Below, piece after piece: positions 1-64,000 of a stretch of 64,000 nucleotides of DNA. Location of the stretch: positions 62,001-126,000 of the forward strand of contig NZ_JAQZBC010000002.1 of the NCBI RefSeq assembly GCF_029239295.1, in the 5' to 3' direction. This DNA comes from Sphingomonas sp. Its GTDB lineage: Bacteria; Pseudomonadota; Alphaproteobacteria; Sphingomonadales; Sphingomonadaceae. The notes below the pieces were generated by a model, which saw only the letters and a program-made list of their open reading frames with translations, made no database searches and was not told the DNA's origin. The position numbers and the translations under genes are program-made. Positions within the stretch are counted from its first letter, which is position 1, and every line of letters begins with the position of its first letter.

Positions 1-1023
1 CGCATCACCCATCGCGCGGGTCGAACAGGTGCCGCCCAGGTCGGCGGTGCGATGGGTGGCAAGCGCGCTGGCGACCGCCGCCTCCACCCGGTCCGCCGCG
101 TCGGGCAGTTCCAGCGAATGACGCAACATCATCGCCGCAGACAGGATCGCGGCGCATGGATTGGCCTTCCCCTGCCCGGCAATATCCGGCGCGGAGCCGT
201 GGATCGGCTCATACAGCCCCTTGCCCGTGTCATCGAGCGAGGCGGACGGCAGCAGCCCGATCGACCCGACACACATCGACGCCTGATCGGACAGGATGTC
301 GCCGAACAGATTGCCCGTCACGATCACGTCGAACTGGCCCGGATCGCGCACCAGCTGCATCGCCGCGTTGTCGACGTACATGTGCGTCAGCGTGACGTCA
401 GGATATTCCTGCGCCACCTCGGTCACCACGTCGCGCCACAATTGCGACGTTTCCAGCACATTGGCCTTGTCCACCGAGCAGAGCTGCCCGCCCCGTCGCC
501 GCGCCGCTTCGAAGCCGGCGAGGGCGATCCGGGCGACCTCGCTTTCGTCATAGCTCATCAGGTCATAGCCCTGCCGCAGCCCCGCGGGCGTGGTGCGCAT
601 GCCCTTTTCGCCGAAATAGACATCGCCGTTCAGCTCGCGCACGATGAGCAGGTCGATCGTGCGTGCGACTTCCGGCCGCAGCGCGGAGGCATCCTCCAGC
701 CCCGGAAACAGCTTCGCCGGTCGCAGGTTCGCGAACAGCGTCAATTCCTTGCGCAGTCCCAGGATCGCCTGCTCGGGGCGAAGCCCTCGCTCCAGCGCGT
801 CGCAGCTCGGGTCACCGACCGATCCGAACAGGATCGCGTCCGCGCGATGCGCCAGGTCCAGCGTGTCAGGCGGCAGCGGGTGGCCCGCCGCGTGATAGGC
901 CGCGCCGCCGACCAGCGCCGTCTCGAACGCCAGCGGCAGCTCCAATGCCTCGAGCACCCGGCGCGCTTCCGCGGTCACCTCGGGTCCGATGCCGTCACCC
1001 GGCAATATTGCGATCAGGGCCAT
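1..1023 (-). CDS. leuB: 3-isopropylmalate dehydrogenase (C-terminus cut by window edge)
   Basis: Catalyses the NAD-dependent oxidative decarboxylation of 3-isopropylmalate in leucine biosynthesis, in the cytosol. The 341 codons visible start with an ATG at 1023 and read LPGDGIGPE at residues 7-15. Further in come [15 protein letters not shown], which carries the family's active-site tyrosine, then VDKANVL, and the metal-binding stretch [10 protein letters not shown] near the C-terminal third. [17 protein letters not shown] supplies the NAD-binding loop. Family members are about 350 residues, so only the last few codons and the stop lie beyond position 1. It sits just downstream of recO on the same strand with a gap of about 60 bp. 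The identification is secure; the reading frame is open to the edge. Confidence 0.95.
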
Positions 1024-1083
1024 GCGTGCCTCCAGACGGATACGGAATGCGAACGGTACCGTTCCTTGCCCACCGCCATGATC

Positions 1084-1815
1084 TCACGCAACCGCTCTGT
1101 GCAGCCGGTCGATCAGCCGCTCGCGTGCGGCCAGCGTTTCGGCGTGGCGATCAACCATGATGCTGCGCGCCAGGAACCGCCCGGTGATCGCCAGCCCGGC
1201 GAAGATATCAGCCCAATCCGCCTCGCCGCCTGCTGACAGGAACGCCGGCAGCGGCAACAGGCGATCCTCATAGCCGATCGCCGCCGGGCGGCTTACCGCG
1301 CCGCCGGTCTTGGGGCTGATATAGCCAATGTTCTCCACCGCTCCCGTCACCACGCAGCGTTGCAGATCGAGGCCAAAGCCAAGCTCGGACAGCAGCAACA
1401 GCTCGTATCGCGCCAGCGGGCCAGCCCACCCCCGCGCCGCCGGCGCCGCATCGATCGCGTCCAGCAGGCCGGACAGCGCCTGGTACAGTCGGGGATAGGG
1501 ATGCCCTTCTGGCAGCGCGGCGGCGGTCAGTGCGGTCAGCCACTCCAGCGCGGCGGCGGGCAACGGCTCCCCGTGTAGCGGCGCGCGGCTGCGAACCATT
1601 TCGGCGGTGAGCGCGGGAAGCTGTGCATCGGTCCGCGCGCGCCATTCCCCGATGATGATGTTGGCTGGCTGCAGGATCGGGCGGAGGCCCCGCGATCGTC
1701 CGCCCCGCACATAACCCGCCTGCACCCCGTCGTCGGCAGTCAGCGCGCGAACGATCGCGCCATGCTCACCATGCGCCCTGCTCGACAGGACGATGGCAGT
1801 CGCGCTCAGCCGCAT
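1084..1815 (-). CDS. recO: DNA repair protein RecO
   Basis: A 243-residue protein of the RecFOR recombination-mediator pathway, which loads RecA on SSB-coated single-stranded DNA. The N-terminal OB-fold is visible as ATAIVLSSRAHGEHGAIVRA followed by the basic GYVRGGRSRG stretch. The C-terminal part carries the alphaproteobacterial signature GYISPKTGGAVS near residue 175. Only one cysteine is present there, so the zinc site found in some RecO proteins is absent. It reads toward leuB. Length and domain order match the family, and the ATG at 1815 is the only good start. Confidence 0.95.
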   Translation of the reverse strand: MRLSATAIVLSSRAHGEHGAIVRALTADDGVQAGYVRGGRSRGLRPILQPANIIIGEWRARTDAQLPALTAEMVRSRAPLHGEPLPAAALEWLTALTAAALPEGHPYPRLYQALSGLLDAIDAAPAARGWAGPLARYELLLLSELGFGLDLQRCVVTGAVENIGYISPKTGGAVSRPAAIGYEDRLLPLPAFLSAGGEADWADIFAGLAITGRFLARSIMVDRHAETLAARERLIDRLHRAVA

Positions 1816-1915
1816 AGTGACGCCGGTTGGCGACAGGCGGTCATGTCAGCGCGCCGCCACTTTCTACGGTTCACCATTGCGCCGGCCTGGAACGACCTGC
1901 ACCGGCGCGTCGGCG

Positions 1916-2401
1916 TCACCGCTTCCAGGAAACCTTGTCGCCTTCTGCGATCCCCAGCTCGGCGGATCGCCCGCCGTTCAGTTCCAGCACTGCGCTGACC
2001 GGCTCGCCCGAGGGCACCTGCGCTTCGGAGAAGGGCACGGTGTTTTCCGCAATGCGCGCAATCGTGCCGTCAGGGCGGATGAAGATGATGTCGAGTGGCG
2101 AGGGCGTGTTCTTCATCCAGAAGCTCGCCTCGCGCGGCCCGCCGCCCTCCGGCGGATAGGGCGCGAACAACATGCCGCCATCCTTGGGAATATCCGTCCG
2201 GAACATCAGCCCGCGCTGCTGCTTGTCCTGCGTGTCCGCCAGCTCCACGCGGAACACGTGCGGTCCGTTCGCGCTGGTGATGGTCACTTCGGTCAGCGCC
2301 GCCCTCGCACGCTCATCGCCAGCCGTGGCGGCAGCGTCTTGGCCGGTGCACGCCGCCGCCCCCAGCAGGAACGCCAGCGACGCCATGGCAATGAGCTTCA
2401 T
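1916..2401 (-). CDS. DUF192 family lipoprotein
   Basis: A 161-residue protein with a hydrophobic N-terminus (MKLIAMASLAFLLGAAAC) that looks like a lipoprotein signal, although the lipobox AAAC is not ideal. The rest is the DUF192 domain: RGLMFRTDIPKDGGMLF, then ASFWMKNTPSPLDIIFI, then the ending SAELGIAEGDKV. The function of DUF192 is not established. I chose the ATG at 2401 because GGGAGA lies 8 bases upstream. A TTG at 2407 would overlap the stop of the preceding cold-shock gene but has no room for a ribosome binding site. It is tightly coupled to that gene, a pairing that may reflect a shared envelope or stress role (inference). Confidence 0.9.
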   Translation of the reverse strand: MKLIAMASLAFLLGAAACTGQDAAATAGDERARAALTEVTITSANGPHVFRVELADTQDKQQRGLMFRTDIPKDGGMLFAPYPPEGGGPREASFWMKNTPSPLDIIFIRPDGTIARIAENTVPFSEAQVPSGEPVSAVLELNGGRSAELGIAEGDKVSWKR

Positions 2402-2403
2402 CG

Positions 2404-2964
2404 TCAATTCTCCCGTGTAACGCTCACGGCCATCGGCCCCTTGCGTCCATCCACCACCCGCGCGCGCAGCCGCTGTTCGGGCATCACCTCGCCGATATCA
2501 CCGCGGCGAAGCGTTTCCATGTGGACGAAGATATCTCCTGGCACGTCATCCCGCACCAGAAATCCATATCCCTTCAGCCGATTGAACCATTTCACCGCCA
2601 CCGGCTCCCAGTCGCCCGCTTCGTCGATCAGCGAAGCCGGGTCGATGCGCGTCGTCGGCCGCACCACCGGCTCCACTGCGGTGGTCGTGTCGATCGCCAG
2701 GATTTCGCGTGCCTGGTACCCGCGCTCGCGACGTACGACCATCGCGTCGATGCGGGTTCCTTCGGGCAGGCTGCGGCGGCCCAGCGGCTGCAGCACGGAG
2801 AAATGGATAAGCACGTCGCCATAGGCGTCTTCGTCCGGCACCAGGAAGCCGAAGCCGCGCGTCACGTCGAACCACTTCAACGCGCCCGCGATGCGCACGC
2901 CATCATCTTCGCCAGCACTGGCGGCGTCGGGGCCTTGGTTGGCCTCGGACGGTTCGCTTTGCAT
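2404..2964 (-). CDS. double cold-shock domain protein
   Basis: A 186-residue cytosolic nucleic-acid-binding protein with two cold-shock domains in tandem. The first, about residues 24-90, has [17 protein letters not shown] (RNP1-like) and DVLIHFSVL (RNP2-like). The second, about residues 122-186, has [17 protein letters not shown] and DIFVHMETL. Two-domain proteins of this kind are typical of alphaproteobacteria. The start at 2964 is supported by AGGGGAA 7 bases upstream; an open frame extends further to 3150 but has no homology signal. It lies downstream of recX on the same strand, and its stop is adjacent to the start of the DUF192 gene. The substrate RNAs cannot be inferred. Confidence 0.92.
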
Positions 2965-3040
2965 TGTTCTTTCCCCTGGACCGAACGCTAGCATGGTTGT
3001 CGCGCCGCACAATATCCTCGTGTGAAAACAAGGGCTGGGC

Positions 3041-3559
3041 TCACGGTTCCAGGACGTCGCCGGGGGCAGCTGCCACGATCCGCCGCGCCAGCGTGAAGGA
3101 ATGGCCCGCGCGCAGCATCGCGGCCATGTGTCGCTGCCGGCCGCGCTCATCCACCGGCAGGGTCGCGAACGGGCCGATCCGGCGGCGGCGGGCGAACGCC
3201 AGCGCGCTTTCCAGCGCCTGCTCCTCGCTCTGCTCGATCACTTCGCCGATGTCGTCCTGCGCGATTCGGGCTGCCTTCAGCGCTTGGCCGACCCGCCCGG
3301 CGCCATAGCCGCGCCGCGCCAGCGACCGTGCGCGCGCCTCGGCGAAGGCGCGATCGTCGATATAGCCCAGCCCCGCCATCCGCTCGGCGATCTCTTTGGG
3401 GTCGGCGAGCGGCCCGTCCCAGCCGCGCTCGCGCACTTTGCGCGCCAGATAATCGGCCAACTTCCCACGGGTTGTGGCGAAACGACCAACATAGCGTAAT
3501 GCCAAATCCTCCAGTGCACGGCGGTCGAGCGGGGGCGGCGGGCGGCGGCTGTTGGTCAT
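3041..3559 (-). CDS. recX: recombination regulator RecX
   Basis: A 172-residue RecX family protein, which in known cases modulates RecA filament extension. Helical RecX repeats are visible as [36 protein letters not shown] and RRYG-like [13 protein letters not shown], followed by the basic segment [10 protein letters not shown]. There is no recA next to it here, which differs from the common recA-recX arrangement. It starts at the ATG at 3559 and is divergent from the fatty-acyl-AMP ligase gene across about 125 bp. A third gene recO lies 1.2 kb downstream on the same strand, so recombination functions cluster loosely here. Confidence 0.9.
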
Positions 3560-3684
3560 GCGCCTTTATGTTGCCACACTGACATCGGAATTTGAACGTG
3601 GCGAACCGTCAGTTGGCCGGCCTCCGGAATGATCCGGTGTGCAGGTCCGAAACAGCACCCGAACGAGATTTTGAGCAACCGACC

Positions 3685-5418
3685 ATGACGAGCGCGACCC
3701 TGATCCCCACCCCGAGCAGCGACGCCCGGCCGCGTCGCTTTGCCGATTTCGAGACGCTGGGCGAGGCGCTGGATTATGCCGCTCAGGGCGATCGCGGGCT
3801 GAATTTCCACGATGCGCGCGGCACGCTGGTGCGCCCCTATCCGTTCCGCGAGCTTCAGGGTGATGCGACGCAGGCGGCCTATCGCCTGATCGCGGCGGGC
3901 ATCAAGCCGGGCGACCGCGTCGCGCTGGTCGCTGAAACCAGCGCAGAATTCGCCGCCTTGTTCTTCGGCACGGTCTATGCCGGCGCCTGGCCGGTGCCGC
4001 TGCCACTGCCCACCTCGTTCGGTGGCAAGGATTCCTATATCGATCAACTGCGCGTTCAGCTGACGAGCTGCGATCCCGTCATGCTGATCTATCCGCCCGA
4101 ACTGGCGGAGATGGCTGGCGCGGCGGCGACTGCGGTCGGTACGCAGGGCATCGACTGGGCCGATCTGCTCGCGCGACCGGCGGCGGCGGTCGATCTGCCG
4201 CAGGCTTCAGGCACCGACATCGCCTATCTGCAATATTCCAGCGGCTCGACGCGCTTCCCGCACGGCGTCGCGATCACTCACCACGCGCTGCTCAACAATC
4301 TCGCCGCGCACGCCCATGGCATGGAGCTGATCGAAACCGATCGCTGCATCTCCTGGCTGCCGTGGTACCATGACATGGGCCTCGTCGGCTGCTTCCTGTC
4401 ACCGATCGCCAATCAGGTGTCAGTCGATTATCTGAAGACCGAGGATTTCGCCCGCCGCCCGCTCGCGTGGCTCGATCTCATCAGCCGCAATCCCGGCACG
4501 TCGATCAGCTATTCGCCGACCTTCGGCTACGACATCTGCTCGCGCCGCATGTCGAGCCAGACGAAGGCGGCCGACCGCTTCGACCTGTCGCGCTGGCGCC
4601 TCGCCGGCAATGGCGCGGACATGATCCGGCCCGACGTGATGCAGGGCTTCGTCGACGCCTTCGCCGATGCCGGCTTCCAGGCAAGCGCCTTCCTCCCCTC
4701 CTACGGGCTCGCCGAAGCGACGCTCGCCGTGTCGATCATGCCGCCGGGTGAGGGCATCCGCGTCGAACTGGTCGAGGAAACCCAGCTTTCGGGCGTGCCG
4801 GCGGGTCAGGATCGGCCGCAACGCTACCGTGCGATCGTCAATTGCGGGAAGCCGGTGCGCGACATGCTGGTCGAGGTGCGCGAGGAGGACGGCAGCGTCC
4901 TGCCGGAGCGTGCGATCGGCAAATTGTGGTGCAGCGGCCCGTCGCTGATGGTCGGGTACTTCCGTGACGATGCCGCGACCGAGGCATGCATGGTCGATGG
5001 CTGGCTCGACACCGGCGACATGGGCTACATCTCGGACGGCTACATCTACATCGTCGGCCGTGCCAAGGACATGATCATCGTCAACGGCCGCAACCATTGG
5101 CCGCAGGACATCGAATGGGCGGTGGAGCAGCTCCCCGGCTTCAAGCAGGGCGATATCGCGGCCTTCGCGATCACCACGCCGGGCGGTGAGGAAACCCCCG
5201 CCGTTCTCGTGCAGTGCCGCACCTCCGACGTCGAGGAGCGCAGCCGCCTGCGCGACGAGATCCGCGATCGTGTGCGCGCGGTGACGGGCATGAACTGCGT
5301 GATCGAACTCGTGCCGCCGCGCACGCTCCCGCGCACCAGCTCGGGCAAGCTGAGCCGGGCAAAGGCACGCAACCTGTATCTGTCGGGCGAGATCAAGCCG
5401 TACGCGGTCGCCGCCTAA
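3685..5418 (+). CDS. fatty-acyl-AMP ligase (AMP-dependent synthetase family)
   Basis: A 577-residue adenylate-forming enzyme that activates a fatty acid as acyl-AMP, normally for transfer to an acyl carrier protein. The core ATP-binding motif YLQYSSGSTRFPHG is at about residues 181-194. CISWLPWYHDMGLVG, YGLAEATLAVSIMP and the C-terminal hinge GRAKDMIIVNGRNHWPQDIE follow, with a catalytic lysine at about residue 555 in RTSSGKLSR. The SSGSTRFP and NHWPQDIE variants resemble FAAL enzymes more than CoA ligases (family knowledge). No carrier protein or PKS/NRPS gene is adjacent, so the acceptor is unknown. The start at 3685 is chosen because homology-like sequence begins soon after. The TTG at 3592 would add 31 unlike residues. 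The ribosome binding site is weak. Confidence 0.88.
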   Translation: MTSATLIPTPSSDARPRRFADFETLGEALDYAAQGDRGLNFHDARGTLVRPYPFRELQGDATQAAYRLIAAGIKPGDRVALVAETSAEFAALFFGTVYAGAWPVPLPLPTSFGGKDSYIDQLRVQLTSCDPVMLIYPPELAEMAGAAATAVGTQGIDWADLLARPAAAVDLPQASGTDIAYLQYSSGSTRFPHGVAITHHALLNNLAAHAHGMELIETDRCISWLPWYHDMGLVGCFLSPIANQVSVDYLKTEDFARRPLAWLDLISRNPGTSISYSPTFGYDICSRRMSSQTKAADRFDLSRWRLAGNGADMIRPDVMQGFVDAFADAGFQASAFLPSYGLAEATLAVSIMPPGEGIRVELVEETQLSGVPAGQDRPQRYRAIVNCGKPVRDMLVEVREEDGSVLPERAIGKLWCSGPSLMVGYFRDDAATEACMVDGWLDTGDMGYISDGYIYIVGRAKDMIIVNGRNHWPQDIEWAVEQLPGFKQGDIAAFAITTPGGEETPAVLVQCRTSDVEERSRLRDEIRDRVRAVTGMNCVIELVPPRTLPRTSSGKLSRAKARNLYLSGEIKPYAVAA

Positions 5419-5518
5419 GACAACCGTCGAGATCCAGCTGAAACAGGCCGCTACTCAGGGCAGCGGCCGACTGGCGCCGGCGTCCCTTGCGGGGCACCGG
5501 CACCGGTCTGCAGCGGTA

Positions 5519-5743
5519 TCAGGCGATGTGCAGGTCCAGCTCGCGGCGATGCGCGCGGGCCTTGGCAGTCAATACGATATGACCACGCTTTTCCTGCACC
5601 CAACCCTGCCGGGTCAGGGCGTTGAGCGTCATCGGACAATCACCGCGCGAGATCATGAGATTAGGTCCTGCGGCTCGCGCTGAGCCGAGGATACGTTCGA
5701 GCAACTCAGCGGTCAGCCAAGCGCCATCATCTTGCTGTCCCAA
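5519..5743 (-). CDS. small hypothetical protein, possible winged-helix fold
   Basis: An open frame of 74 residues from a TTG at 5743 to a TGA at 5519. The C-terminal half, MTLNALTRQGWVQEKRGHIVLTAKARAHRRELDL, reads like a small winged-helix wing with the pattern 'alpha helix, short turn, beta, T-x-K-G/A-R' seen in marker-type DNA-binding proteins; this is an impression, not a family match. A G-run precedes the TTG, but the start is uncertain and an ATG at residue 30 would also be possible. The gene, if real, faces the convergent end of the acyl-AMP ligase and lies downstream of acs. It has no partner to suggest a role. Confidence 0.35.
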   Translation of the reverse strand: MGQQDDGAWLTAELLERILGSARAAGPNLMISRGDCPMTLNALTRQGWVQEKRGHIVLTAKARAHRRELDLHIA

Positions 5744-5950
5744 AGTGACCCCCCAAGGGTTTACGGCAGCTGTTGTTATTCCCGCTAAAGGACAACGATC
5801 CCTTAACGAAATCAACCGATTCGCGACCAAGGAGCGACCGGGCGCGCTGAATCGTTGGCAGGCTGCGTCGCCCGGCGAAATGGGCCGGCGGCGAGCCGGA
5901 AAACGGCCCGCTCATCGGTCTTGCCGGCCTTTGCTGAACGCTTATCCTCC

Positions 5951-5967
5951 CGGCCGGAAAACGGCCG
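5951..5967 (-). terminator. hairpin downstream of acs
   Basis: A perfect 6-bp stem CGGCCG with loop GAAAA lies just past the stop codon of acs. A related copy of the motif GCCGGAAAACGG occurs about 57 bp further on, near 5896. Neither is followed by a run of T on the minus strand, so this may only be a 3' stabilising hairpin. The stretch 5744-5977 otherwise holds no gene I can support. Confidence 0.35.
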
Positions 5968-5977
5968 AGTCGCGCGC

Positions 5978-7915
<1,938 letters not shown>

Positions 7916-8025
7916 GGATCATCTCCTTTTTTGTGCCTGATGGCCGCTGAAGGTGATGATTGGCAACTGTCTTGGTGGCGCCATCGGCCCGCGGCCCGAT
8001 GGCCGGGGTGGGATGGCGGTGCGGC

Positions 8026-8643
8026 TCAGCCCAGCTGCGCCTGCACCCCGTCGATCACGAACTGCACCGCCAGCGCGGCGAGCAGCACGCCCAGCAGCCG
8101 CGTGATGACCGCCTCGATCTTGTGCCCCATCAACCGCATCAGCGGCCCCGCGGCGATCAGCGCGACCAGCGTGATCAGCAGCACCACGGCCAGCGCGGCG
8201 AACACGACCAGCGACTGGTTCAACCCGTTGCTGCCGCTCATCAGCAGCATGACGCTGGCGATCGATCCCGGCCCAGCGATCATCGGCATCGCCATGGGGA
8301 AGATCGACACGTCCTCCACCTCTTCCAGCGCGACGGCGGCGGCACGATCCTCACGGCGCTGCGTGCGCTTCTCGAACACCATTTCCAGCGCGATCAGGAA
8401 CAGCATGATGCCGCCCGCGATCTGGAACGACGCGAGCTCGATCCCCAGGCCCTTCAGCAATTTCTCGCCGAACAACGCGAACACCAGCAGGATGCCGGTC
8501 GCCACGCCTACCGCACGGATCGCCATCGACCGGCGCTGCTGCGCGGAGGCATCGGTGGTCAGCCCGGCGTAGATCGGCGCGCAGCCGGGCGGATCGATAA
8601 TCACGAAAAACGTGATGAAGGAGGAGATGAACAGCTCAACCAT
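8026..8643 (-). CDS. MarC family integral membrane protein
   Basis: A 205-residue inner-membrane protein with about six hydrophobic segments. The family pattern is visible in FFVIIDPPGCAPIYAGLT near the N-terminus, then GIMLFLIALEMVF and FPMAMPMIAGPGSIASVMLL, with ARALLxLMGxxxxxVITRLLGVLLAALAVQFVIDG at the end. MarC proteins (UPF0056) have no proven transport substrate despite the old multiple-antibiotic-resistance name. The central segment between helices three and four is basic (EKRTQRREDRAAA) and is likely cytoplasmic. It follows folD in the same direction with a 66-bp gap. Confidence 0.93.
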   Translation of the reverse strand: MVELFISSFITFFVIIDPPGCAPIYAGLTTDASAQQRRSMAIRAVGVATGILLVFALFGEKLLKGLGIELASFQIAGGIMLFLIALEMVFEKRTQRREDRAAAVALEEVEDVSIFPMAMPMIAGPGSIASVMLLMSGSNGLNQSLVVFAALAVVLLITLVALIAAGPLMRLMGHKIEAVITRLLGVLLAALAVQFVIDGVQAQLG

Positions 8644-8709
8644 GATGATGCCCCCCCAGGCAGACCGTTCGGGCGTGTACCGACGCCCGGCGCCGCGATG
8701 CCGCCGGCA

Positions 8710-9579
8710 TCAGATCTGCTTCGCCAGCGTGATCCCTTCGCGGCGTGCCGCGGATACCAGCGTATTGCGCAGCAGCACCGCGATGGTCATCGGGCCGACC
8801 CCGCCGGGCACTGGCGTCATTGCGCCCGCCACTTCGGCGCAGGCCGGATCGACATCGCCGACCAGGCCATCTTCGGTGCGGTTGATGCCGACATCGATCA
8901 GCGTCGCCCCCGGCTTGATCCAGTCGGGCTTCACCATCTTGGCGCGGCCCACCGCCGCCACGACGATGTCGGCGCGCTTCACCACGGCTGGCAGGTCGCG
9001 GGTGCGCGAATGCGCGACCGTCACGGTGCAGCTCTCTCCGATCAGCAATTGCGCCATCGGCTTGCCGACGATGTTCGACCGGCCGATCACCACCGCGTCC
9101 TTGCCGCTGAGGTCACCCAGCACATCGCGCAGCAGCAACAGGCAGCCATAAGGCGTGCAGGGCACGAACCCGGGCAGCCCGGTGGCCAGCCGCCCGGCGT
9201 TCACCGGATGGAATCCGTCGACGTCCTTGTCGGGATCGATGCGCGTGATGATCGCGCTTTCGTTCAGATGCTTGGGCAGCGGCAGCTGCACCAGGATGCC
9301 GTCCACTGCGGGATCGGCATTCAGCTGGTCGACCAGCGCCTCCAGCGTCTCCTGCGTCGTATCCGCTGGCAGCCGATGCTCGATGCTTTCCATGCCGGCG
9401 GCGAGCGTCGCCTTGCCCTTCGACCGGACATAGACGGCGGAGGCGGGATCCTCGCCGACCAGCACGACGGCCAGCCCCGGCTTGCGCCCTGCTTCGCCCG
9501 CGACTTGCGCCACGCCTTCTGCCACCCGCGCGCGCAAATCCGCCGCGAAGGCTTTTCCGTCGATGATCCGTGCCGTCAT
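8710..9579 (-). CDS. folD: bifunctional methylenetetrahydrofolate dehydrogenase / methenyltetrahydrofolate cyclohydrolase
   Basis: A 289-residue cytosolic enzyme of one-carbon metabolism interconverting 5,10-methylene-, methenyl- and 10-formyl-tetrahydrofolate. [17 protein letters not shown] (with the tyrosine and catalytic lysine) lies at about residues 44-60. [15 protein letters not shown] and [13 protein letters not shown] come next, then the NADP-binding segment [13 protein letters not shown] near residue 165, and [18 protein letters not shown] at the C-terminus. Its ATG overlaps the stop of the DUF167 gene by the sequence ATGA, so the two are translationally coupled. Confidence 0.97.
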
Positions 9580-9878
9580 GGCACAGCGCCATAGAGGCTC
9601 GCCGCCCGGCGCGCCAGCATGTCGCTGTCCCCGGTGATCAGAAGCCGCTTGATCCGCGCGGTATCCCCGCCGGCCAGCCGGACGGCGCTACGCGGCACCT
9701 GAAATGCCTTGGCGACCAGCGCGATGACCGCCGTGTTGGCGGCGCCGTCGACCGGCGGCGCACAGACCCGCGCCGCCAGATGGTGTTCGGTTCCTGCCGC
9801 CAGCACATCGCGGGCGGCGCGCGGCGTCACTCTGACCGCAATCGCCAGCCCTTCAGGAACAGGACGCCAAGCGCTCAG
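9576..9878 (-). CDS. yggU: DUF167/YggU family protein, probable CTG start
   Basis: A roughly 100-residue protein of the DUF167 family, typically about 95-100 residues and of unknown function. The recognisable core is [14 protein letters not shown], then [17 protein letters not shown] and [17 protein letters not shown]. It is encoded between yggT and folD and overlaps both (CTGA upstream, ATGA downstream). In frame there is no ATG, GTG or TTG between the middle of yggT and the conserved domain. The best start is therefore a CTG at 9878-9876 that overlaps the yggT stop. The assignment of the domain is firm; the start is inference. Confidence 0.83.
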
Positions 9879-10180
9879 ACGCCGCCCATCACCACGCTGG
9901 CGGCGATGTTGTTCAGGATGATCGTCAGGATCGCGATGCCGATCAGCACCACCGCGGGCGCGAAATCGATCCCGCCGGTCTGCGGCAGGATGCGGCGGAT
10001 CGGGCGATACAGTGGCTCCGTCAGCCGATCGAGACCGGCATAGAGCGAGCGGACGAAGTTCGACTGCATGTTGACGACGTTGAACGTCACCAGCAGCGAC
10101 AGCACGAACTGGATGATGATCACCCACCACACCACGTTCAGCAGCACCTGCAGGATCTGGACGAGGGTTAGCATCAGCAA
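9875..10180 (-). CDS. yggT: YggT family membrane protein
   Basis: A 101-residue membrane protein with two hydrophobic regions, residues 4-32 (LVQILQVLLNVVWWVIIIQFVLSLL) and 75-98, and the family signature LTEPLYRPIRRILPQTGGIDFAP between them. YggT (YlmG) proteins are linked to membrane organisation or cell division in other organisms. The TTG at 10180 is spaced 7 bases from GGAG and is preferred. The ATG at 10174 is the alternative, two codons in, with looser spacing. It heads the yggT-yggU-folD overlap unit and lies about 60 bp downstream of argB. Confidence 0.9.
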   Translation of the reverse strand: MLMLTLVQILQVLLNVVWWVIIIQFVLSLLVTFNVVNMQSNFVRSLYAGLDRLTEPLYRPIRRILPQTGGIDFAPAVVLIGIAILTIILNNIAASVVMGGV

Positions 10181-10241
10181 GGGCGGTCTCCGTTCGGGTG
10201 TATCATTACCATAGCACAGTTGGGCATCGCGCGCGTCGCGA

Positions 10242-11144
10242 TCAAGCCCGGCGGATCAGCGTGCCCGCCCCGCGCCGTGTGAAGATCTCAAGCAACATAC
10301 CGTGCGGCACCCGCCCGTCCAGAACCACCGCCGCGTCGACGCCCGATTCCACCGCCGCCACGCACGTCTCCAGCTTCGGGATCATGCCGCCCGAAATGGT
10401 GCCATCGGCGCGCAACCGGGCTACGTCCGGCGGCGTCAGGTCGGTCACCAGATCGCCCTGCTTGTCGAGCACGCCGGCGACATCGGTCAGCAGGAAGAAG
10501 CGCTTGGCGCCCAGCGCCGATGCGATCGCCCCGGCCATCGTGTCGGCGTTGATATTATAGGTGTGGCCATCGGCGCCGATGCCGATCGGCGCGATCACCG
10601 GGATGATCCCGTCGCGGCTCAGCGTGTCGATGATCCGCCGGTCGACCGCCACCGGCTCGCCGACGAAGCCCAGGTCCACCTTGCGCTCGATCCCCTGCCG
10701 CTGATCGGGTTCGCTGCGCCCGACCTTCTCGGCCTGCACCAGCCCGGCGTCCTTGCCGGAAATGCCGACCGCCCGGCCGCCGGCCGCCGCGATCCACGAC
10801 ACGATCTGTTTGTTGATCGATCCCGCCAACACCATTTCGGCGATCTGCGCGGTTTCCTCGTCGGTCACGCGCAGCCCGTCAACGAAACGCGATTCGACGC
10901 CCAGCCGCTTCAGCATCGATCCGATCTGCGGCCCGCCACCGTGCACGACGACAGGGTTGATCCCCACCGCCTTCATCAACACGACGTCCTCGGCGAAGTC
11001 GCGCTGCGCCTCGGGGTCGCCCATGGCATGGCCGCCGTATTTCACGACAAAGGTCGCGCCGGCATAGCGCTGCAGATAAGGAAGCGCCTCGACGAGCGTT
11101 TCGGCTTTCGCGAGCAGTTCGGGCGCGGGCGTATGGTCGTTCAT
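10242..11144 (-). CDS. argB: acetylglutamate kinase
   Basis: A 300-residue enzyme that phosphorylates N-acetyl-L-glutamate, the second step of arginine biosynthesis. [11 protein letters not shown] (phosphate-binding, residues about 33-43), [18 protein letters not shown] (about 66-83), [16 protein letters not shown] and [10 protein letters not shown] are all present. The C-terminal [26 protein letters not shown] completes the amino-acid-kinase fold. I chose the ATG at 11144 because AAGGG lies 7 bases upstream. A GTG at 11162 would add six residues. It lies downstream of the queuosine-precursor transporter gene on the same strand. Confidence 0.96.
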
Positions 11145-11219
11145 GCCGGTGCCCTTAATCACATCGCCCGGCGCGCGAAAGGCGGCTGTGCCGCGGCATT
11201 CGCGCGTCCGGCCCGCGTC

Positions 11220-11873
11220 TTACCGGTCCAGCCGGCGCCCCAGCGCCACAAAGGCGTAGATCAGCGGCGGCACCAGCACGACCGACAGGACGACCTTGGC
11301 GATCATCTGCCCGACCATCAGCTCGCCGATCGGGAACACGCCGTAAAAGGCGATCGTCACGAACAGCAGCGTGTCGACCACCTGCGACAGGACGCTGGCG
11401 ATCGCCGCGCGCAACCACAGGAACCGCCCGCCCTCGCGCCCCTTCAGCGCGGCGAAGATCGTCACGTTCAGCGTCTGCGACGTGCCATAGGCGATGATCC
11501 CGCCGACCCAGATGCGCGGCGTGCCGGTCATCATCAGCTCGAACGCATTGAGTCGCTCCGGCTCCATCGCCGGCGAGGCGGGCACCGCCAGCACGATCAG
11601 CGTCAGGAACAGCGATACGATCAGCGGAATGAAGCCGATCTGCACCAGCCGGCTGGCGATCTGCCGCCCATGCAGCTCGGCGATCGCGCTCGATGTCACC
11701 ACCAGCAGCAGAAAGGCGAAGATCCCCGCCTCCACCGCCAGCGGGCCGAGCGCCACCTGCTTGTTGCCCAGCACCCCGGCGATGCAGACCATGCCGCCGT
11801 AGAAGATCGAGAAGCCGAAAAGCGAGCGCGCGATCGGCGCGGGAGCGCGGGATTCCATCGGCCGCCGGTACAT
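11220..11873 (-). CDS. queuosine precursor transporter, VUT/YhhQ family
   Basis: A 217-residue integral membrane protein with about six transmembrane helices. The family pattern appears in FAFLLLVVTSSAIAELHGRQIASRLVQIGF, in IAYGTSQTLNVTIFAALKG and in FLWLRAAIASVLSQVVDTLLFVTIAFYG. The SQxVDTLLF motif is characteristic of YhhQ-type importers of queuosine precursors (preQ0/preQ1), which feed tRNA modification. No queuosine biosynthesis gene or preQ1 riboswitch is visible beside it, so the substrate follows only from the family. The ATG at 11873 has no clear ribosome binding site; a second ATG at 11858 is possible. Confidence 0.88.
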   Translation of the reverse strand: MYRRPMESRAPAPIARSLFGFSIFYGGMVCIAGVLGNKQVALGPLAVEAGIFAFLLLVVTSSAIAELHGRQIASRLVQIGFIPLIVSLFLTLIVLAVPASPAMEPERLNAFELMMTGTPRIWVGGIIAYGTSQTLNVTIFAALKGREGGRFLWLRAAIASVLSQVVDTLLFVTIAFYGVFPIGELMVGQMIAKVVLSVVLVPPLIYAFVALGRRLDR

Positions 11874-12021
11874 CGTGCGGCGCGATGGTAAAAGGGCGTT
11901 GTTGCAGGATCATGGCAAGCAAGCGGTTGAATGCTTGTCGAACCGGTCGCCAATTCCCTATGAGAGCGCGCGAAAAGTGATCAGGCGGCACAGCTCCGCC
12001 CGTAGCGGGGATGAGTCGCAG

Positions 12022-13356
12022 TTGAGCCGTTTTCTGATCGGTATCGCCGGTATTCTGGTGATCCTCGCGCTGGCGCTGGCCTTGTCCACCGATCGGCGCG
12101 CCATTCGCCCACGCGTCGTCCTCAGCGCCTTTGCGCTTCAGGTCGGCATTGCCGTGCTGGTGCTATACGTCGATTGGGGCAAAAGGATCCTGTCGGGCAT
12201 GTCGGCGGGCGTCTCCAGCCTGCTAGGCTATGCCAAGGCGGGGGTCGATTTTCTCTTCGGCCCGCTCGCCTCGCCTGAAATCGGCGGCAACAGCTTTGCG
12301 ATCGCCGCGCTGCCAGTGATCATCTTCTTCGCCAGCCTGGTGTCGATTCTCTATTATCTCGGCATCATGCAGTTCGTCGTCCGCTGGCTTGGCGGCGCGA
12401 TCGAAAAGGTGATCGGCGTGTCAAAGGTCGAAAGCCTGTGCGCCGCCGCCAACGTCTTCGTCGGGCAGAGCGAATCGCCGCTCGTGATCCGTCCCTATCT
12501 CGCCGGCCTCACCCCGCCGCAGCTGTTCACCGTCATGACCAGCGGCATGGCCGGCGTCGCGGGCACGATCCTCGCCGCCTATGCCTCGATGGGCATTCGC
12601 ATCGATTATCTGCTGGCCGCCAGCTTCATGGCCGCGCCGGGCGGCATCCTGATGGCAAAGATCATCATGCCCGACCGCAGCGTGCCGCCGGAGGGCGAAT
12701 TGCCGCTCGGCGACCTGCCCGATCCCGATGTCGAGATCCGCGTGTCGGAGGCGCGCATCGCCGGCAACACCATCGCCGCGCTCCCCGATGAGCTCACCCC
12801 CGGCGAACCGATGCCGCAGGCGACGCATGACGAGGAAGCGCCAGCGAACCTCATCATGGCCGCGGCGCAAGGCGCTCAGACCGGCGTCCGCCTGGCGGTC
12901 GCGGTCGGCGCGATGGTGCTTGCCTTCGTCGCGCTGGTCGCGCTGGCGAACGGCATCCTTGGCGGGGTCGGCGGCCTGTTCGGCTATCCGGATCTCAGCT
13001 TCCAGCAACTGCTCGGCTATGTCTTCGCGCCGGTGATGTTCCTCATCAACGTGCCCTGGGACGAGGCGCTGCGCGCCGGCGGCATGTTCGGTCAGAAGAT
13101 CGTGCTGAACGAATTCGTCGCCTATATCGATCTGGGTCGGCAGGCCGACGCGCTCTCGCCGCGTACCGTGGCGATCGTCACCTTCGCGCTGTGCGGCTTC
13201 GCCAATTTCTCCTCCATCGCGATCCAGATGGCGGTGACCGGCAATCTCGCGCCCAACCAGCGGCCGATGATCGCGAAGCTCGGCATCCGCGCCCTCCTCG
13301 CCGGCAGCCTCGCCAATCTGATGTCGGCGGCGCTGGCCGGCCTGCTGATCGCCTGA
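12022..13356 (+). CDS. NupC family nucleoside transporter (CNT family)
   Basis: A 444-residue inner-membrane concentrative nucleoside transporter, which imports nucleosides with protons or sodium. ALQVGIAVLVLYVDWGKRIL, SFAIAALPVIIFFASLVSILYYLGIMQ and the substrate-binding motif CAAANVFVGQSESPLVIRPYLAGLT are clear. EALRAGGMFGQKIVLNEFVAYIDL and CGFANFSSIAIQMAVTGNLAPNQRP close the core. The start is a TTG at 12022, preceded by GGGG 11 bases upstream. An open frame extends upstream to 11875, but those residues lack the hydrophobic character of the family. It is divergent from the VUT transporter across about 150 bp. It may supply purine or pyrimidine nucleosides for salvage; no salvage gene is adjacent. 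Confidence 0.92.
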   Translation: MSRFLIGIAGILVILALALALSTDRRAIRPRVVLSAFALQVGIAVLVLYVDWGKRILSGMSAGVSSLLGYAKAGVDFLFGPLASPEIGGNSFAIAALPVIIFFASLVSILYYLGIMQFVVRWLGGAIEKVIGVSKVESLCAAANVFVGQSESPLVIRPYLAGLTPPQLFTVMTSGMAGVAGTILAAYASMGIRIDYLLAASFMAAPGGILMAKIIMPDRSVPPEGELPLGDLPDPDVEIRVSEARIAGNTIAALPDELTPGEPMPQATHDEEAPANLIMAAAQGAQTGVRLAVAVGAMVLAFVALVALANGILGGVGGLFGYPDLSFQQLLGYVFAPVMFLINVPWDEALRAGGMFGQKIVLNEFVAYIDLGRQADALSPRTVAIVTFALCGFANFSSIAIQMAVTGNLAPNQRPMIAKLGIRALLAGSLANLMSAALAGLLIA

Positions 13357-13406
13357 CGCCAGCACGTTCGGCTGACGCCAGCGCGCCCGGCTGACGTCAG
13401 GCGATC
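13347..13406. repeat. inverted repeat between convergent genes, possible bidirectional terminator
   Basis: GATCGCCTGACG (13347-13358, overlapping the end of the nucleoside transporter gene) and its perfect complement CGTCAGGCGATC (13395-13406) flank a 36-base spacer. The spacer holds two more copies of a CTGACG element, and a further GGCGTCAG lies at 13411. The two flanking genes converge here, so a folded 3' end serving both is plausible. No T-tract is present. Confidence 0.4.
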
Positions 13407-13414
13407 GCGCGGCG

Positions 13415-14194
13415 TCAGCGGCGCGTCTTGCGCATCCGCTTGCGCAGGCTGCCCGGCAGCCAGCGCGCGGCAAAGGACAGGCGGCGCGCGGTCTTGCCCA
13501 CCAGCGTGTGGACCCGCCCGCCATGGACGGCATCCCACGCCGCCTCGGCGACCGCCTCCACCGGGGTGAATTCCAGCCCCGCCTCGACCACCGTCTCGCG
13601 TACGCTGCGGTTGCTCGCGCCGACCATCTCGCGCAGCAACGGCGTATCGATGAAACCGGGCATCAGGCTGCGGACGCGAATGTCGTCGCCCGCCCATTCG
13701 CCGTCCAGCGCCTCGGTCAGCCCGCGCACCGCAAACTTGGTGGCGGAATAGATCGCTGCTCCGGCCGTGCCATAGATGCCCGCTGCCGACGCGGTATTGA
13801 GCAGGCACGATCCCGGCGTCGCCGCCAGAAACGGATAGGCCATCCGCGCGCCATACAGCACGCCCTTCAGATTGACGTCCACCGCCCGGTCAATGTCCTC
13901 CAGCGCCGCCGCGCCGAACGGCCCGCCCACCGCCACGCCGGCGTTGTTGAACAGCACGTCCAGCCGTCCGCCGCTGACCTCGGTGAATTCGGTCAGCACC
14001 TCCTCCCAGTCCTCCGGGGATCGCACGTCCATGACGTGACAGGTGGTCTGCTCCGCCGGCAGCATCGCAGCGGTTTCCTTCAGCGCCGCGCTATCGCGAT
14101 CCGCCAGGCCGACGCGCCATCCCCGCTCGGCGAACAATTGCGCCGCTGCCCGTCCGATTCCGGAACCCCCGCCGGTGATCAGGATCGCCTTCAT
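13415..14194 (-). CDS. SDR family oxidoreductase
   Basis: A 259-residue short-chain dehydrogenase/reductase. The NAD(P)-binding motif ITGGGSGIGRAAAQL lies at residues 5-19, followed by D-rich CHVMDVRSPEDW, the NNAGVAVGGP element and the catalytic site with Ser in CLLNTASAAGIYG and YSATKFAV (YxxxK). The C-terminus RTRKRMRKTRR-like tail is basic. The substrate cannot be read from sequence. The ATG at 14194 has GAGG 8 bases upstream, which excludes the longer frame. It is divergent from the ABC importer operon, 53 bp apart, so a shared control region is possible. Confidence 0.92.
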   Translation of the reverse strand: MKAILITGGGSGIGRAAAQLFAERGWRVGLADRDSAALKETAAMLPAEQTTCHVMDVRSPEDWEEVLTEFTEVSGGRLDVLFNNAGVAVGGPFGAAALEDIDRAVDVNLKGVLYGARMAYPFLAATPGSCLLNTASAAGIYGTAGAAIYSATKFAVRGLTEALDGEWAGDDIRVRSLMPGFIDTPLLREMVGASNRSVRETVVEAGLEFTPVEAVAEAAWDAVHGGRVHTLVGKTARRLSFAARWLPGSLRKRMRKTRR

Positions 14195-14247
14195 AACTGA
14201 ACCCTCATGTTTGACGCCGGTGGCGGCATCCCGCATCCTGCCGGCCG

Positions 14248-15033
14248 ATGCCCGTGGACTTATCCGGCCCGGCGGTGGCTTTCCACCGCGTCTCGAAACA
14301 CTATGCCGGTGGCACGGCGGCCGTCGATGACGTGACCCTTCACATCGATGGCGGCAGCTTCGTCGCACTGGTCGGCAGTTCGGGCTCGGGCAAGTCGACC
14401 CTGCTGAAGATGATCAATCGCCTGGCGGAGCCGACCGGCGGCCATGTCACCGTCGCGGACACGTTGGTGACTGAGCAGCCTCCCGCCATCCTGCGCCGCT
14501 CGATCGGTTACGTTTTCCAGAATGTTGGGCTTTTCCCGCATTTGACCGTCGCGGAGAATATCGCCCTCCCGCTGCGCATCGCCGCTGATCGCCCGACGGC
14601 GGTGGATCGCGACAACCGCGTCGGGGACATGCTCGATCTTGTCGATCTGCCCCGGACACTGGGCGCGCGCCTCCCCGATGCGCTGTCGGGCGGGCAGCGC
14701 CAGCGCGTCGGCGTCGCACGCGCACTCGTCACCGGGCCGCGCCTGCTGCTGCTCGACGAACCGTTCGGCGCGCTCGATCCGATCACGCGCAGCGCGCTGG
14801 GCGACGCGGTCCATGCGCTTCACCATCGGCTTGGCCTCACCACCATCATGGTCACGCATGACATGGCGGAGGCGCTGCTGCTCGCCGATCGTATCCTGGT
14901 GATGAGCCACGGCCAGATCGTCGCCGACGAAACGCCGGCCGCGCTGCTTGCCGGCGCCGGCGGGGATCAGGCGCAGGCGCTCGTCGCCGTCCCGCGCGAT
15001 CAGGCGCTTCGCCTTGCGAGCCTTTCCCGATGA
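14248..15033 (+). CDS. ABC transporter ATP-binding protein, OpuBA/EgtV type
   Basis: A 261-residue ATPase of the OTCN (betaine/choline/quaternary amine) ABC class. Walker A is GSSGSGKSTLLKMINR at about residues 38-53. The Q-loop region is YVFQNVGLFPHLTVAENI, the signature LSGGQRQRVGVARAL, Walker B LLLLDEPFGALDP, and the switch histidine is in TIMVTHDMAEAL. The C-terminal CBS domains of some OpuCA proteins are absent. The stop overlaps the start of the next gene as ATGA, which fixes the pairing with the fused permease/binding protein. Energises import of a quaternary-amine-like solute; the exact one is unknown. Confidence 0.92.
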   Translation: MPVDLSGPAVAFHRVSKHYAGGTAAVDDVTLHIDGGSFVALVGSSGSGKSTLLKMINRLAEPTGGHVTVADTLVTEQPPAILRRSIGYVFQNVGLFPHLTVAENIALPLRIAADRPTAVDRDNRVGDMLDLVDLPRTLGARLPDALSGGQRQRVGVARALVTGPRLLLLDEPFGALDPITRSALGDAVHALHHRLGLTTIMVTHDMAEALLLADRILVMSHGQIVADETPAALLAGAGGDQAQALVAVPRDQALRLASLSR

Positions 15034-16562
15034 CTGACGCCTGGGGCCGCGTCCCCGATCTCGCCGCGCAGCATTTCCTGCTGGCCATGGCCGCGCTGGC
15101 GGCTGGCGTCCTGATCGCCGTCCCGCTTGGTTTCTGGTCGGCCCGCCGGCCCACCGCGGCGCGGATCGCGCTTGGCGCGGCCAGCCTCGTCCAGACGATC
15201 CCCAGCCTCGCGCTGCTCGCCTTATTCTACCCGATCCTCTTGTGGATCGGTGGCTTGCCCGCGCTCGGTTTCCTGCCGTCGGTGCTCGCGCTGACGCTCT
15301 ATGCGATCCTCCCGATCCTGCGAAACGTCGTCACCGGGTTGCAGGGGCTCGACCCCGCGGTGATCGAGGCCGCCGACGGGATCGGCATGACCGGCTGGCA
15401 GAAACGCCGGCTGGTCGAGGCACCACTGGTGCTGCCGATGGTGATGGCGGGGGTACGCACCGCCGCCGTCTGGACAATTGGTGCAGCCACCCTCTCCACC
15501 ACCGTTGGTCAGCCGAGCCTCGGCGATCTGATCTTCGCCGGGTTGCAGACGCAATCCTGGCCGCTGGTGCTCGCCGGCTGCATCGCCTCGGCCGGGCTCG
15601 CGCTCGCGACCGACGCGCTGCTCGGCGCCTCCGAATGGGGTATCGTTCACCGCCGCCGCTGGATCGCGCTGCTGTCGCTCGGGCTGATCGTCGCGGCAAC
15701 GATCGCCGCCGCCGCGCCGCTCTGGCGCAGCGATCAGGATCGGGTGATCGTCGGCGCGAAGAATTTCTCCGAACAATTCATCCTCGCGCGCCTCATCGGC
15801 GATCGGCTGCGCGATGCCGGCTATGCGGTCGAGTACCGCGACGGCCTCGGCTCCGCGGTCGCCTTTGGCGCGATCAAGAGCGGCGCGATCGACGTCTATG
15901 TCGATTATGCCGGCACGATCTGGACCGGTGAGATGAAGCGCACTGACACCCCGCCGCGCGAGCAACAGGTGCGTGCGATCGCGGACTGGGCGCGCCAGCA
16001 GCATGGGGTCGCGCTGCTCGGCTCGCTCGGCTTCGAAAACGCTTATGCCTTTGCGATGCGGCGGCAGGATGCGGCACGCCGCGGCATTGCCAACCTCGAC
16101 GATCTCGCGCGGCAATCGCCACAGCTACGCCTGGGCGCTGATCTCGAATTTCTCGACCGCGCCGAATGGGCCGCGATCCGCCGCGCCTATCCGATGCGCT
16201 TCGCCGCGACGACGCCCTACAGCCCCACCTTCATGTATCGTGCGCTCGCCAGCGGCCGCGCCGATGTGATCAGCGCCTTTTCGTCGGACGGCCGGATCGC
16301 GGCGGACGATCTGGTCGTGCTGCCCGATCCGCGCGGCGCGATCCCGGGCTATGACGCGATCCTGCTGTTATCGCCGCGGCGGGCGCAGGACGCGCGCTTC
16401 GTGAACGCGCTTCGCCCGCTGATCGGCGCGATCACCCCTGCGATGATGCGCGCCGCCAACTATCAGGTCGATCGCGATACCGACAAATCGACCCCGGAAA
16501 TCGCTGCTGGCCAGCTCGCCACGCAGATCGGCCAATCTTCTCCGGAAGGCGGCCGGAACTAG
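15030..16562 (+). CDS. ABC transporter permease fused to substrate-binding domain, OpuB/EgtU type
   Basis: A 510-residue protein with two parts. Residues 1 to about 235 form the permease, with several transmembrane helices and the coupling-type region GLQGLDPAVIEAADGIGMTGWQKRRLVEAPLVLP (read here in pieces). Residues about 238-505 form an extracytoplasmic type II solute-binding domain, with GAKNFSEQFILARLIGDRL, then GLGSAVAFGAIKSGAIDVY and VDYAGTIWTGE. Fusion of both parts in one chain is known for some betaine/choline importers and for the ergothioneine importer EgtU. The ligand cannot be decided by eye. It forms a two-gene operon with the ATPase. Its stop codon overlaps the stop of the convergent quinone oxidoreductase in CTAG. 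Confidence 0.9.
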   Translation: MTDAWGRVPDLAAQHFLLAMAALAAGVLIAVPLGFWSARRPTAARIALGAASLVQTIPSLALLALFYPILLWIGGLPALGFLPSVLALTLYAILPILRNVVTGLQGLDPAVIEAADGIGMTGWQKRRLVEAPLVLPMVMAGVRTAAVWTIGAATLSTTVGQPSLGDLIFAGLQTQSWPLVLAGCIASAGLALATDALLGASEWGIVHRRRWIALLSLGLIVAATIAAAAPLWRSDQDRVIVGAKNFSEQFILARLIGDRLRDAGYAVEYRDGLGSAVAFGAIKSGAIDVYVDYAGTIWTGEMKRTDTPPREQQVRAIADWARQQHGVALLGSLGFENAYAFAMRRQDAARRGIANLDDLARQSPQLRLGADLEFLDRAEWAAIRRAYPMRFAATTPYSPTFMYRALASGRADVISAFSSDGRIAADDLVVLPDPRGAIPGYDAILLLSPRRAQDARFVNALRPLIGAITPAMMRAANYQVDRDTDKSTPEIAAGQLATQIGQSSPEGGRN

Positions 16563-17560
16563 CCCATCGTCAGGACGATCTTCCCCACGTGATCGCCGGC
16601 TTCCATGCGGCGATGCGCCTCTGCCGCCTGTTCCAGCGGGAACACCTTGTCCATCACCGGCTTCAATCGCCCCGCCTCGACATGCGGCCACACGGTGCGC
16701 GCCAGTTCGTCGGCGACCATCGCCTTGAACCCGGTGTCACGCGCGCGCAGCGTCGATCCGGTCAGCGTCAGCCGCTTCATCATCAGCTCGAAAATCGGGA
16801 TCGTCGCCTTCGCGCCGCCCTGCACCGCGATCGACACATGCCGCCCGTCCGGCGCCAGGCACTTGAGATTGCGGGCAACATAGTCGCCGCCCACCATGTC
16901 GAGCACCGCGGCGCAGCCAGCGCCTCCGGTGATTTCCTTCACCCGCTCGACGAAATCCTCGGTCTTGTAATTGATCGCGTGATCCGCCCCTAGCGCCTTG
17001 GCCGCCGCCACTTTCTCATCCGAGCCCGCAGTGACGATGATCGTGACGCCAAAGGTGTTGCACAGCGCGATCGCCATCGTGCCGATCCCGCTCGTCCCGC
17101 CATGCACCAGCACGGTATCGCCTTCCGAGGCATAGGCCCGCTCGAACAGGTTGGTCCACACGGTGAACAGCGTCTCGGGCATCGCGGCTGCTTCTTCCAT
17201 CGACAGCAGCTCGGGCACGGGCAGACATTGTCCCGCCGGCGCAGTGACATAGTCGGCATAGCCGCCGCCGGCGATCAGCGCGCACACCGGCTGCCCCACC
17301 ATCAGCTGGTGGACGTCATCACTCAGCGCGACCACCGTTCCCGACACTTCCAGGCCAAAGATGCTCGGCGCACCGGGGGGTGGCGGATAGGCGCCCTTGC
17401 GCTGCATCACGTCCGGGCGATTGACGCCGGCAGCGGCAACGCGGATCAGCACCTCGCCAGCCTGCACGACAGGAACGGGACGTTCGACGATCTGGAGCAC
17501 CTCGGGCCCGCCCGGTGCCTCCGGATCGATCGCCCGCATTGTCGCAGGAATGGTGTACAT
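16559..17560 (-). CDS. NAD(P)H-quinone oxidoreductase, zinc-independent MDR family
   Basis: A 333-residue medium-chain dehydrogenase/reductase of the quinone oxidoreductase branch. N-terminal GroES-like domain: AGVNRPDVMQRKGAYPPPPG and IFGLEVSGTVV. The nucleotide-binding domain has VLVHGGTSGIGTMAIALC (about residue 145) and ADHAINYKTEDFVERV, and the end is LEQAAEAHRRMEAGDHVGKIVL. The zinc-binding cysteines of alcohol dehydrogenases are missing, as expected for this branch. It most resembles p53-inducible-protein-3-like enzymes. The ATG at 17560 has GGGAGG upstream. It converges on the ABC importer. Confidence 0.92.
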   Translation of the reverse strand: MYTIPATMRAIDPEAPGGPEVLQIVERPVPVVQAGEVLIRVAAAGVNRPDVMQRKGAYPPPPGAPSIFGLEVSGTVVALSDDVHQLMVGQPVCALIAGGGYADYVTAPAGQCLPVPELLSMEEAAAMPETLFTVWTNLFERAYASEGDTVLVHGGTSGIGTMAIALCNTFGVTIIVTAGSDEKVAAAKALGADHAINYKTEDFVERVKEITGGAGCAAVLDMVGGDYVARNLKCLAPDGRHVSIAVQGGAKATIPIFELMMKRLTLTGSTLRARDTGFKAMVADELARTVWPHVEAGRLKPVMDKVFPLEQAAEAHRRMEAGDHVGKIVLTMG

Positions 17561-17630
17561 TCGCCTCCCCCTTCATCGCCCTGTGCGCGCCTTATTGACT
17601 TCGCACCCGCAGCGGTCAACGATGGGGGCT

Positions 17631-17828
17631 ATGGATCTGGATGATATCCTCGGGTCCCGGCCCGACGATCCGCTGACCGCCCTCGTGCGTGAGGATCTCG
17701 ATCGCCTCTCGGTTGCCGAGCTGGAGGCGCGTATCACGGTGCTGGAGGGCGAAATCGCCCGCAGCCGGCGCAAGATTGAACTGGCCTCGAACACGCGCGC
17801 TTCTGCGGACGCCTTGTTCAGGCAATGA
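17631..17828 (+). CDS. DUF1192 family small protein
   Basis: A 65-residue acidic and helical protein. The family pattern is an N-terminal acidic lead (MDLDDILGSRPDDPL), then the DLDRLSVAELEARITVLEGEI helix, with a conserved ADALFRQ end. Alphaproteobacterial DUF1192 proteins are near 60 residues and of unknown function. An ATG three codons upstream at 17622 is also in frame; neither has a strong ribosome binding site. It lies upstream of clpA in the same direction with a 131-bp gap that contains a GC hairpin near 17831, so co-transcription is uncertain. Confidence 0.78.
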   Translation: MDLDDILGSRPDDPLTALVREDLDRLSVAELEARITVLEGEIARSRRKIELASNTRASADALFRQ

Positions 17829-17959
17829 TCCGGCGGGCATCCGCCCGGCGACACGCCACCCCCCGGTGCCGAGCCGCGCTTCTTGATGCCGGCCATCGCA
17901 ATCACGACATGGTGAGAAAGGGCCAGGCGCCTGCCTGCCGCCCGGTTGGAGTATCCTGA

Positions 17960-20278
17960 ATGCCATCCTTTGCCAGCGCTCTCGAGACCACGCTGCACAA
18001 GGCACTCGAGGCCGCGTCGTCCCGGCGCCATGAATATGCCACGCTCGAACATCTGCTGTTCGCGCTCGTCGATGATGAGCACGCCAGCCAGGTGATGACC
18101 GCGTGCGGCGTCGACCTTGGCGAACTCAAGACCACCGTCGCGCACTATCTCGATACCGAGCTTGGCGCGCTGAAGGTCGATCAGCAGACCGATCCCTCCC
18201 CCACCAGCGGTTTCCAGCGCGTCGTTCAGCGCGCCATCCTGCACGTCCAGTCTTCCGGTCGCGATGAAGTGACCGGTGCCAACGTGCTCGTCGCGCTGTT
18301 TTCCGAACGCGAAAGCTATGCGGTCTATTTCCTGCAGCAGCAGGACATGAGCCGCCTCGATGCCGTCAGCTTCATCAGCCACGGCGTCGGCAAGGGCGCG
18401 TCGGCACCTGAAGCCTCCACCCCCAAGGGCGCCGAGGACAAGGAAGAGAAGAAGCCGGCGGAGAAGGGCGGCAAGGGCGAAAGCGCGCTCAAGCAGTTCA
18501 CCGTCGACCTCAATGAAAAGGCCCGCAACGGCAAGGTCGATCCGCTGATCGGTCGTGGTCCGGAGGTCGACCGCACGGTGCAGATCCTGTGCCGCCGGTC
18601 GAAGAACAACCCGCTGTATGTGGGCGATCCGGGCGTCGGCAAGACCGCCATTGCGGAGGGCCTGGCGCGCAAGATCGTCGAGGGCGACGTGCCCGACGTG
18701 CTGAAGCCAGCCGTCATCTATTCGCTCGACATGGGCGCGCTGCTTGCCGGCACGCGCTACCGCGGCGATTTCGAGGAACGGCTGAAGCAGGTCGTTAACG
18801 AGCTGGAGAAGCTGCCCGACGCGGTGCTCTTCATTGATGAGATCCACACCGTGATCGGTGCCGGCGCGACCAGCGGCGGCGCGATGGATGCATCGAACCT
18901 GCTGAAGCCGGCGCTGTCCGGCGGCACGATCCGCTGCATCGGCTCGACCACCTACAAGGAGTTCCGCAACCACTTCGAAAAGGATCGCGCGCTGCTGCGC
19001 CGGTTCCAGAAGATCGACGTGAACGAGCCGACGATCGAGGATACGATCAAGATCCTCGCCGGCCTGCGTTCGGCGTTCGAGAGCCACCACGACGTCAAGT
19101 ACACGCCCGACGCGATCAAGTCGGCGGTGGAGCTGTCAGCGCGCTACATCAATGACCGCAAGCTGCCCGACAAGGCGATCGACGTGATCGACGAGGTCGG
19201 CGCGATGCAGATGCTGGTGGCGCCGTCTAAGAGGAAGAAGACGATCACGCCCAAGGAGATCGAGCAGGTCATCGCGACCATGGCGCGCATCCCGCCGAAG
19301 AGCGTGTCGACCGACGACAAGAAGGTGCTCGAGACGCTCGAGACCGACCTGAAGCGTGTCGTCTTCGGCCAGAACAAGGCGATCGAGAACCTCGCCTCGG
19401 CGATCAAGCTCAGCCGTGCAGGCCTGCGCGATCCCGAGAAGCCGATCGGCAACTATCTGTTCACCGGCCCTACCGGCGTCGGCAAGACCGAGGTTGCCAA
19501 GCAGCTTGCGACGATCATGGGCATCCCGCTGCAGCGGTTCGACATGTCCGAATATATGGAGCGCCACTCAGTCAGCCGGCTGATCGGTGCGCCTCCGGGC
19601 TATGTCGGGTTCGACCAGGGCGGCCTGCTGACCGACGCGGTCGACCAGAACCCGCATTGTGTGCTGCTGCTGGACGAGATCGAGAAGGCGCATCCCGACC
19701 TGTTCAACATCCTCTTGCAGGTGATGGACAACGGCCGCCTGACCGATCAGCACGGCAAGACGGTCGATTTCCGCAACGTCATCCTGATCATGACGACCAA
19801 TGCGGGCGCTTCCGACATGGCGCGCGAGACTTTGGGCTTCGGCAACCTTTCCCGCGAGGGCGAGGACGAGCAGGCCGTGCAGAAGCTGTTCACGCCGGAA
19901 TTCCGCAACCGTCTCGATGCGATCGTGCCGTTCAGCTACCTTCCGACCGAAGTGGTCGCCCGGGTGGTGGACAAGTTCATCCTTCAGCTGGAGCTCCAGC
20001 TGGCGGACCGCGACGTCCACATCAAGCTCGACGACGAGGCGCGCCAGTGGCTGACCACCAAGGGCTATGACAAGCTCTATGGCGCACGCCCGATGGGCCG
20101 CCTGATCCAGGAGAAGATCAAGCAGCCGCTGGCCGAGGAATTGCTGTTCGGCAAGCTGGTCCATGGCGGCGAGGTCGTGGTGAAGCTGAAGGACAATGCG
20201 CTGACGTTCGAGATCGTCGGCGCGGCGCCCAAGAAGCCGAAGCGCAAGGGCGGCAAGGCAAAGGTCGCGGTGGAATAA
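17960..20278 (+). CDS. clpA: ATP-dependent Clp protease ATP-binding subunit ClpA
   Basis: A 772-residue AAA+ unfoldase that feeds substrates to ClpP. The Clp N-domain, residues 1-145, starts [19 protein letters not shown]. First [19 protein letters not shown] (about 222) and [19 protein letters not shown]. Second [20 protein letters not shown] (about 503) and [22 protein letters not shown]. The hydrophobic loop that docks on ClpP is represented by LGFGN. The adaptor gene clpS is not next to it, although it often is in related bacteria. A 14-residue basic tail ([15 protein letters not shown]) ends the protein. GGAG lies 8 bases before the ATG. Confidence 0.97.
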
Positions 20279-20283
20279 ACCAG

Positions 20284-20313
20284 AAGGGCGCCGGTCGATC
20301 GACCGGCGCCCTT
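20284..20313. terminator. intrinsic terminator after clpA
   Basis: A perfect 30-base palindrome 6 bp after the clpA stop forms a 13-bp stem with a 4-base loop, containing GGGCGCCGGTC and its complement, and is followed by TTTCTGTCTC on the plus strand. It is strong in stem and modest in T-run. It could also stop transcription arriving from the small convergent gene. Confidence 0.82.
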
Positions 20314-20367
20314 TCTGTCTCTCTGGATGTCGGATGAACCGCCGGCGCTGCCGCCGCCGCAATCGGT

Positions 20368-20598
20368 TCAGCCCTTCGGCTGGCCCTTGTCCTTGGCCAC
20401 CCACTGCGGCCCGCTAGCGCGGCACGCGGCGCTGATTACCGGAAACATAAGGTCGGTATTACGCGCCAGAGCGGCAGGCGCCGCTGCCCGGCATTGCTGT
20501 ACCGTAGCGAAGCGAACCGGCTCAATCCGCGCCTCGGCGCAGCCGGACTGATCGTCCCCGCAGCCCATGATCGCCAGTACGAAAAAGATCGGTTGCAC
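20368..20598 (-). CDS. small hypothetical secreted or lipoprotein-like protein
   Basis: A 76-residue frame from a GTG at 20598 to 20368. GGAGG lies 5 bases upstream, which is the main support. The N-terminus MQPIFFVLAIMGCGDDQSGC is a short hydrophobic stretch with a possible lipobox (IMGC), giving a lipoprotein of about 65 residues. The rest has cysteines spaced as in VQQCRAAAPAAL and ISAACRASG. I do not recognise the family. It is divergent from the S9 peptidase across about 115 bp. Confidence 0.5.
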   Translation of the reverse strand: MQPIFFVLAIMGCGDDQSGCAEARIEPVRFATVQQCRAAAPAALARNTDLMFPVISAACRASGPQWVAKDKGQPKG

Positions 20599-20714
20599 AC
20601 GCGCCTCCACTCTCCTCCAACAACCCGCGACGCCGTCAGACTGTTCCATGAATGCGCTTGCAGGTGTGCTGCCACACTGACACACTAAAAGGATGAAAAT
20701 GGGGAGGAACAATC

Positions 20715-22733
20715 ATGCTGTCCGTGACGAAGGCCGCGCTTGCCGCGACCGCGCTGATGCTTGCAGGGGCACCCGCCATGAGTGCTGAGGTGCCACTCAT
20801 CGAACGGACGAAGCTGTTCGGAAACCCTGAGAAAACCAGCGGGCGCCTCTCCCCCGATGGCAAGTGGATCAGCTTCATCGCGCCGCGCGATGGCGTGCTC
20901 AACGTCTGGGTTGCACCCGCCTCTGATCCCGCCGCTGCCCGCCCGCTGACCGCGGAGAAACAGCGCCCGATCCGGCAGACCTTCTGGGCACCCGACTCAA
21001 GCCAGATCCTGTTCGTCAACGACAAGGGCGGCGACGAGAATTTCCGGCTCTACGGCGCTCCCGTCACCGGTGGCGAGGCGCGCGATTACACGCCGTTCGA
21101 CAAGGTTCGCGTCATGCCGATCGGGCAGAGTACGGTCATCAAGGACCGTATCCTCATCGGCCTCAACAACCGCGATCCGCGCTGGCACGACGTCTACAGC
21201 CTCGATCTGAAGACGGGCAAGCTGACGCTGGTGATGCAGAACGACGGCTATGGCGGCTTCCTCGCGGACGACCAACTGAACGTGCGCCTCGCCTCCCGGC
21301 CGCGCGCCGACGGCGGCGACGACTGGTTCCGCGTCGTCAACAACAAGGTGGAGGCGACCCCCGCGGTTTCTTACGGCCTCGACGACAGCCTGACCACGAT
21401 GCCGCTCGCCTTCACCACCGACGGCCGGACGATCTACTGGATGGATTCGCGCGATCGCGACACCGCCGCGATCATGGCGCAGGATGCATCGGGCAAGATG
21501 ACGCCGATCGCTCAGGATCCCCGCGTCGATCTGGAGGCCGGGCTGTTCAACCCGAAGACGGGCGAGATCGAGGCGTACCGGCAGGAGTATCTGCGGGGCG
21601 AATATGTCCCCGTCGGCGATGCCGTAAAGGCGGACATCGCCTTTCTGAAGGCGCAGAACAAGGGTGAGTTCACCGTCACCAGCCGCACCGATGCCGATGA
21701 CACCTGGCTTGTCTCTTTCGATGCGGTCTCCGCCCCTGCGTCGACCTGGGTCTATGACCGCACGGCAAAGACGCTGAAGCAGCTCTATGTATCGCGTCCC
21801 GCGCTGGTCGGCGCCCCGCTGGTGCCGATGCACCCGACCGTGATCAAAGCGCGCGACGGGCTCGACCTTGTCTCCTATCTCACCTTGCCGAAGGACGCCG
21901 ATGCCAATGGCGATGGCAAGGCGGATCGGCCCGTGCCGATGGTGCTGTTCGTCCATGGCGGGCCATGGGGCCGCGACGTCTACGGCTATAACAGCTACCA
22001 CCAGTGGCTCGCGAACCGCGGCTATGCGGTGCTGTCGGTCAACTTCCGCGCCTCCACCGGTTTCGGGAAGAAATTCCTCGCCGCCGGGAACATGGAATGG
22101 GGCAAGAAGATGCATGACGATCTGCTCGACGCGGTCGACTGGGCCGTCGCGCAGGGCGTCACGACCAAGGACAAGGTCGCGATCATGGGCGGCTCGTACG
22201 GCGGCTATGCAACGCTCGCCGGCCTCGCCTTCACGCCCGACACCTTCGCCTGCGGCGTCGATATCGTCGGCCCGTCCAATCTGCATACGCTGCTCGGCTC
22301 GATTCCCGCCTATTGGGAGGCGGGCAAGCAGCAGATGTACCGGCGCATGGGTGATCCGAACACGGCAGAAGGCCAGGCGGTCCTCAAGGAACGCTCACCA
22401 CTGTTCGCCGCCGACAGGATCAAGAAGCCGCTGCTGATCGGTCAGGGCGCCAACGATCCGCGCGTCAACGTGCGCGAAAGCGATCAGATCGTGGACGCAA
22501 TGAAGGCGAAGAACATCCCTGTGACCTATGTCGTCTTCCCCGACGAAGGCCATGGTTTCGCCCGACCGGTGAACAACATCGCGTTCAACGCCGTGACGGA
22601 GAACTTCCTCGCCCCGTGCCTCGGCGGACGCGCCGAGCCGATCGGCGACGCGCTGCAGGGCTCCACCGCGGAGATCCGCCACGGCGCCGATCATGTGAAG
22701 GGTCTTGGTTCGACCAGGTCCGCCGCGAAGTAA
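20715..22733 (+). CDS. secreted S9 family peptidase (prolyl oligopeptidase type)
   Basis: A 672-residue serine peptidase with a cleavable signal (MLSVTKAALAATALMLAGAPAMSAE). Residues about 40-400 form an irregular beta-propeller, with SPDGKWISFI and WAPDSSQILFVND repeats. The alpha/beta-hydrolase domain carries the triad: Ser494 in GGSYGGYAT, Asp581 in ANDPRV and His613 in DEGHGF. HGGPWGRDVYGYNS gives the oxyanion region. It probably acts in the periplasm on peptides as a dipeptidyl- or acylaminoacyl-peptidase. Start: GGAGG 7 bases before the ATG. The window has a second S9 enzyme, oligopeptidase B, 9 kb away. Confidence 0.93.
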   Translation: MLSVTKAALAATALMLAGAPAMSAEVPLIERTKLFGNPEKTSGRLSPDGKWISFIAPRDGVLNVWVAPASDPAAARPLTAEKQRPIRQTFWAPDSSQILFVNDKGGDENFRLYGAPVTGGEARDYTPFDKVRVMPIGQSTVIKDRILIGLNNRDPRWHDVYSLDLKTGKLTLVMQNDGYGGFLADDQLNVRLASRPRADGGDDWFRVVNNKVEATPAVSYGLDDSLTTMPLAFTTDGRTIYWMDSRDRDTAAIMAQDASGKMTPIAQDPRVDLEAGLFNPKTGEIEAYRQEYLRGEYVPVGDAVKADIAFLKAQNKGEFTVTSRTDADDTWLVSFDAVSAPASTWVYDRTAKTLKQLYVSRPALVGAPLVPMHPTVIKARDGLDLVSYLTLPKDADANGDGKADRPVPMVLFVHGGPWGRDVYGYNSYHQWLANRGYAVLSVNFRASTGFGKKFLAAGNMEWGKKMHDDLLDAVDWAVAQGVTTKDKVAIMGGSYGGYATLAGLAFTPDTFACGVDIVGPSNLHTLLGSIPAYWEAGKQQMYRRMGDPNTAEGQAVLKERSPLFAADRIKKPLLIGQGANDPRVNVRESDQIVDAMKAKNIPVTYVVFPDEGHGFARPVNNIAFNAVTENFLAPCLGGRAEPIGDALQGSTAEIRHGADHVKGLGSTRSAAK

Positions 22734-22854
22734 CGCTCGCGCATCGACGAACCGGCAGGGCCGTCACCCCGATCGCCTCGGGGTGGCGGCTCCTTCGCAT
22801 CAACTGCGCTTCACCCCATTGCACGCGCCCCTCCGGGCTACGACATAAGCAACA

Positions 22855-24678
22855 ATGCCACCGACCGACCCGACCGGGACCAGCACCGAGCGTCCGCTTG
22901 GCCCAACGCTGCGCCGCTTCCTGCCCTATCTCTGGCCCTCCGACGCGCCGGGCATGAAGCTGCGCGTGACGGGCGCGATGCTGCTCGTCCTCATGTCGAA
23001 GCTGGTTCAGGTCTATGGCGCCCCCTTTGCGTTGCAGGGCGCGGTGGACGGCATGGCGACGCTGCCACGCTCGCCGGCGATGCTCGTGATCCTGCTTGTC
23101 GTCGGCTACGCTGCGGCACGCTTCGGCAGCACGCTGTTCGACAATCTGCGCAACACCGTGTTCGAAAGCGTCGGGCAGGAGGCAACTCGCCGGCTTGCCA
23201 GCCAGGTGTTCCGCCACCTCCACGATCTGTCGCTGCGCTTCCATCTCGAACGGCGCACCGGCGCCGTCACCAAGGTGGTCGAACGCGGCACCAAGAGCAT
23301 CGACACGATGCTCTACTTCCTCCTGTTCAACATCGCGCCGACCATCCTTGAACTGACGCTGGTCCTCGGCATCTTCTGGGTGAAGTTCGGCTGGCCACTG
23401 GTCGCCGCCACCGTGGTGATGGTGGTCGTCTACATCTGGTTCACCCGGAAAGTGACCGACTGGCGGGCCAATTTGCGCCAGCGGATGAACGATCTCGATA
23501 CCGGGGCCGTCGCCCATGCGGTCGATTCGTTGCTGAACTTTGAAACGGTAAAATATTTCAGCGCCGAGGATCGCGAGGCGCGGCGCTACGATGCCGCGAT
23601 GCAGGCCTATGCGACGGCCGCCGTAAAATCCGAAAACAGCCTCGCCTGGCTCAACATCGGCCAGGCCGCGATCACCAACCTGATGCTTGGCGGCGGCATG
23701 GCGTTCGTCGTCTGGGGCTGGTCGCAAGGGCGCTTCTCCGCCGGCGACGTGGTGCTCGTATCGACCCTGTTGTCGCAGCTCTTCCGTCCGCTCGACCTGC
23801 TCGGCATGGTCTATCGCACGATCCGCCAAGGCGTGATCGACATGGGCGCGATGTTCGATCTGGTCGACACCCCGTCCGAAGTGGTCGATCCGCCGGGCGC
23901 TCGCCCGCTACGCGTCGGCGCGGGGCATCTCCGCTTCGAAAATGTTCGCTTCGGCTACGAACCCGGCCGTGACATTCTGAAGGGCATCACGCTCGATATT
24001 CCGGCCGGCAGCACCGTCGCCGTCGTTGGCCCGTCGGGCGCCGGAAAATCGACGCTCGCGCGCCTGCTGTACCGCTTCTACGACCTGACTGGCGGCAGGA
24101 TCACGATCGACGGGCAGGATATCGCCGCCGTAACGCAGGCGAGCCTGCGCAGCGCGATCGGCATTGTCCCGCAGGATACGGTGCTCTTCAACGACACCAT
24201 CGGCTACAATATCGCATACGGGCGCGAGGGCGCCGACGATGCGGACATCCGCGCCGCCGCGCGCGGGGCCGCTATCGCCGGTTTCATCGAGGCGCAGCCT
24301 GATGGCTATGCGACCCGCGTCGGCGAGCGCGGCCTGAAGCTGTCCGGCGGTGAGAAGCAGCGCGTGGCGATCGCCCGCACCCTGCTCAAGAACCCGCCCG
24401 TCCTGATCCTGGACGAAGCAACCTCGGCGCTCGACAGCCGTACCGAGGCGGACATCATGGCGACGCTGGAGGCGATCGAGCGCGGCCGTACCACCATCGT
24501 TATCGCCCACCGTCTCTCGACCGTCGTACATGCCGACAAGATCGTCGTGCTGGAGGCCGGCCGGGTGACCGAACAGGGCACGCATGAGGAACTGCTGCGC
24601 GCCGGCGGCACCTACGCCGAGCTATGGGCGCGGCAGGCGAGCGAGAATGCCAGCGAAGAAACCGAGAGCGCCGAATAG
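22855..24678 (+). CDS. ABC exporter, Atm1/HMT1 type (permease-ATPase)
   Basis: A 607-residue half-transporter with six transmembrane helices (residues about 30-330) and a C-terminal ATPase. The Atm1 signature is FHLERRTGAVTKVVERGTKSIDTM, then HAVDSLLNFETVKYFSAEDRE. Walker A is GPSGAGKSTLARLLYRFYD, the signature LSGGEKQRVAIARTL, Walker B VLILDEATSALDS, switch AHRLSTVVHAD. Atm1 homologs from alphaproteobacteria export glutathione-bound species and help with iron-sulfur and heavy-metal homeostasis (family knowledge). The substrate is not settled here. The ATG at 22855 has no good ribosome binding site. It converges on the GNAT gene; a GC-rich 12-bp palindrome lies between them at 24684. Confidence 0.92.
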   Translation: MPPTDPTGTSTERPLGPTLRRFLPYLWPSDAPGMKLRVTGAMLLVLMSKLVQVYGAPFALQGAVDGMATLPRSPAMLVILLVVGYAAARFGSTLFDNLRNTVFESVGQEATRRLASQVFRHLHDLSLRFHLERRTGAVTKVVERGTKSIDTMLYFLLFNIAPTILELTLVLGIFWVKFGWPLVAATVVMVVVYIWFTRKVTDWRANLRQRMNDLDTGAVAHAVDSLLNFETVKYFSAEDREARRYDAAMQAYATAAVKSENSLAWLNIGQAAITNLMLGGGMAFVVWGWSQGRFSAGDVVLVSTLLSQLFRPLDLLGMVYRTIRQGVIDMGAMFDLVDTPSEVVDPPGARPLRVGAGHLRFENVRFGYEPGRDILKGITLDIPAGSTVAVVGPSGAGKSTLARLLYRFYDLTGGRITIDGQDIAAVTQASLRSAIGIVPQDTVLFNDTIGYNIAYGREGADDADIRAAARGAAIAGFIEAQPDGYATRVGERGLKLSGGEKQRVAIARTLLKNPPVLILDEATSALDSRTEADIMATLEAIERGRTTIVIAHRLSTVVHADKIVVLEAGRVTEQGTHEELLRAGGTYAELWARQASENASEETESAE

Positions 24679-24718
24679 CCGCGGCGGCGCGCCGCGCCTT
24701 ATGCTCTGACGCCCCCGT

Positions 24719-25000
24719 TCAGCCGACGAGGTCGCGATATTCGGGATGCCGGCGGATGAACGCCGCCACGAACGTGCATTGCGGCACGACCTTCAGCCCC
24801 TGGTCACGCGCACTGTCCAGCGCCGCCCGGATCAGCTTCGATGCCACCCCGCGCCCCTCGATCTCGGGCGGGACGACGGTGTGGGTGAAGACGATCCGCT
24901 CGCCCTCGCGCTGATAGGCGGCAAGCGCGCGATAGCCGCCGACGTCCAGTTCGAATTCCTGTTCGGCACGATTGTCGCGGACCTTGTTCATGCGCCGCAT
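24719..25000 (-). CDS. GNAT family N-acetyltransferase, short YidJ-like
   Basis: A 93-residue minimal GNAT fold of the Gcn5-related N-acetyltransferase 3 type. It reads FELDVGGYRALAAYQREGERIVFTHTVV, then the acetyl-CoA loop PPEIEGRGVASKLIRAALDSARDQGLKVVPQCTFV (given in pieces), and ends RRHPEYRDLVG. Proteins this short are thought to acetylate small molecules or protein lysines. I chose the ATG at 25000 because GGGA lies 8 bases upstream; a second ATG at 24991 is three codons in. It is divergent from recQ, 91 bp apart. Confidence 0.88.
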   Translation of the reverse strand: MRRMNKVRDNRAEQEFELDVGGYRALAAYQREGERIVFTHTVVPPEIEGRGVASKLIRAALDSARDQGLKVVPQCTFVAAFIRRHPEYRDLVG

Positions 25001-25091
25001 GTAGTGCGTCCCGCCGCCGGGTAAACTGCTGCGGATCAAGCGGCGGCATCGCGGTTGCCGCCTCCGTTCGCGACGCGTAGAGCCGCATCGA

Positions 25092-26855
25092 ATGGCCGCC
25101 GACCCCGTTTCCGTCCTCCAGAAGCTGTTTGGTTTCCCCGATTTCCGCGGTGTTCAGCGCAACGTCGTTGATCGCGTGCTGGCGGGCCAGTCGACGCTCG
25201 CCGTGATGCCGACCGGCGCCGGCAAATCGCTGACCTATCAGCTGCCCGCGACGATGCTCGACGGTACCTGCATCGTCGTCTCGCCGCTCATCGCCCTGAT
25301 GCATGATCAGCTGCGCGCGGCGGAAGCGGTCGGGATCCGCGCCGCCACGCTCACCAGTGTCGATGAGAATAAGGCCGAGACGCGCGGCCGCTTCCTCGAT
25401 GGCGATCTCGACCTTCTCTACATCGCGCCCGAACGCGCCTCCACGGCCGACTTCCGCGATCTGCTGGAGCGCGGCCGGGTGGCGCTGTTCGCGATCGACG
25501 AGGCGCATTGCGTCAGCGAATGGGGCCATGACTTCCGCCCCGACTATCGCCTGCTGCGCCCGCTGCTGGATCGCTACCCGGATGTGCCCCGGCTCGCGCT
25601 GACCGCGACGGCGGACGAGCATACTCGCGCCGACATCCTCGATCAGCTCGGCATTCCGGCGGAGGGCATGATCGTCGCCGGGTTCGACCGGCCCAACATT
25701 CGCTACGCCATCACCCCGCGCGACAACACCACGCGGCAGATCGCCGACATCATCCGCGACACCCCCGGCCCAGGCATCGTCTATGCCCAGACCCGCGCCG
25801 GGACGGAGAAGCTGGCCGATTCGCTGCGCCAGGCGACGGGCCGCCCGGTACGGGCCTATCACGCCGGCCTCGACGCGGAGATCCGCCGCCGCAACCAGGC
25901 TGCATTCGTCGCCAGCGAGGACATGGTGATCGTCGCCACCGTCGCGTTCGGGATGGGGATCGACAAGCCGGACGTGCGCTTCGTCGCACATGCCGGGCTG
26001 CCCAAATCGATCGAGGCCTACTACCAGGAAACGGGCCGCGCAGGCCGTGACGGCGACCCGGCGGTCGCGCATCTGTTCTGGGGCGCCGAAGACTTCGCCC
26101 GCGCACGCCAGCGCATCGCGGAGGTCGAGCCGCAGCGCCAGCCGGGTGAGCGGCAGCGCCTCAACGCACTCGGGGCGCTGGCCGAAACCGCGGGGTGCCG
26201 TCGCCGCATCCTGCTGGCGCATTTCGGTGAGCAGCCGCCCGCGACGTGCGGAAACTGCGACAACTGCCTCTCGCCGCCCAATGCGATCGACGCCACCGAA
26301 ACCGCGCGCAAATACCTCTCCGCCGTCTTCCGCACCGGCCAAAGCTATGGCGCGACCTATGTCGAGGAAGTGCTGACCGGCAAATCGTCGGAACGCAGCC
26401 TGATGAACGGGCATGAGGCGCTGTCGGTCTGGAACATCGTCGACGGCGATGAGACAACCTTGCTGAAGCCGGTCGGCCGTGCGCTGCTGCTGCGCGACGC
26501 GCTGCGCACCAATCCGCATGGCGGGCTGGAGTTCGGCCCCGCCGCCCGTGGGCTGATCAAGGGCGAGGATAATCTGAAGCTCGTCATGCCGCCCAAGCGC
26601 GCGCGCCGCCGCCGCGGCGATCAGGCAGCCAATCCCGTCAACGATCCGCTGTTCGAGGCGTTGCGCACCTGCCGTCGCGAACTGGCGCTGGAGGCGGGCG
26701 TGCCTCCCTATGTGATCTTCCACGATTCGGTGCTGCGCGAGATGGCGGCCACCCGTCCCACCAGCCTGTCGGCGCTCGGCCGCCTGACCGGTGTCGGGCA
26801 GCGCAAGCTCGACGCCTATGGCGAACCTTTTCTGCGGGTGATCCGCGAACAGTGA
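25092..26855 (+). CDS. recQ: ATP-dependent DNA helicase RecQ
   Basis: A 587-residue 3'-to-5' DNA helicase. Walker A MPTGAGKSLTYQLP has Lys45. DEAH-type motif II reads FAIDEAHCVSEWGHDFRPDY. Motif VI is EAYYQETGRAGRDG. The zinc-binding cluster includes CGNCDNC after ARNKF-like linkers, followed by the RQC winged helix (KSSERSLMNGHEAL), then an HRDC domain in the last 80 residues (LFEALRTCRRELALEAGVPPY). Length is typical. Its role is in repair of stalled forks and suppression of illegitimate recombination. The next gene starts 73 bp downstream in the same direction. Confidence 0.97.
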   Translation: MAADPVSVLQKLFGFPDFRGVQRNVVDRVLAGQSTLAVMPTGAGKSLTYQLPATMLDGTCIVVSPLIALMHDQLRAAEAVGIRAATLTSVDENKAETRGRFLDGDLDLLYIAPERASTADFRDLLERGRVALFAIDEAHCVSEWGHDFRPDYRLLRPLLDRYPDVPRLALTATADEHTRADILDQLGIPAEGMIVAGFDRPNIRYAITPRDNTTRQIADIIRDTPGPGIVYAQTRAGTEKLADSLRQATGRPVRAYHAGLDAEIRRRNQAAFVASEDMVIVATVAFGMGIDKPDVRFVAHAGLPKSIEAYYQETGRAGRDGDPAVAHLFWGAEDFARARQRIAEVEPQRQPGERQRLNALGALAETAGCRRRILLAHFGEQPPATCGNCDNCLSPPNAIDATETARKYLSAVFRTGQSYGATYVEEVLTGKSSERSLMNGHEALSVWNIVDGDETTLLKPVGRALLLRDALRTNPHGGLEFGPAARGLIKGEDNLKLVMPPKRARRRRGDQAANPVNDPLFEALRTCRRELALEAGVPPYVIFHDSVLREMAATRPTSLSALGRLTGVGQRKLDAYGEPFLRVIREQ

Positions 26856-26928
26856 GCCGCGTAAAAACCGGTGGATAACGCACCGGTGCCGGTTCTCCCC
26901 TGCGCGAAGCTGCGCTATCGCTGGTGCC

Positions 26929-27363
26929 ATGCTAGATATTCGCCGCATCGACGACCGCATCTCGGTCGCCCAGCAGATCGCACCGGAGGACATCCCGGCG
27001 ATCAAGGCCGCTGGCTTCGCGGCGATCATCAACAATCGTCCCGATGGCGAGGAGGATACGCAGCCAACCGGCGACGCCATCCGCGCTGCCGCGGAGGATC
27101 AAGGGCTCGCCTATTCGTCGATTCCGGTCACTCACGCCGGCTTCTCGATGCCGCAGGTCACCGCAATGATCGACGCGCTCGGCGCGGCAAGCGGCCCGGT
27201 GCTGGCGTTTTGCCGGTCCGGCACGCGCTCGTGCAACCTGTGGGCCTTGTCGCAGGCCGGTCTGGGGGTCGATCCGGATTCGCTGACCCAGCAGGCACGC
27301 GGCGCCGGCTATGATCTCACCGCCCTTCGTCCGTTGATGGACGCGGTCGCGCCTCCCAGATGA
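26929..27363 (+). CDS. DUF442/TIGR01244 family phosphatase-like protein
   Basis: A 144-residue protein with the beta-lactamase-hydrolase-like/phosphatase fold. The P-loop is CRSGTRSCNLW at about residues 93-103, of the C-x5-R type, preceded by SSIPVTHAGFSMPQV, which supplies the tyrosine-phosphatase-like lid. The N-terminus reads ISVAQQIAPEDIPAIKAAGF and NNRPDGEE. Family members are related to phosphatases and the sulfur-transfer enzymes of the Blh/SQR group, but the natural substrate is unknown. The gene is coupled to the next one by an ATGA overlap. Confidence 0.88.
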   Translation: MLDIRRIDDRISVAQQIAPEDIPAIKAAGFAAIINNRPDGEEDTQPTGDAIRAAAEDQGLAYSSIPVTHAGFSMPQVTAMIDALGAASGPVLAFCRSGTRSCNLWALSQAGLGVDPDSLTQQARGAGYDLTALRPLMDAVAPPR

Positions 27364-27758
27364 TCTGGATCATGGCGGGCGCGGCCATCGCTGCGCTGGC
27401 CGGGTTGGGGGCGTTCGTCTGGTGGCTGCTGCTGCGTCGCGGTGGCGGGCAGCGGCTGACCGACCCCGACCAGGCGATCTCCGCCACGGCAGAGCTGCTC
27501 GGCGGCTTCCTGCCGGTATCCGCGGTGCTCGGCACCGACGGACAGGCCGCGCTCATCGTCGGCGACGGCTTGCGCGTCGCGGTTCTCGCGATCCGTGGCA
27601 AGGGCCCCGCCGCGCGTGAGATCGCCTGGCGCGACGTCCAGGCCACGCGGGAGGGGCTGCGCGTCGCCACGCGCGACCGGCGGCTCGGCACGGTCCTGGT
27701 GCTTGGCGTCGACAATCTCGACGTGCGCCGCCTGGCACCGCAGCTGCGGCACCTCTAG
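27360..27758 (+). CDS. single-pass membrane protein, unknown
   Basis: A 132-residue protein whose start overlaps the stop of the phosphatase-like gene (ATGA). One transmembrane helix, residues 4-26 (IMAGAAIAALAGLGAFVWWLLL), is followed by RRGGGQR and a soluble domain of about 100 residues with beta-rich repeats, as in GFLPVSAVLGTDGQAALIVGDG and RVATRDRRLGTVLVLGV. I do not recognise the family. Its tight coupling suggests that it anchors or works with the phosphatase-like protein. Codon use matches its neighbours. Confidence 0.72.
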   Translation: MIWIMAGAAIAALAGLGAFVWWLLLRRGGGQRLTDPDQAISATAELLGGFLPVSAVLGTDGQAALIVGDGLRVAVLAIRGKGPAAREIAWRDVQATREGLRVATRDRRLGTVLVLGVDNLDVRRLAPQLRHL

Positions 27759-27780
27759 GCGGCGGCGCCCGCCCGGCCGC

Positions 27781-29049
27781 TCAGTCCGTGGCGGTCGCGT
27801 CCAGCGGCTTCATCCCCTTCTGGCTGGCGGCGACAGCCTCGACCCGCTCCATCACCCGCAGGACATTGCCCTGCGCCAGCGCGCCCAGCTCCGCATCGCT
27901 CCAGCCGCGCCGCGCGAGTTCAGCGAACAGGCGCGGGTAGCCATCCACGCCCGTCATGTCGGCCGGCGCCGTGCCGCCGATCCCATCATAATCGCCGCCG
28001 ATCCCGACCGCCCCCTTGCCGGCGATGCGGGCGATGTGCTCGACATGGTCAGCCACATTGGCGGCGGTGACATGCGGCATGGGATGCGCCGCGTCCCAGG
28101 CGATCATCGGCGCCGGCGCCTTGGGCCCGTACACGTCGGTCGCCAGCCCCTGCGCCTTGCCAAAGGCCGTGCGCTCACGATCCCACTTGCGCCATTCCTC
28201 CGACACGAATGCCGGGTACACGTTGACCATCACCACGCCGCCGGCCTTGCCGATCCGTGCCAGCAGATCGTCGGGAATGTTGCGCGGCACGTCGGCGACG
28301 GCCCGCGCGCCCGAATGCGACGCGATCACCGGCGCCTTTGTCACGTCAAGCACCGCCGCCATCGTCGCGTCCGAGATATGGCTGACGTCGACGATCATGC
28401 CGATCCGGTTCATCTCCGCCACGACCGAGCGGCCGAAATCGGTCAGCCCGTTGGCGCGCGGCGTGTCGGTGGACGAATCCGCCCAGCTCAGGCTCTTGCC
28501 GTGCGTCAGCGTCATATAGCCAACGCCCAGTTCCTTCATCTGGCGCAGCACCGACAGCCGTCCGTCGATCTGGTGCCCACCCTCGATCCCGATCATCGAC
28601 GCGATGCGACCCGCCTTCTGCGCCGCGCGCGCCTCAGCCGCGGTCGTGACGAGCGCGAAGGCGCTGGGGTTCGCTGCGGCGACCCGGCGCACGATGTCGA
28701 TCTGCTCCAGCGTCATTTCCACCGCGCGCGGCCCGGTGGTCGTCGCCGGGATCCACACCGACCAGAATTGCCCGCCCACGCCGCCGCGCCGCAGCCGCGG
28801 AATGTCGGTCTGCAAGGGATAGGGCAGCGCGGAGGTATCGCGCGTCAGGTCAAGCTCCTCGACCTTGCCATCGTGCCGGTCGCGAATTTCCCACGCCAGG
28901 TCGTTGTGTCCGTCGATCACGGGATAACGCTTCAGCAAGGACGTGATGCGCGCCGGCACTGCCGGCTGGGCGGCGGCGGTGACCGGCGTTGCGGAGGGCA
29001 CGAAGGCTGTTGCTGCTTGGGCGACAAACAGAAGGGCAATCAGCGACAT
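27781..29049 (-). CDS. membrane dipeptidase, peptidase M19 family
   Basis: A 422-residue exported zinc dipeptidase. A signal peptide is visible (MSLIALLFVAQAATAFVPSA), followed by the metal-binding DGHNDLAWEIRDRHDG motif and FWSVWIPATTTGPRAV. Later come IGIEGGHQI, TLTHGKSLSWADSS and SHSGARAVADVPRN, with GIGGDYDGIGGT near the end. M19 enzymes hydrolyse dipeptides, including D-containing ones. The ATG at 29049 with GGAG 5 bases upstream is preferred to the longer frame. It reads convergent to the membrane protein. Because a D-amino-acid-oxidase-like gene is only 0.6 kb away, a link in D-amino acid recovery is possible (inference). Confidence 0.92.
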   Translation of the reverse strand: MSLIALLFVAQAATAFVPSATPVTAAAQPAVPARITSLLKRYPVIDGHNDLAWEIRDRHDGKVEELDLTRDTSALPYPLQTDIPRLRRGGVGGQFWSVWIPATTTGPRAVEMTLEQIDIVRRVAAANPSAFALVTTAAEARAAQKAGRIASMIGIEGGHQIDGRLSVLRQMKELGVGYMTLTHGKSLSWADSSTDTPRANGLTDFGRSVVAEMNRIGMIVDVSHISDATMAAVLDVTKAPVIASHSGARAVADVPRNIPDDLLARIGKAGGVVMVNVYPAFVSEEWRKWDRERTAFGKAQGLATDVYGPKAPAPMIAWDAAHPMPHVTAANVADHVEHIARIAGKGAVGIGGDYDGIGGTAPADMTGVDGYPRLFAELARRGWSDAELGALAQGNVLRVMERVEAVAASQKGMKPLDATATD

Positions 29050-29111
29050 GACATCTCCGGCTGTGCGGGCCGTGCAGGAACAATCCGCCAGCCCATATGT
29101 TGTGTGGTGAA

Positions 29112-29206
29112 GCCCGGTGAAGAACCGGGCCTCCGATGGTCTGCGAAAGCAGCTGTCGGTGCAAGCAATAAACCAGCCTCGTCGCCGTCTGCGACGGGGT
29201 TTCCTT
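29112..29206 (+). ncRNA. structured RNA candidate with weak terminator
   Basis: In the 301-bp gap between the dipeptidase and the next gene, three hairpins follow one another: GCCCGGT-gaaga-ACCGGGC (29112-29130), then CTGC-GAAA-GCAG capped by a GNRA loop inside a CCGA/TCGG pair, then CCTCGTCGC-cgtct-GCGACGGGG (29177-29199) followed by TTTCC. This could be a small RNA on the plus strand or a leader on the minus strand for the dipeptidase. I did not recognise a known family and could not fold it. Confidence 0.3.
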
Positions 29207-29350
29207 GTCTGTAGAATAGAAGATGGAGAGCAGAAGAACATTGCGCTTCAGCAACAATGAACGCAGCTTTCGGGCGCTTTTTCTTTGATTATTGATTTGG
29301 TTGATTTCGCACTCCCGGCAACCGGGCTACGGTCTCAATCGGGAGATGGA

Positions 29351-29566
29351 GTGAGTTTCGTGGACGACGACAAGGAATATTATTATCGCCGCGCCGAGTC
29401 GGAGCTCGAAATGGCGCAGCGCACCGAAAATCCCGAAGCGGTGAAGGCTCATTACACTTTGGCCGGTTATTATCTCGACAAGGTGTACAATGATGATGCC
29501 GCCGCGATCATGGCGTTGAACGATGCCATGATGAACGCCGCCCCGCCCGGTGCCTCGCTGAGCTAG
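29351..29566 (+). CDS. small conserved-looking hypothetical protein
   Basis: A 71-residue acidic protein starting at a GTG (29351) with GGAG 5 bases upstream. It reads DDDKEYYYRRAESELEMAQRT and then YTLAGYYLDKVYNDD, a helix-turn-helix hairpin reminiscent of a single TPR-like unit. An in-frame frame extends upstream to 29285, but that part is AT-rich and unlike the domain. I have seen no function attributed to such proteins and give none. The gene stands alone between two opposite-strand genes. Confidence 0.72.
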   Translation: MSFVDDDKEYYYRRAESELEMAQRTENPEAVKAHYTLAGYYLDKVYNDDAAAIMALNDAMMNAAPPGASLS

Positions 29567-29610
29567 GACGGACGCGACAGGCCGGGCCACCCGCTGGCCC
29601 GGTCGACCAG

Positions 29611-30708
29611 TTACGCGCTGCAGCGAAATCCGCCGAAAAACGCCGCGTGGCGCGACAATATCGTGTCGATATCGCCCGGCTGCGGAACGGCCACTCGCTC
29701 CCCGCGCTCGAACGTGCCGCCGCAGACGATGCCGTCCGGCCGCGGAAACATATATCCCATCTGGCCGCCAAAGGCGTAATTCACCTCGGGCTGGGGCAAC
29801 AGGATCGCCAGCTGGCCGCGCACGGGGATAAGGTCGCGATCGCCAAACAGCGCCGCCGCACCCAGGCCGGTGCAATTGAACACCAGCCGCTCAGGCAGGG
29901 CGTCGACGTCCGCCGCGCTGTCGAAGTTGCGAACGACGATACGTCCACCTGCGATCCGAACGTCCTGCTCCAGCTTGCGAAGCAGCCGCCCGGTCTCGGC
30001 GTACATTGTGTCGAAACGGATCACATGGCCGCTGATCGGGAACGGATGCTCTGCCGTGTCGAGGTAGCGTAGGCCCGGCATGTAGCGCGCTGACGCTCGC
30101 GCCTGACCCGGCGGCGTCCGGGTCTGCTGATAGGTTGGTACCCAGCGGATGCCATAATCCTCGCCGACCATGATCTGGAACCGGCGCCAGCTATATTCCA
30201 GCGCCTGTGCATATTGCGCGCGCCATTCGGGCGTCACCATATCCTCGGCGAAATGGCTGGCGGGCTCCCATTGCCCACCCGCAATGTTGGATGTCGTGTC
30301 GGGCGGCAGCGCCTTGGTGTACAGCGTGACCGGAAAACCGGCCTCCTGGCACAGCCGTGCGGTGGTCAGGCCCATGATGCCGGCGCCGATCACCGCCACG
30401 CTCCCGCTATGGCCGGGCAGGCCAGCATCCACGGCCAGGCGTGACGTACCCCAGGACAGCGTAATGCCGGCGCCGCCATGACCGTAATTGTGCACGACGC
30501 GCTTGTCGCCGAACGGATCAGCCCGGACCACGAACCCGCCCGCGCGATAGGGCCTGAGGCCAGCCACCGTTCGGATCACCCGGTCCGCGGCGACCCGCAC
30601 CGGCGCGAGGCAGGCCGACGCTGGCGATGCGATCGGCCGCGCGCGTGTCGTGGTGCAGGCCGGCAGAATCAGCGGGGCAGCGGCAAGGACCGCGCGGCGA
30701 TCCAGCAT
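29611..30708 (-). CDS. D-amino-acid-oxidase-like FAD protein with permuted domain order and lipoprotein/Tat-like signal
   Basis: A 365-residue FAD-dependent oxidoreductase of the D-amino-acid oxidase family. The N-terminus MLDRRAVLAAAPLILPACTT resembles a Tat-lipoprotein signal (RR at residues 4-5, Cys18). Then GLRPYRAGGFVVR (residues 50-62) and VVHNYGHGGAGITLSWG (71-87) appear. Those two motifs normally lie near the C-terminus of D-amino-acid oxidases, where the Arg binds the substrate carboxylate. The FAD-binding GAGIMGLTTARL starts only at residue 108, and the protein ends soon after GGTFERGERVAV with no second copy. The order is therefore permuted. The ATG at 30708 overlaps the thioesterase stop. 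It is the last gene of the four-gene operon starting at ptrB. Confidence 0.86.
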   Translation of the reverse strand: MLDRRAVLAAAPLILPACTTTRARPIASPASACLAPVRVAADRVIRTVAGLRPYRAGGFVVRADPFGDKRVVHNYGHGGAGITLSWGTSRLAVDAGLPGHSGSVAVIGAGIMGLTTARLCQEAGFPVTLYTKALPPDTTSNIAGGQWEPASHFAEDMVTPEWRAQYAQALEYSWRRFQIMVGEDYGIRWVPTYQQTRTPPGQARASARYMPGLRYLDTAEHPFPISGHVIRFDTMYAETGRLLRKLEQDVRIAGGRIVVRNFDSAADVDALPERLVFNCTGLGAAALFGDRDLIPVRGQLAILLPQPEVNYAFGGQMGYMFPRPDGIVCGGTFERGERVAVPQPGDIDTILSRHAAFFGGFRCSA

Positions 30709-31109
30709 CAGGCTGGGCCGTCGCTGATGAATGGCGCTGCCACGTCCGCGCGTACCCGCAGCAGCCGGCCACTCGCCCGGTCCAGCAGCGCCCAGGTCGT
30801 CACCCCCTCCACCAGCGTTCGGCCATCCGCGCTGGTAAAGCGGAAATGACGGTCGAACCGCGCGCCGCGCGGAGGCTCCGGCACCCACGTGGCGCCCGTC
30901 GCCTGTTGCCCCTCAGCCAGATTGCCGCGGTAATCGATCTCGTGCCGCGTCACGACCCAGATATAGGCCTCGCGATGCTCCTGCGGCGCCACCGCCTCCC
31001 AATGCGCGACCGCCAGTTCCTGGATCCACCGCACCCACACGGCATTGTTCACATGGCCCAGCTCATCGATGTCGGCCGCATCGGCGACAAAGGTCTTGGT
31101 GAAGGTCAT
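30708..31109 (-). CDS. acyl-CoA thioesterase, hotdog fold
   Basis: A 133-residue 4-hydroxybenzoyl-CoA-thioesterase-like protein. The hotdog signature is DIDELGHVNNAVWVRWIQELA at residues about 14-34, where the Asp/His-Val-Asn triad of the family lies. IDYRGNLAEGQQATGATWV and FDRHFRFTSADGRTLVEG follow. The substrate acyl-CoA cannot be inferred. The ATG at 31109 overlaps the DedA stop in ATGA, so it is coupled on both sides, to dedA and to the D-amino-acid-oxidase-like gene. A longer in-frame start at 31124 is possible. Confidence 0.86.
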   Translation of the reverse strand: MTFTKTFVADAADIDELGHVNNAVWVRWIQELAVAHWEAVAPQEHREAYIWVVTRHEIDYRGNLAEGQQATGATWVPEPPRGARFDRHFRFTSADGRTLVEGVTTWALLDRASGRLLRVRADVAAPFISDGPA

Positions 31110-31666
31110 CGCTTTCGCCACCATCGCAGGATCTGCAGGATCGCAAAGACGCCGCCCAGCATCGCCACGCCCATCAGCAGCGTTTCGCGGCTTGGCTGTA
31201 ACCGTCCGGCCAGCTCCGTCACCGCCTCGCCGAACCAGTAACCCAGCGCCGTGAACAGCGCCGCCCACACCGTCGCGGCGACGGCGTTGATCACGACGAA
31301 GGTCGATGTCGGCACCTGGCTCGTCCCGATCGCGATCGGGCTGACGGTGCGGAATCCATACAGGAAGCGAAATCCGAAGATGAACCCGGTGGGGTATCGC
31401 TCCAGCAGCCGCAGCGCCTTGGCAAAGGCGCTTTTCTGCGTCCATCGCTTCACCGTCGGACTATCGCGATAACGCCTGCCCGCCGCGAAGAAGAACTGGT
31501 CGGACAGGAACGAGCCGACCGCCGCCGCGACAAAGGCAAGCGGCCAGTGCAACAGCCCCTGGTGGGACAGCAATCCCCCGGCAAGCACCGCCGTCTCGCC
31601 CTCGATCATCGCGCCGGCGAAAACCGCCACCACGCCCCAATGCGCGACGATCTCCTCGATCGTCAC
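31106..31666 (-). CDS. DedA family membrane protein
   Basis: A 186-residue inner-membrane protein with about five hydrophobic segments. The DedA/SNARE-associated signature is visible as FAGAMIEGETAVLAGGLLSHQG with an acidic residue inside the first helix, and as FGFRFLYGFRTVSPIAIGTSQVP in the second half, ending GYWFGEAV. DedA proteins help maintain proton motive force and undecaprenyl or lipid transport. It is the second gene of the ptrB operon, separated from it by 28 bp and overlapping the thioesterase. Confidence 0.93.
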   Translation of the reverse strand: MTIEEIVAHWGVVAVFAGAMIEGETAVLAGGLLSHQGLLHWPLAFVAAAVGSFLSDQFFFAAGRRYRDSPTVKRWTQKSAFAKALRLLERYPTGFIFGFRFLYGFRTVSPIAIGTSQVPTSTFVVINAVAATVWAALFTALGYWFGEAVTELAGRLQPSRETLLMGVAMLGGVFAILQILRWWRKR

Positions 31667-31694
31667 AGGCGACGGATCCGGCGCAGGGCGATCA

Positions 31695-33764
31695 TCACTC
31701 CTCTACCCCCAGCTGCCACAGCACGAACGCATGCTCCTCGGCCGCTTCACGCAGGCTCTCGAACCGGCCGGACTTCCCGCCATGACCTGCGCCCATGTTG
31801 GTCTTCAGCAGCAGGATATTGTCGTCGGTCTTGGTCGCGCGCAGCTTGGCAGCCCATTTCGCCGGCTCCCAATAGGTCACGCGCGGATCGTTCAGCCCGC
31901 CGGAAATGAACAGCGGCGGATAATCCTGCGCGCGGACATTGTCGTACGGGCTGTAGCTGCGGATCAGCTGGAATGCGGCCGGATCGGTGATCGGATCGCC
32001 CCATTCGGGCCATTCGCCCGGCGTCAGCGGCAGGCTTTCGTCCATCATCGTGTTCAGCACGTCGACGAATGGCACGTCCGCTATCACCGCACCCCATAGT
32101 TCGGGATCGGAATTGACCACCGCGCCCATCAGTTCGCCGCCCGCTGACCGCCCGGCGATCGCGATGCGCCCCGCGCTGGTCCACTTGCCGTCGATCAGCC
32201 CGCGCGCCACGTCGACGAAATCGGTGAAGGTGTTGGTCCGCTTGGCGAGCTTCCCGTCATGGTACCATTGCTGGCCCAGATCGTCGCCGCCGCGGATATG
32301 CGCGATGGCATAGGCGAAGCCGCGATCAAGCAGGCTCAGCCGGCCGGTCGAGAACCCGGGCGGGATGGCATGACCGTAGGCGCCATAGGCGTACAGGAAC
32401 AACGGCCTGCTGCCGTCACGCGGGAAATCGGCCGGATAGACGATCGATACCGGCACCTCGGTGCCATCGCGCGCCGTGATGTGCAGCCGCTCGGTGCGAT
32501 ACTTCCCCGCCTCATAGCCGGACGGGATCTCCTGCACCTTCAGCACGGTCAGCCCGCGAGTGGCCGTATCATAATCATAGACGGTGCCCGGCGTGACCAT
32601 CGATTCATAACCGACGCGCAGAACCGTCTGCTCATATTCGGGATTGTCCCCCAGCCCGGCCGCGTAGCTCGCCTCGGGGAAGTCGATGCGCTCGGCCACG
32701 GTGGGCGCGTCGTAGCGATGGATCGCCACCTGATCGAGCCCGTCCTCGCGCCCCTCGACCACGAAGAAGTCGCGGTAGCACTCGACGCCGGTCATGTAGA
32801 AATGGCGGCTCGGCGCGATCAGTTCGGTCCACTCGCCCGGCGCGCTGATCGGCGCGGTCACCAGCCGCCACATCGGGTCAATGTCGTTGGTGTGGATGAA
32901 CAGCGTGTCGCCGTGCGCATCCACGTCATATTCGCGACCCGACTGGCGTGGCGCCACGACGATCGGCTCGGCCAGCGGATTATCCGCGGGCAGCAGGCGC
33001 ACCTCGCTCGTCACATGATCGCCGGTCGCGATCACGATCCATCGCCGGTCGCTCGTCTCTGCCACGGCGACGCGATAGCCCTCGTCATCCTCGTGGTAGA
33101 GCTCGACATCCTCGGCCGGATCGCTGCCCAAACGGTGGAACCGCGCATTGTCGGTGCGCCATTCCTTGTTGGCTAGGCCGTAGAGAAATCCGGCGTCGTC
33201 CGCGGTCCACACGATGTCGGACAGCATCCCCGGGATCGTGTCAGGCAATAGCGCGCCCGTCGCCAGATCCTTCACATGGATGGTGAAGCGTTCCGATCCA
33301 TTGTCGTCGATCGCATAGGCCAGCTTCATGCCGTCGTTCGACACGGCAAAGGCGCCCAGCCGGAAATACTCCTTCCCCGCCGCCAGGGCCGGCTCGTCCA
33401 GCAGCAACTCGTCCGCACTGCCGTCGTCGGTCGACCCGACCGGCCGGCGCCACCATTTGCGATACTCGCCGCCTGTCTCGAACGCGGTCCAGTACAGCCA
33501 GTCGCCGTCCTTCTGCGGCACGGAGGATTCATCCTCCTTGATGCGCGCCTTCATCTCTTCGTACAGCCGGTCGACCAGCGGTCGGTGCGGCGCCATCGCC
33601 TGTTCGAAATAGGCGTTCTCCGCCTCCAGATACGCCAGCACGTCCTTGTCGGAGACGTCCGGGTAATTCGCGTCCTTCAGCCAAGCCCAGGGATCCTCGA
33701 TGGTAACACCATGAGCGGTGAAGGCGTGCGAACGGGTGGCGGCAATCGGCGGGGAAATCGTCAT
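31695..33764 (-). CDS. ptrB: oligopeptidase B (S9 prolyl oligopeptidase family)
   Basis: A 689-residue cytosolic serine peptidase that cleaves after basic residues in short peptides. The propeller domain includes DWLYWTAFETGGEYRKWWRRP and the S9A pattern DPWAWLKDANYPDVSDKDVL near the N-terminus. The catalytic Ser540 is in IAGRSAGGELMGAVVN, the Asp in SGGLNDPRVTYWEPAKW, and the His near the C-terminus in MGAGHGGKSGRF. No signal peptide is seen. The ATG at 33764 follows an AAGGG. It heads the operon ptrB-dedA-thioesterase-DAAO-like and lies beside the small RNA candidate. Confidence 0.95.
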   Translation of the reverse strand: MTISPPIAATRSHAFTAHGVTIEDPWAWLKDANYPDVSDKDVLAYLEAENAYFEQAMAPHRPLVDRLYEEMKARIKEDESSVPQKDGDWLYWTAFETGGEYRKWWRRPVGSTDDGSADELLLDEPALAAGKEYFRLGAFAVSNDGMKLAYAIDDNGSERFTIHVKDLATGALLPDTIPGMLSDIVWTADDAGFLYGLANKEWRTDNARFHRLGSDPAEDVELYHEDDEGYRVAVAETSDRRWIVIATGDHVTSEVRLLPADNPLAEPIVVAPRQSGREYDVDAHGDTLFIHTNDIDPMWRLVTAPISAPGEWTELIAPSRHFYMTGVECYRDFFVVEGREDGLDQVAIHRYDAPTVAERIDFPEASYAAGLGDNPEYEQTVLRVGYESMVTPGTVYDYDTATRGLTVLKVQEIPSGYEAGKYRTERLHITARDGTEVPVSIVYPADFPRDGSRPLFLYAYGAYGHAIPPGFSTGRLSLLDRGFAYAIAHIRGGDDLGQQWYHDGKLAKRTNTFTDFVDVARGLIDGKWTSAGRIAIAGRSAGGELMGAVVNSDPELWGAVIADVPFVDVLNTMMDESLPLTPGEWPEWGDPITDPAAFQLIRSYSPYDNVRAQDYPPLFISGGLNDPRVTYWEPAKWAAKLRATKTDDNILLLKTNMGAGHGGKSGRFESLREAAEEHAFVLWQLGVEE

Positions 33765-33821
33765 TTCCCTTCTTAACCCGCATCGGTGCGAAGTCGATGC
33801 CACGCCTTGCGATGCAATTTA

Positions 33822-33835
33822 TGCAACCGGTTACA
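33822..33835. promoter_or_regulatory. LacI/GalR-type operator
   Basis: TGCAACCGGTTACA matches exactly the LacI-family consensus TG-N-AA-N-CG-N-TT-N-CA and is embedded in the 16-base near-palindrome ATGCAACCGGTTACAT. Two further ATGCAA elements flank it at 33812 and 33835. It overlaps a possible -10 region (TTACAT, 33831-33836) 18 bases after TTGCGA (33807-33812), just upstream of the small RNA candidate. No LacI-type gene is in the window. Confidence 0.5.
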
Positions 33836-33842
33836 TGCAACT

Positions 33843-33949
33843 TTGCACTTGCAGCGAATCATGCTGCAGTGCACAAGTGCCAGGCCTTTCAGGCATCCTC
33901 TCCTAAAAACTTTCATGGCCGATCCCTCCGGGGGTCGGCCTTTTTTCTT
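33843..33949 (+). ncRNA. small RNA candidate with anti-Shine-Dalgarno segment
   Basis: About 107 bases with no open frame of quality. The 5' part folds into TGCAC-T-TGCAGC / GCTGCA-GTGCA (33844-33873, loop GAATCAT, one bulged T). An alternative pairing of GCACTTG (33845) with CAAGTGC (33874) is mutually exclusive with it. A second small hairpin is GCCT-TTC-AGGC near 33884. An unpaired stretch with CCTCTCCT (33897-33904), complementary to a Shine-Dalgarno sequence, precedes the terminator hairpin. The layout of two hairpins, unpaired C/U-rich segment and intrinsic terminator is typical of trans-acting small RNAs. The start is placed by the putative promoter and operator. Confidence 0.5.
33917..33946 (+). 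terminator. strong intrinsic terminator
   Basis: GGCCGATCCC (33917-33926) pairs with GGGGTCGGCC (33931-33940) through one T-G wobble around the loop TCCG, and TTTTTT follows immediately at 33941-33946. It points along the plus strand, where no protein gene lies upstream; ptrB, the nearest, reads away. That is the main reason to propose a small transcript ending here. Confidence 0.85.
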
Positions 33950-34025
33950 GGCGCCGCGTTGTCCGCCCCTTGCCGCTACGCGCGTTCGCCAATAGCGGCG
34001 GCGAAGGATTGAAGGATCAGATCAG

Positions 34026-34967
34026 ATGGCTGGTGGCCTGGTTGCGTTGCTGGATGACATTGCGGCGCTGGCCAAGCTGGCCGCCGCCAGCCTGGATGAC
34101 GTCGCCGGCGCCTCGGCAAAGGCGGGGACGAAGGCGGTCGGCGTGGTCATCGACGACACCGCCGTCACGCCGCGCTACGTCACCGGGCTCAGCCCAGCGC
34201 GCGAACTGCCGATCATCTGGAAAATCGCGCTCGGCTCGCTGCGTAACAAGCTGATCCTGCTCCTTCCCGCGGCGCTCATCCTGTCCGCCTTCGCGCCTTG
34301 GGCAATCACCCCGATCCTGATGGCCGGCGGCACCTTCCTGTGCTTCGAAGGCGCCGAAAAGGTGATCGAGGCGCTGACCGGCACTCACCATGGCGAGGAA
34401 GCGTGCGCGGTCACCGATCCCAAGCAGCTTGAGGATCGTCAGGTTTCCGGCGCCATTCGCACCGACCTCATCCTGTCGGGTGAAATCATGGCGATCGCCC
34501 TGTCCGAACTCGCCGACCAGACGATCGTGAACCAGGCGATCGCGCTTGCGCTCGTCGGCATCGCGATCACCATCGGCGTCTATGGCGTCGTCGCGCTGAT
34601 CGTGAAGATGGACGACATCGGGCTGGCGCTGGCGAAGCGCGAGAACAGCGGCACCCGGGCGATCGGCCGCGGTCTCGTGGCCGCCATGCCGGTCGTCCTG
34701 AAGTGGCTCGGTATCATCGGCACGGCCGCGATGCTGTGGGTCGGCGGGCAAATCATCGTCCACGGGCTTCACGAATTCCACCTGACGCCGATCCCCGAAT
34801 GGATCGAACATGCCGCGGAAGGCGCCCGCCACGCGGTGCCCGCCGCCGGGGGTGTCGTCGCCTGGATCGTCAACGCCGCCCTGTCGGCGGTGTTCGGCAT
34901 CATCGTCGGTGCGATCGTCGCCGGCCTGCTTCACCTGAAGCCCAAGAAGGCCGCCGCCAAGCAATGA
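34026..34967 (+). CDS. DUF808/YedI family membrane protein
   Basis: A 313-residue inner-membrane protein. The family pattern is clear: MAGGLVALLDDIAALAKLAAASLDD at the start, then DDTAVTPRYVTGLSPARELPIIWKIALGSLRNKLILLLPAAL and GGTFLCFEGAEKVIEAL. The second half has FLxRTDLILSGEIMAIALSELADQ and VALIVKMDDIGLALAKR, followed by four hydrophobic segments. The function of DUF808 is unknown. It starts at an ATG within GATCAGATCAGATGG, with little ribosome binding site. It converges on the ABC ATPase gene 35 bp away. Confidence 0.93.
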   Translation: MAGGLVALLDDIAALAKLAAASLDDVAGASAKAGTKAVGVVIDDTAVTPRYVTGLSPARELPIIWKIALGSLRNKLILLLPAALILSAFAPWAITPILMAGGTFLCFEGAEKVIEALTGTHHGEEACAVTDPKQLEDRQVSGAIRTDLILSGEIMAIALSELADQTIVNQAIALALVGIAITIGVYGVVALIVKMDDIGLALAKRENSGTRAIGRGLVAAMPVVLKWLGIIGTAAMLWVGGQIIVHGLHEFHLTPIPEWIEHAAEGARHAVPAAGGVVAWIVNAALSAVFGIIVGAIVAGLLHLKPKKAAAKQ

Positions 34968-35001
34968 TGCCGCCGCGGCGCCGGGCCACGTCAGCGGCCG
35001 G

Positions 35002-35919
35002 TCAGGCCGCTCGCGTCAGGCTCAGGAACACGTCCTCCAGGTCGGCCTCGCGCGTCGACACATCGACGATGCCAAAGCCCGCGCCCTGCACCGCGGCCAG
35101 CACCTCGCCGGCGTTCACCTGATCCTTGGAGTAAGTGATCGACAGCGTGCGCTCACCCTTCAGCGCGATCTTCTGGAAGCATGCCGCCTCGGGCAGCGCC
35201 GTCACGTCACGCTCGACGGTCACATCGACCACCTTCTCCTGCGCGCGGCTCAGCAGCTGCCGGGTCGGCTCGTTGGCGACGACCGTGCCGTGATTGATGA
35301 TCGCGATGCGATCGCACAATTCCTCGGCCTCTTCGAGATAATGGGTCGTCAGCACCACCGTCACGCCACCGGCGTTCAGTTCGCGGACATAGGCCCATAA
35401 TTGCTGGCGCAGCTCGATGTCGACGCCCGCCGTCGGCTCGTCGAGCACCAGCACGGGCGGCGAATGGACCATTGCTTTCGCCACCATCAACCGTCGCTTC
35501 ATCCCGCCTGACAGCGTGCGGGCATAGGCCTTCGCCTTATCCTCCAGATGCACCGCGCGCAGCAGCTCCATCGACCGCCGCTGGGCCTTCGGGATGCCGT
35601 ACAGCCCGGCCTGGATCTCCAGCGTTTCCAGCGGCGTGAAGAACGGATCGAACAGGATCTCCTGGTTGACGATCCCGATCGATGCCTTGGCATTGCGCGG
35701 GTGGGCGTCGATGTCGAAGCCCCAGATCGACGCCGTGCCGCTGGTCTTGTTCACCAGCCCGGCCAGAATGTTGATCAGCGTCGATTTGCCGGCGCCGTTC
35801 GGCCCCAGCAGGCCGAATATGGTCCCTTGCGGCACGTCGAAACTGACCCCGTCGAGCGCGCGCTTGCCGCCCTGATAGGTCTTGCAAAGATCCTGGATGG
35901 CGATCGCAGCGTCGGTCAT
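35002..35919 (-). CDS. ABC-2 type transporter ATP-binding protein
   Basis: A 305-residue ATPase of the ABC-2 export class, close to YadG-like proteins. Walker A is GPNGAGKSTLINILAGL at about residues 40-56. The Q-loop is GIVNQEILFDPFFTPLETLE, the signature TLSGGMKRRLMVAKAM, Walker B VLVLDEPTAGVDIELRQQLW, and the H-switch LTTHYLEEAEELC. A C-terminal regulatory domain of about 80 residues follows. The expected membrane permease is not adjacent: downstream is the convergent DUF808 gene and upstream the divergent zinc-finger gene. The ATG at 35919 is fixed by the start of the family's first strand. Confidence 0.9.
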   Translation of the reverse strand: MTDAAIAIQDLCKTYQGGKRALDGVSFDVPQGTIFGLLGPNGAGKSTLINILAGLVNKTSGTASIWGFDIDAHPRNAKASIGIVNQEILFDPFFTPLETLEIQAGLYGIPKAQRRSMELLRAVHLEDKAKAYARTLSGGMKRRLMVAKAMVHSPPVLVLDEPTAGVDIELRQQLWAYVRELNAGGVTVVLTTHYLEEAEELCDRIAIINHGTVVANEPTRQLLSRAQEKVVDVTVERDVTALPEAACFQKIALKGERTLSITYSKDQVNAGEVLAAVQGAGFGIVDVSTREADLEDVFLSLTRAA

Positions 35920-36000
35920 GGTCGGGGTGGTTACGCCCGGCCGCGCGCGAATGCTAGGCAAGTCATTGCTTGCGCAGCACGACGTTGCTAACGCGGGCCC

Positions 36001-36231
36001 ATGTTGCCGCCGCCCCAGATCAGCCGTGTTTCGCACCACCGCGTCGCCTGTGATGGCGCGCATGACGGGATCCCCGCAGCGCTCGGCCACCCGCGCGTCT
36101 GGCTGGAAATCTCGGAACTGGGCTATGTCGACTGCGGCTATTGCGATCGCCGTTTCGTGCTGATCGGCGGCCCGGCCGATGGCGTCGACCCGTCGACCCT
36201 CCCCGATCACGGCGACGGCGCCGGGCGCTAA
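36001..36231 (+). CDS. CHCC-type zinc finger domain protein
   Basis: A 76-residue protein with the zf-CHCC pattern, as in mitochondrial complex I subunit NDUFS6: VACDGAHDGIPAALGHPRVWLEISELGYVDCGYCDRRFVL, giving Cys/His at CDGAH, GHPRVWL and the pair CGYC. Short alphaproteobacterial members of this type are probably zinc-binding accessory proteins. The gene is divergent from the ABC ATPase with 81 bp between. No ribosome binding site is seen close to the ATG, so leaderless translation is possible. The C-terminal 20 residues are disordered and acidic. Confidence 0.8.
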   Translation: MLPPPQISRVSHHRVACDGAHDGIPAALGHPRVWLEISELGYVDCGYCDRRFVLIGGPADGVDPSTLPDHGDGAGR

Positions 36232-36567
36232 CCCGCCCGTCGACGCGACATAGGAACCACCTGCTGCGTTGTGCGGCGGGGGCTTCCGCTGCGTCGGAAC
36301 GTCGCGCTGCCGTCGCTGCGGCCGATCAGCACAACGACAAGCCTGAAGGTACGCCGCGGCGCGGATTGAACGCGGACTTGCGCCGCCCGTGCGTGACGCC
36401 CGTGTGCCCTGGCGGCCCGCAGCCCAGGCATTTGCTCCGCCTCCTTCCGCCAGAAACGCGGCAAAACCGTCGAACGGCGCCACCACGCCGTCGTTCGAAG
36501 CCGCGCGCCCCGGCCTCGTCGGCCGACCACCCCACGCCAAACCCTTAGGATCGCTGGCATTGCCACG
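36232..36567. other. non-coding GC-rich gap upstream of the DnaA-box array
   Basis: No gene is supported in these 336 bp. The open frames on both strands are rich in Arg and Pro and look like shadows. A partial hairpin with ACGGCG (36474) and CGCCGT (36486) is present. There is no AT-rich unwinding-like stretch, which would be expected beside a classical replication origin. Confidence 0.6.
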
Positions 36568-36721
36568 CTGTGCACAGCCCATGCACAGGCTGTTCACACG
36601 TTATCCACAGCCCACCCACGCCTTATCCACAGTCCGTTCAGCCGATATCCACAGGTCGCTCACATCTTGCCCACGGCTTATCCGGAACCGATCCACATAG
36701 TTGCGCACAGCTTTATCCACA
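36568..36721 (+). repeat. phased array of DnaA-box-like 9-mers
   Basis: Fourteen 9-mers related to TTATCCACA lie head to tail on the plus strand. Twelve start exactly 11 bp apart at 36568, 36579, 36590, 36601, 36612, 36623, 36634, 36645, 36656, 36667, 36678 and 36689; the last two follow at 36701 and 36713. Three are perfect TTATCCACA (36601, 36623, 36713), one is ATATCCACA (36645), and the rest are degenerate, such as CTGTGCACA, CCATGCACA, CTGTTCACA, TCGCTCACA, TTGCCCACG and CGATCCACA. Such 2-bp-spaced, same-orientation mixes of strong and weak sites are what DnaA oligomers assemble on in E. coli oriC. The array ends 38 bp before tldD. Origin, titration site or regulatory element is open. 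Confidence 0.85.
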
Positions 36722-36759
36722 GGCTTTGCGCGGCGCCTCATGCACCCTACATTCCAACG

Positions 36760-38184
36760 ATGACCGCACTCGATCCCCGCTCGTTCCTTTACCGCGACTC
36801 GCTGGATCCGGAGGCCGCGCTGTCGCTCACCGCGGGCGCCCTCTCGCGCGCCGACGACGGGGAGCTGTTCCTGCAATATCGCAAGTCGGAAGCGTTCGGC
36901 TTTGACGACGGCCGGCTGAAAACCGCCAGCTACGATACCCATTCCGGCTTCGGCCTGCGCGCCGTCTCGGGGGAGATGACCGCCTTCGCTCATGCCAGCG
37001 AACTGTCGGAGGCGGCGATCAAGCGCGCGGCGGAAACGATGCAGCTGATCGATAGGTCGACCAGCGCCAAGGCGCCGCCGCCGACCGGCACCAACCAGCG
37101 GCTCTACACCGATGGCGACCCGCTTGATCTCGTCCCGTTCGCCGACAAGGTGAACCTGTGCCAGACGATTGATGCCGCCGCGCGTGCGCGCGATCCGCGC
37201 GTCGCGCAGGTGTCGGTCGGCCTGTCGGGCACCTGGAGCGTGGTGGAAATCGTCCGCCCGGACGGTTTCGTCGCCACTGACGTTCGCCCGCTGGTGCGGC
37301 TCAACGTGTCGATCGTGGTCGAACAGAATGGCCGCCGCGAAACCGGCACCTTCGGCATTGGCGGCCGCTATCTCTACGATTCGCTGCTCGATCCGGCCAC
37401 GTGGAACCGCGCGATTGATGAGGCGCTGGCACAGGCCTTGGTCAATCTCGAATCGGTTGCGGCGCCGGCCGGCGAATTCACCGTGCTCTTCGGACCCGGC
37501 TGGCCCGGCATCCTCCTGCACGAGGCGATCGGCCACGGGCTGGAGGGCGATTTCAACCGCAAGGGTACCAGCGCCTTTTCGGGCCGCATCGGCGAGCAGG
37601 TCGCCGCGCGCGGCGTTACGGTCGTCGACGACGGCTCGATCCGCGATCGCCGCGGCTCGCTGACCATCGACGACGAAGGCACGCCGACTCGCGAGACGAT
37701 CCTGATCGAGGACGGCTTCCTGAAGGGCTATATGCAGGATCGCCTCAACGCCCGCCTGATGGGCGTCGAGGCGACCGGCAACGGCCGTCGCGAAAGCTTC
37801 GCGCACGCACCCATGCCGCGCATGACCAACACCTTCATGAAGGGCGGCAACGACGATCCGACGGAGCTGCTCTCCCGCGTGAAGAACGGCATCTATGCCA
37901 AGTCGTTCGGCGGCGGCCAGGTCGACATCGTCTCGGGCAAGTTCGTCTTCTCCTGCACCGAGGCGTATAAGGTGGAGAACGGCCGCATCGGCGCGCCGAT
38001 CAAGGGCGCGACGCTGATCGGCGATGGTCCGACCGTACTCACCAAGGTGCTTGGCGTCGGCAACGACTTCGCGCTGGATGAGGGGATCGGCATGTGCGGC
38101 AAGGGTGGGCAGAGCGTGCCCGCCGGCGTCGGTCAGCCGACGCTGCTGGTCGGCGGCCTGACGGTGGGCGGCACGGCCGCCTGA
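36760..38184 (+). CDS. tldD: metalloprotease TldD
   Basis: A 474-residue protein of the TldD/PmbA family, which with TldE processes modified peptides and the CcdA-type antitoxins. The zinc motif HEAIGH is at residues 254-259 in LLHEAIGHGLEGDFNRKGTSAF. Other family segments are SGTWSVVEIVRPDGF, YLYDSLLDPATWNR, and the C-terminal KSFGGGQVDIVSGKFVFSCTEAYKVENG (read in pieces). The partner pmbA/tldE is not in the window. The ATG at 36760 is chosen since upstream residues are encoded by the DnaA-box array. That array may regulate it. Confidence 0.95.
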   Translation: MTALDPRSFLYRDSLDPEAALSLTAGALSRADDGELFLQYRKSEAFGFDDGRLKTASYDTHSGFGLRAVSGEMTAFAHASELSEAAIKRAAETMQLIDRSTSAKAPPPTGTNQRLYTDGDPLDLVPFADKVNLCQTIDAAARARDPRVAQVSVGLSGTWSVVEIVRPDGFVATDVRPLVRLNVSIVVEQNGRRETGTFGIGGRYLYDSLLDPATWNRAIDEALAQALVNLESVAAPAGEFTVLFGPGWPGILLHEAIGHGLEGDFNRKGTSAFSGRIGEQVAARGVTVVDDGSIRDRRGSLTIDDEGTPTRETILIEDGFLKGYMQDRLNARLMGVEATGNGRRESFAHAPMPRMTNTFMKGGNDDPTELLSRVKNGIYAKSFGGGQVDIVSGKFVFSCTEAYKVENGRIGAPIKGATLIGDGPTVLTKVLGVGNDFALDEGIGMCGKGGQSVPAGVGQPTLLVGGLTVGGTAA

Positions 38185-38271
38185 GCCGCCAACTGACGGC
38201 TAGGTAAATCAGGGTAACGCGCATGCAGACGATCACGGCCGTCCCGGCCGCGTCTGCCGCGCCGTCGCGGC

Positions 38272-38598
38272 CTAGCTGTTGCTCAGCGCCACGATATGGT
38301 CGAACACCGCCGGGTGCAGCGGCTTCGTGAAGGCGCAGCCGTAGCGATATTTGTCACGCCACGCGACCACCGCTTCCAGCCCGGCGAGACCCGGCAGGGT
38401 CAGCCACACCGTCGTTCCCGGCCATAGCGTGAAGCTGGTCTGCGCGCGGAAACCGGTGGTGGACAGGTCGACCACCTCGATCTCGAAACGCGTGGTGCCG
38501 CGATCACGCAGATGCGCGCGCATCTTGACCGCCTTGCGCAACGCGCCGCGGTTTTCATCGCCCTCGCCCGGGCTGGGAAGTGGGATGGCGTGGTCCAT
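38272..38598 (-). CDS. PilZ domain protein
   Basis: A 108-residue protein carrying a PilZ domain, the usual c-di-GMP receptor. The motif order is ALRKAVKMRAHLRDRGTTRFEIEV and then DLSTTGFRAQTSF (D-x-S-x-x-G), with ending strands LPGLAGLEAVVAWRDKYRYGCAFTKPL. The RxxxR side of the binding site is not an exact match (it reads KAVKMRAHLR), so c-di-GMP binding is not certain. It lies downstream of crtZ on the same strand with a 23-bp gap, and converges with tldD. No target is evident. Confidence 0.83.
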   Translation of the reverse strand: MDHAIPLPSPGEGDENRGALRKAVKMRAHLRDRGTTRFEIEVVDLSTTGFRAQTSFTLWPGTTVWLTLPGLAGLEAVVAWRDKYRYGCAFTKPLHPAVFDHIVALSNS

Positions 38599-38621
38599 GG
38601 CACCCTTATCCCCCGCGAAGG

Positions 38622-39143
38622 TTACTTTTCGGCAAACGTCCGATCCGAACCGGCGGGGGCACGAACCCCTGCCCGCCCGCGCCGCTTCAGCTCTGCCTTC
38701 AGCTCTTCCGGCTTGGGCGCGACGAGGAAGCCGAAGCTGACCGTGCCTTCCTTGGTATTCACGACATGGTGCAATCGGTGCGCCTGCACGATCCGCTTCA
38801 TATAGCTGGATTTCGGCAGATACCGCGTGCGCACGCGCTCATGCACGATGATGTCGTGGAACCCGAAATAGATCGCGCCATAGGCGGCGATACCCGCGCC
38901 GATCCAGGCATAGCCTTCCCACCAACCACCCTGCACCCCGCCCCAGATCAGCACGATCGACGGCACGGCGAAGATCGCGCCGTACAGGTCGTTCAGTTCG
39001 AACCGGCCAGTGCGTGGTCGATGATGGCTGGCATGCAGGAACCAGCCCGGCCCATGCATCACCCAGCGGTGCATGACATAGGCGAAACCCTCCATCCCGG
39101 CGACGGTGAGGAGCAACAGGAGAAGGCCGGACCAGATCGACAT
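38622..39143 (-). CDS. crtZ: beta-carotene hydroxylase CrtZ
   Basis: A 173-residue membrane-bound di-iron hydroxylase that adds 3-hydroxyls to carotenoid rings, making zeaxanthin-type pigments. The histidine clusters are all visible: HRWVMHG, then FLHASHHRPRTG, GFHDIIVHERV and AHRLHHVVNTK. Two hydrophobic helices precede and follow. The yellow pigments of sphingomonads depend on this enzyme. No other carotenoid gene is in the window. It is divergent from lysK, 51 bp apart. The ATG at 39143 was chosen over longer frames because the family's first helix starts there. Confidence 0.92.
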   Translation of the reverse strand: MSIWSGLLLLLLTVAGMEGFAYVMHRWVMHGPGWFLHASHHRPRTGRFELNDLYGAIFAVPSIVLIWGGVQGGWWEGYAWIGAGIAAYGAIYFGFHDIIVHERVRTRYLPKSSYMKRIVQAHRLHHVVNTKEGTVSFGFLVAPKPEELKAELKRRGRAGVRAPAGSDRTFAEK

Positions 39144-39194
39144 GCGTTGCCCATATAGCCATCGCGCGCCCGCGTCGCTACGTCGCACCACGTT

Positions 39195-40793
39195 ATGACA
39201 GACGCATTCGATCCCGAACGGCGCGCCGCAGCGCTCGAGTCCAAGGCCTGGCCCTATGAGGAAGCGCGAAAGCTTCTGAAGCGCTGGCCGGAAGGCAAGC
39301 CGAACGGTGAACCGATGCTATTCGAAACCGGCTACGGCCCGTCGGGCCTGCCGCACATCGGCACCTTTCAGGAGGTGCTGCGCACCACCATGGTCCGCCG
39401 CGCCTATGAGGAAATGACCGGCCGGCCGACCCGGCTGGTGGCGTTCAGCGACGACATGGACGGCCTGCGCAAGGTGCCGGACAATGTGCCCAACAAGGAA
39501 CTGCTGGAGGCGAACCTCGGCAAGCCGCTGTCGCGCGTCCCCGATCCCTTCGGCAAGTTCGACAGCTTCGCCGCGCACAACAACGCCATGCTGCGCGACT
39601 TCCTCGATCGCTTCGGCTTCGACTACGAATTCGTCTCGTCGACCGATTACTATACCTCGGGCCGCTTCGACGAGAAGCTGCGCGACGTGCTGCGCAACTA
39701 CGACAAGATCATGGCCGTCATGCTGCCGACGCTCCGCGCTGAACGGCAGGCGACCTATTCCCCCGTCCTGCCGATCAGCCCCACGTCCGGCATCGTGCTT
39801 CAGGTCCCGGTCGAGGTGGTCGACGCCGAAGCCGGCATCATCCGCTTCGTCGACACCTCCGTTCCCGGCGGCGAGACGGTCGAGCAGTCGATCCTCGGCG
39901 GCAAGGCAAAGCTGCAGTGGAAGCCCGACTGGGGCATGCGCTGGGCCGCGCTCGGCGTCGATTATGAGATGTACGGCAAGGACCTGATCGATTCGGGCAT
40001 CCTCGGCGGCAAGATCGCGCAGATCCTCGGCGGCTGTAAGCCCGAGGGGCTGATCTACGAGCTGTTCCTGGACGCCAAGGGTGAGAAGATCTCCAAGTCC
40101 AAGGGCAACGGCCTCTCGATCGAGGAATGGCTCACCTACGGCCCTGACGAAAGCCTCGCCTTCTACATCTATCGCGAACCGAAGAAGGCGAAGTCGCTTC
40201 ACCTCGGCCTCATCCCCCGCGCCGTCGACGATTACTGGCAGTTCCGCGCCAACTATCCGGCCCAGGGCTGGAAGGAAAAGCTCGGCAACCCGGTCCACCA
40301 CGTCCACACCGGCAACGTGCCTGCGGCAACGCTCCCGGTTACCTTCGGGCTGCTACTCAACCTGGTCGGCGTGATGGGCGAAGGCGCCACCAAGGAGCAG
40401 GTCTGGGGCTATCTCGGCAATTACCTCGCCGATGCGAACCCCGCCGCGCACCCTGAGCTCGACCGGATGATCGGCTATGCCTTGGCCTATCACCGCGACT
40501 TCATTGCCCCCACGCTGAAGCGCCGCGCGCCGCAGGGGGTGGAAGTAGCCGCGCTTCAGCGGCTCGACGCCGATCTCGCCGCGCTCGGCGAAGATGCCTC
40601 GGCGGAGGACATCCAGAACGCGGTCTATGAAATCGGCAAGACTGGCGACTTTGCGGAGCTGCGCGACTGGTTCAAGGCGCTCTACGAAACCCTGCTCGGC
40701 TCCAGCCAGGGGCCGCGCATGGGCAGCTTCATCAAGCTGTACGGCGTCGCCAACACCCGCCGCCTGATCGCCGAGGCGCTGGCCGCCAAGTAA
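39195..40793 (+). CDS. lysK: lysyl-tRNA synthetase, class I
   Basis: A 532-residue class I LysRS, the archaeal-type form also used by most alphaproteobacteria. The HIGH-like motif is GLPHIGTFQEV near residue 53, and KMSKS is KISKSKGNG, starting at residue 298. Family sequence includes FSDDMDGLRKVPDN and GYGPSGLPHIG near the N-terminus. It charges tRNA-Lys and is probably the only LysRS here, since no class II gene was seen. The start is the ATG at 39195, divergent from crtZ. Confidence 0.96.
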   Translation: MTDAFDPERRAAALESKAWPYEEARKLLKRWPEGKPNGEPMLFETGYGPSGLPHIGTFQEVLRTTMVRRAYEEMTGRPTRLVAFSDDMDGLRKVPDNVPNKELLEANLGKPLSRVPDPFGKFDSFAAHNNAMLRDFLDRFGFDYEFVSSTDYYTSGRFDEKLRDVLRNYDKIMAVMLPTLRAERQATYSPVLPISPTSGIVLQVPVEVVDAEAGIIRFVDTSVPGGETVEQSILGGKAKLQWKPDWGMRWAALGVDYEMYGKDLIDSGILGGKIAQILGGCKPEGLIYELFLDAKGEKISKSKGNGLSIEEWLTYGPDESLAFYIYREPKKAKSLHLGLIPRAVDDYWQFRANYPAQGWKEKLGNPVHHVHTGNVPAATLPVTFGLLLNLVGVMGEGATKEQVWGYLGNYLADANPAAHPELDRMIGYALAYHRDFIAPTLKRRAPQGVEVAALQRLDADLAALGEDASAEDIQNAVYEIGKTGDFAELRDWFKALYETLLGSSQGPRMGSFIKLYGVANTRRLIAEALAAK

Positions 40794-40864
40794 CCCGCTC
40801 GCCGGCGCCGCCCTCCCGCAGGGCGGGTTGGCGCCGGCCGCTGCGATCCGCTAACCTCTGGCAC

Positions 40865-41455
40865 ATGTGCAACGAGGCCGCCCGCCGCATCGCCATCGGC
40901 GAATTGCGCAACGACTGGGGTGAGACACGCATGCCGCTCGTCTTTCCCGAGGGCGTCCCCAACATGGCGCCGCTCGAGAGCGTGCGCATCACCGATCCCA
41001 CCATCATCATCCGCGGCGTCGATGGCCGCGCGGACGAGGCAGAATGCGTCACCCGCCGCTGGAGCTGGCCCGGCTCGGGCGGAAAGCCGGTGTACAATTT
41101 CCGCTCCGACGGTCGCGATCTGCGCACCGGCCGCTGCCTGATCCCGGTCGACAGCTTTTTCGAATTCACCAAGCCCGCCGATCCCAAGGCGAAGCGCAAG
41201 GACAAATGGGCGTTCCGCCTCGTCGGTCACGACTGGTTCTGCATCGCCGGCCTGTGGCGCAAGGATCCGGAGGTGGGGGAGGCCTTCACCATGCTGACCT
41301 GTGAACCGGGACCTGACATCGCCCCTTATCACGCGCGGCAAGTGGTCGTGCTCGGCCGCGACGCCTGGGCCGCCTGGCTCGACCCCGCCGTGCCGTCGCG
41401 CGAACTGTGCCAGCCGCTCCCCCCCGGCAGCCTCACCGTCGCGCCCGCCAGATAG
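40865..41455 (+). CDS. SOS response-associated peptidase-like protein (SRAP/YedK)
   Basis: A 196-residue SRAP (HMCES/YedK) protein, which forms a thiazolidine cross-link with abasic sites in single-stranded DNA. The catalytic Cys2 follows the start (MCNEAARRI), the conserved Asn/Glu segment is NFRSDGRDL...RCLIPVDSFFEF, and the active-site His is in IAPYHARQVVVL near residue 160. The family's other segment CEPGPD precedes it. It follows lysK with a 71-bp gap. A repair role is shared with several window neighbours, including the nearby ligase. Confidence 0.93.
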   Translation: MCNEAARRIAIGELRNDWGETRMPLVFPEGVPNMAPLESVRITDPTIIIRGVDGRADEAECVTRRWSWPGSGGKPVYNFRSDGRDLRTGRCLIPVDSFFEFTKPADPKAKRKDKWAFRLVGHDWFCIAGLWRKDPEVGEAFTMLTCEPGPDIAPYHARQVVVLGRDAWAAWLDPAVPSRELCQPLPPGSLTVAPAR

Positions 41456-41461
41456 TGCGCG

Positions 41462-42295
41462 TTACGTTGCCAGGATCGTCGCCGCGCCGGCCATGATCAT
41501 GCCCACTGCGACCCCGCGCTGCCACGACACCCGTTCTCCCAGCGCGAAGATCGCGATCGCCAGCGCGGTGACCATCCCTGTCTCGCGCAGCGCGGCAAGC
41601 GGCGCGGTCGGCCCCATCGAAAAGGCGATCAGCGCCAATCCATAGGTGACGATCGACAGCGCGCCGGCAATCGCCCCCGGCCGCCACTGGCTGCGCACCG
41701 CGCCGAACACGCGCCCCTTGGTCGCGACGCCGAACATCACCGGCGTCACCGCGCCCATCATCACGAACAGCCACGCGATATAGCCGGTCGGCGTCGGCGC
41801 CGCGCGCACGCCCCAGGCATCGATCACCGTATAGGTCGCGATCATCGCCCCCGTCAGCAGCGACCAGCCGAGCGACGCCCGGTCCAGATGCCGCCCGATC
41901 ACCAGCAGGAACATCGCCCCCGCGATCAGCGCGATGCCAACGAGATCGCCCGCACTCGCCGGCTCCCCCAGCAGCCCGATCGTCACGATCGCGGTCAGCA
42001 CCGGCGCCGTCCCGCGCAGTACGGGGTAAGCAGTGGAGAAATCGGTGCGCTCATAGGCGCGGATCAGCGCGTACAGATAAATGCCGTGCACCAACGCGCT
42101 GGCGGCCAGCCACCCCCAAGCGCCATCGGGCATGGTGACGAAGGGTAGTGCGGGCAGCATGATGATCGCGCCCGATCCATCGGTCAGCGCCCGCGCCGCC
42201 GCCTTGTCGCGGCCACCCTTCACGATCCCGTTGACCAGCGCGTGGATCGAACCCGACGCAATCATCATCAACGAGGCAAGCAGCATCGGCGACAT
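41462..42295 (-). CDS. EamA family transporter (DMT superfamily)
   Basis: A 277-residue inner-membrane protein of the drug/metabolite transporter group with about ten hydrophobic segments in two repeats. It shows ASALVHGIYLYALIRAYERTDFSTAYPVLRGTAPVLTAIVTIGLLGEPAS, the classic first-repeat pattern, and ALREIG-like AALRETGMVTALAIAIFALGERVSW in the second repeat. The substrate is unknown. It converges with the SRAP gene and is divergent from the HIRAN gene across 123 bp. The window carries a second EamA protein at 59808. Confidence 0.88.
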   Translation of the reverse strand: MSPMLLASLMMIASGSIHALVNGIVKGGRDKAAARALTDGSGAIIMLPALPFVTMPDGAWGWLAASALVHGIYLYALIRAYERTDFSTAYPVLRGTAPVLTAIVTIGLLGEPASAGDLVGIALIAGAMFLLVIGRHLDRASLGWSLLTGAMIATYTVIDAWGVRAAPTPTGYIAWLFVMMGAVTPVMFGVATKGRVFGAVRSQWRPGAIAGALSIVTYGLALIAFSMGPTAPLAALRETGMVTALAIAIFALGERVSWQRGVAVGMIMAGAATILAT

Positions 42296-42418
42296 CAGAC
42301 CCTAGTAACGTGCCTAAGCGCCTTCGTCCCACTTGGAAATATGACGCCCACTGGACCCCTCATTCGAATGAATGTTACGGCTCCCATCGGTTACGCCTCT
42401 CGCGAGAAAGTATAACCT

Positions 42419-42892
42419 TTGGGCTTCTTTAGTTCGCTCCTTAAGGCACTTGGCCGAGAGAGGATCAACGACGGCTTCGATCGACATCGACTGCCGAAAA
42501 ACTGGTGGAAGATCGATGGCTTCTTTCCGCTCGCTACCGGGGGCCAAATCGAGATCGTAGGAGAGAGCCACTTCCAAGAAACATTCGAGACGGTGATCGG
42601 GGATCGTTGGCGTGGAGGAGTATATTGGCACGTCGTCGCTCAGCTTTTTCTCATCGACGACAACGCTGCTGATCCGAACGCGGTTGGTATTATGATCGAG
42701 GGCATGCCTGCTGGTTATATTCCACGCGATCAGGCTCAGGAGATACGCACTGCCGTCTTGCAGGCGAACCCGGAGCGACTGCCGGTTATCTGCAAGGGAG
42801 AGATTATCGGCGGCTTCGTTCGAGGATCAAAGCGAGGCGCCTACGGCCTTGTGCTTGATGTTTCCCAACCGCTCCGTCGAAAGACACGCTGA
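42419..42892 (+). CDS. HIRAN domain protein
   Basis: A 157-residue protein starting at a TTG (42419) preceded by GAGAAAG. About residues 40-150 have the HIRAN pattern: IEIVGESHFQETFETVIGDRW, VVAQLFLIDDNAADPNAVGIM, AGYIPRDQAQEI and then the closing strand GEIIGGFVRGSKRGAYGLVLDV. HIRAN is an SSB-like fold that binds DNA ends or damaged DNA in several helicase and nuclease proteins. Here it is alone. GC content is clearly lower than in flanking genes (near 53% in one 60-base line at 42541), which hints at recent acquisition. It converges on the DNA ligase with an 80-bp gap. Confidence 0.72.
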   Translation: MGFFSSLLKALGRERINDGFDRHRLPKNWWKIDGFFPLATGGQIEIVGESHFQETFETVIGDRWRGGVYWHVVAQLFLIDDNAADPNAVGIMIEGMPAGYIPRDQAQEIRTAVLQANPERLPVICKGEIIGGFVRGSKRGAYGLVLDVSQPLRRKTR

Positions 42893-42971
42893 CAAGCGAC
42901 ACTGGGTTTTCGCGGGCGCATCGGCTCGATCGTTGCTTTCTGGCTACGCTAGCCTCCGGCAGACCCGCTAT

Positions 42972-44579
42972 TTATGTCACCAGCCGCCGCAATCCTGCAA
43001 GCGTGTCGGCTTCCGCCGCCGGCTTGTCAGTCCTGATCCGCGCGATCCGGGGGAAGCGCATCGCGACGCCCGATTTGTGCCGCTTCGATTCGTGGATCGA
43101 ATCGAACGCCACTTCCAGCACCAGGCTTTTCTCCACCTCGCGCACCGGGCCGAAGCGATTGAGCGTGTTGTTGCGCACGAACTTGTCGAGCTGCTTCAGC
43201 TCCTCGTCGGTGATCCCGGAATAGGCCTTGCCGACGGGCAGCAGCTCGCCATCCTCGGTCCAGCAGCCAAAGGTATAGTCGCTGTAGAAGGATGATCGCC
43301 GGCCATTGCCGCGCTGGGCGTACATCATCACGCAATCGGCGGTCAGCGGGTCGCGCTTCCACTTGTACCACAGCCCCGCGCGCCGCCCGGTGACATAGGG
43401 CGAATCGCGCCGCTTCAGCATCACGCCTTCGATCGCCGCATCGCGCGCGCCGGCCCTGATGCCTTCCAATGCGGTGAAATCCGGTGCCTCGATCAGAACG
43501 GAAACATCGAACCGCTCGGGGTTCAATCGCGTGGCGAACGCCTCCAGCCGCCCGCGCCGTTCGTGCCACGGCAGCGCGCGCAGATCCTCCTCGCCGTCCA
43601 GCAGGATATCGTACAGCCGGACGAACGCCGGCGCTTCTTCCAGCATCTTCGCCGACACCACCTTGCGCCCCAGCCGCTGCTGAAGCGCGTTGAAGCTCGC
43701 CGCGCCGCCGCCCTCGTCCCCGCCGTTCTTGCTCAGCGCGCCGCCCTGCGCCTCGCCCTTCACCAGCAGTTCGCCGTCCACCGCGCCTGTTTCGGCAAAG
43801 GCGGCGGCAACATCGGGGAAGGCGCGGGTCACATCATCGCCGGTGCGGCTGTACAGCCGCGTCTCGCCGGCGACATGCACGATCTGGACGCGGATCCCGT
43901 CCCATTTCCACTCCGCGGCATACTCCGTCAGATCGAAGCGCAGATCCTCCAGCGGATGCGCCAGCATGAAGGGGCGGAATACCGGCACATTGGCGGGCGT
44001 CGGCTGTTCGCCCTTCCCCTCGGCCCAGGCGAACAGGCTTTCATAGGGCGGGTCGATCCCGTGCCACACCTCTTCCACCGCATCGACATCGATCCCGAAG
44101 GCATCCGCCAGCGCCTGCTTGGCCAGCCGCGCCGACACGCCGACCCGCAGCGCCCCGGTCGCCATCTTGAGCAGTGCGAAACGTTCCTCGGAGTCGGCCT
44201 GGTCCAGCATCTGCGCCAGCGCCGCGGGCGCCTGTCCGCGCGGCAGCGTCAGCAACCGTTCGACCACCGCCCCGACAGACAGCGGCGCCGCCTGGACCGG
44301 CGTCTCCGGCGTGGGCCACAACAACGCGACCGTTTCCGCCGAATCGCCCACGAAATCGCGGCTCATCCGGTACAGCACCGGGTCGACGCGCTCCTCGATC
44401 AGCCCGCGGATCACCGCCGGTTTGATCCCCGGAATGTCGAGCTCGCCGGTCAGTGCGGCCATCGCCCAGCCGCGATCGGGATCGGGCGTCGTTTTCAGAT
44501 AATCACCGATCAATCTTAGCTTCGCAGTCCGCGACCGGGTGTAGATCAGCGAATCGAGAAGCTGCGCAAAGGCGTGCAT
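42972..44579 (-). CDS. cisplatin damage response-type ATP-dependent DNA ligase
   Basis: A 535-residue ATP-dependent ligase. The N-terminal domain reads LLDSLIYTRSRTAKLRLIGDYL, followed by the nucleotidyltransferase site EWKWDGIRVQ with the adenylated Lys225, GELLVKGEAQ, LQQRLGRK and motif V ARDAAIEGVMLKRRDSPYVTGRRAGLWYKWKRD. An OB domain ends the protein. This length and order match the cisplatin-response ligase family, usually encoded with a ligase-associated exonuclease; that exonuclease is not adjacent here. The ATG at 44579 excludes the longer frame, which has no homology-like content. It is divergent from a metallophosphoesterase. Confidence 0.92.
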   Translation of the reverse strand: MHAFAQLLDSLIYTRSRTAKLRLIGDYLKTTPDPDRGWAMAALTGELDIPGIKPAVIRGLIEERVDPVLYRMSRDFVGDSAETVALLWPTPETPVQAAPLSVGAVVERLLTLPRGQAPAALAQMLDQADSEERFALLKMATGALRVGVSARLAKQALADAFGIDVDAVEEVWHGIDPPYESLFAWAEGKGEQPTPANVPVFRPFMLAHPLEDLRFDLTEYAAEWKWDGIRVQIVHVAGETRLYSRTGDDVTRAFPDVAAAFAETGAVDGELLVKGEAQGGALSKNGGDEGGGAASFNALQQRLGRKVVSAKMLEEAPAFVRLYDILLDGEEDLRALPWHERRGRLEAFATRLNPERFDVSVLIEAPDFTALEGIRAGARDAAIEGVMLKRRDSPYVTGRRAGLWYKWKRDPLTADCVMMYAQRGNGRRSSFYSDYTFGCWTEDGELLPVGKAYSGITDEELKQLDKFVRNNTLNRFGPVREVEKSLVLEVAFDSIHESKRHKSGVAMRFPRIARIRTDKPAAEADTLAGLRRLVT

Positions 44580-44654
44580 GGCGGCTCCAACGCACGGCAG
44601 GCCCGAACCGCTCCGGTGATGGTGTCGCGCGCCCGCGAACGCTAGCGACGCCGG

Positions 44655-45494
44655 ATGATCCGCAGGCACCCTCTCCTTGTCACACTTCTTGTCCTCGCCA
44701 TTGCCGCCGCCAGTGTCCTGGCCGTCTTCGCCTGGCGCGAGGCGCATCGCGATCCGGTGATCCGCCATGCGTCGGTGCCGCTGCCCGGCTGGCCGGCCGG
44801 CCAGCCGCCGGTCACGATCGCGCTGGCCAGCGACATTCACATCGGCGGCGGCGCGATGGACGGCGCCCGCCTCGCGCGCATCGTCGCGCAGATCAACGCC
44901 GCAGCGCCCGACCTGATCGTTCTCGCGGGCGACTTCATCGACGGTCATGACGCGCAGACCGCGCGCGACAATGCCCCGGTGCTGACGGAGGCGCTCCGCG
45001 GGCTGCGCGCCCGGCTCGGCACCATCGCGGTGCTCGGCAATCACGATCATGACAGCGATCCCGCCGTCGTCGCAGCCGCGCTGGCGGCCGCGGACATTTC
45101 GGTCCTCGACAATGCCGCCACGCAGCGCGGCCCGCTCGCCATCGGCGTGGTGGGGGACGCCTATAGCGGGAACGATGATCTGCCGGTGACTTTGCGCGCG
45201 CTCGCCCGCCTGTCGGGCCCGCGGCTGCTCGTCACCCATTCCCCCGACATCGCCCCGGCCATGCCGGCCGACATTCCCCTCCTGCTCGCCGGGCACACGC
45301 ATTGCGGGCAAATCGTCCTGCCGGTGGTCGGCGCCTTGTGGGTGCCGTCGCGCTATGGCGATCGCTATCGCTGCGGGATGGTTCGGGAGGGCGCGCGCAC
45401 CGTCCTCACCACTGCGGGTCTTGGCACCAGCCTGCTCCCGCTGCGCTACGGCGCGCCACCCGACATCTGGCTGCTGCGCGTCGGTGCCGATTGA
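44655..45494 (+). CDS. membrane-anchored metallophosphoesterase, YaeI type
   Basis: A 279-residue protein with an N-terminal helix (PLLVTLLVLAIAAASVLAVF) and a calcineurin-like domain facing the periplasm. Metal-binding motifs are in order: DIHIGGG (D-x-H), LAGDFIDGHD (GD), VLGNHDHDS (GNHD), LLVTHSPD and LLAGHTHCGQ. The closing GLGTSLLPLRYGAPPD is typical. It may hydrolyse lipid-linked diphosphates, as YaeI-like LpxH relatives do, but this is not proven. A promoter for the next gene overlaps its stop codon. Confidence 0.9.
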   Translation: MIRRHPLLVTLLVLAIAAASVLAVFAWREAHRDPVIRHASVPLPGWPAGQPPVTIALASDIHIGGGAMDGARLARIVAQINAAAPDLIVLAGDFIDGHDAQTARDNAPVLTEALRGLRARLGTIAVLGNHDHDSDPAVVAAALAAADISVLDNAATQRGPLAIGVVGDAYSGNDDLPVTLRALARLSGPRLLVTHSPDIAPAMPADIPLLLAGHTHCGQIVLPVVGALWVPSRYGDRYRCGMVREGARTVLTTAGLGTSLLPLRYGAPPDIWLLRVGAD

Positions 45495-45518
45495 CGTTCC
45501 ATATACGCTTTGTATACG
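45491..45518 (+). promoter_or_regulatory. promoter with paired TATACGC repeats upstream of the ParD-like/map operon
   Basis: TTGACG (45491-45496) and TATACG (45513-45518) are separated by 16 bases and sit 50 bp before the ParD-like start. Two copies of TATACGC (45502-45508 and 45513-45519) are spaced 11 bp, one helical turn. The second covers the -10 element, so a repressor binding both could control transcription. Autoregulation by the ParD-like protein is a guess. Confidence 0.55.
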
Positions 45519-45547
45519 CGCCGGATGGTGATCGGAGGGCTACATGC

Positions 45548-45754
45548 ATGGGCATTGTGAAGATTGACGACGTTCTGCACGAGGATATCCGCCGCGCGAG
45601 TGCGGTGATGTGCCGGTCGATCAATGCCCAGGCGGAATTCTGGATGAAGATCGGCATGCTCGCCGAAACCAACCCCACCCTCTCCTTCAACGAGATCATC
45701 AAGGCGCAGCTCGCCGCCGTACCGGCCGATCTGCCACGGCTGTCGATCGCCTGA
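45548..45754 (+). CDS. ParD-like family protein
   Basis: A 68-residue protein of the ParD-like family, in Pfam named after type II antitoxins. It reads MGIVKIDDVLHEDIRRASAV and then CRSINAQAEFWMKIGMLAETNPTLSFNEIIKAQL, i.e. a ribbon-helix-helix N-part followed by a helical tail. GGAGG (45534-45538) lies 9 bases before the ATG. Its stop is one base before the start of map, so the two are coupled. No ParE-type toxin is present; instead the partner is a methionine aminopeptidase, which makes the usual antitoxin reading doubtful. Confidence 0.85.
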   Translation: MGIVKIDDVLHEDIRRASAVMCRSINAQAEFWMKIGMLAETNPTLSFNEIIKAQLAAVPADLPRLSIA

Positions 45755-45755
45755 C

Positions 45756-46526
45756 ATGATCAAGACTCCCGACGAACTGGCGTTGATGCGCGTGTCAGGC
45801 CGCCTGCTCGCCAGCGTGTTCGAAATGCTCGACGCACAGAACCTGGCCGGCATGTCGACGCTGGCGGTCAACGATATGGTCGAACGGTTCATCACCGTCG
45901 ATCTCGCCGCGCGCCCGGCCAGCAAGGGGCAATATGGCTATGGCTATGTGCTGAACTGCTCCCGCAACGAAGTCGTCTGCCACGGCGTGCCGAGCGCGGA
46001 CGAGATCATCCGCGATGGCGACATCATCAATCTCGACATCACGCTCGAAAAGAACGGCTTCATCGCCGATTCCAGCAAGACCTATCTGGTCGGCACCGTC
46101 GCCCCGCCCGCCCGCCGGTTGGCGCGCGTGGCGCAGGAGGCGATGTGGCAGGGCATCAGGCAGGTTCGCCCCGGCGCCCACATTGGCGACATCGGCTTCG
46201 CGATCGAGCGTCACGCCAAGAAGAACGGCTATTCGGTCGTGCGCGAATATTGCGGCCACGGGATCGGACGCGAGATGCACGAGGAACCGCAGGTCCTGAA
46301 CTTCGGCAAGGCCGGTTCAGGCCCGCCGATCCGCACCGGCATGGTGTTCACCGTCGAACCGATGATCAATCAGGGGAGCCGCAAGGTGGCAACGCTCGAC
46401 GACGAATGGACCGTCGTCACCGCGGACCGCAAACTGTCGGCGCAGTTCGAACATACCGTCGCGGTGACGGATACAGGCGTTGAGGTCCTGACACTGCGCC
46501 GGGACGAGCGGCCAGCGCGTCCATAG
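45756..46526 (+). CDS. map: type I methionine aminopeptidase
   Basis: A 256-residue enzyme removing N-terminal methionine. All five metal ligands are in place: Asp94 in NLDITLE, Asp105 in ADSSKT, His168 in CGHGIG, Glu201 in VEPMIN and Glu232 in FEHTVAV, matching D97, D108, H171, E204 and E235 of the E. coli enzyme. NCSRNEVVCHGVPS precedes them. Coupled to the upstream ParD-like gene by a 1-bp gap. It may be a second, dedicated copy, because the main map gene of related bacteria lies elsewhere; no second copy can be checked in this window. Confidence 0.96.
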   Translation: MIKTPDELALMRVSGRLLASVFEMLDAQNLAGMSTLAVNDMVERFITVDLAARPASKGQYGYGYVLNCSRNEVVCHGVPSADEIIRDGDIINLDITLEKNGFIADSSKTYLVGTVAPPARRLARVAQEAMWQGIRQVRPGAHIGDIGFAIERHAKKNGYSVVREYCGHGIGREMHEEPQVLNFGKAGSGPPIRTGMVFTVEPMINQGSRKVATLDDEWTVVTADRKLSAQFEHTVAVTDTGVEVLTLRRDERPARP

Positions 46527-46591
46527 AGGGTTAGCCACCGCCACCCGGCGCGGCAGGGCACCTGGCCCGCCCGCGCCGGATAACGGCAGCG

Positions 46592-46777
46592 TCAGTCGAT
46601 CGCGTCCTTGATCGCCCGTCCGGTCATCAGCGCGAGGACCAGGAGAATGACGAAGATCGCGATCGCGATGAAGAACAGCACCTTCGCGATACCGACGAAC
46701 GCGCCGCCGATCCCGCCAAAGCCCAGCGCCCCCAGCACGAGGCCGGCGACGAGGAAAATCAGAGCCCATTTCAACAT
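46592..46777 (-). CDS. DUF1328 small membrane protein
   Basis: A 61-residue protein with two membrane helices: [24 protein letters not shown] and then [24 protein letters not shown], ending in [10 protein letters not shown]. This matches the DUF1328 (YtjA) family pattern, of unknown function but often stress-associated. It is immediately downstream of dps on the same strand with a 6-bp gap, so co-expression in stationary phase or oxidative stress is plausible (inference). The same strand continues toward the end of map, which reads the opposite way. Confidence 0.88.
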
Positions 46778-46783
46778 CGGAGG

Positions 46784-47287
46784 TTACTTCCGGCCCTTGC
46801 GGCTGGCCTCGAACAGGAACCAGGCGCGCTCTTCGGCCTGATCGGTCCATTCGTCGACGATCCCGCTGGTCGCATTGTCCTTCGCTTCCTCGGCGGCTTC
46901 CTTCACCGCGCGGAAGCTCTCGACCAGCTTCAGATTGTCGTCGCGCAGCTCGGCCAGCATCTCGTCGGCCGGCACGAAATCGCGGTCGTTGTCGGTGATC
47001 GTCTGGCGGCGCGAGATGTCGCCGATCGACCGCAACGTGACGTTGCCGGTCTTGCGGACGCGCTCGGCGATCGCGTCGGTTACGCCCAGGATCTGCGTCG
47101 CCTGATCGTCCAGCATCAGGTGGTAGTCGCGGAAATGCGGCCCCGACACATGCCAGTGGAAGTTCTTCGTCTTCAGATACAGCGCATAGCAATTCGCCAG
47201 CGAGGTATTGAGCGCCTCACCCACCGTGCGCGTGTCGTTGCGCGGCAGGTCAGAGGGGGTTTTCAGGTCAGGCGCGATGTCGGCCAC
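46784..47287 (-). CDS. dps: Dps family DNA protection and ferritin-like protein
   Basis: A 167-residue Dps (DNA-binding protein from starved cells) that forms 12-mers, oxidises ferrous iron and shields DNA. The ferroxidase residues are in KTKNFHWHVSGPHFRDYHLMLDDQATQ (His and Asp clusters), and the second helix is DIAERVR-like AIAERVRKTGNVTLRSIGDI. The C-terminal helix WFLFEASRKGRK is basic and may contact DNA. It begins with GTG at 47287, with GAAAGG 8 bases upstream; a nearby ATG is out of frame. The upstream gap of 94 bp holds no gene. Confidence 0.93.
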   Translation of the reverse strand: MADIAPDLKTPSDLPRNDTRTVGEALNTSLANCYALYLKTKNFHWHVSGPHFRDYHLMLDDQATQILGVTDAIAERVRKTGNVTLRSIGDISRRQTITDNDRDFVPADEMLAELRDDNLKLVESFRAVKEAAEEAKDNATSGIVDEWTDQAEERAWFLFEASRKGRK

Positions 47288-47381
47288 GGTGCATACCTTT
47301 CACAGATCGGGAATTCGTTGCGACAACGGTCTGACCGGCGTTTCTATCCCTCCCTCGTGGAATCCCGGAGCGAGGCGCGCA

Positions 47382-47948
47382 TCATGCCAGCCGCAACGCG
47401 CTCAGCCCGGCGATGACGCCGGTCACGACAAGCACGCTTGCCGACACGATCCTGATGATCGGCTGGGGCAGCGCCAGCCAGCGGCGTTCCCCGATCAGCG
47501 CCGCCGGTGCCACCACGGCCAGCGCGCCCAGCGTCCCGCCGACCGCCGCCAGCCAGGGCAAGTCGCTGCGCGCCGCCAGGCCCAGGACGACGAACTGCAT
47601 CCGGTCACCGACGATCATGATCGCCAGCCCCAGTACGCTCGTCCCCAGTGCCCCCAGCCGCCAGCCGCTCAGCCGGTCAGGCGTGCGCGAACGAAGCGTC
47701 GTGCTCAGCCCCGCCAGCACCAGCGCCAATGCCAGCAGCAACTGGCGCGCTTCGGTGGTCAGCAGCGGCGCGATCCACAGCGCGGCGACCACCCCGATGG
47801 CGTAATTTGCCGCCAGCGCCACCGCAGCGGCGGCAATCACCAGCGCGGGTGAGCGGAATCGGTCCGCCAGGATAGCGGCAAGCCACGGCGTCTTGTCCCC
47901 CGCCTGGCAGATCGCACCCAGCACCAGTGCCGCCATCAGTGCATCCAC
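47382..47948 (-). CDS. GDT1/TMEM165 (UPF0016) family protein, diverged motifs
   Basis: A 188-residue membrane protein with two repeats of about three helices, as in GDT1/TMEM165 cation transporters. The usual E-x-G-D-K-T/S motif is altered in both repeats: QAGDKTPWLAAILADRF in the first and IVGDRMQFVVLGLAARSD in the second, so the acidic ligands thought to bind manganese or calcium are lost. A GTG at 47948 with AGGGA 8 bases upstream is preferred. Function is therefore uncertain. It lies between dps and rpmG on the opposite strand from rpmG. Confidence 0.78.
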   Translation of the reverse strand: MDALMAALVLGAICQAGDKTPWLAAILADRFRSPALVIAAAAVALAANYAIGVVAALWIAPLLTTEARQLLLALALVLAGLSTTLRSRTPDRLSGWRLGALGTSVLGLAIMIVGDRMQFVVLGLAARSDLPWLAAVGGTLGALAVVAPAALIGERRWLALPQPIIRIVSASVLVVTGVIAGLSALRLA

Positions 47949-48147
47949 GATCGTCGTCCCTTTTCCCCTGGCCGATCTTGCCCCGGCCATTCTCTGCAAC
48001 GCCGATTCGGCCCGCGATCGCGGTGGAGCCCGCGGCTCCGGCGGTCCATGGTCGCGTCCTTATTGACTGAATCCCCCTGAAGGCGGCGTTAAGCCATGCG
48101 CCTGCTTGACTTCCCGGGCCCCTTCCTTCATTCCGCCGACCGTTGGA

Positions 48148-48179
48148 AGCGGCGCGCCCACGTTCGCCGCTCCTTTTTT
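48148..48179 (+). terminator. intrinsic terminator in the rpmG leader
   Basis: AGCGGCG (48148-48154) pairs with CGCCGCT (48165-48171) across a 10-base loop and is followed by CC and TTTTTT. It ends 28 bases before the rpmG start on the same strand. No gene ends upstream in this direction, so it may be a leader attenuator or the end of a small leader RNA. A possible promoter is TTGACT (48063). Confidence 0.6.
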
Positions 48180-48207
48180 GTTTGCTACAGAACAGGATTC
48201 GCGGGTC

Positions 48208-48375
48208 ATGGCTAAGCCGACCACCGTCAAGATCAAGCTCGTCAGCTCGGCCGATACCGGCTTCTTCTACGTAACGAAGAAGAATCCGCGGACCAAGACG
48301 GAGAAGCTTAGCTTCAACAAGTACGATCCCGTCGTGCGCAAGCACGTCGAGTTCAAGGAAGCGAAGATCAAGTAA
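48208..48375 (+). CDS. rpmG: 50S ribosomal protein L33
   Basis: A 55-residue ribosomal protein. The sequence [20 protein letters not shown] starts it, then [20 protein letters not shown] and ends EFKEAKIK. It lacks the CxxC zinc motif, so it is the zinc-free form common in alphaproteobacteria. AGGA lies about 10 bases upstream of the ATG. A GC-hairpin at its 3' end (TGCCCCGCGGGGCA) may act as terminator. It is convergent with the DUF2807 gene. Confidence 0.96.
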
Positions 48376-48426
48376 GTCGCGATCGGTCGTGCCCCGCGGG
48401 GCATGACGCTGATCGACTGATTATCG

Positions 48427-48459
48427 CCGGCGGCATCGCCCACGGGCTTGAGCCGCCGG
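48427..48459. terminator. inverted repeat between rpmG and DUF2807 gene
   Basis: CCGGCGGC (48427-48434) and GCCGCCGG (48452-48459) form an 8-bp stem with a 17-base loop between the two convergent genes. There is no T-run. It is a candidate 3' end for either gene. Confidence 0.4.
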
Positions 48460-48469
48460 ATGGTACCGT

Positions 48470-48501
48470 CCGGCCTATTTCGCGGCCGGCCTATTTCGCG
48501 A
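48470..48501. repeat. 16-bp tandem duplication at a stop codon
   Basis: Two adjacent 16-base units, CCGGCCTATTTCGCGG (48470-48485) and CCGGCCTATTTCGCGA (48486-48501), differ at one base. The second contains the stop codon of the DUF2807 gene, the first lies just past it. The duplication leaves the frame intact and adds a second in-frame-like TAG context, so it is probably neutral. Confidence 0.6.
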
Positions 48502-49198
48502 CCAGCTTGCCACAGCTTACCGGGCCACCCCCGGCAGCGCGCACGGTACAGGTTGCGTTGCCCGCGACAGTCACCTTCCCCAGCCCGGCATTCGTCACCG
48601 ATGCCGTGTAGCGTGCGGCTGCGCGCGTTTCGCCCGGCCCGGTCAGCAGCACGGTCAGATCCTTGACCGCCAGCTTCGATGCATCGATCACGCCGGGCCC
48701 GTCAGTGATCAGGCGGGCGCGATTGGCCTGCCCGCCCGCGGTGATCGTACCCGCGCCGACCAGTGACGCGCTGAACTGATCGGCATCGATCCGCTCGGCC
48801 ACCACACTGCCCGATCCGGCCAGCGACACATCCACTTTCTGCGACGCCAGGCGGTTCACCGTCACGCGCGCGCCCGCCGAAACAGCCAGCGTGCCCAGTC
48901 GCGGCGTCCGAAGGATGATGACCGGCGGCGTCGCGTTGTCGGCGCGGAACGTCTCGCCCCAACCGCCGGTGCCCAGCCGTACCGATAGCGTTCCGCCATT
49001 TACCGCGATCGCAATCCGCTCGATCAGTTGGCGGTCGCCGCTGGCTGTCGCGCCCGGGGACTCGCCGGTGACGATCCGCACTTCGAACGGGCCATCCACT
49101 CTGACTCGTTCAAAGCTGCCGACGGAAAAGACGCGATCGGCCGCGAGCGCGGGAACAGGGGCCAGCAGAAGCGGGAGGGCAAGCACGCGAGGGTTCAT
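48491..49198 (-). CDS. DUF2807 (head GIN domain) exported protein
   Basis: A 235-residue protein with a signal peptide (MNPRVLALPLLLAPVPALAADR) and a right-handed beta-helix of the DUF2807/GIN type. It starts FERVRVDGPFEVRIVTGESPG, the standard entry motif, then LAGSGSVVAERIDADQFSASLVGAGTI repeats and ends VTVAGNATCTVRAAGGGPVSCGKL. Location is periplasmic or surface; function is unknown. It is the second of two tandem genes, the other 40 bp upstream on the same strand, probably from duplication. Confidence 0.88.
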   Translation of the reverse strand: MNPRVLALPLLLAPVPALAADRVFSVGSFERVRVDGPFEVRIVTGESPGATASGDRQLIERIAIAVNGGTLSVRLGTGGWGETFRADNATPPVIILRTPRLGTLAVSAGARVTVNRLASQKVDVSLAGSGSVVAERIDADQFSASLVGAGTITAGGQANRARLITDGPGVIDASKLAVKDLTVLLTGPGETRAAARYTASVTNAGLGKVTVAGNATCTVRAAGGGPVSCGKLVAK

Positions 49199-49238
49199 CG
49201 GCGGCAGGTGGCACCAGTTCACCGCCGCCCGCAAGCAC

Positions 49239-50078
49239 TCATCCGCCGCAGCGCACATCTCCCGTGCCCATCTTGCGCACCTCGCAGCGCGCCTTGGGGC
49301 CAAGGTCCACGTCGCCAGTGCCCATGATCGACACGCTCGCATTGCCATCGATCGCGGCACGAACATTGCCGGTGCCTGCGATCCGGATCGACGCCTTGGT
49401 CCCGCGCAGCTGCTCGCCGGCCACGTCACCCGCGCCGGCGATCGACACGTCGATGTCCTGCGCCTCTCCGGCCGCGGTCACCGTTCCCGATCCGTCGATC
49501 GACAGCTTCAGCGTGTCGACCGTCACGCGGTTCAGGGCCAGTGAGCCCGCACCGGAGATCGCGCCGTCAAAGGCCGCTCCGTCGACCCGGTCGATCGTCA
49601 CATCGCCTGCCCCGGCTAGGCGCGCCGCCTCGATCCGCGGCATGGTGACATAGACTTTTGCCGATCCGCTATCCCAGTTGATCCCGCTGTTCGACGATCG
49701 CGTGATCCGCAGGCGGTCACCGTCCAGCACGATCTTCAGCAGCTCGACCGCCTTCGGGTCTCCTTCCGCCCTGACGGAGAAGCCCGCGCCGACCCTGACG
49801 TCCACGTCATCCGGGCCACGCTGGTCGATCTTCGTGAAGTTGGAGACGGCATAGGTGCGGGTACCGCCGGCTCCATCGCCGCGGACCCCCGGCGTATCGT
49901 CGCCGCTCGATCGCGCGCTGCCGCACGCCGCCACCGGCACCAGTATCGCGAGCGCCAGCCAATAGCTGAGCGAGCGCCCGCGCGCACGATCAAGGCGGCG
50001 ACCATGCGTCACACCAGTGCCGGCATTCCGGCGGGAGACGGTGCGGTCAAATGAATGCTTTGGATCGGATTTCATCAT
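49239..50078 (-). CDS. DUF2807 (head GIN domain) lipoprotein-like protein
   Basis: The first of the two tandem DUF2807 proteins, about 279 residues from an ATG at 50078 with AGG 5 bases upstream. A hydrophobic segment SYWLALAILVPVAACGS ends in a lipobox-like VAAC, placed unusually late (about residue 47), so a GTG start nearer to it is possible. The domain reads FTKIDQRGPDDVDVRVGAGFSVRAEGDP and then repeats such as LAGAGDVTIDRVDGAAFDGAISGAGSL and SGTVTAAGEAQDIDVSIAGAGDVAGEQL. Function is unknown. Confidence 0.83.
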   Translation of the reverse strand: MMKSDPKHSFDRTVSRRNAGTGVTHGRRLDRARGRSLSYWLALAILVPVAACGSARSSGDDTPGVRGDGAGGTRTYAVSNFTKIDQRGPDDVDVRVGAGFSVRAEGDPKAVELLKIVLDGDRLRITRSSNSGINWDSGSAKVYVTMPRIEAARLAGAGDVTIDRVDGAAFDGAISGAGSLALNRVTVDTLKLSIDGSGTVTAAGEAQDIDVSIAGAGDVAGEQLRGTKASIRIAGTGNVRAAIDGNASVSIMGTGDVDLGPKARCEVRKMGTGDVRCGG

Positions 50079-50165
50079 TGCAACCTGCCTAGGTGTGTTT
50101 GCAGCATAATACACCCGTTGCTGCGAAAGGCAAAGGCCAGCGGGTTATGGATGACGCCCCAAAGC

Positions 50166-50201
50166 GAAAGGGCGGCCTTCCCGAAGGAAGACCGCCCTTT
50201 C
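50166..50201. terminator. terminator downstream of carD
   Basis: GAAAGGGCGGCCTTCC (50166-50181) pairs with GGAAGACCGCCCTTTC through a single mismatch around CGAA. The minus-strand exit is C/T-rich (CGCTTTGGGG). It lies 34 bp past the carD stop and also faces the DUF2807 start, so it separates the two units. Confidence 0.75.
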
Positions 50202-50234
50202 GATCACCGCCGCCGTGCGGCAGTATCAGCCGGT

Positions 50235-50768
50235 TCAGGCCGGCACCTTGTCCTTGTTGTAGATCGCCGCGGCTTCGCGAAGGATCTCCAGGATCTTTTC
50301 CTGCGCAGCCGGCTCGTCGATCTGCTCCATCGCGGCAAGCTCGCGCGCCAGACGGCTGCACGCGCCTTCGAAGATCTGCCGCTCGGAATAGCTCTGCTCG
50401 GGCTGGTCGTCGGCACGGAACAGGTCACGGACCACTTCGGCAATCGACACCAGGTCGCCCGAATTGATCTTCGCTTCATATTCCTGGGCGCGGCGCGACC
50501 ACATGGTGCGCTTGACCTTGGGCTTGCCCTTCAGCGTCTCCATCGCCTCGCGCATCGTCTTGTCGGACGACAGCTTACGCATGCCCACGCTCTCCGCCTT
50601 GTTGGTCGGAACGCGCAGCGTCATCTTTTCCTTTTCGAAGCGCAGCACGTAGAGCTCGAGCTGCATGCCGGCAATTTCTTGTTTCTGCAGCTCGATCACC
50701 CGGCCCACGCCGTGCTTGGGATAAACGACATAATCACCGACATCGAAATGCAGCGCCTTGGCAGCCAT
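50235..50768 (-). CDS. carD: CarD family transcriptional regulator
   Basis: A 177-residue protein that binds RNA polymerase and stabilises open complexes, in alphaproteobacteria essential or stress-related. The N-terminal Tudor-like RNAP-interaction domain starts LHFDVGDYVVYPKHGVGRVIELQKQEIAGMQLELYVLRF (read in pieces). A C-terminal helical DNA-binding part includes RTMWSRRAQEYEAKINSGDLVSIAEVVRDLFR. It begins with ATG at 50768; GGAGG lies about 10 bases upstream. The protein is transcribed alone from a promoter in the long gap before it. Confidence 0.95.
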   Translation of the reverse strand: MAAKALHFDVGDYVVYPKHGVGRVIELQKQEIAGMQLELYVLRFEKEKMTLRVPTNKAESVGMRKLSSDKTMREAMETLKGKPKVKRTMWSRRAQEYEAKINSGDLVSIAEVVRDLFRADDQPEQSYSERQIFEGACSRLARELAAMEQIDEPAAQEKILEILREAAAIYNKDKVPA

Positions 50769-51092
50769 AGGATCCGGATCCTCCGGGTTGATTCACGCCG
50801 GGGCAAAGCTTTGTGCGGACAATTGCCCGCTTGAGCCCATGCACAATTGACGTGAAAGGTTAGCGACTCCAGCGGACGCGCGAGAACAATGCGCCCGTCA
50901 CGGACTCATATAGCAGCGTTGCAACAATATTACCAGAGTCGATCAGTCAGCATCGCTGGCATTTCGCCAGCGATCCACGCTTCACCACCATCGTCGCGGT
51001 AGCTATCGGGGATTCTACGCGGTCGCCGCCGCGACGATCGGCCTCAGCACGAACGCTTTTCGCGCTCCGCCGGCCCGATCACCGGCGCGGGC
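50769..51092. other. 324-bp intergenic region between carD and fdxA
   Basis: No gene is supported here. Both flanking genes read on the minus strand, so the region holds the 3' end of fdxA and the carD promoter and leader. One perfect 9-bp inverted repeat, ATCGCTGGC-atttc-GCCAGCGAT (50952-50974), may mark the end of the fdxA transcript. The rest is unremarkable. Confidence 0.6.
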
Positions 51093-51434
51093 TCAGTCGC
51101 CGGTGCCGGGCTCCGCGGAGAAATACTTGTCGTACTTCCCGTCGGCGCCCTTGAACTCGTCCGCGTCGGGCGGCGTCTGATCCGCCTTGCGCGTGACATT
51201 GGGCCATTGCGCGGAGAAGGTCGCGTTCAGTTCAAGCCATTGCTCAAGGCCGCTCTCGGTATCGGGCAGGATCGCTTCGGCCGGGCATTCCGGCTCGCAC
51301 ACACCGCAGTCGATGCATTCGCTGGGATTGATGACGAGCATGTTCTCGCCCTCATAGAAGCAATCGACCGGACACACCTCCACGCAATCCATATATTTGC
51401 AACGGATGCATGCGTCGGTGACGACATAGGTCAT
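51093..51434 (-). CDS. fdxA: ferredoxin FdxA, 7Fe type
   Basis: A 113-residue ferredoxin with one [3Fe-4S] and one [4Fe-4S] cluster. The N-terminal cysteine pattern is [21 protein letters not shown] and the second set is [16 protein letters not shown]. It carries the C-terminal extension ([18 protein letters not shown] and [16 protein letters not shown]) usual in proteobacterial FdxA. It acts in electron transfer in the cytosol. It follows the S4 RNA-binding gene on the same strand with a 66-bp gap. Confidence 0.95.
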
Positions 51435-51500
51435 GGCCGGTTCAACTCCTCCATCGATCAGCAGATCGGGCGCCGCTGCTATGCGTGCTGCTTGCCAGCG

Positions 51501-51818
51501 TCAATCGTCGTCGCACTTGGGCGACGCGTAATCGATCTTTGCCTCCAGCTCGCGATAGCAGGCCTGCGCCTCTGCTGCAGGCCCGCGACGTAGGGGCAAT
51601 GCCTCGATCTGCAAGACGCGAACGCTGCCTGCCTTCATGAACGTCAGGATATTGCCGACCCGCACCGGCGCGTGCGCGCGCTCGATCCGGCGCCCGTCGA
51701 TCCGCAGCCGCCCCTGCACCGCCATGTCCTGCGCGATCTCGCGCGTCTTCGCCAGGCGAACGAACCACAGGTAGCGGTCAAGCCGCATCGTGGCGTCGTC
51801 GCCGGGAGGATTAGCCAA
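51501..51818 (-). CDS. S4-domain RNA-binding protein, Hsp15 type
   Basis: A 105-residue protein (or 95 from the ATG at 51788) with an S4 domain: MRLDRYLWFVRLAKTREIAQDM, then GRLRIDGRRIERAHAPVRVGNIL and EIDYASPK-like tail. Hsp15 homologs bind rRNA of stalled large subunits. The TTG at 51818 overlaps the stop of the helicase gene (TTGGCTAA) and has GGAA upstream, so translation is probably coupled. It is downstream of the helicase, forming a unit of RNA-related genes with fdxA. Confidence 0.83.
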   Translation of the reverse strand: MANPPGDDATMRLDRYLWFVRLAKTREIAQDMAVQGRLRIDGRRIERAHAPVRVGNILTFMKAGSVRVLQIEALPLRRGPAAEAQACYRELEAKIDYASPKCDDD

Positions 51819-54273
51819 AGGTCAGTTCCGACAAGGCGGCAAAGGCATTGTCGCTGCGTGGCTGCACCGTTTTGGCCGGTGGGCGCCCGCGCCATGCCCA
51901 TCGTCCTTCCGACAGCGCGCGAAAGCCCAGTTCGGTCATCAGCCGCGCGATGGTCGCTGGTTCCAGCCCCATCGATGTCGCCAGCGCAGGGTCGGGCGTG
52001 AATGCGCCGCGGCCCTTGCGCCCGTCATGTGCCGCGCGCGCGATCCGCTCGACCAGGTCGATCCGCACCGCCTGGGCGCCCAACGGGCGATACCCGGCCA
52101 TCAGCACCGCACCAGGGGCGCCGCGCGGCAGGACGGAGGCGCCGCCGGGCGGCACACCCTTCAGCGGCTGGCCCGCCGCCTGCAGCAGCGCGGCGCGCCA
52201 CTGATAGGCGCGCGCCTTCATCGTCCGGGGGTCGAACAGGTCAAGCGCGCCGATCGTCACCCCCGCCTTGCGCAGCCGCTGGCGTTCCTCCGGGCTCAGC
52301 GCCTCGACCGCGCTACGGATCGGCAGCCGCTGGGTCATTCCTGCCCCTGCCTCGATCGCGCGGGCCACGCTGCGCAGCGCGCCGGTCGCCGCCGGGTCGC
52401 TCGCCATCGTCGCCAGCCGCGCGACCACCGGCAGTTGCGCCGCAACCGCATCGTCGACCCAGCGCTGGAGCCGCGCATTGGCAGCCTTGCGCACCGCCGC
52501 CGCCAGGCAATCCAGCGCATCGTTCAGCATGACAACCGGCCGCCCCGCCGATCGTCCCCGCGCCAATCGGCCGACAGCATGCCCCTGCCAGGTAATCACG
52601 CCCTCCGCGTTCAGCGCGAACGCCTGGTCCTCATCGCCGATCAGCGCCGCGCCGCGCGCGTCGCGCTCCTTGGAAAGCTGTTTCTCCGCCGTCGACAGCA
52701 GCAACCTCTTGTCGGCTGCCCTGGCATCCGGCGCCACCACAAAGCGGAACCCGTCGAGCCGGCCGATCGAATGCGTATCGATCGTCACTTCGCCCTCGGC
52801 ACCGATCTCCACCGGCAAGGCGCCGGCCCCGGCGCCGATCTGCTTCATCAGAACGCTGGTGCGCTTGTCGACGAACCGCTGCGTCAGGCTGGTGTGCAGC
52901 GCGTCGGACAGCCGTTCCTCGACCGCGCTCGTGCGCGCCGCCCAATGCTCCGGATCGGCCAGCCAGCCCTTACGCTGCGCGATATAGGCCCAGGTCCGGA
53001 TCGCCGCGACGCGCCCGGCGATCGTCTCGACGTCCCCATCGACCCGGTCGAGCCGCGCGACTTCGTCGGCGAACCACTGATGCGGCAGATAGCCGGTCGA
53101 CAGATGGTCGAAGACGCGCCCGACGAACCGGGCATGCGGCTCCGCGCCCAGCTTCTGGAAATCGGGAATCCCGCAAACCGCCCAGAAACGCTCCACTTGC
53201 CCGCGCGCTTGGGCCCGGACCTTGGGGTCGGCCGAAAGACGCCGCGCCACGGCCAGATCAAGCGCCTCCGGGGCCGCGCGCAGCCGCTCGTGATCCGGCG
53301 GCTCCGACAGCGAGGCCAACAGGGTGTCTACGGTCGACAGGTCGGGGCGGCCGTTGCGCCAGTACAGCCAGTCGAGCGCCGGGAAGCGATGCTCCTCGAT
53401 CGCCAGCACTTCTTCGGGCAGAAACGCGTCCGGCCCTTCTTCGGTGACTGCGCCAAAGGTGCCGTCGCGCTGGTGCCGCCCGGCACGTCCCGCGATCTGC
53501 GCCATCTCGGAAACGGTCAGCCGCCGCCGTCGCTTGCCGTCGAACTTGTGCAAGCCGGCAAAGGCGACATGCGCGACATCCATGTTCAGCCCCATGCCGA
53601 TCGCGTCGGTGGCGACCAGATAGTCGACCTCCCCGGCCTGGAACATCGCCACCTGCGCGTTGCGCGTGCGCGGGCTGAGCGCCCCCATCACCACCGCCGC
53701 GCCGCCGCGTAGGCGCCGCAGCATCTCCGCCACGGCATAGACTTCCTCGGCGCTGAACGCGACGATCGCCGACCGCCGCGGCAGCCGGCTGATCTTCTTG
53801 GCGCCGGCATAGGACAGGTCGGAGAACCGAGGCCGCTCGACGATCTCGGCGCGCGGGATCAAGGCGCGCACCACCGGTTTCAGCGCCGCTGACCCCAGGA
53901 TCATGGTTTCCTCACGCCCGCGGGCATGAAGCAGCCGGTCGGTGAACACATGCCCGCGCTCGGCGTCAGCGCCCAGCTGCGCCTCGTCCAGCGCCACGAA
54001 CGCAACGTCGCGGTCCACCGGCATGCTCTCGGCGGTGCACAGGAACCAGCGCGCGTCCTTCGGCACGATCCGCTCTTCGCCGGTGATCAGCGCGACGCGC
54101 TCGGGCCCCTTCATCGCGACCACCCGGTCATACACCTCGCGCGCCAGCAGCCGTAGCGGGAAGCCGATCATGCCACTCGAATGCGCCACCATCCGCTCCA
54201 CGGCGAGGTGAGTCTTGCCGGTGTTGGTCGGCCCGAGAACCGCTGTGACGCGGAGGTTGTCGTGGGGAGCCAT
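51811..54273 (-). CDS. Suv3-like DEAD/DEAH helicase
   Basis: An 820-residue helicase resembling mitochondrial SUV3. Motif I is GPTNTGKTHLAVERM at about residues 13-27, motif II is ALDEAQLGADAERG, and motif VI-type sequence IAGRAGRHQRDGTFG lies near residue 280. After the two RecA domains come a SUV3-type winged region (KFDGKRRRRLTVSEM) and a long C-terminal half of unknown fold with basic repeats. It probably acts in RNA turnover. The ATG at 54273 is preferred to the GTG at 54300, but neither has a clear ribosome binding site. It is coupled to the S4 gene. Confidence 0.92.
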   Translation of the reverse strand: MAPHDNLRVTAVLGPTNTGKTHLAVERMVAHSSGMIGFPLRLLAREVYDRVVAMKGPERVALITGEERIVPKDARWFLCTAESMPVDRDVAFVALDEAQLGADAERGHVFTDRLLHARGREETMILGSAALKPVVRALIPRAEIVERPRFSDLSYAGAKKISRLPRRSAIVAFSAEEVYAVAEMLRRLRGGAAVVMGALSPRTRNAQVAMFQAGEVDYLVATDAIGMGLNMDVAHVAFAGLHKFDGKRRRRLTVSEMAQIAGRAGRHQRDGTFGAVTEEGPDAFLPEEVLAIEEHRFPALDWLYWRNGRPDLSTVDTLLASLSEPPDHERLRAAPEALDLAVARRLSADPKVRAQARGQVERFWAVCGIPDFQKLGAEPHARFVGRVFDHLSTGYLPHQWFADEVARLDRVDGDVETIAGRVAAIRTWAYIAQRKGWLADPEHWAARTSAVEERLSDALHTSLTQRFVDKRTSVLMKQIGAGAGALPVEIGAEGEVTIDTHSIGRLDGFRFVVAPDARAADKRLLLSTAEKQLSKERDARGAALIGDEDQAFALNAEGVITWQGHAVGRLARGRSAGRPVVMLNDALDCLAAAVRKAANARLQRWVDDAVAAQLPVVARLATMASDPAATGALRSVARAIEAGAGMTQRLPIRSAVEALSPEERQRLRKAGVTIGALDLFDPRTMKARAYQWRAALLQAAGQPLKGVPPGGASVLPRGAPGAVLMAGYRPLGAQAVRIDLVERIARAAHDGRKGRGAFTPDPALATSMGLEPATIARLMTELGFRALSEGRWAWRGRPPAKTVQPRSDNAFAALSELTFG

Positions 54274-54497
54274 GGTGCCAGCAACATCGGGCGCAAGCAC
54301 CTATGAATCAACCATTCCATTTCATCCCGCCAATCCAACGGGCCGGCGCAGCGGCGACTCGCAGGCTCGCGGGTTAATTTGACTTTAGGACCTTGCAGCC
54401 ACAACGCCTTGGCCTGCGCCGGGGGTTGATCGGCGACGTTTATGTGCTTGGGGGCGCCTCTCTCTCCGTGTTCTTGCGTGAGCAGCCTGGACTGGAA

Positions 54498-55943
54498 ATG
54501 GCTGGTGCAGCCGGCGCCCGCAGCTTCGGGCGTGCCGTTGCGCCCGTGCGCGTCCTCCCCTGGCCCGACCGCCTCCGCCTCGCGCTGCATCAGACCGACT
54601 GGGTGCCCGATCTGGGCGCGCGCATCGGCAGCCGTGACTGGTGGCGCGGCCTGGCGACCTGCGGCGGCCTGATCGCCGCTGCGACGCTGACCGCGCCGGG
54701 CATCCGCCCGCTTCCGGGCAGCATTGCCACGCAAATGATCGGCGCCGAGCGCGAAGAGGCGCGCACCCTGTCGATCGCCCCGCTCGGCCTTGGCGCCTCG
54801 AGCGGGCGGCGCATGGCCGCCAACGATCTCGTCCGCCCGCTGTCCGAAACACCCGAGCGTCCAACGATCGAATTGTCGGCCTCGCTGAGCAACGGCGACA
54901 GCTTTGGCGCAGCCTTGCAACGCGCCGGTGTCGGCCGCGCCGATGCCGCCCGCGCCGCCGCGCTGGTCGCGAGCGAAGTGGGCCTGAAGGATCTGAAGCC
55001 CGGCACCGTCCTCGATCTGACGCTCGGCCGCCGCCACGATCGCCGCACTGCCCGGCCGCTCGAAAAGCTCGCCTTCCGCGCCCGCTTCGACCTCAATCTC
55101 GTGCTGCATCGCCAGGCAGAGGGGCTGACGCTGGAGCGGCGCCCGATCGCGATCGACAATACGCCGCTGCGGATCAAGGGCCAGGTCGGCTCCAGCCTCT
55201 ACCGCTCGGCCCGCGCCGCCGGCGCCCCCGCGAAACTGGTCGAGGCTTATATCAAGGCGATCGCCGCGCGGACCTCAGTCGGCTCGATCCCCGCCAGCGC
55301 CACCTTCGACATGATTGCCGATCACGCCCGCGCCGCCACCGGCGAGGTGCAGGTCGGCCAGCTCCAATATGCCGGTCTCGACCAGGGCCGCACGAAATTG
55401 CGGCTCGTGCGCTGGGAGGGTGGCGACGGCAACGGCGGGCAGTTCTGGGACGCCAATGGCCAGGTTAAGCGCCAGGGCTTCATGGGCATGCCGGTCACCG
55501 GGCGGATTTCCTCCACCTTTGGCATGCGGCGCCACCCGCTGCTGGGCTTCCTGCGGATGCACAAGGGCCTCGATCTCGCCGCGCCGCACGGCTCGCCGAT
55601 CTACGCCCCGATCGACGGCCGGGTCGTCATGGCGGCGCGCAACCGCGGCTATGGCAATTTCATCAAGCTGGACCATTCCAGCGGCATTTCGAGCGGCTAT
55701 GGCCATCTCAGCCGCTTTGCCGTGCGCGCCGGCCAGCAGGTCTCGCGCGGCCAGGTGATCGGCTATGTCGGCTCCACCGGCATGTCGACCGGACCGCATC
55801 TGCACTGGGAAGTGTGGAAGAACGGCAAGAACGTCAATCCGCGCTCGATTCCGCTGTCCAGCGTCGCGACGCTGTCGGGTGAAAAGCTGCGCGCGTTCAA
55901 GAAAAAGACCGCGCAACTTCTTGCGGCACCCGTCGCCAACTGA
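54498..55943 (+). CDS. M23 family metallopeptidase (murein endopeptidase type)
   Basis: An approximately 481-residue envelope protein. A transmembrane helix (WWRGLATCGGLIAAATLTAPGI) lies near residue 60, then a coiled/OapA-like region with LSNGDSFGAALQRAGV, and a C-terminal LytM domain. Its zinc site is visible: GRISSTFGMRRHPLLGFLRMHKGLDLAAPHG (His and Asp) and GPHLHWEVWKNGKNVNP (HxH). It hydrolyses or remodels peptidoglycan. The start is uncertain: the frame is open from a TTG at 54393, but the ATG at 54498 begins closer to the conserved sequence. Confidence 0.86.
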   Translation: MAGAAGARSFGRAVAPVRVLPWPDRLRLALHQTDWVPDLGARIGSRDWWRGLATCGGLIAAATLTAPGIRPLPGSIATQMIGAEREEARTLSIAPLGLGASSGRRMAANDLVRPLSETPERPTIELSASLSNGDSFGAALQRAGVGRADAARAAALVASEVGLKDLKPGTVLDLTLGRRHDRRTARPLEKLAFRARFDLNLVLHRQAEGLTLERRPIAIDNTPLRIKGQVGSSLYRSARAAGAPAKLVEAYIKAIAARTSVGSIPASATFDMIADHARAATGEVQVGQLQYAGLDQGRTKLRLVRWEGGDGNGGQFWDANGQVKRQGFMGMPVTGRISSTFGMRRHPLLGFLRMHKGLDLAAPHGSPIYAPIDGRVVMAARNRGYGNFIKLDHSSGISSGYGHLSRFAVRAGQQVSRGQVIGYVGSTGMSTGPHLHWEVWKNGKNVNPRSIPLSSVATLSGEKLRAFKKKTAQLLAAPVAN

Positions 55944-56045
55944 CGAACATTGCCGTTCTGCCGGGTCTATGCCGGATCTCTGGCCGGCTTTGACTTGCCG
56001 GCACGCCTTTCGCTTCACCACAAACCCGCCTAACGCGCGGTCATC

Positions 56046-57452
56046 ATGGAGATCGCCGCCAATCCTCCGCTGACCGATACGCGTCCGGTGACCGACCGGG
56101 CCGAACTGTCGGCACTGGTCCGGCTGGCGGGGCCGCTGGTCGGGGCGAATCTGCTCCAGATGGCGGTCAGCGCGGTGGACGTGATCTTCGTCGCGCGGCT
56201 GGGCACCGTTGAGCTCGCCGCCGCCACGCTCGGCGTCTTCCTCTTCAACCTGTGCATGTATGCGCTGATCGGGCTGACCAGCGCAGCGGCCCCGCTGATC
56301 GCGGCCGAGCTTGGCCGCCGCCGCCACGCCGTGCGCGAGGTTCGCCGCAGTGTGCGCATGGCCTTCTGGGTCGGTGCGGCCGGCTGCGTCCCGGTGGTCC
56401 TCCTCCTCGCCAATGGCGAAACGGTGCTGCTGCTGTTCGGTCAGGATCCGGAGGTTTCGCGCCGCGCGGGCAGTTTTCTCGACATCATCCTGCTGGCCAT
56501 TCCGATGGGCGTCGCCGCCGGGGTGATGCGCACCGCCGCCGCCGCGCTGGGCCGGCCCGGCTGGGCCTTCGTGGTGACGGGGCTGTCGCTCGGCGTCAGC
56601 ATCCTGGCCAATTGGATGCTGGTGTTCGGCAATCTCGGCGCCCCCGCGCTCGGGCTGGAGGGGTCCGCCTGGGCCAGCGTCATCAGCCTGACTGCCATGG
56701 CGCTTGCCTATGTGGCGATCCTGCTCCTCGATCCGCGCCTTCGCCGTTACCGGCTGTTCGGCCGCTGGTGGGTCACCGAATGGTCGCGCTTTCGGGAGAT
56801 CGTGCGGCTGGGCGTGCCGATCATGCTGACCTGGGTGTTCGAAGGCGCGCTGTTCGGTGGCGCCGCGATCCTGATGGGGTTGATCGGCGTGAACGAGGTG
56901 GCGGCGCATGCCGTCGCGCTGAACATCGCCGCCATTGCCTTCCAGGTGCCGTTCGGCATTGCCCAGGCGGCAACCATCCGCGTCGGCATGGCCTATGGCG
57001 CGGCCGATGCGGCATGGATCGCCCGGGCGGGGCGCGTCGCGCTCGTGCTCGGCATCGGCTTCATGGGCGTGACGGCGCTCGCGATCTGGCTGGCGCCTCG
57101 CCTGTTCGTCAGCGCCTATGTCGATGTCGATGCGCCGCAGAACGCGGTGGTTGTCGGCCTGGCCGTGAAGTTCCTCGCGGTGGCCGCGATGTTCCAGCTG
57201 GTCGACGGGGCGCAGGCGGTGGCCGCCGGCGTGCTGCGCGGCCTGCAGGATACGCGCGTACCGATGATCATCGCGCTTTTCGGCTATTGGGTGATCGGCT
57301 TCGGCACCTCGGGCCTGCTCGGCTTCTATTTCGGGCTGGACGGCGTCGGCATCTGGCTTGGGCTGGCCGTTGGCCTCCTCGCCGTCTCGATCCTGTTGCT
57401 GTGGCGTTGGCGCGCCCGTGAACGGCTTGGTCTGCTGCCACGCACCTCCTGA
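56046..57452 (+). CDS. MATE family multidrug exporter
   Basis: A 468-residue twelve-helix MATE transporter. The N-terminal domain shows AGPLVGANLLQMAVSAVDVIFVARLGTVELAAATLGV, and the second half begins RLGVPIMLTWVFEGALFGGAAILMG, with NIAAIAFQVPFGIAQAATIRVGMAYG and ALQ-like QLVDGAQAVAAGVLRGLQDTRVPM, a NorM-type ending. It exports organic cations or drugs using sodium or protons. It starts 100 bp after the M23 gene in the same direction; groESL follow under their own control. Confidence 0.95.
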   Translation: MEIAANPPLTDTRPVTDRAELSALVRLAGPLVGANLLQMAVSAVDVIFVARLGTVELAAATLGVFLFNLCMYALIGLTSAAAPLIAAELGRRRHAVREVRRSVRMAFWVGAAGCVPVVLLLANGETVLLLFGQDPEVSRRAGSFLDIILLAIPMGVAAGVMRTAAAALGRPGWAFVVTGLSLGVSILANWMLVFGNLGAPALGLEGSAWASVISLTAMALAYVAILLLDPRLRRYRLFGRWWVTEWSRFREIVRLGVPIMLTWVFEGALFGGAAILMGLIGVNEVAAHAVALNIAAIAFQVPFGIAQAATIRVGMAYGAADAAWIARAGRVALVLGIGFMGVTALAIWLAPRLFVSAYVDVDAPQNAVVVGLAVKFLAVAAMFQLVDGAQAVAAGVLRGLQDTRVPMIIALFGYWVIGFGTSGLLGFYFGLDGVGIWLGLAVGLLAVSILLLWRWRARERLGLLPRTS

Positions 57453-57484
57453 CGAATTGTTCCAGAATTTTGTGCGCGTCCCCG

Positions 57485-57513
57485 TTGACGCTGCTCACCC
57501 TCAATCACATATC
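57485..57513 (+). promoter_or_regulatory. probable groESL promoter
   Basis: TTGACG (57485-57490) is followed after 17 bases by CATATC (57508-57513), 8 bases before the CIRCE element. The -10 match is only partial and could instead belong to a heat-shock sigma factor promoter; the exact class is not decided. Confidence 0.4.
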
Positions 57514-57520
57514 GCTGTCG

Positions 57521-57547
57521 CTGGCACTCGCATCAGGGGAGTGCCAA
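57521..57547. promoter_or_regulatory. CIRCE operator (HrcA binding site)
   Basis: CTGGCACTC (57521-57529), nine spacer bases, then GAGTGCCAA (57539-57547). This matches the CIRCE consensus TTAGCACTC-N9-GAGTGCTAA at fifteen of eighteen arm positions and is 37 bp upstream of the groES ATG. It implies repression of groESL by HrcA, whose gene is not in the window. Confidence 0.93.
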
Positions 57548-57584
57548 CGAACTGTTATACTCCGCTCAAAGAGAGGGAATCCGC

Positions 57585-57872
57585 ATGAACTTCCGTCCGC
57601 TGCACGACCGCGTGCTTGTGCGCCGCGTCGAGGCCGAGGAAAAGACCGCAGGCGGCATCATCATTCCGGACACCGCCAAGGAAAAGCCGCAGGAAGGCGA
57701 AGTCGTCGCCGCCGGTGCTGGCTCCAAGGCTGAGGATGGCAAGGTTACCCCGCTGGACGTCAAGGCCGGTGATCGCATCCTGTTCGGCAAGTGGTCGGGC
57801 ACCGAGGTTAAGGTCAACGGTGAAGACCTGCTGATCATGAAGGAATCGGACATCCTCGGCATTCTCGCCTGA
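57585..57872 (+). CDS. groES: co-chaperonin GroES
   Basis: A 95-residue cap of the GroEL chamber. It begins [20 protein letters not shown], with the mobile loop [19 protein letters not shown] at about residues 17-35, then [13 protein letters not shown] and the closing ESDILGILA. First gene of the groESL operon, under CIRCE control. AGAGAGG precedes the ATG. It lies 56 bp before groEL. Confidence 0.98.
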
Positions 57873-57916
57873 GCGATCCGCAACCTCTTCATATTTTACA
57901 ACATTCGTTCATTTGA

Positions 57917-59566
<1,650 letters not shown>

Positions 59567-59573
59567 TTTCGGA

Positions 59574-59597
59574 CCGGGGCAGCGAACGCTGCCCCGG
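59574..59597 (+). terminator. hairpin after groEL
   Basis: CCGGGGCAGCG (59574-59584) and its perfect complement (59587-59597) around AA form an 11-bp stem just after the groEL stop, without a T-run. It could protect the 3' end. Confidence 0.5.
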
Positions 59598-59646
59598 ACA
59601 CGATATCGGATCCGCAGTGGCCCAGCCGCTGCGCCATTCGCAAAAA

Positions 59647-59683
59647 GAAAGGGGCCGGACGCACCATGCGTCCGGCCCCTTTC
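59647..59683. terminator. bidirectional intrinsic terminator between groEL and the DMT gene
   Basis: GAAAGGGGCCGGACGC (59647-59662), loop ACCAT, and the perfect complement (59668-59683) give a 16-bp stem. On the plus strand TTTCG follows, and on the minus strand the exit reads TTTCTTTTTG, a good T-run. So it can stop both the groEL transcript and the convergent transporter transcript. Confidence 0.82.
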
Positions 59684-59807
59684 GTTGCGCGCGCCAGATG
59701 GATCGTCAGTGGTGGCCACGCCCGTGTGAAACGAGGCCGATGGCAGGCCGACGGCAGGCCGCCTGCATGCCGGCCGCGGCCGATCTTCTCCGCTAGCAGG
59801 CCGGCAT

Positions 59808-60695
59808 TCAGGCTTGCTCCCGCTCCGCCAGCAGTGGGCTCGCCGCCTTCTGCCGCAACGCCACCACCAGCACCCCGGCCAGCGCCAGCATCGCTCCGGC
59901 GATCATCCGGCCATCCAATTTGTCCCCGGTCAGCATCACCCCGAAGGCGATGGTGAAAATCGGCGTCATCAGCGTCAGCGGCGCCAGCATATTGGCCTCA
60001 TACCGCCGGATCAGCCCGTAATAACTGGTGTGCCCCAGTACGGAGACGACAAGCGCCGCGAACAGCACCGCGCCGACGAACGGCCACCCGACCGCCGCCG
60101 CGCTGCTCCACTGCCCTGTTTCGAAGAGCGCTGACGCGAGCGCCAGCGGCAGGAACGATACCAGGCCCACCCACGCCTGGAAGCGCAGCGGCGCGACATT
60201 CTCCACCTGCTTCATCAACACCGCCCCCAGCGAGCCGGTAAACGCCGCCCCCACGACGAACCACAGCCCGGTCGACAGCGCGATGCCGTTGGGATTCCAC
60301 ACCACCAGCAGCACGCCGGCCAGCGTCAGCGAAATGCCCAGCCCGCGCCGCCAATGGATCCGTTCGCCCAGCATCACAATCGACAGCAGCGTGGTGAACG
60401 GCACGCCGATCTGGATCACCACCGCGGCCGCTGAGGGGGAAGCTGTCTGCAAGCCGATGAAAAGAAGCGCGAAATTGCCCGCCCCCATCAGGATACCGAT
60501 TGCCACGATCCGCCAGCGCGGTCGGGGCATCGGCAGCAACCACGGCAGCGTCACCGCGATCACCACGGCAAAGCGGATTGCGGCGAAGAACAGCGGCGGG
60601 ATCGCCCAGTTACCGACGACGATCTTGCTGAGCACATTGCTGTAGCCCCAGACGAGACAGATCAGGACCAGCAGCAGGAAATCGCGAAGCTTCAT
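59808..60695 (-). CDS. EamA family transporter (DMT superfamily)
   Basis: A 295-residue protein with ten hydrophobic segments in two EamA repeats: LVLICLVWGYSNVLSKIV at the start, WRIVAIGILMGAGNFALLFIGLQTASPSAAAVVIQIGVPFTTLLSIVMLGERIHWRRGLG for the first repeat end, and YGLIRRYEANMLAPLTLMTPIFTIAFGVMLTGDKLDG in the second. The substrate is unknown. The ATG at 60695 has GGAG 6 bases upstream, while one at 60701 is too close. It converges on groEL and is divergent from uup. Confidence 0.9.
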   Translation of the reverse strand: MKLRDFLLLVLICLVWGYSNVLSKIVVGNWAIPPLFFAAIRFAVVIAVTLPWLLPMPRPRWRIVAIGILMGAGNFALLFIGLQTASPSAAAVVIQIGVPFTTLLSIVMLGERIHWRRGLGISLTLAGVLLVVWNPNGIALSTGLWFVVGAAFTGSLGAVLMKQVENVAPLRFQAWVGLVSFLPLALASALFETGQWSSAAAVGWPFVGAVLFAALVVSVLGHTSYYGLIRRYEANMLAPLTLMTPIFTIAFGVMLTGDKLDGRMIAGAMLALAGVLVVALRQKAASPLLAEREQA

Positions 60696-60839
60696 GGGCA
60701 TCTCCGTGGCAGAGCCGCCGGGGCCGCGCCAGTTCCTGCGTCGCTGGGCGCGATGATCCAGCCGGACATTGCCCGATAATCCATGCGCGGCGCGTCACGG
60801 CGCTTGGCGCATCGGCCCAGCCCGCCTATCTGGCGCCTC

Positions 60840-62621
<1,782 letters not shown>

Positions 62622-62646
62622 TGCCGCGGCGAACCTGGTCGGTTAC

Positions 62647-63453
62647 CTAGACCGCCTTGCCCGCGCGTCCAGCCAGATCGACCACATATTGCCACGCGAC
62701 ACGGCCCGAGCGGCTGCCGCGCCGGGCCGCCCAGAGCAGCGCGTCGGACGGATCGAAAGGCAGGTCATTCGCCGCGGCATAGGACCGCACGATCTCGAGA
62801 TAGAGTGGCTGGTCGACGACGTGAAAGCCGAGGCTCAGGCCAAACCGGTCGGCGAGCGCGAGATGATCGTCGATCGAATCGCGCGGATTGATCGCGTTTT
62901 CCTGCTCGTGCACGTCGCGCGGGATCAGATGGCGGCGGTTCGAGGTGACGACGAGGCGCGAGTTGCCGGGCCGAGCCTCTGCCCCCCCTTCCAGCAGCGA
63001 TCGTAACGCTCGGGCGTCCGAGGCTGCGTCAAATCCCAGATCGTCGACAAACAAGACGAAGGCGCGCGGCACCCCGGCTATGGAATCGAACAAGGCCGGA
63101 AGGCGGCCAAGTTGATCGGGTGCGACCTCGACCAGCGCGAGCGCCCCGCCTTGGGCCTGAACCTGCCCCACAGACGCTTTGACCAGTGCCGATTTGCCGG
63201 TGCCGCGGGCGCCCCATAACAGGGTGTCCTGTGCGGCATGGCCGGCGGCGAGACGCTCCATATTGGCCAACAAGGCGGCGCGCTGCGCATCGACGCCCAG
63301 GATCAACTCCAGCGGCAACGGCGCGAACGCACGCGCCGCCACCAGCCCGCCATCACGCCAGACATAGGCCGGATGCGCCAGCGCGTCCGCCGCCGGCTCC
63401 GGAGCCGGAGCGATGCGCTCAAGCGCGGCAGCGATACGGGCGATGTCGTCCAT
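62647..63453 (-). CDS. DUF815 family AAA-type ATPase
   Basis: A 268-residue ATPase. Walker A is LWGARGTGKSALVKASVG at about residues 77-94 and the Walker B region is FVLFVDDLGFDAASDARALRSLL near residue 130, followed by NSRLVVTSNRRHLIPRDVHEQEN, a sensor-1-like strand. GFHVVDQPLYLEIVRSYAAANDL and the C-terminal SGRVAWQYVVDLAGRAG are typical of DUF815. Function of the family is unknown. It converges with uup and is 50 bp downstream of the TPR gene's stop on the same strand. Confidence 0.9.
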   Translation of the reverse strand: MDDIARIAAALERIAPAPEPAADALAHPAYVWRDGGLVAARAFAPLPLELILGVDAQRAALLANMERLAAGHAAQDTLLWGARGTGKSALVKASVGQVQAQGGALALVEVAPDQLGRLPALFDSIAGVPRAFVLFVDDLGFDAASDARALRSLLEGGAEARPGNSRLVVTSNRRHLIPRDVHEQENAINPRDSIDDHLALADRFGLSLGFHVVDQPLYLEIVRSYAAANDLPFDPSDALLWAARRGSRSGRVAWQYVVDLAGRAGKAV

Positions 63454-63502
63454 TGCCCTGCTGCTACGACCGGCCAAGCGCTCGCGCAACGCCGTCACAG
63501 CC

Positions 63503-64000
63503 TCAGCCGCCAATCGCTCGCAGCAGCGCCTCGGCCGGCGCACGCGGCTGGAAACGCGAGTCACCAAGAAGCGAGCGGATCGCGCGCTGCGCCGCCGCAG
63601 TCCGCCCTGCCTCCGCCAATGCCTGCGCTTCATGCCAGCGGATCGCGGGGTCGCCCGGCGCCAGCGCTACCGCCTTCGCCAGCAGTTGAAGCGCGCCTTC
63701 GATATTCCCGGTCTCGTACAATGCCCAGCCATAGGCGTCTGCGACACCAGGGTTCATCGGCAGCATGCCATAGGCTCGCCGGGCATATGCCAATCCGCTC
63801 TGCGGATCGCCTGCCTCGGTGTAGGCTTGGGCGAGTTGTGCCAGGACGAACGCATCACGCTGAGCACCCCCGCTCCGCAATTCTTCCAGCGTCGTCACGG
63901 CAGCGTCCCAGTCGCCGCTTGCAAGCTGCAGATTGCCGAGCAAGCGATAACCAAGAAGCGCGTGGGGGTTCTGTGACAGGTACAATGTCAGTGCCCCCGC
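63503..64000 (-). CDS. TPR-repeat protein (N-terminus beyond window)
   Basis: The C-terminal 165 residues of a protein whose start lies past the right edge. It has repeats of about 34 residues: ALLGYRLLGNLQLASGDWDAAVTTLEEL, then AFVLAQLAQAYTEAGDPQSGLAYARRAY, then ADAYGWALYETGNIEGALQLLAKAVALAP, then AIRWHEAQALAEAGRTAAAQRAI. They match the tetratricopeptide pattern. Such chains occur in exopolysaccharide and PEP-CTERM systems of sphingomonads (PrsT-like), but this is only one possibility. No frame break is seen at the edge. Confidence 0.8.
   Translation of the reverse strand, partial: AGALTLYLSQNPHALLGYRLLGNLQLASGDWDAAVTTLEELRSGGAQRDAFVLAQLAQAYTEAGDPQSGLAYARRAYGMLPMNPGVADAYGWALYETGNIEGALQLLAKAVALAPGDPAIRWHEAQALAEAGRTAAAQRAIRSLLGDSRFQPRAPAEALLRAIGG

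Follow-up and report, generated by a model that had tools for sequence, protein, structure and literature searches.

A phased array of DnaA-box-like sequences upstream of tldD in a Sphingomonas genome: a candidate DnaA-binding site outside the predicted replication origin

Upstream of the tldD gene in a Sphingomonas draft genome, fourteen 9-mers that resemble DnaA boxes follow one another at a nearly constant step, and the question raised by this locus is what such an array would do. The stretch of DNA analysed, termed here the window, is 64,000 nt in length and comprises positions 62001–126000 of contig C17 of genome G000. An earlier note, made from the letters, had offered three options: the array may be the chromosomal origin oriC, a site for titration of DnaA or regulation of ATP-DnaA, or a DnaA-controlled promoter of tldD. 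The features of the locus are given below (positions are those of the window).

36001..36231, plus strand: gene for a zf-CHCC zinc-finger protein, 5′ of tldD
36232..36759: intergene of 528 bp, the first ~330 bp of which are 71% G+C
36568..36721, plus strand: array of 14 DnaA-box-like 9-mers, by 9-mer matching; eleven 11-bp steps, then two 12-bp steps
36601..36609, plus strand: perfect TTATCCACA, unit 4, by 9-mer matching
36623..36631, plus strand: perfect TTATCCACA, unit 6, by 9-mer matching
36645..36653, plus strand: ATATCCACA, 8/9 matches, unit 8, by 9-mer matching
36713..36721, plus strand: perfect terminal TTATCCACA, unit 14, a putative anchor box, perfect and in the same place in the related genome G430
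36725..36753, plus strand: probable tldD promoter, TTTGCG (36725–36730), 17 bp, TACATT (36748–36753), judged by eye
36760..38184, plus strand: tldD, metalloprotease TldD

The array spans 154 bp, and all 14 units are head-to-tail in one orientation. From 36568 onward, units 1–12 have 6, 6, 6, 9, 5, 9, 3, 8, 5, 6, 7 and 7 matches out of nine to TTATCCACA, and the units at 36701 and 36713 have 6/9 and 9/9. Three units are perfect, one is ATATCCACA, seven have 6–7 matches, and the three with 3–5 matches (36612, 36634 and 36656) are counted as units by phase alone. This confirms the layout given in the earlier note, i.e. twelve units at an 11-bp period and two more at 12-bp steps, with perfect boxes at 36601, 36623 and 36713 among weaker forms. 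On the minus strand, no 9-mer with eight or more matches to TTATCCACA lies closer than 32891. Perfect TTATCCACA occurs 7 times in the 3.47-Mb draft genome, and 3 of these are within the array. One perfect copy is found at L086:1501–1509 (G000:C13:98729), about 90 bp ahead of an apparent 16S rRNA start.

Summed over 12 units at period 11, the matches amount to 77 of 108, which within the window corresponds to z = 12.5. For comparison, 80 other loci (1.86 million positions) were scored and the window was copied 60 times by an order-1 Markov model; in either set the 12-unit sum peaks at 52. Among periods of 9–23 bp, only 22, a multiple of 11, stands out besides 11 itself (z = 9.3); all others are at z = 4.9 or less. 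A chain score that permits steps of 9–13 and 22 bp gives 35.2 for the tldD array. It stays at or below 8.0 in 556 background 3-kb pieces, and at or below 7.2 in 120 Mb of sequence from a simulation trained on stretches that include array loci. In a reversed-sequence control of the chain test, one of 498 3-kb pieces reached 11.9, and the phase pattern described below also matched in some genomes when read backwards.

The intergene that contains the array is 528 bp here and 554 bp in G430; measured in 14 further members of the genus, it is 18–388 bp. Between the terminal box and TTTGCG there are 3 bp, and between the box and the tldD ATG 38 bp, with the same spacing in G430; a box next to promoter elements, which here were judged by eye, is what would be expected of a DnaA-regulated promoter. 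A pair similar to TTTGCG/TACATT is present, also by eye, in most of 14 relatives, with or without an array. A search of Rfam gave zero matches in 36100–36900 up to E = 1, which speaks against a non-coding RNA. The sequence WATCAANNNNTTR, the E. coli IHF consensus, which makes for a weak test here, has no copy with one mismatch or less within 600 bp of the array, the nearest being at 35959–35971. By the same weak test, the array does not have the IHF site that lies between the essential boxes of datA.

Is the array the origin of replication? The predicted oriC is the hemE|ppsR intergene on C31, a different contig from that of the array. Both flanking genes were confirmed. The intergene contains 2 of the genome's 7 perfect TTATCCACA together with five weaker boxes, in both orientations, and most Sphingomonadaceae in DoriC are reported to have their origin predicted at hemE (PMC4741004). 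The best 40-bp A+T content is 0.53 at the array versus 0.63 at hemE|ppsR, and no AT-rich unwinding element was found beside the array boxes, in agreement with the earlier note. The check by GC skew that the note had proposed, done here by sampling of the draft genome, shows no switch at the array: skew is negative on either side of it and in all but one of ten stretches sampled along C17. Nine of the proteins encoded nearby were tested, and the usual origin neighbours are missing among them, as had been remarked of the locus; none of the nine has a match to a replication, integrase or phage family, and one has no match of any kind. The gene hemE is on C31, and dnaA is on the contig of the array at a distance of ~79 kb.

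GC skew is coarse and messy in these genomes. It is imprecise for hemE|ppsR as well, with a sign change ~65 kb away in C31; in G328 and G302 the sign changes 60–280 kb from ppsR, G162 is unclear, and in none of the four genomes sampled is the switch clearly on hemE|ppsR. Since skew cannot pin the origin, its predicted placement at hemE rests on gene context, boxes and the literature. Within the window, at 55000–60000, skew climbs from about −0.06 to slightly positive over 56–60 kb and is then near zero. In favour of an origin at the array, either oriC or a second chromosomal one, are its numerous boxes, some strong and some weak, that all face one way, the presence of dnaA 79 kb off, and an array directly 3′ of dnaA in two genomes of another genus (G162 and G211). 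The hemE|ppsR prediction, the lack of an AT-rich element and the negative skew on both sides nevertheless rule out oriC, and an origin of either kind at this site is extremely improbable. A DnaA-box cluster outside the predicted oriC that exceeds chance, as this one does, has one of the properties that mark an extra-origin (titration-type) cluster.

The tldD locus was compared in the best 30 TldD loci of a search of 295 genomes of the genus. Two of these 30 have the array at tldD, i.e. the genome itself and G430, and the other 28 have chain scores of 4.1 or less. A further 78 named loci (of 80; those with enough upstream DNA) score 5.8 or less and show no array at tldD. G430 is the nearest relative examined (TldD 99%) and was located by its TldD and not by the box pattern. 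It has 14 units with identical steps in the same place. Between the two genomes, 50 of the 56 letters of the CACA core are identical, as against 54 of 98 at the remaining seven positions of the units (Fisher p = 1.2e-5). The perfect units are numbers 4, 6 and 14 in G000 and 1, 8 and 14 in G430. By comparison of the two sequences, the period, the core and the terminal box are kept while the remainder drifts. The same 14 steps and a kept core, with strong units that changed places, suggest selection on phase and core, and this supports the contention of the earlier note that the layout is functional and not random.

A BLAST search with the array found the genome itself only (1/249), and so did a pattern search for two perfect boxes separated by 22 bp (1/151). 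BLAST is blind to relatives because the array keeps phase and not sequence, and for this reason a phase pattern and a sequence profile were needed. The phase pattern consists of five CACA at 11 bp, with up to 2 mismatches allowed. It matched in 7 of 295 genus genomes, five of the matches being DnaA-like arrays and two simple repeats. The matches dropped as simple or other repeats are those of G374 and G433 in the genus (for G433, its phase-pattern match) and of G005 and G175 in the family. The profile, 55 bp long and built from arrays, matched in 77 of the 295 genomes at E up to 0.1, many of them weakly. Thirty profile-matched loci were checked; 25 have a chain score above 8, many of these being short (3–5 boxes), and 5 are below 8. 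Verified arrays with 8 units or more (range 8–22) are present in at least 13 of the 295 genomes, a lower bound because only 30 profile-matched loci were checked. These arrays are at the following places.

at tldD: G000 and G430
at alr: G410, G378, G516 and G307
between DUF475 and terD, near alr: G433
upstream of dnaB: G447
between DUF3088 and cysH: G302 and G327
upstream of a GNAT gene: G427 and G517
beside COX1: G416

The 13 carriers thus have the array at 7 kinds of places, with one strong array per genome; a single extra weak match is present in each of G430, G517, G416 and G378, that of G378 being beside its ppsR. A 12-bp step into a perfect terminal TTATCCACA is seen in 8 of the 13 (G000, G430, G410, G378, G516, G307, G447 and G517). 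Ten of the 13 long arrays are oriented toward the start of the next gene. The exceptions are G302 and G327, where both neighbours have their 3′ ends toward the array, and G416, where it faces away from COX1. G427 and G517 have a TldD 95% identical to that of the window and carry the array at the GNAT gene with none at tldD; thus related carriers hold it at different places. In some close relatives, G328, G268 and G336 among them, the profile has no match at E up to 0.1. The comparison of tldD upstream regions that the earlier note had proposed therefore gives a divided answer: the array is conserved in G430 and absent at tldD elsewhere, and a minority of genomes have arrays at loci other than tldD.

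Identity between arrays at the same place is higher in the core than in the spacer: 0.89 versus 0.46 for G000/G430, 0.82 versus 0.40 for G410/G378, 0.82 versus 0.67 for G302/G327, and, slightly, 1.00 versus 0.96 for G162/G211. In 122 units pooled from ten arrays, relative entropy is 0.47–1.83 bits in the 9-mer and 0.29 and 0.15 bits in the 2-bp spacer, a contrast that is partly built in because most arrays were found by their CACA. The number of units varies among the alr arrays (10, 10, 11 and 8). Relative to the ppsR region, the array of G378 lies at ~243 kb, that of G162 at ~273 kb, that of G107 at ~471 kb and that of G302 at ~2.05 Mb. A short cluster of 3–5 boxes was also seen at one homologous locus in seven genomes (L227, L230, L235, L236, L239, L240 and L242); it adjoins rpe-like and rsmB-like genes and ends with a 12-bp step to TTATCCACAGC.

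Such arrays occur in further alphaproteobacterial families. In a sample of the family, the phase pattern matched in 8 of 397 genomes: the genome itself, the repeats of G005 and G175, short runs of 5–6 units in G577 and G163, and G162, G211 and G107. G162 and G211 (L175 and L176, minus strand) have 13 units, placed just 3′ of the dnaA stop codon and overlapping the beginning of a DUF983 gene, and in G107 there are at least 10. In a class-wide sample, the profile matched in 18 of 270 genomes at E up to 0.01. The clearest matches after a chain check, the null of which is not from AT-rich genomes, are G727 (41 units), G946 (23 units), G811, G912 and G782. The chains of G727 (L327:1312–1812) and G946 (L339:1494–1746) are from one genus of another family and are the longest of all. 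At L323:1437–1618, L340:5–123 and L331 (minus strand), G811 has perfect TTATGCACAGG units in tandem, its copies being at contig ends, and G912 has many perfect TTATCCACA beside a gene read by eye as fabI. This may be a young array. Separately, Vibrio phage BD5 (PV244425.1) has a run of 11-bp-phased TTATCCACA-like boxes at L347:1480–1640, in or beside a small hypothetical gene, which is perhaps a DnaA sink or origin of the phage.

The genome's DnaA passes the TIGR00362 cutoff. Toward its C-terminus it can be aligned with 1j1v, a structure deposited under the name DnaA, which is the E. coli complex of domain IV with a DnaA box. Judged by its sequence, this is a normal DnaA gene. In E. coli oriC, sites 2 bp apart are described as lying on one helix face, with weak sites filled progressively from strong ones (PMC4451416, PMC4285127). 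The boxes of E. coli datA are reported to run in one direction and to collect ATP-DnaA, the ATP of which is then hydrolysed; datA-like clusters hold back initiation in B. subtilis and S. coelicolor according to the same source (PMC5742627). The E. coli chromosome itself is said to titrate DnaA (PMC12371093).

The reading we favour, with moderate confidence, is that the array is an extra-origin site of DnaA oligomerisation, probably a titration or ATP-DnaA-lowering locus that would be datA-like but longer, with a strict phase. Binding by DnaA would begin at the few strong boxes and extend from there over the weaker units, cooperatively and mainly as ATP-DnaA, and the outcome would be titration or a datA-like hydrolysis of ATP. 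By withholding DnaA from oriC, the array may restrain initiation at the hemE origin and time copying. One strong array per genome at 7 kinds of places fits a role at the level of the chromosome better than control of a single gene. Of the three options in the earlier note, that of an origin is thus dropped, titration or regulation of ATP-DnaA is preferred, and control of the tldD promoter is retained as a competitor. Several observations stand against a DnaA sink. The distribution is patchy, with at least 13 of 295 genus genomes having an array and close relatives lacking it; the distance from the ppsR region varies, whereas a sink timed by gene dosage would be expected to keep a steady place near the origin; there is no IHF-like site within 600 bp; and 10 of 13 arrays face the beginning of the gene that follows, which is how a promoter element would lie.

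The main rival is that the array is the DnaA-responsive upstream region of the tldD promoter, where DnaA on the terminal box beside the −35 element would activate or repress tldD with the cell cycle. The short distances from that box to the conserved TTTGCG-17-TACATT (3 bp) and to the ATG (38 bp), repeated in G430, and the 10 of 13 long arrays that point to a gene start are as this proposal would have it. However, the downstream genes vary (tldD, alr, terD, dnaB and GNAT), the arrays of G302 and G327 lie between converging genes and that of G416 is directed away from COX1, fourteen phased sites exceed the need of one promoter, and relatives retain the tldD promoter without any array. We consider promoter control unlikely.

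It is also conceivable, although quite improbable, that the array is a functionless 11-bp tandem repeat in decay that resembles DnaA boxes by chance. Perfect or simple 11-bp repeats do exist in relatives (the tandem TTATGCACAGG of G811 and a non-DnaA 11-mer in G374), unit number shifts between the alr arrays, most close relatives lack the array, and one of the 498 reversed control pieces reached 11.9. Decay would be expected to be equal in core and spacer, yet core identity exceeds spacer identity in all four pairs, if slightly in G162/G211, and G430 keeps both the steps and the terminal box. The longer intergene in both carriers, G000 and G430, and the similar array in Vibrio phage BD5 bring to mind a mobile origin, from a plasmid, a phage or another element, that inserted 5′ of tldD and of which the array would be the remnant. 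Positions 36232–36760 have no match in 72,556 plasmid records, which speaks against a plasmid origin; two Vibrio phages match the array portion only (11% of the query, E = 4e-3), and the nine neighbouring proteins tested show no match to replication, integrase or phage families. There is very little likelihood of a mobile relic.

A DnaA sink, if this is what the array is, would belong to a known kind of element, the extra-origin DnaA-box cluster; what is new is the architecture and the changing position, binding of DnaA being a prediction from sequence. More tentatively, the Alphaproteobacteria may have their own class of sites for DnaA filaments outside the origin, with a single long array per carrier genome, strictly phased at 11 bp, in which weak sites are followed by a 12-bp step to a perfect anchor box. 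Such arrays would be born and lost or relocated between unrelated loci, with phase and the CACA core under selection, and would represent a fast-evolving sink that uses the array grammar of oriC minus the unwinding element. No description of such phased arrays was found in the open-access literature, judged by title and start of abstract, and for low-affinity DnaA sites, information from outside E. coli is described as lacking (PMC4451416). Little is known of how DnaA is restrained in bacteria beyond a few models. With 14 phased sites, and up to 22 in relatives, and with species that do and do not have an array among close kin, these genomes offer natural comparisons for DnaA titration, and the array lets the growth of DnaA filaments on duplex DNA be studied apart from origin opening.

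Comparison with known systems places the array as follows. Like datA of E. coli, described as a cluster of DnaA boxes outside oriC with its essential boxes in one direction (PMC5742627), the array has its units in a single direction; datA, however, is reported to need three boxes and a single IHF site within 183 bp (PMC5742627), and the array comprises 14 phased sites, near which the search for an IHF-like site was negative. DARS1 and DARS2 of E. coli are likewise clusters of DnaA boxes, and steer the nucleotide state of DnaA; by their description, i.e. core boxes I–III, with IHF and Fis sites in DARS2 (PMC5742627), they are set apart from a long one-way run. The clusters of B. subtilis and S. 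coelicolor are reported to be intergenic, outside oriC, and analogues of datA that restrain initiation (PMC4451416, PMC5742627), and the array is likewise intergenic and outside the predicted oriC; the strict 11-bp phase and the changing location are traits of the genomes analysed here. The low-affinity arrays of E. coli oriC share with the tldD array one orientation, 2-bp gaps and weak sites beside strong ones (PMC4451416). They have four sites per array together with an unwinding element, whereas the tldD array has 14 sites and no AT-rich element.
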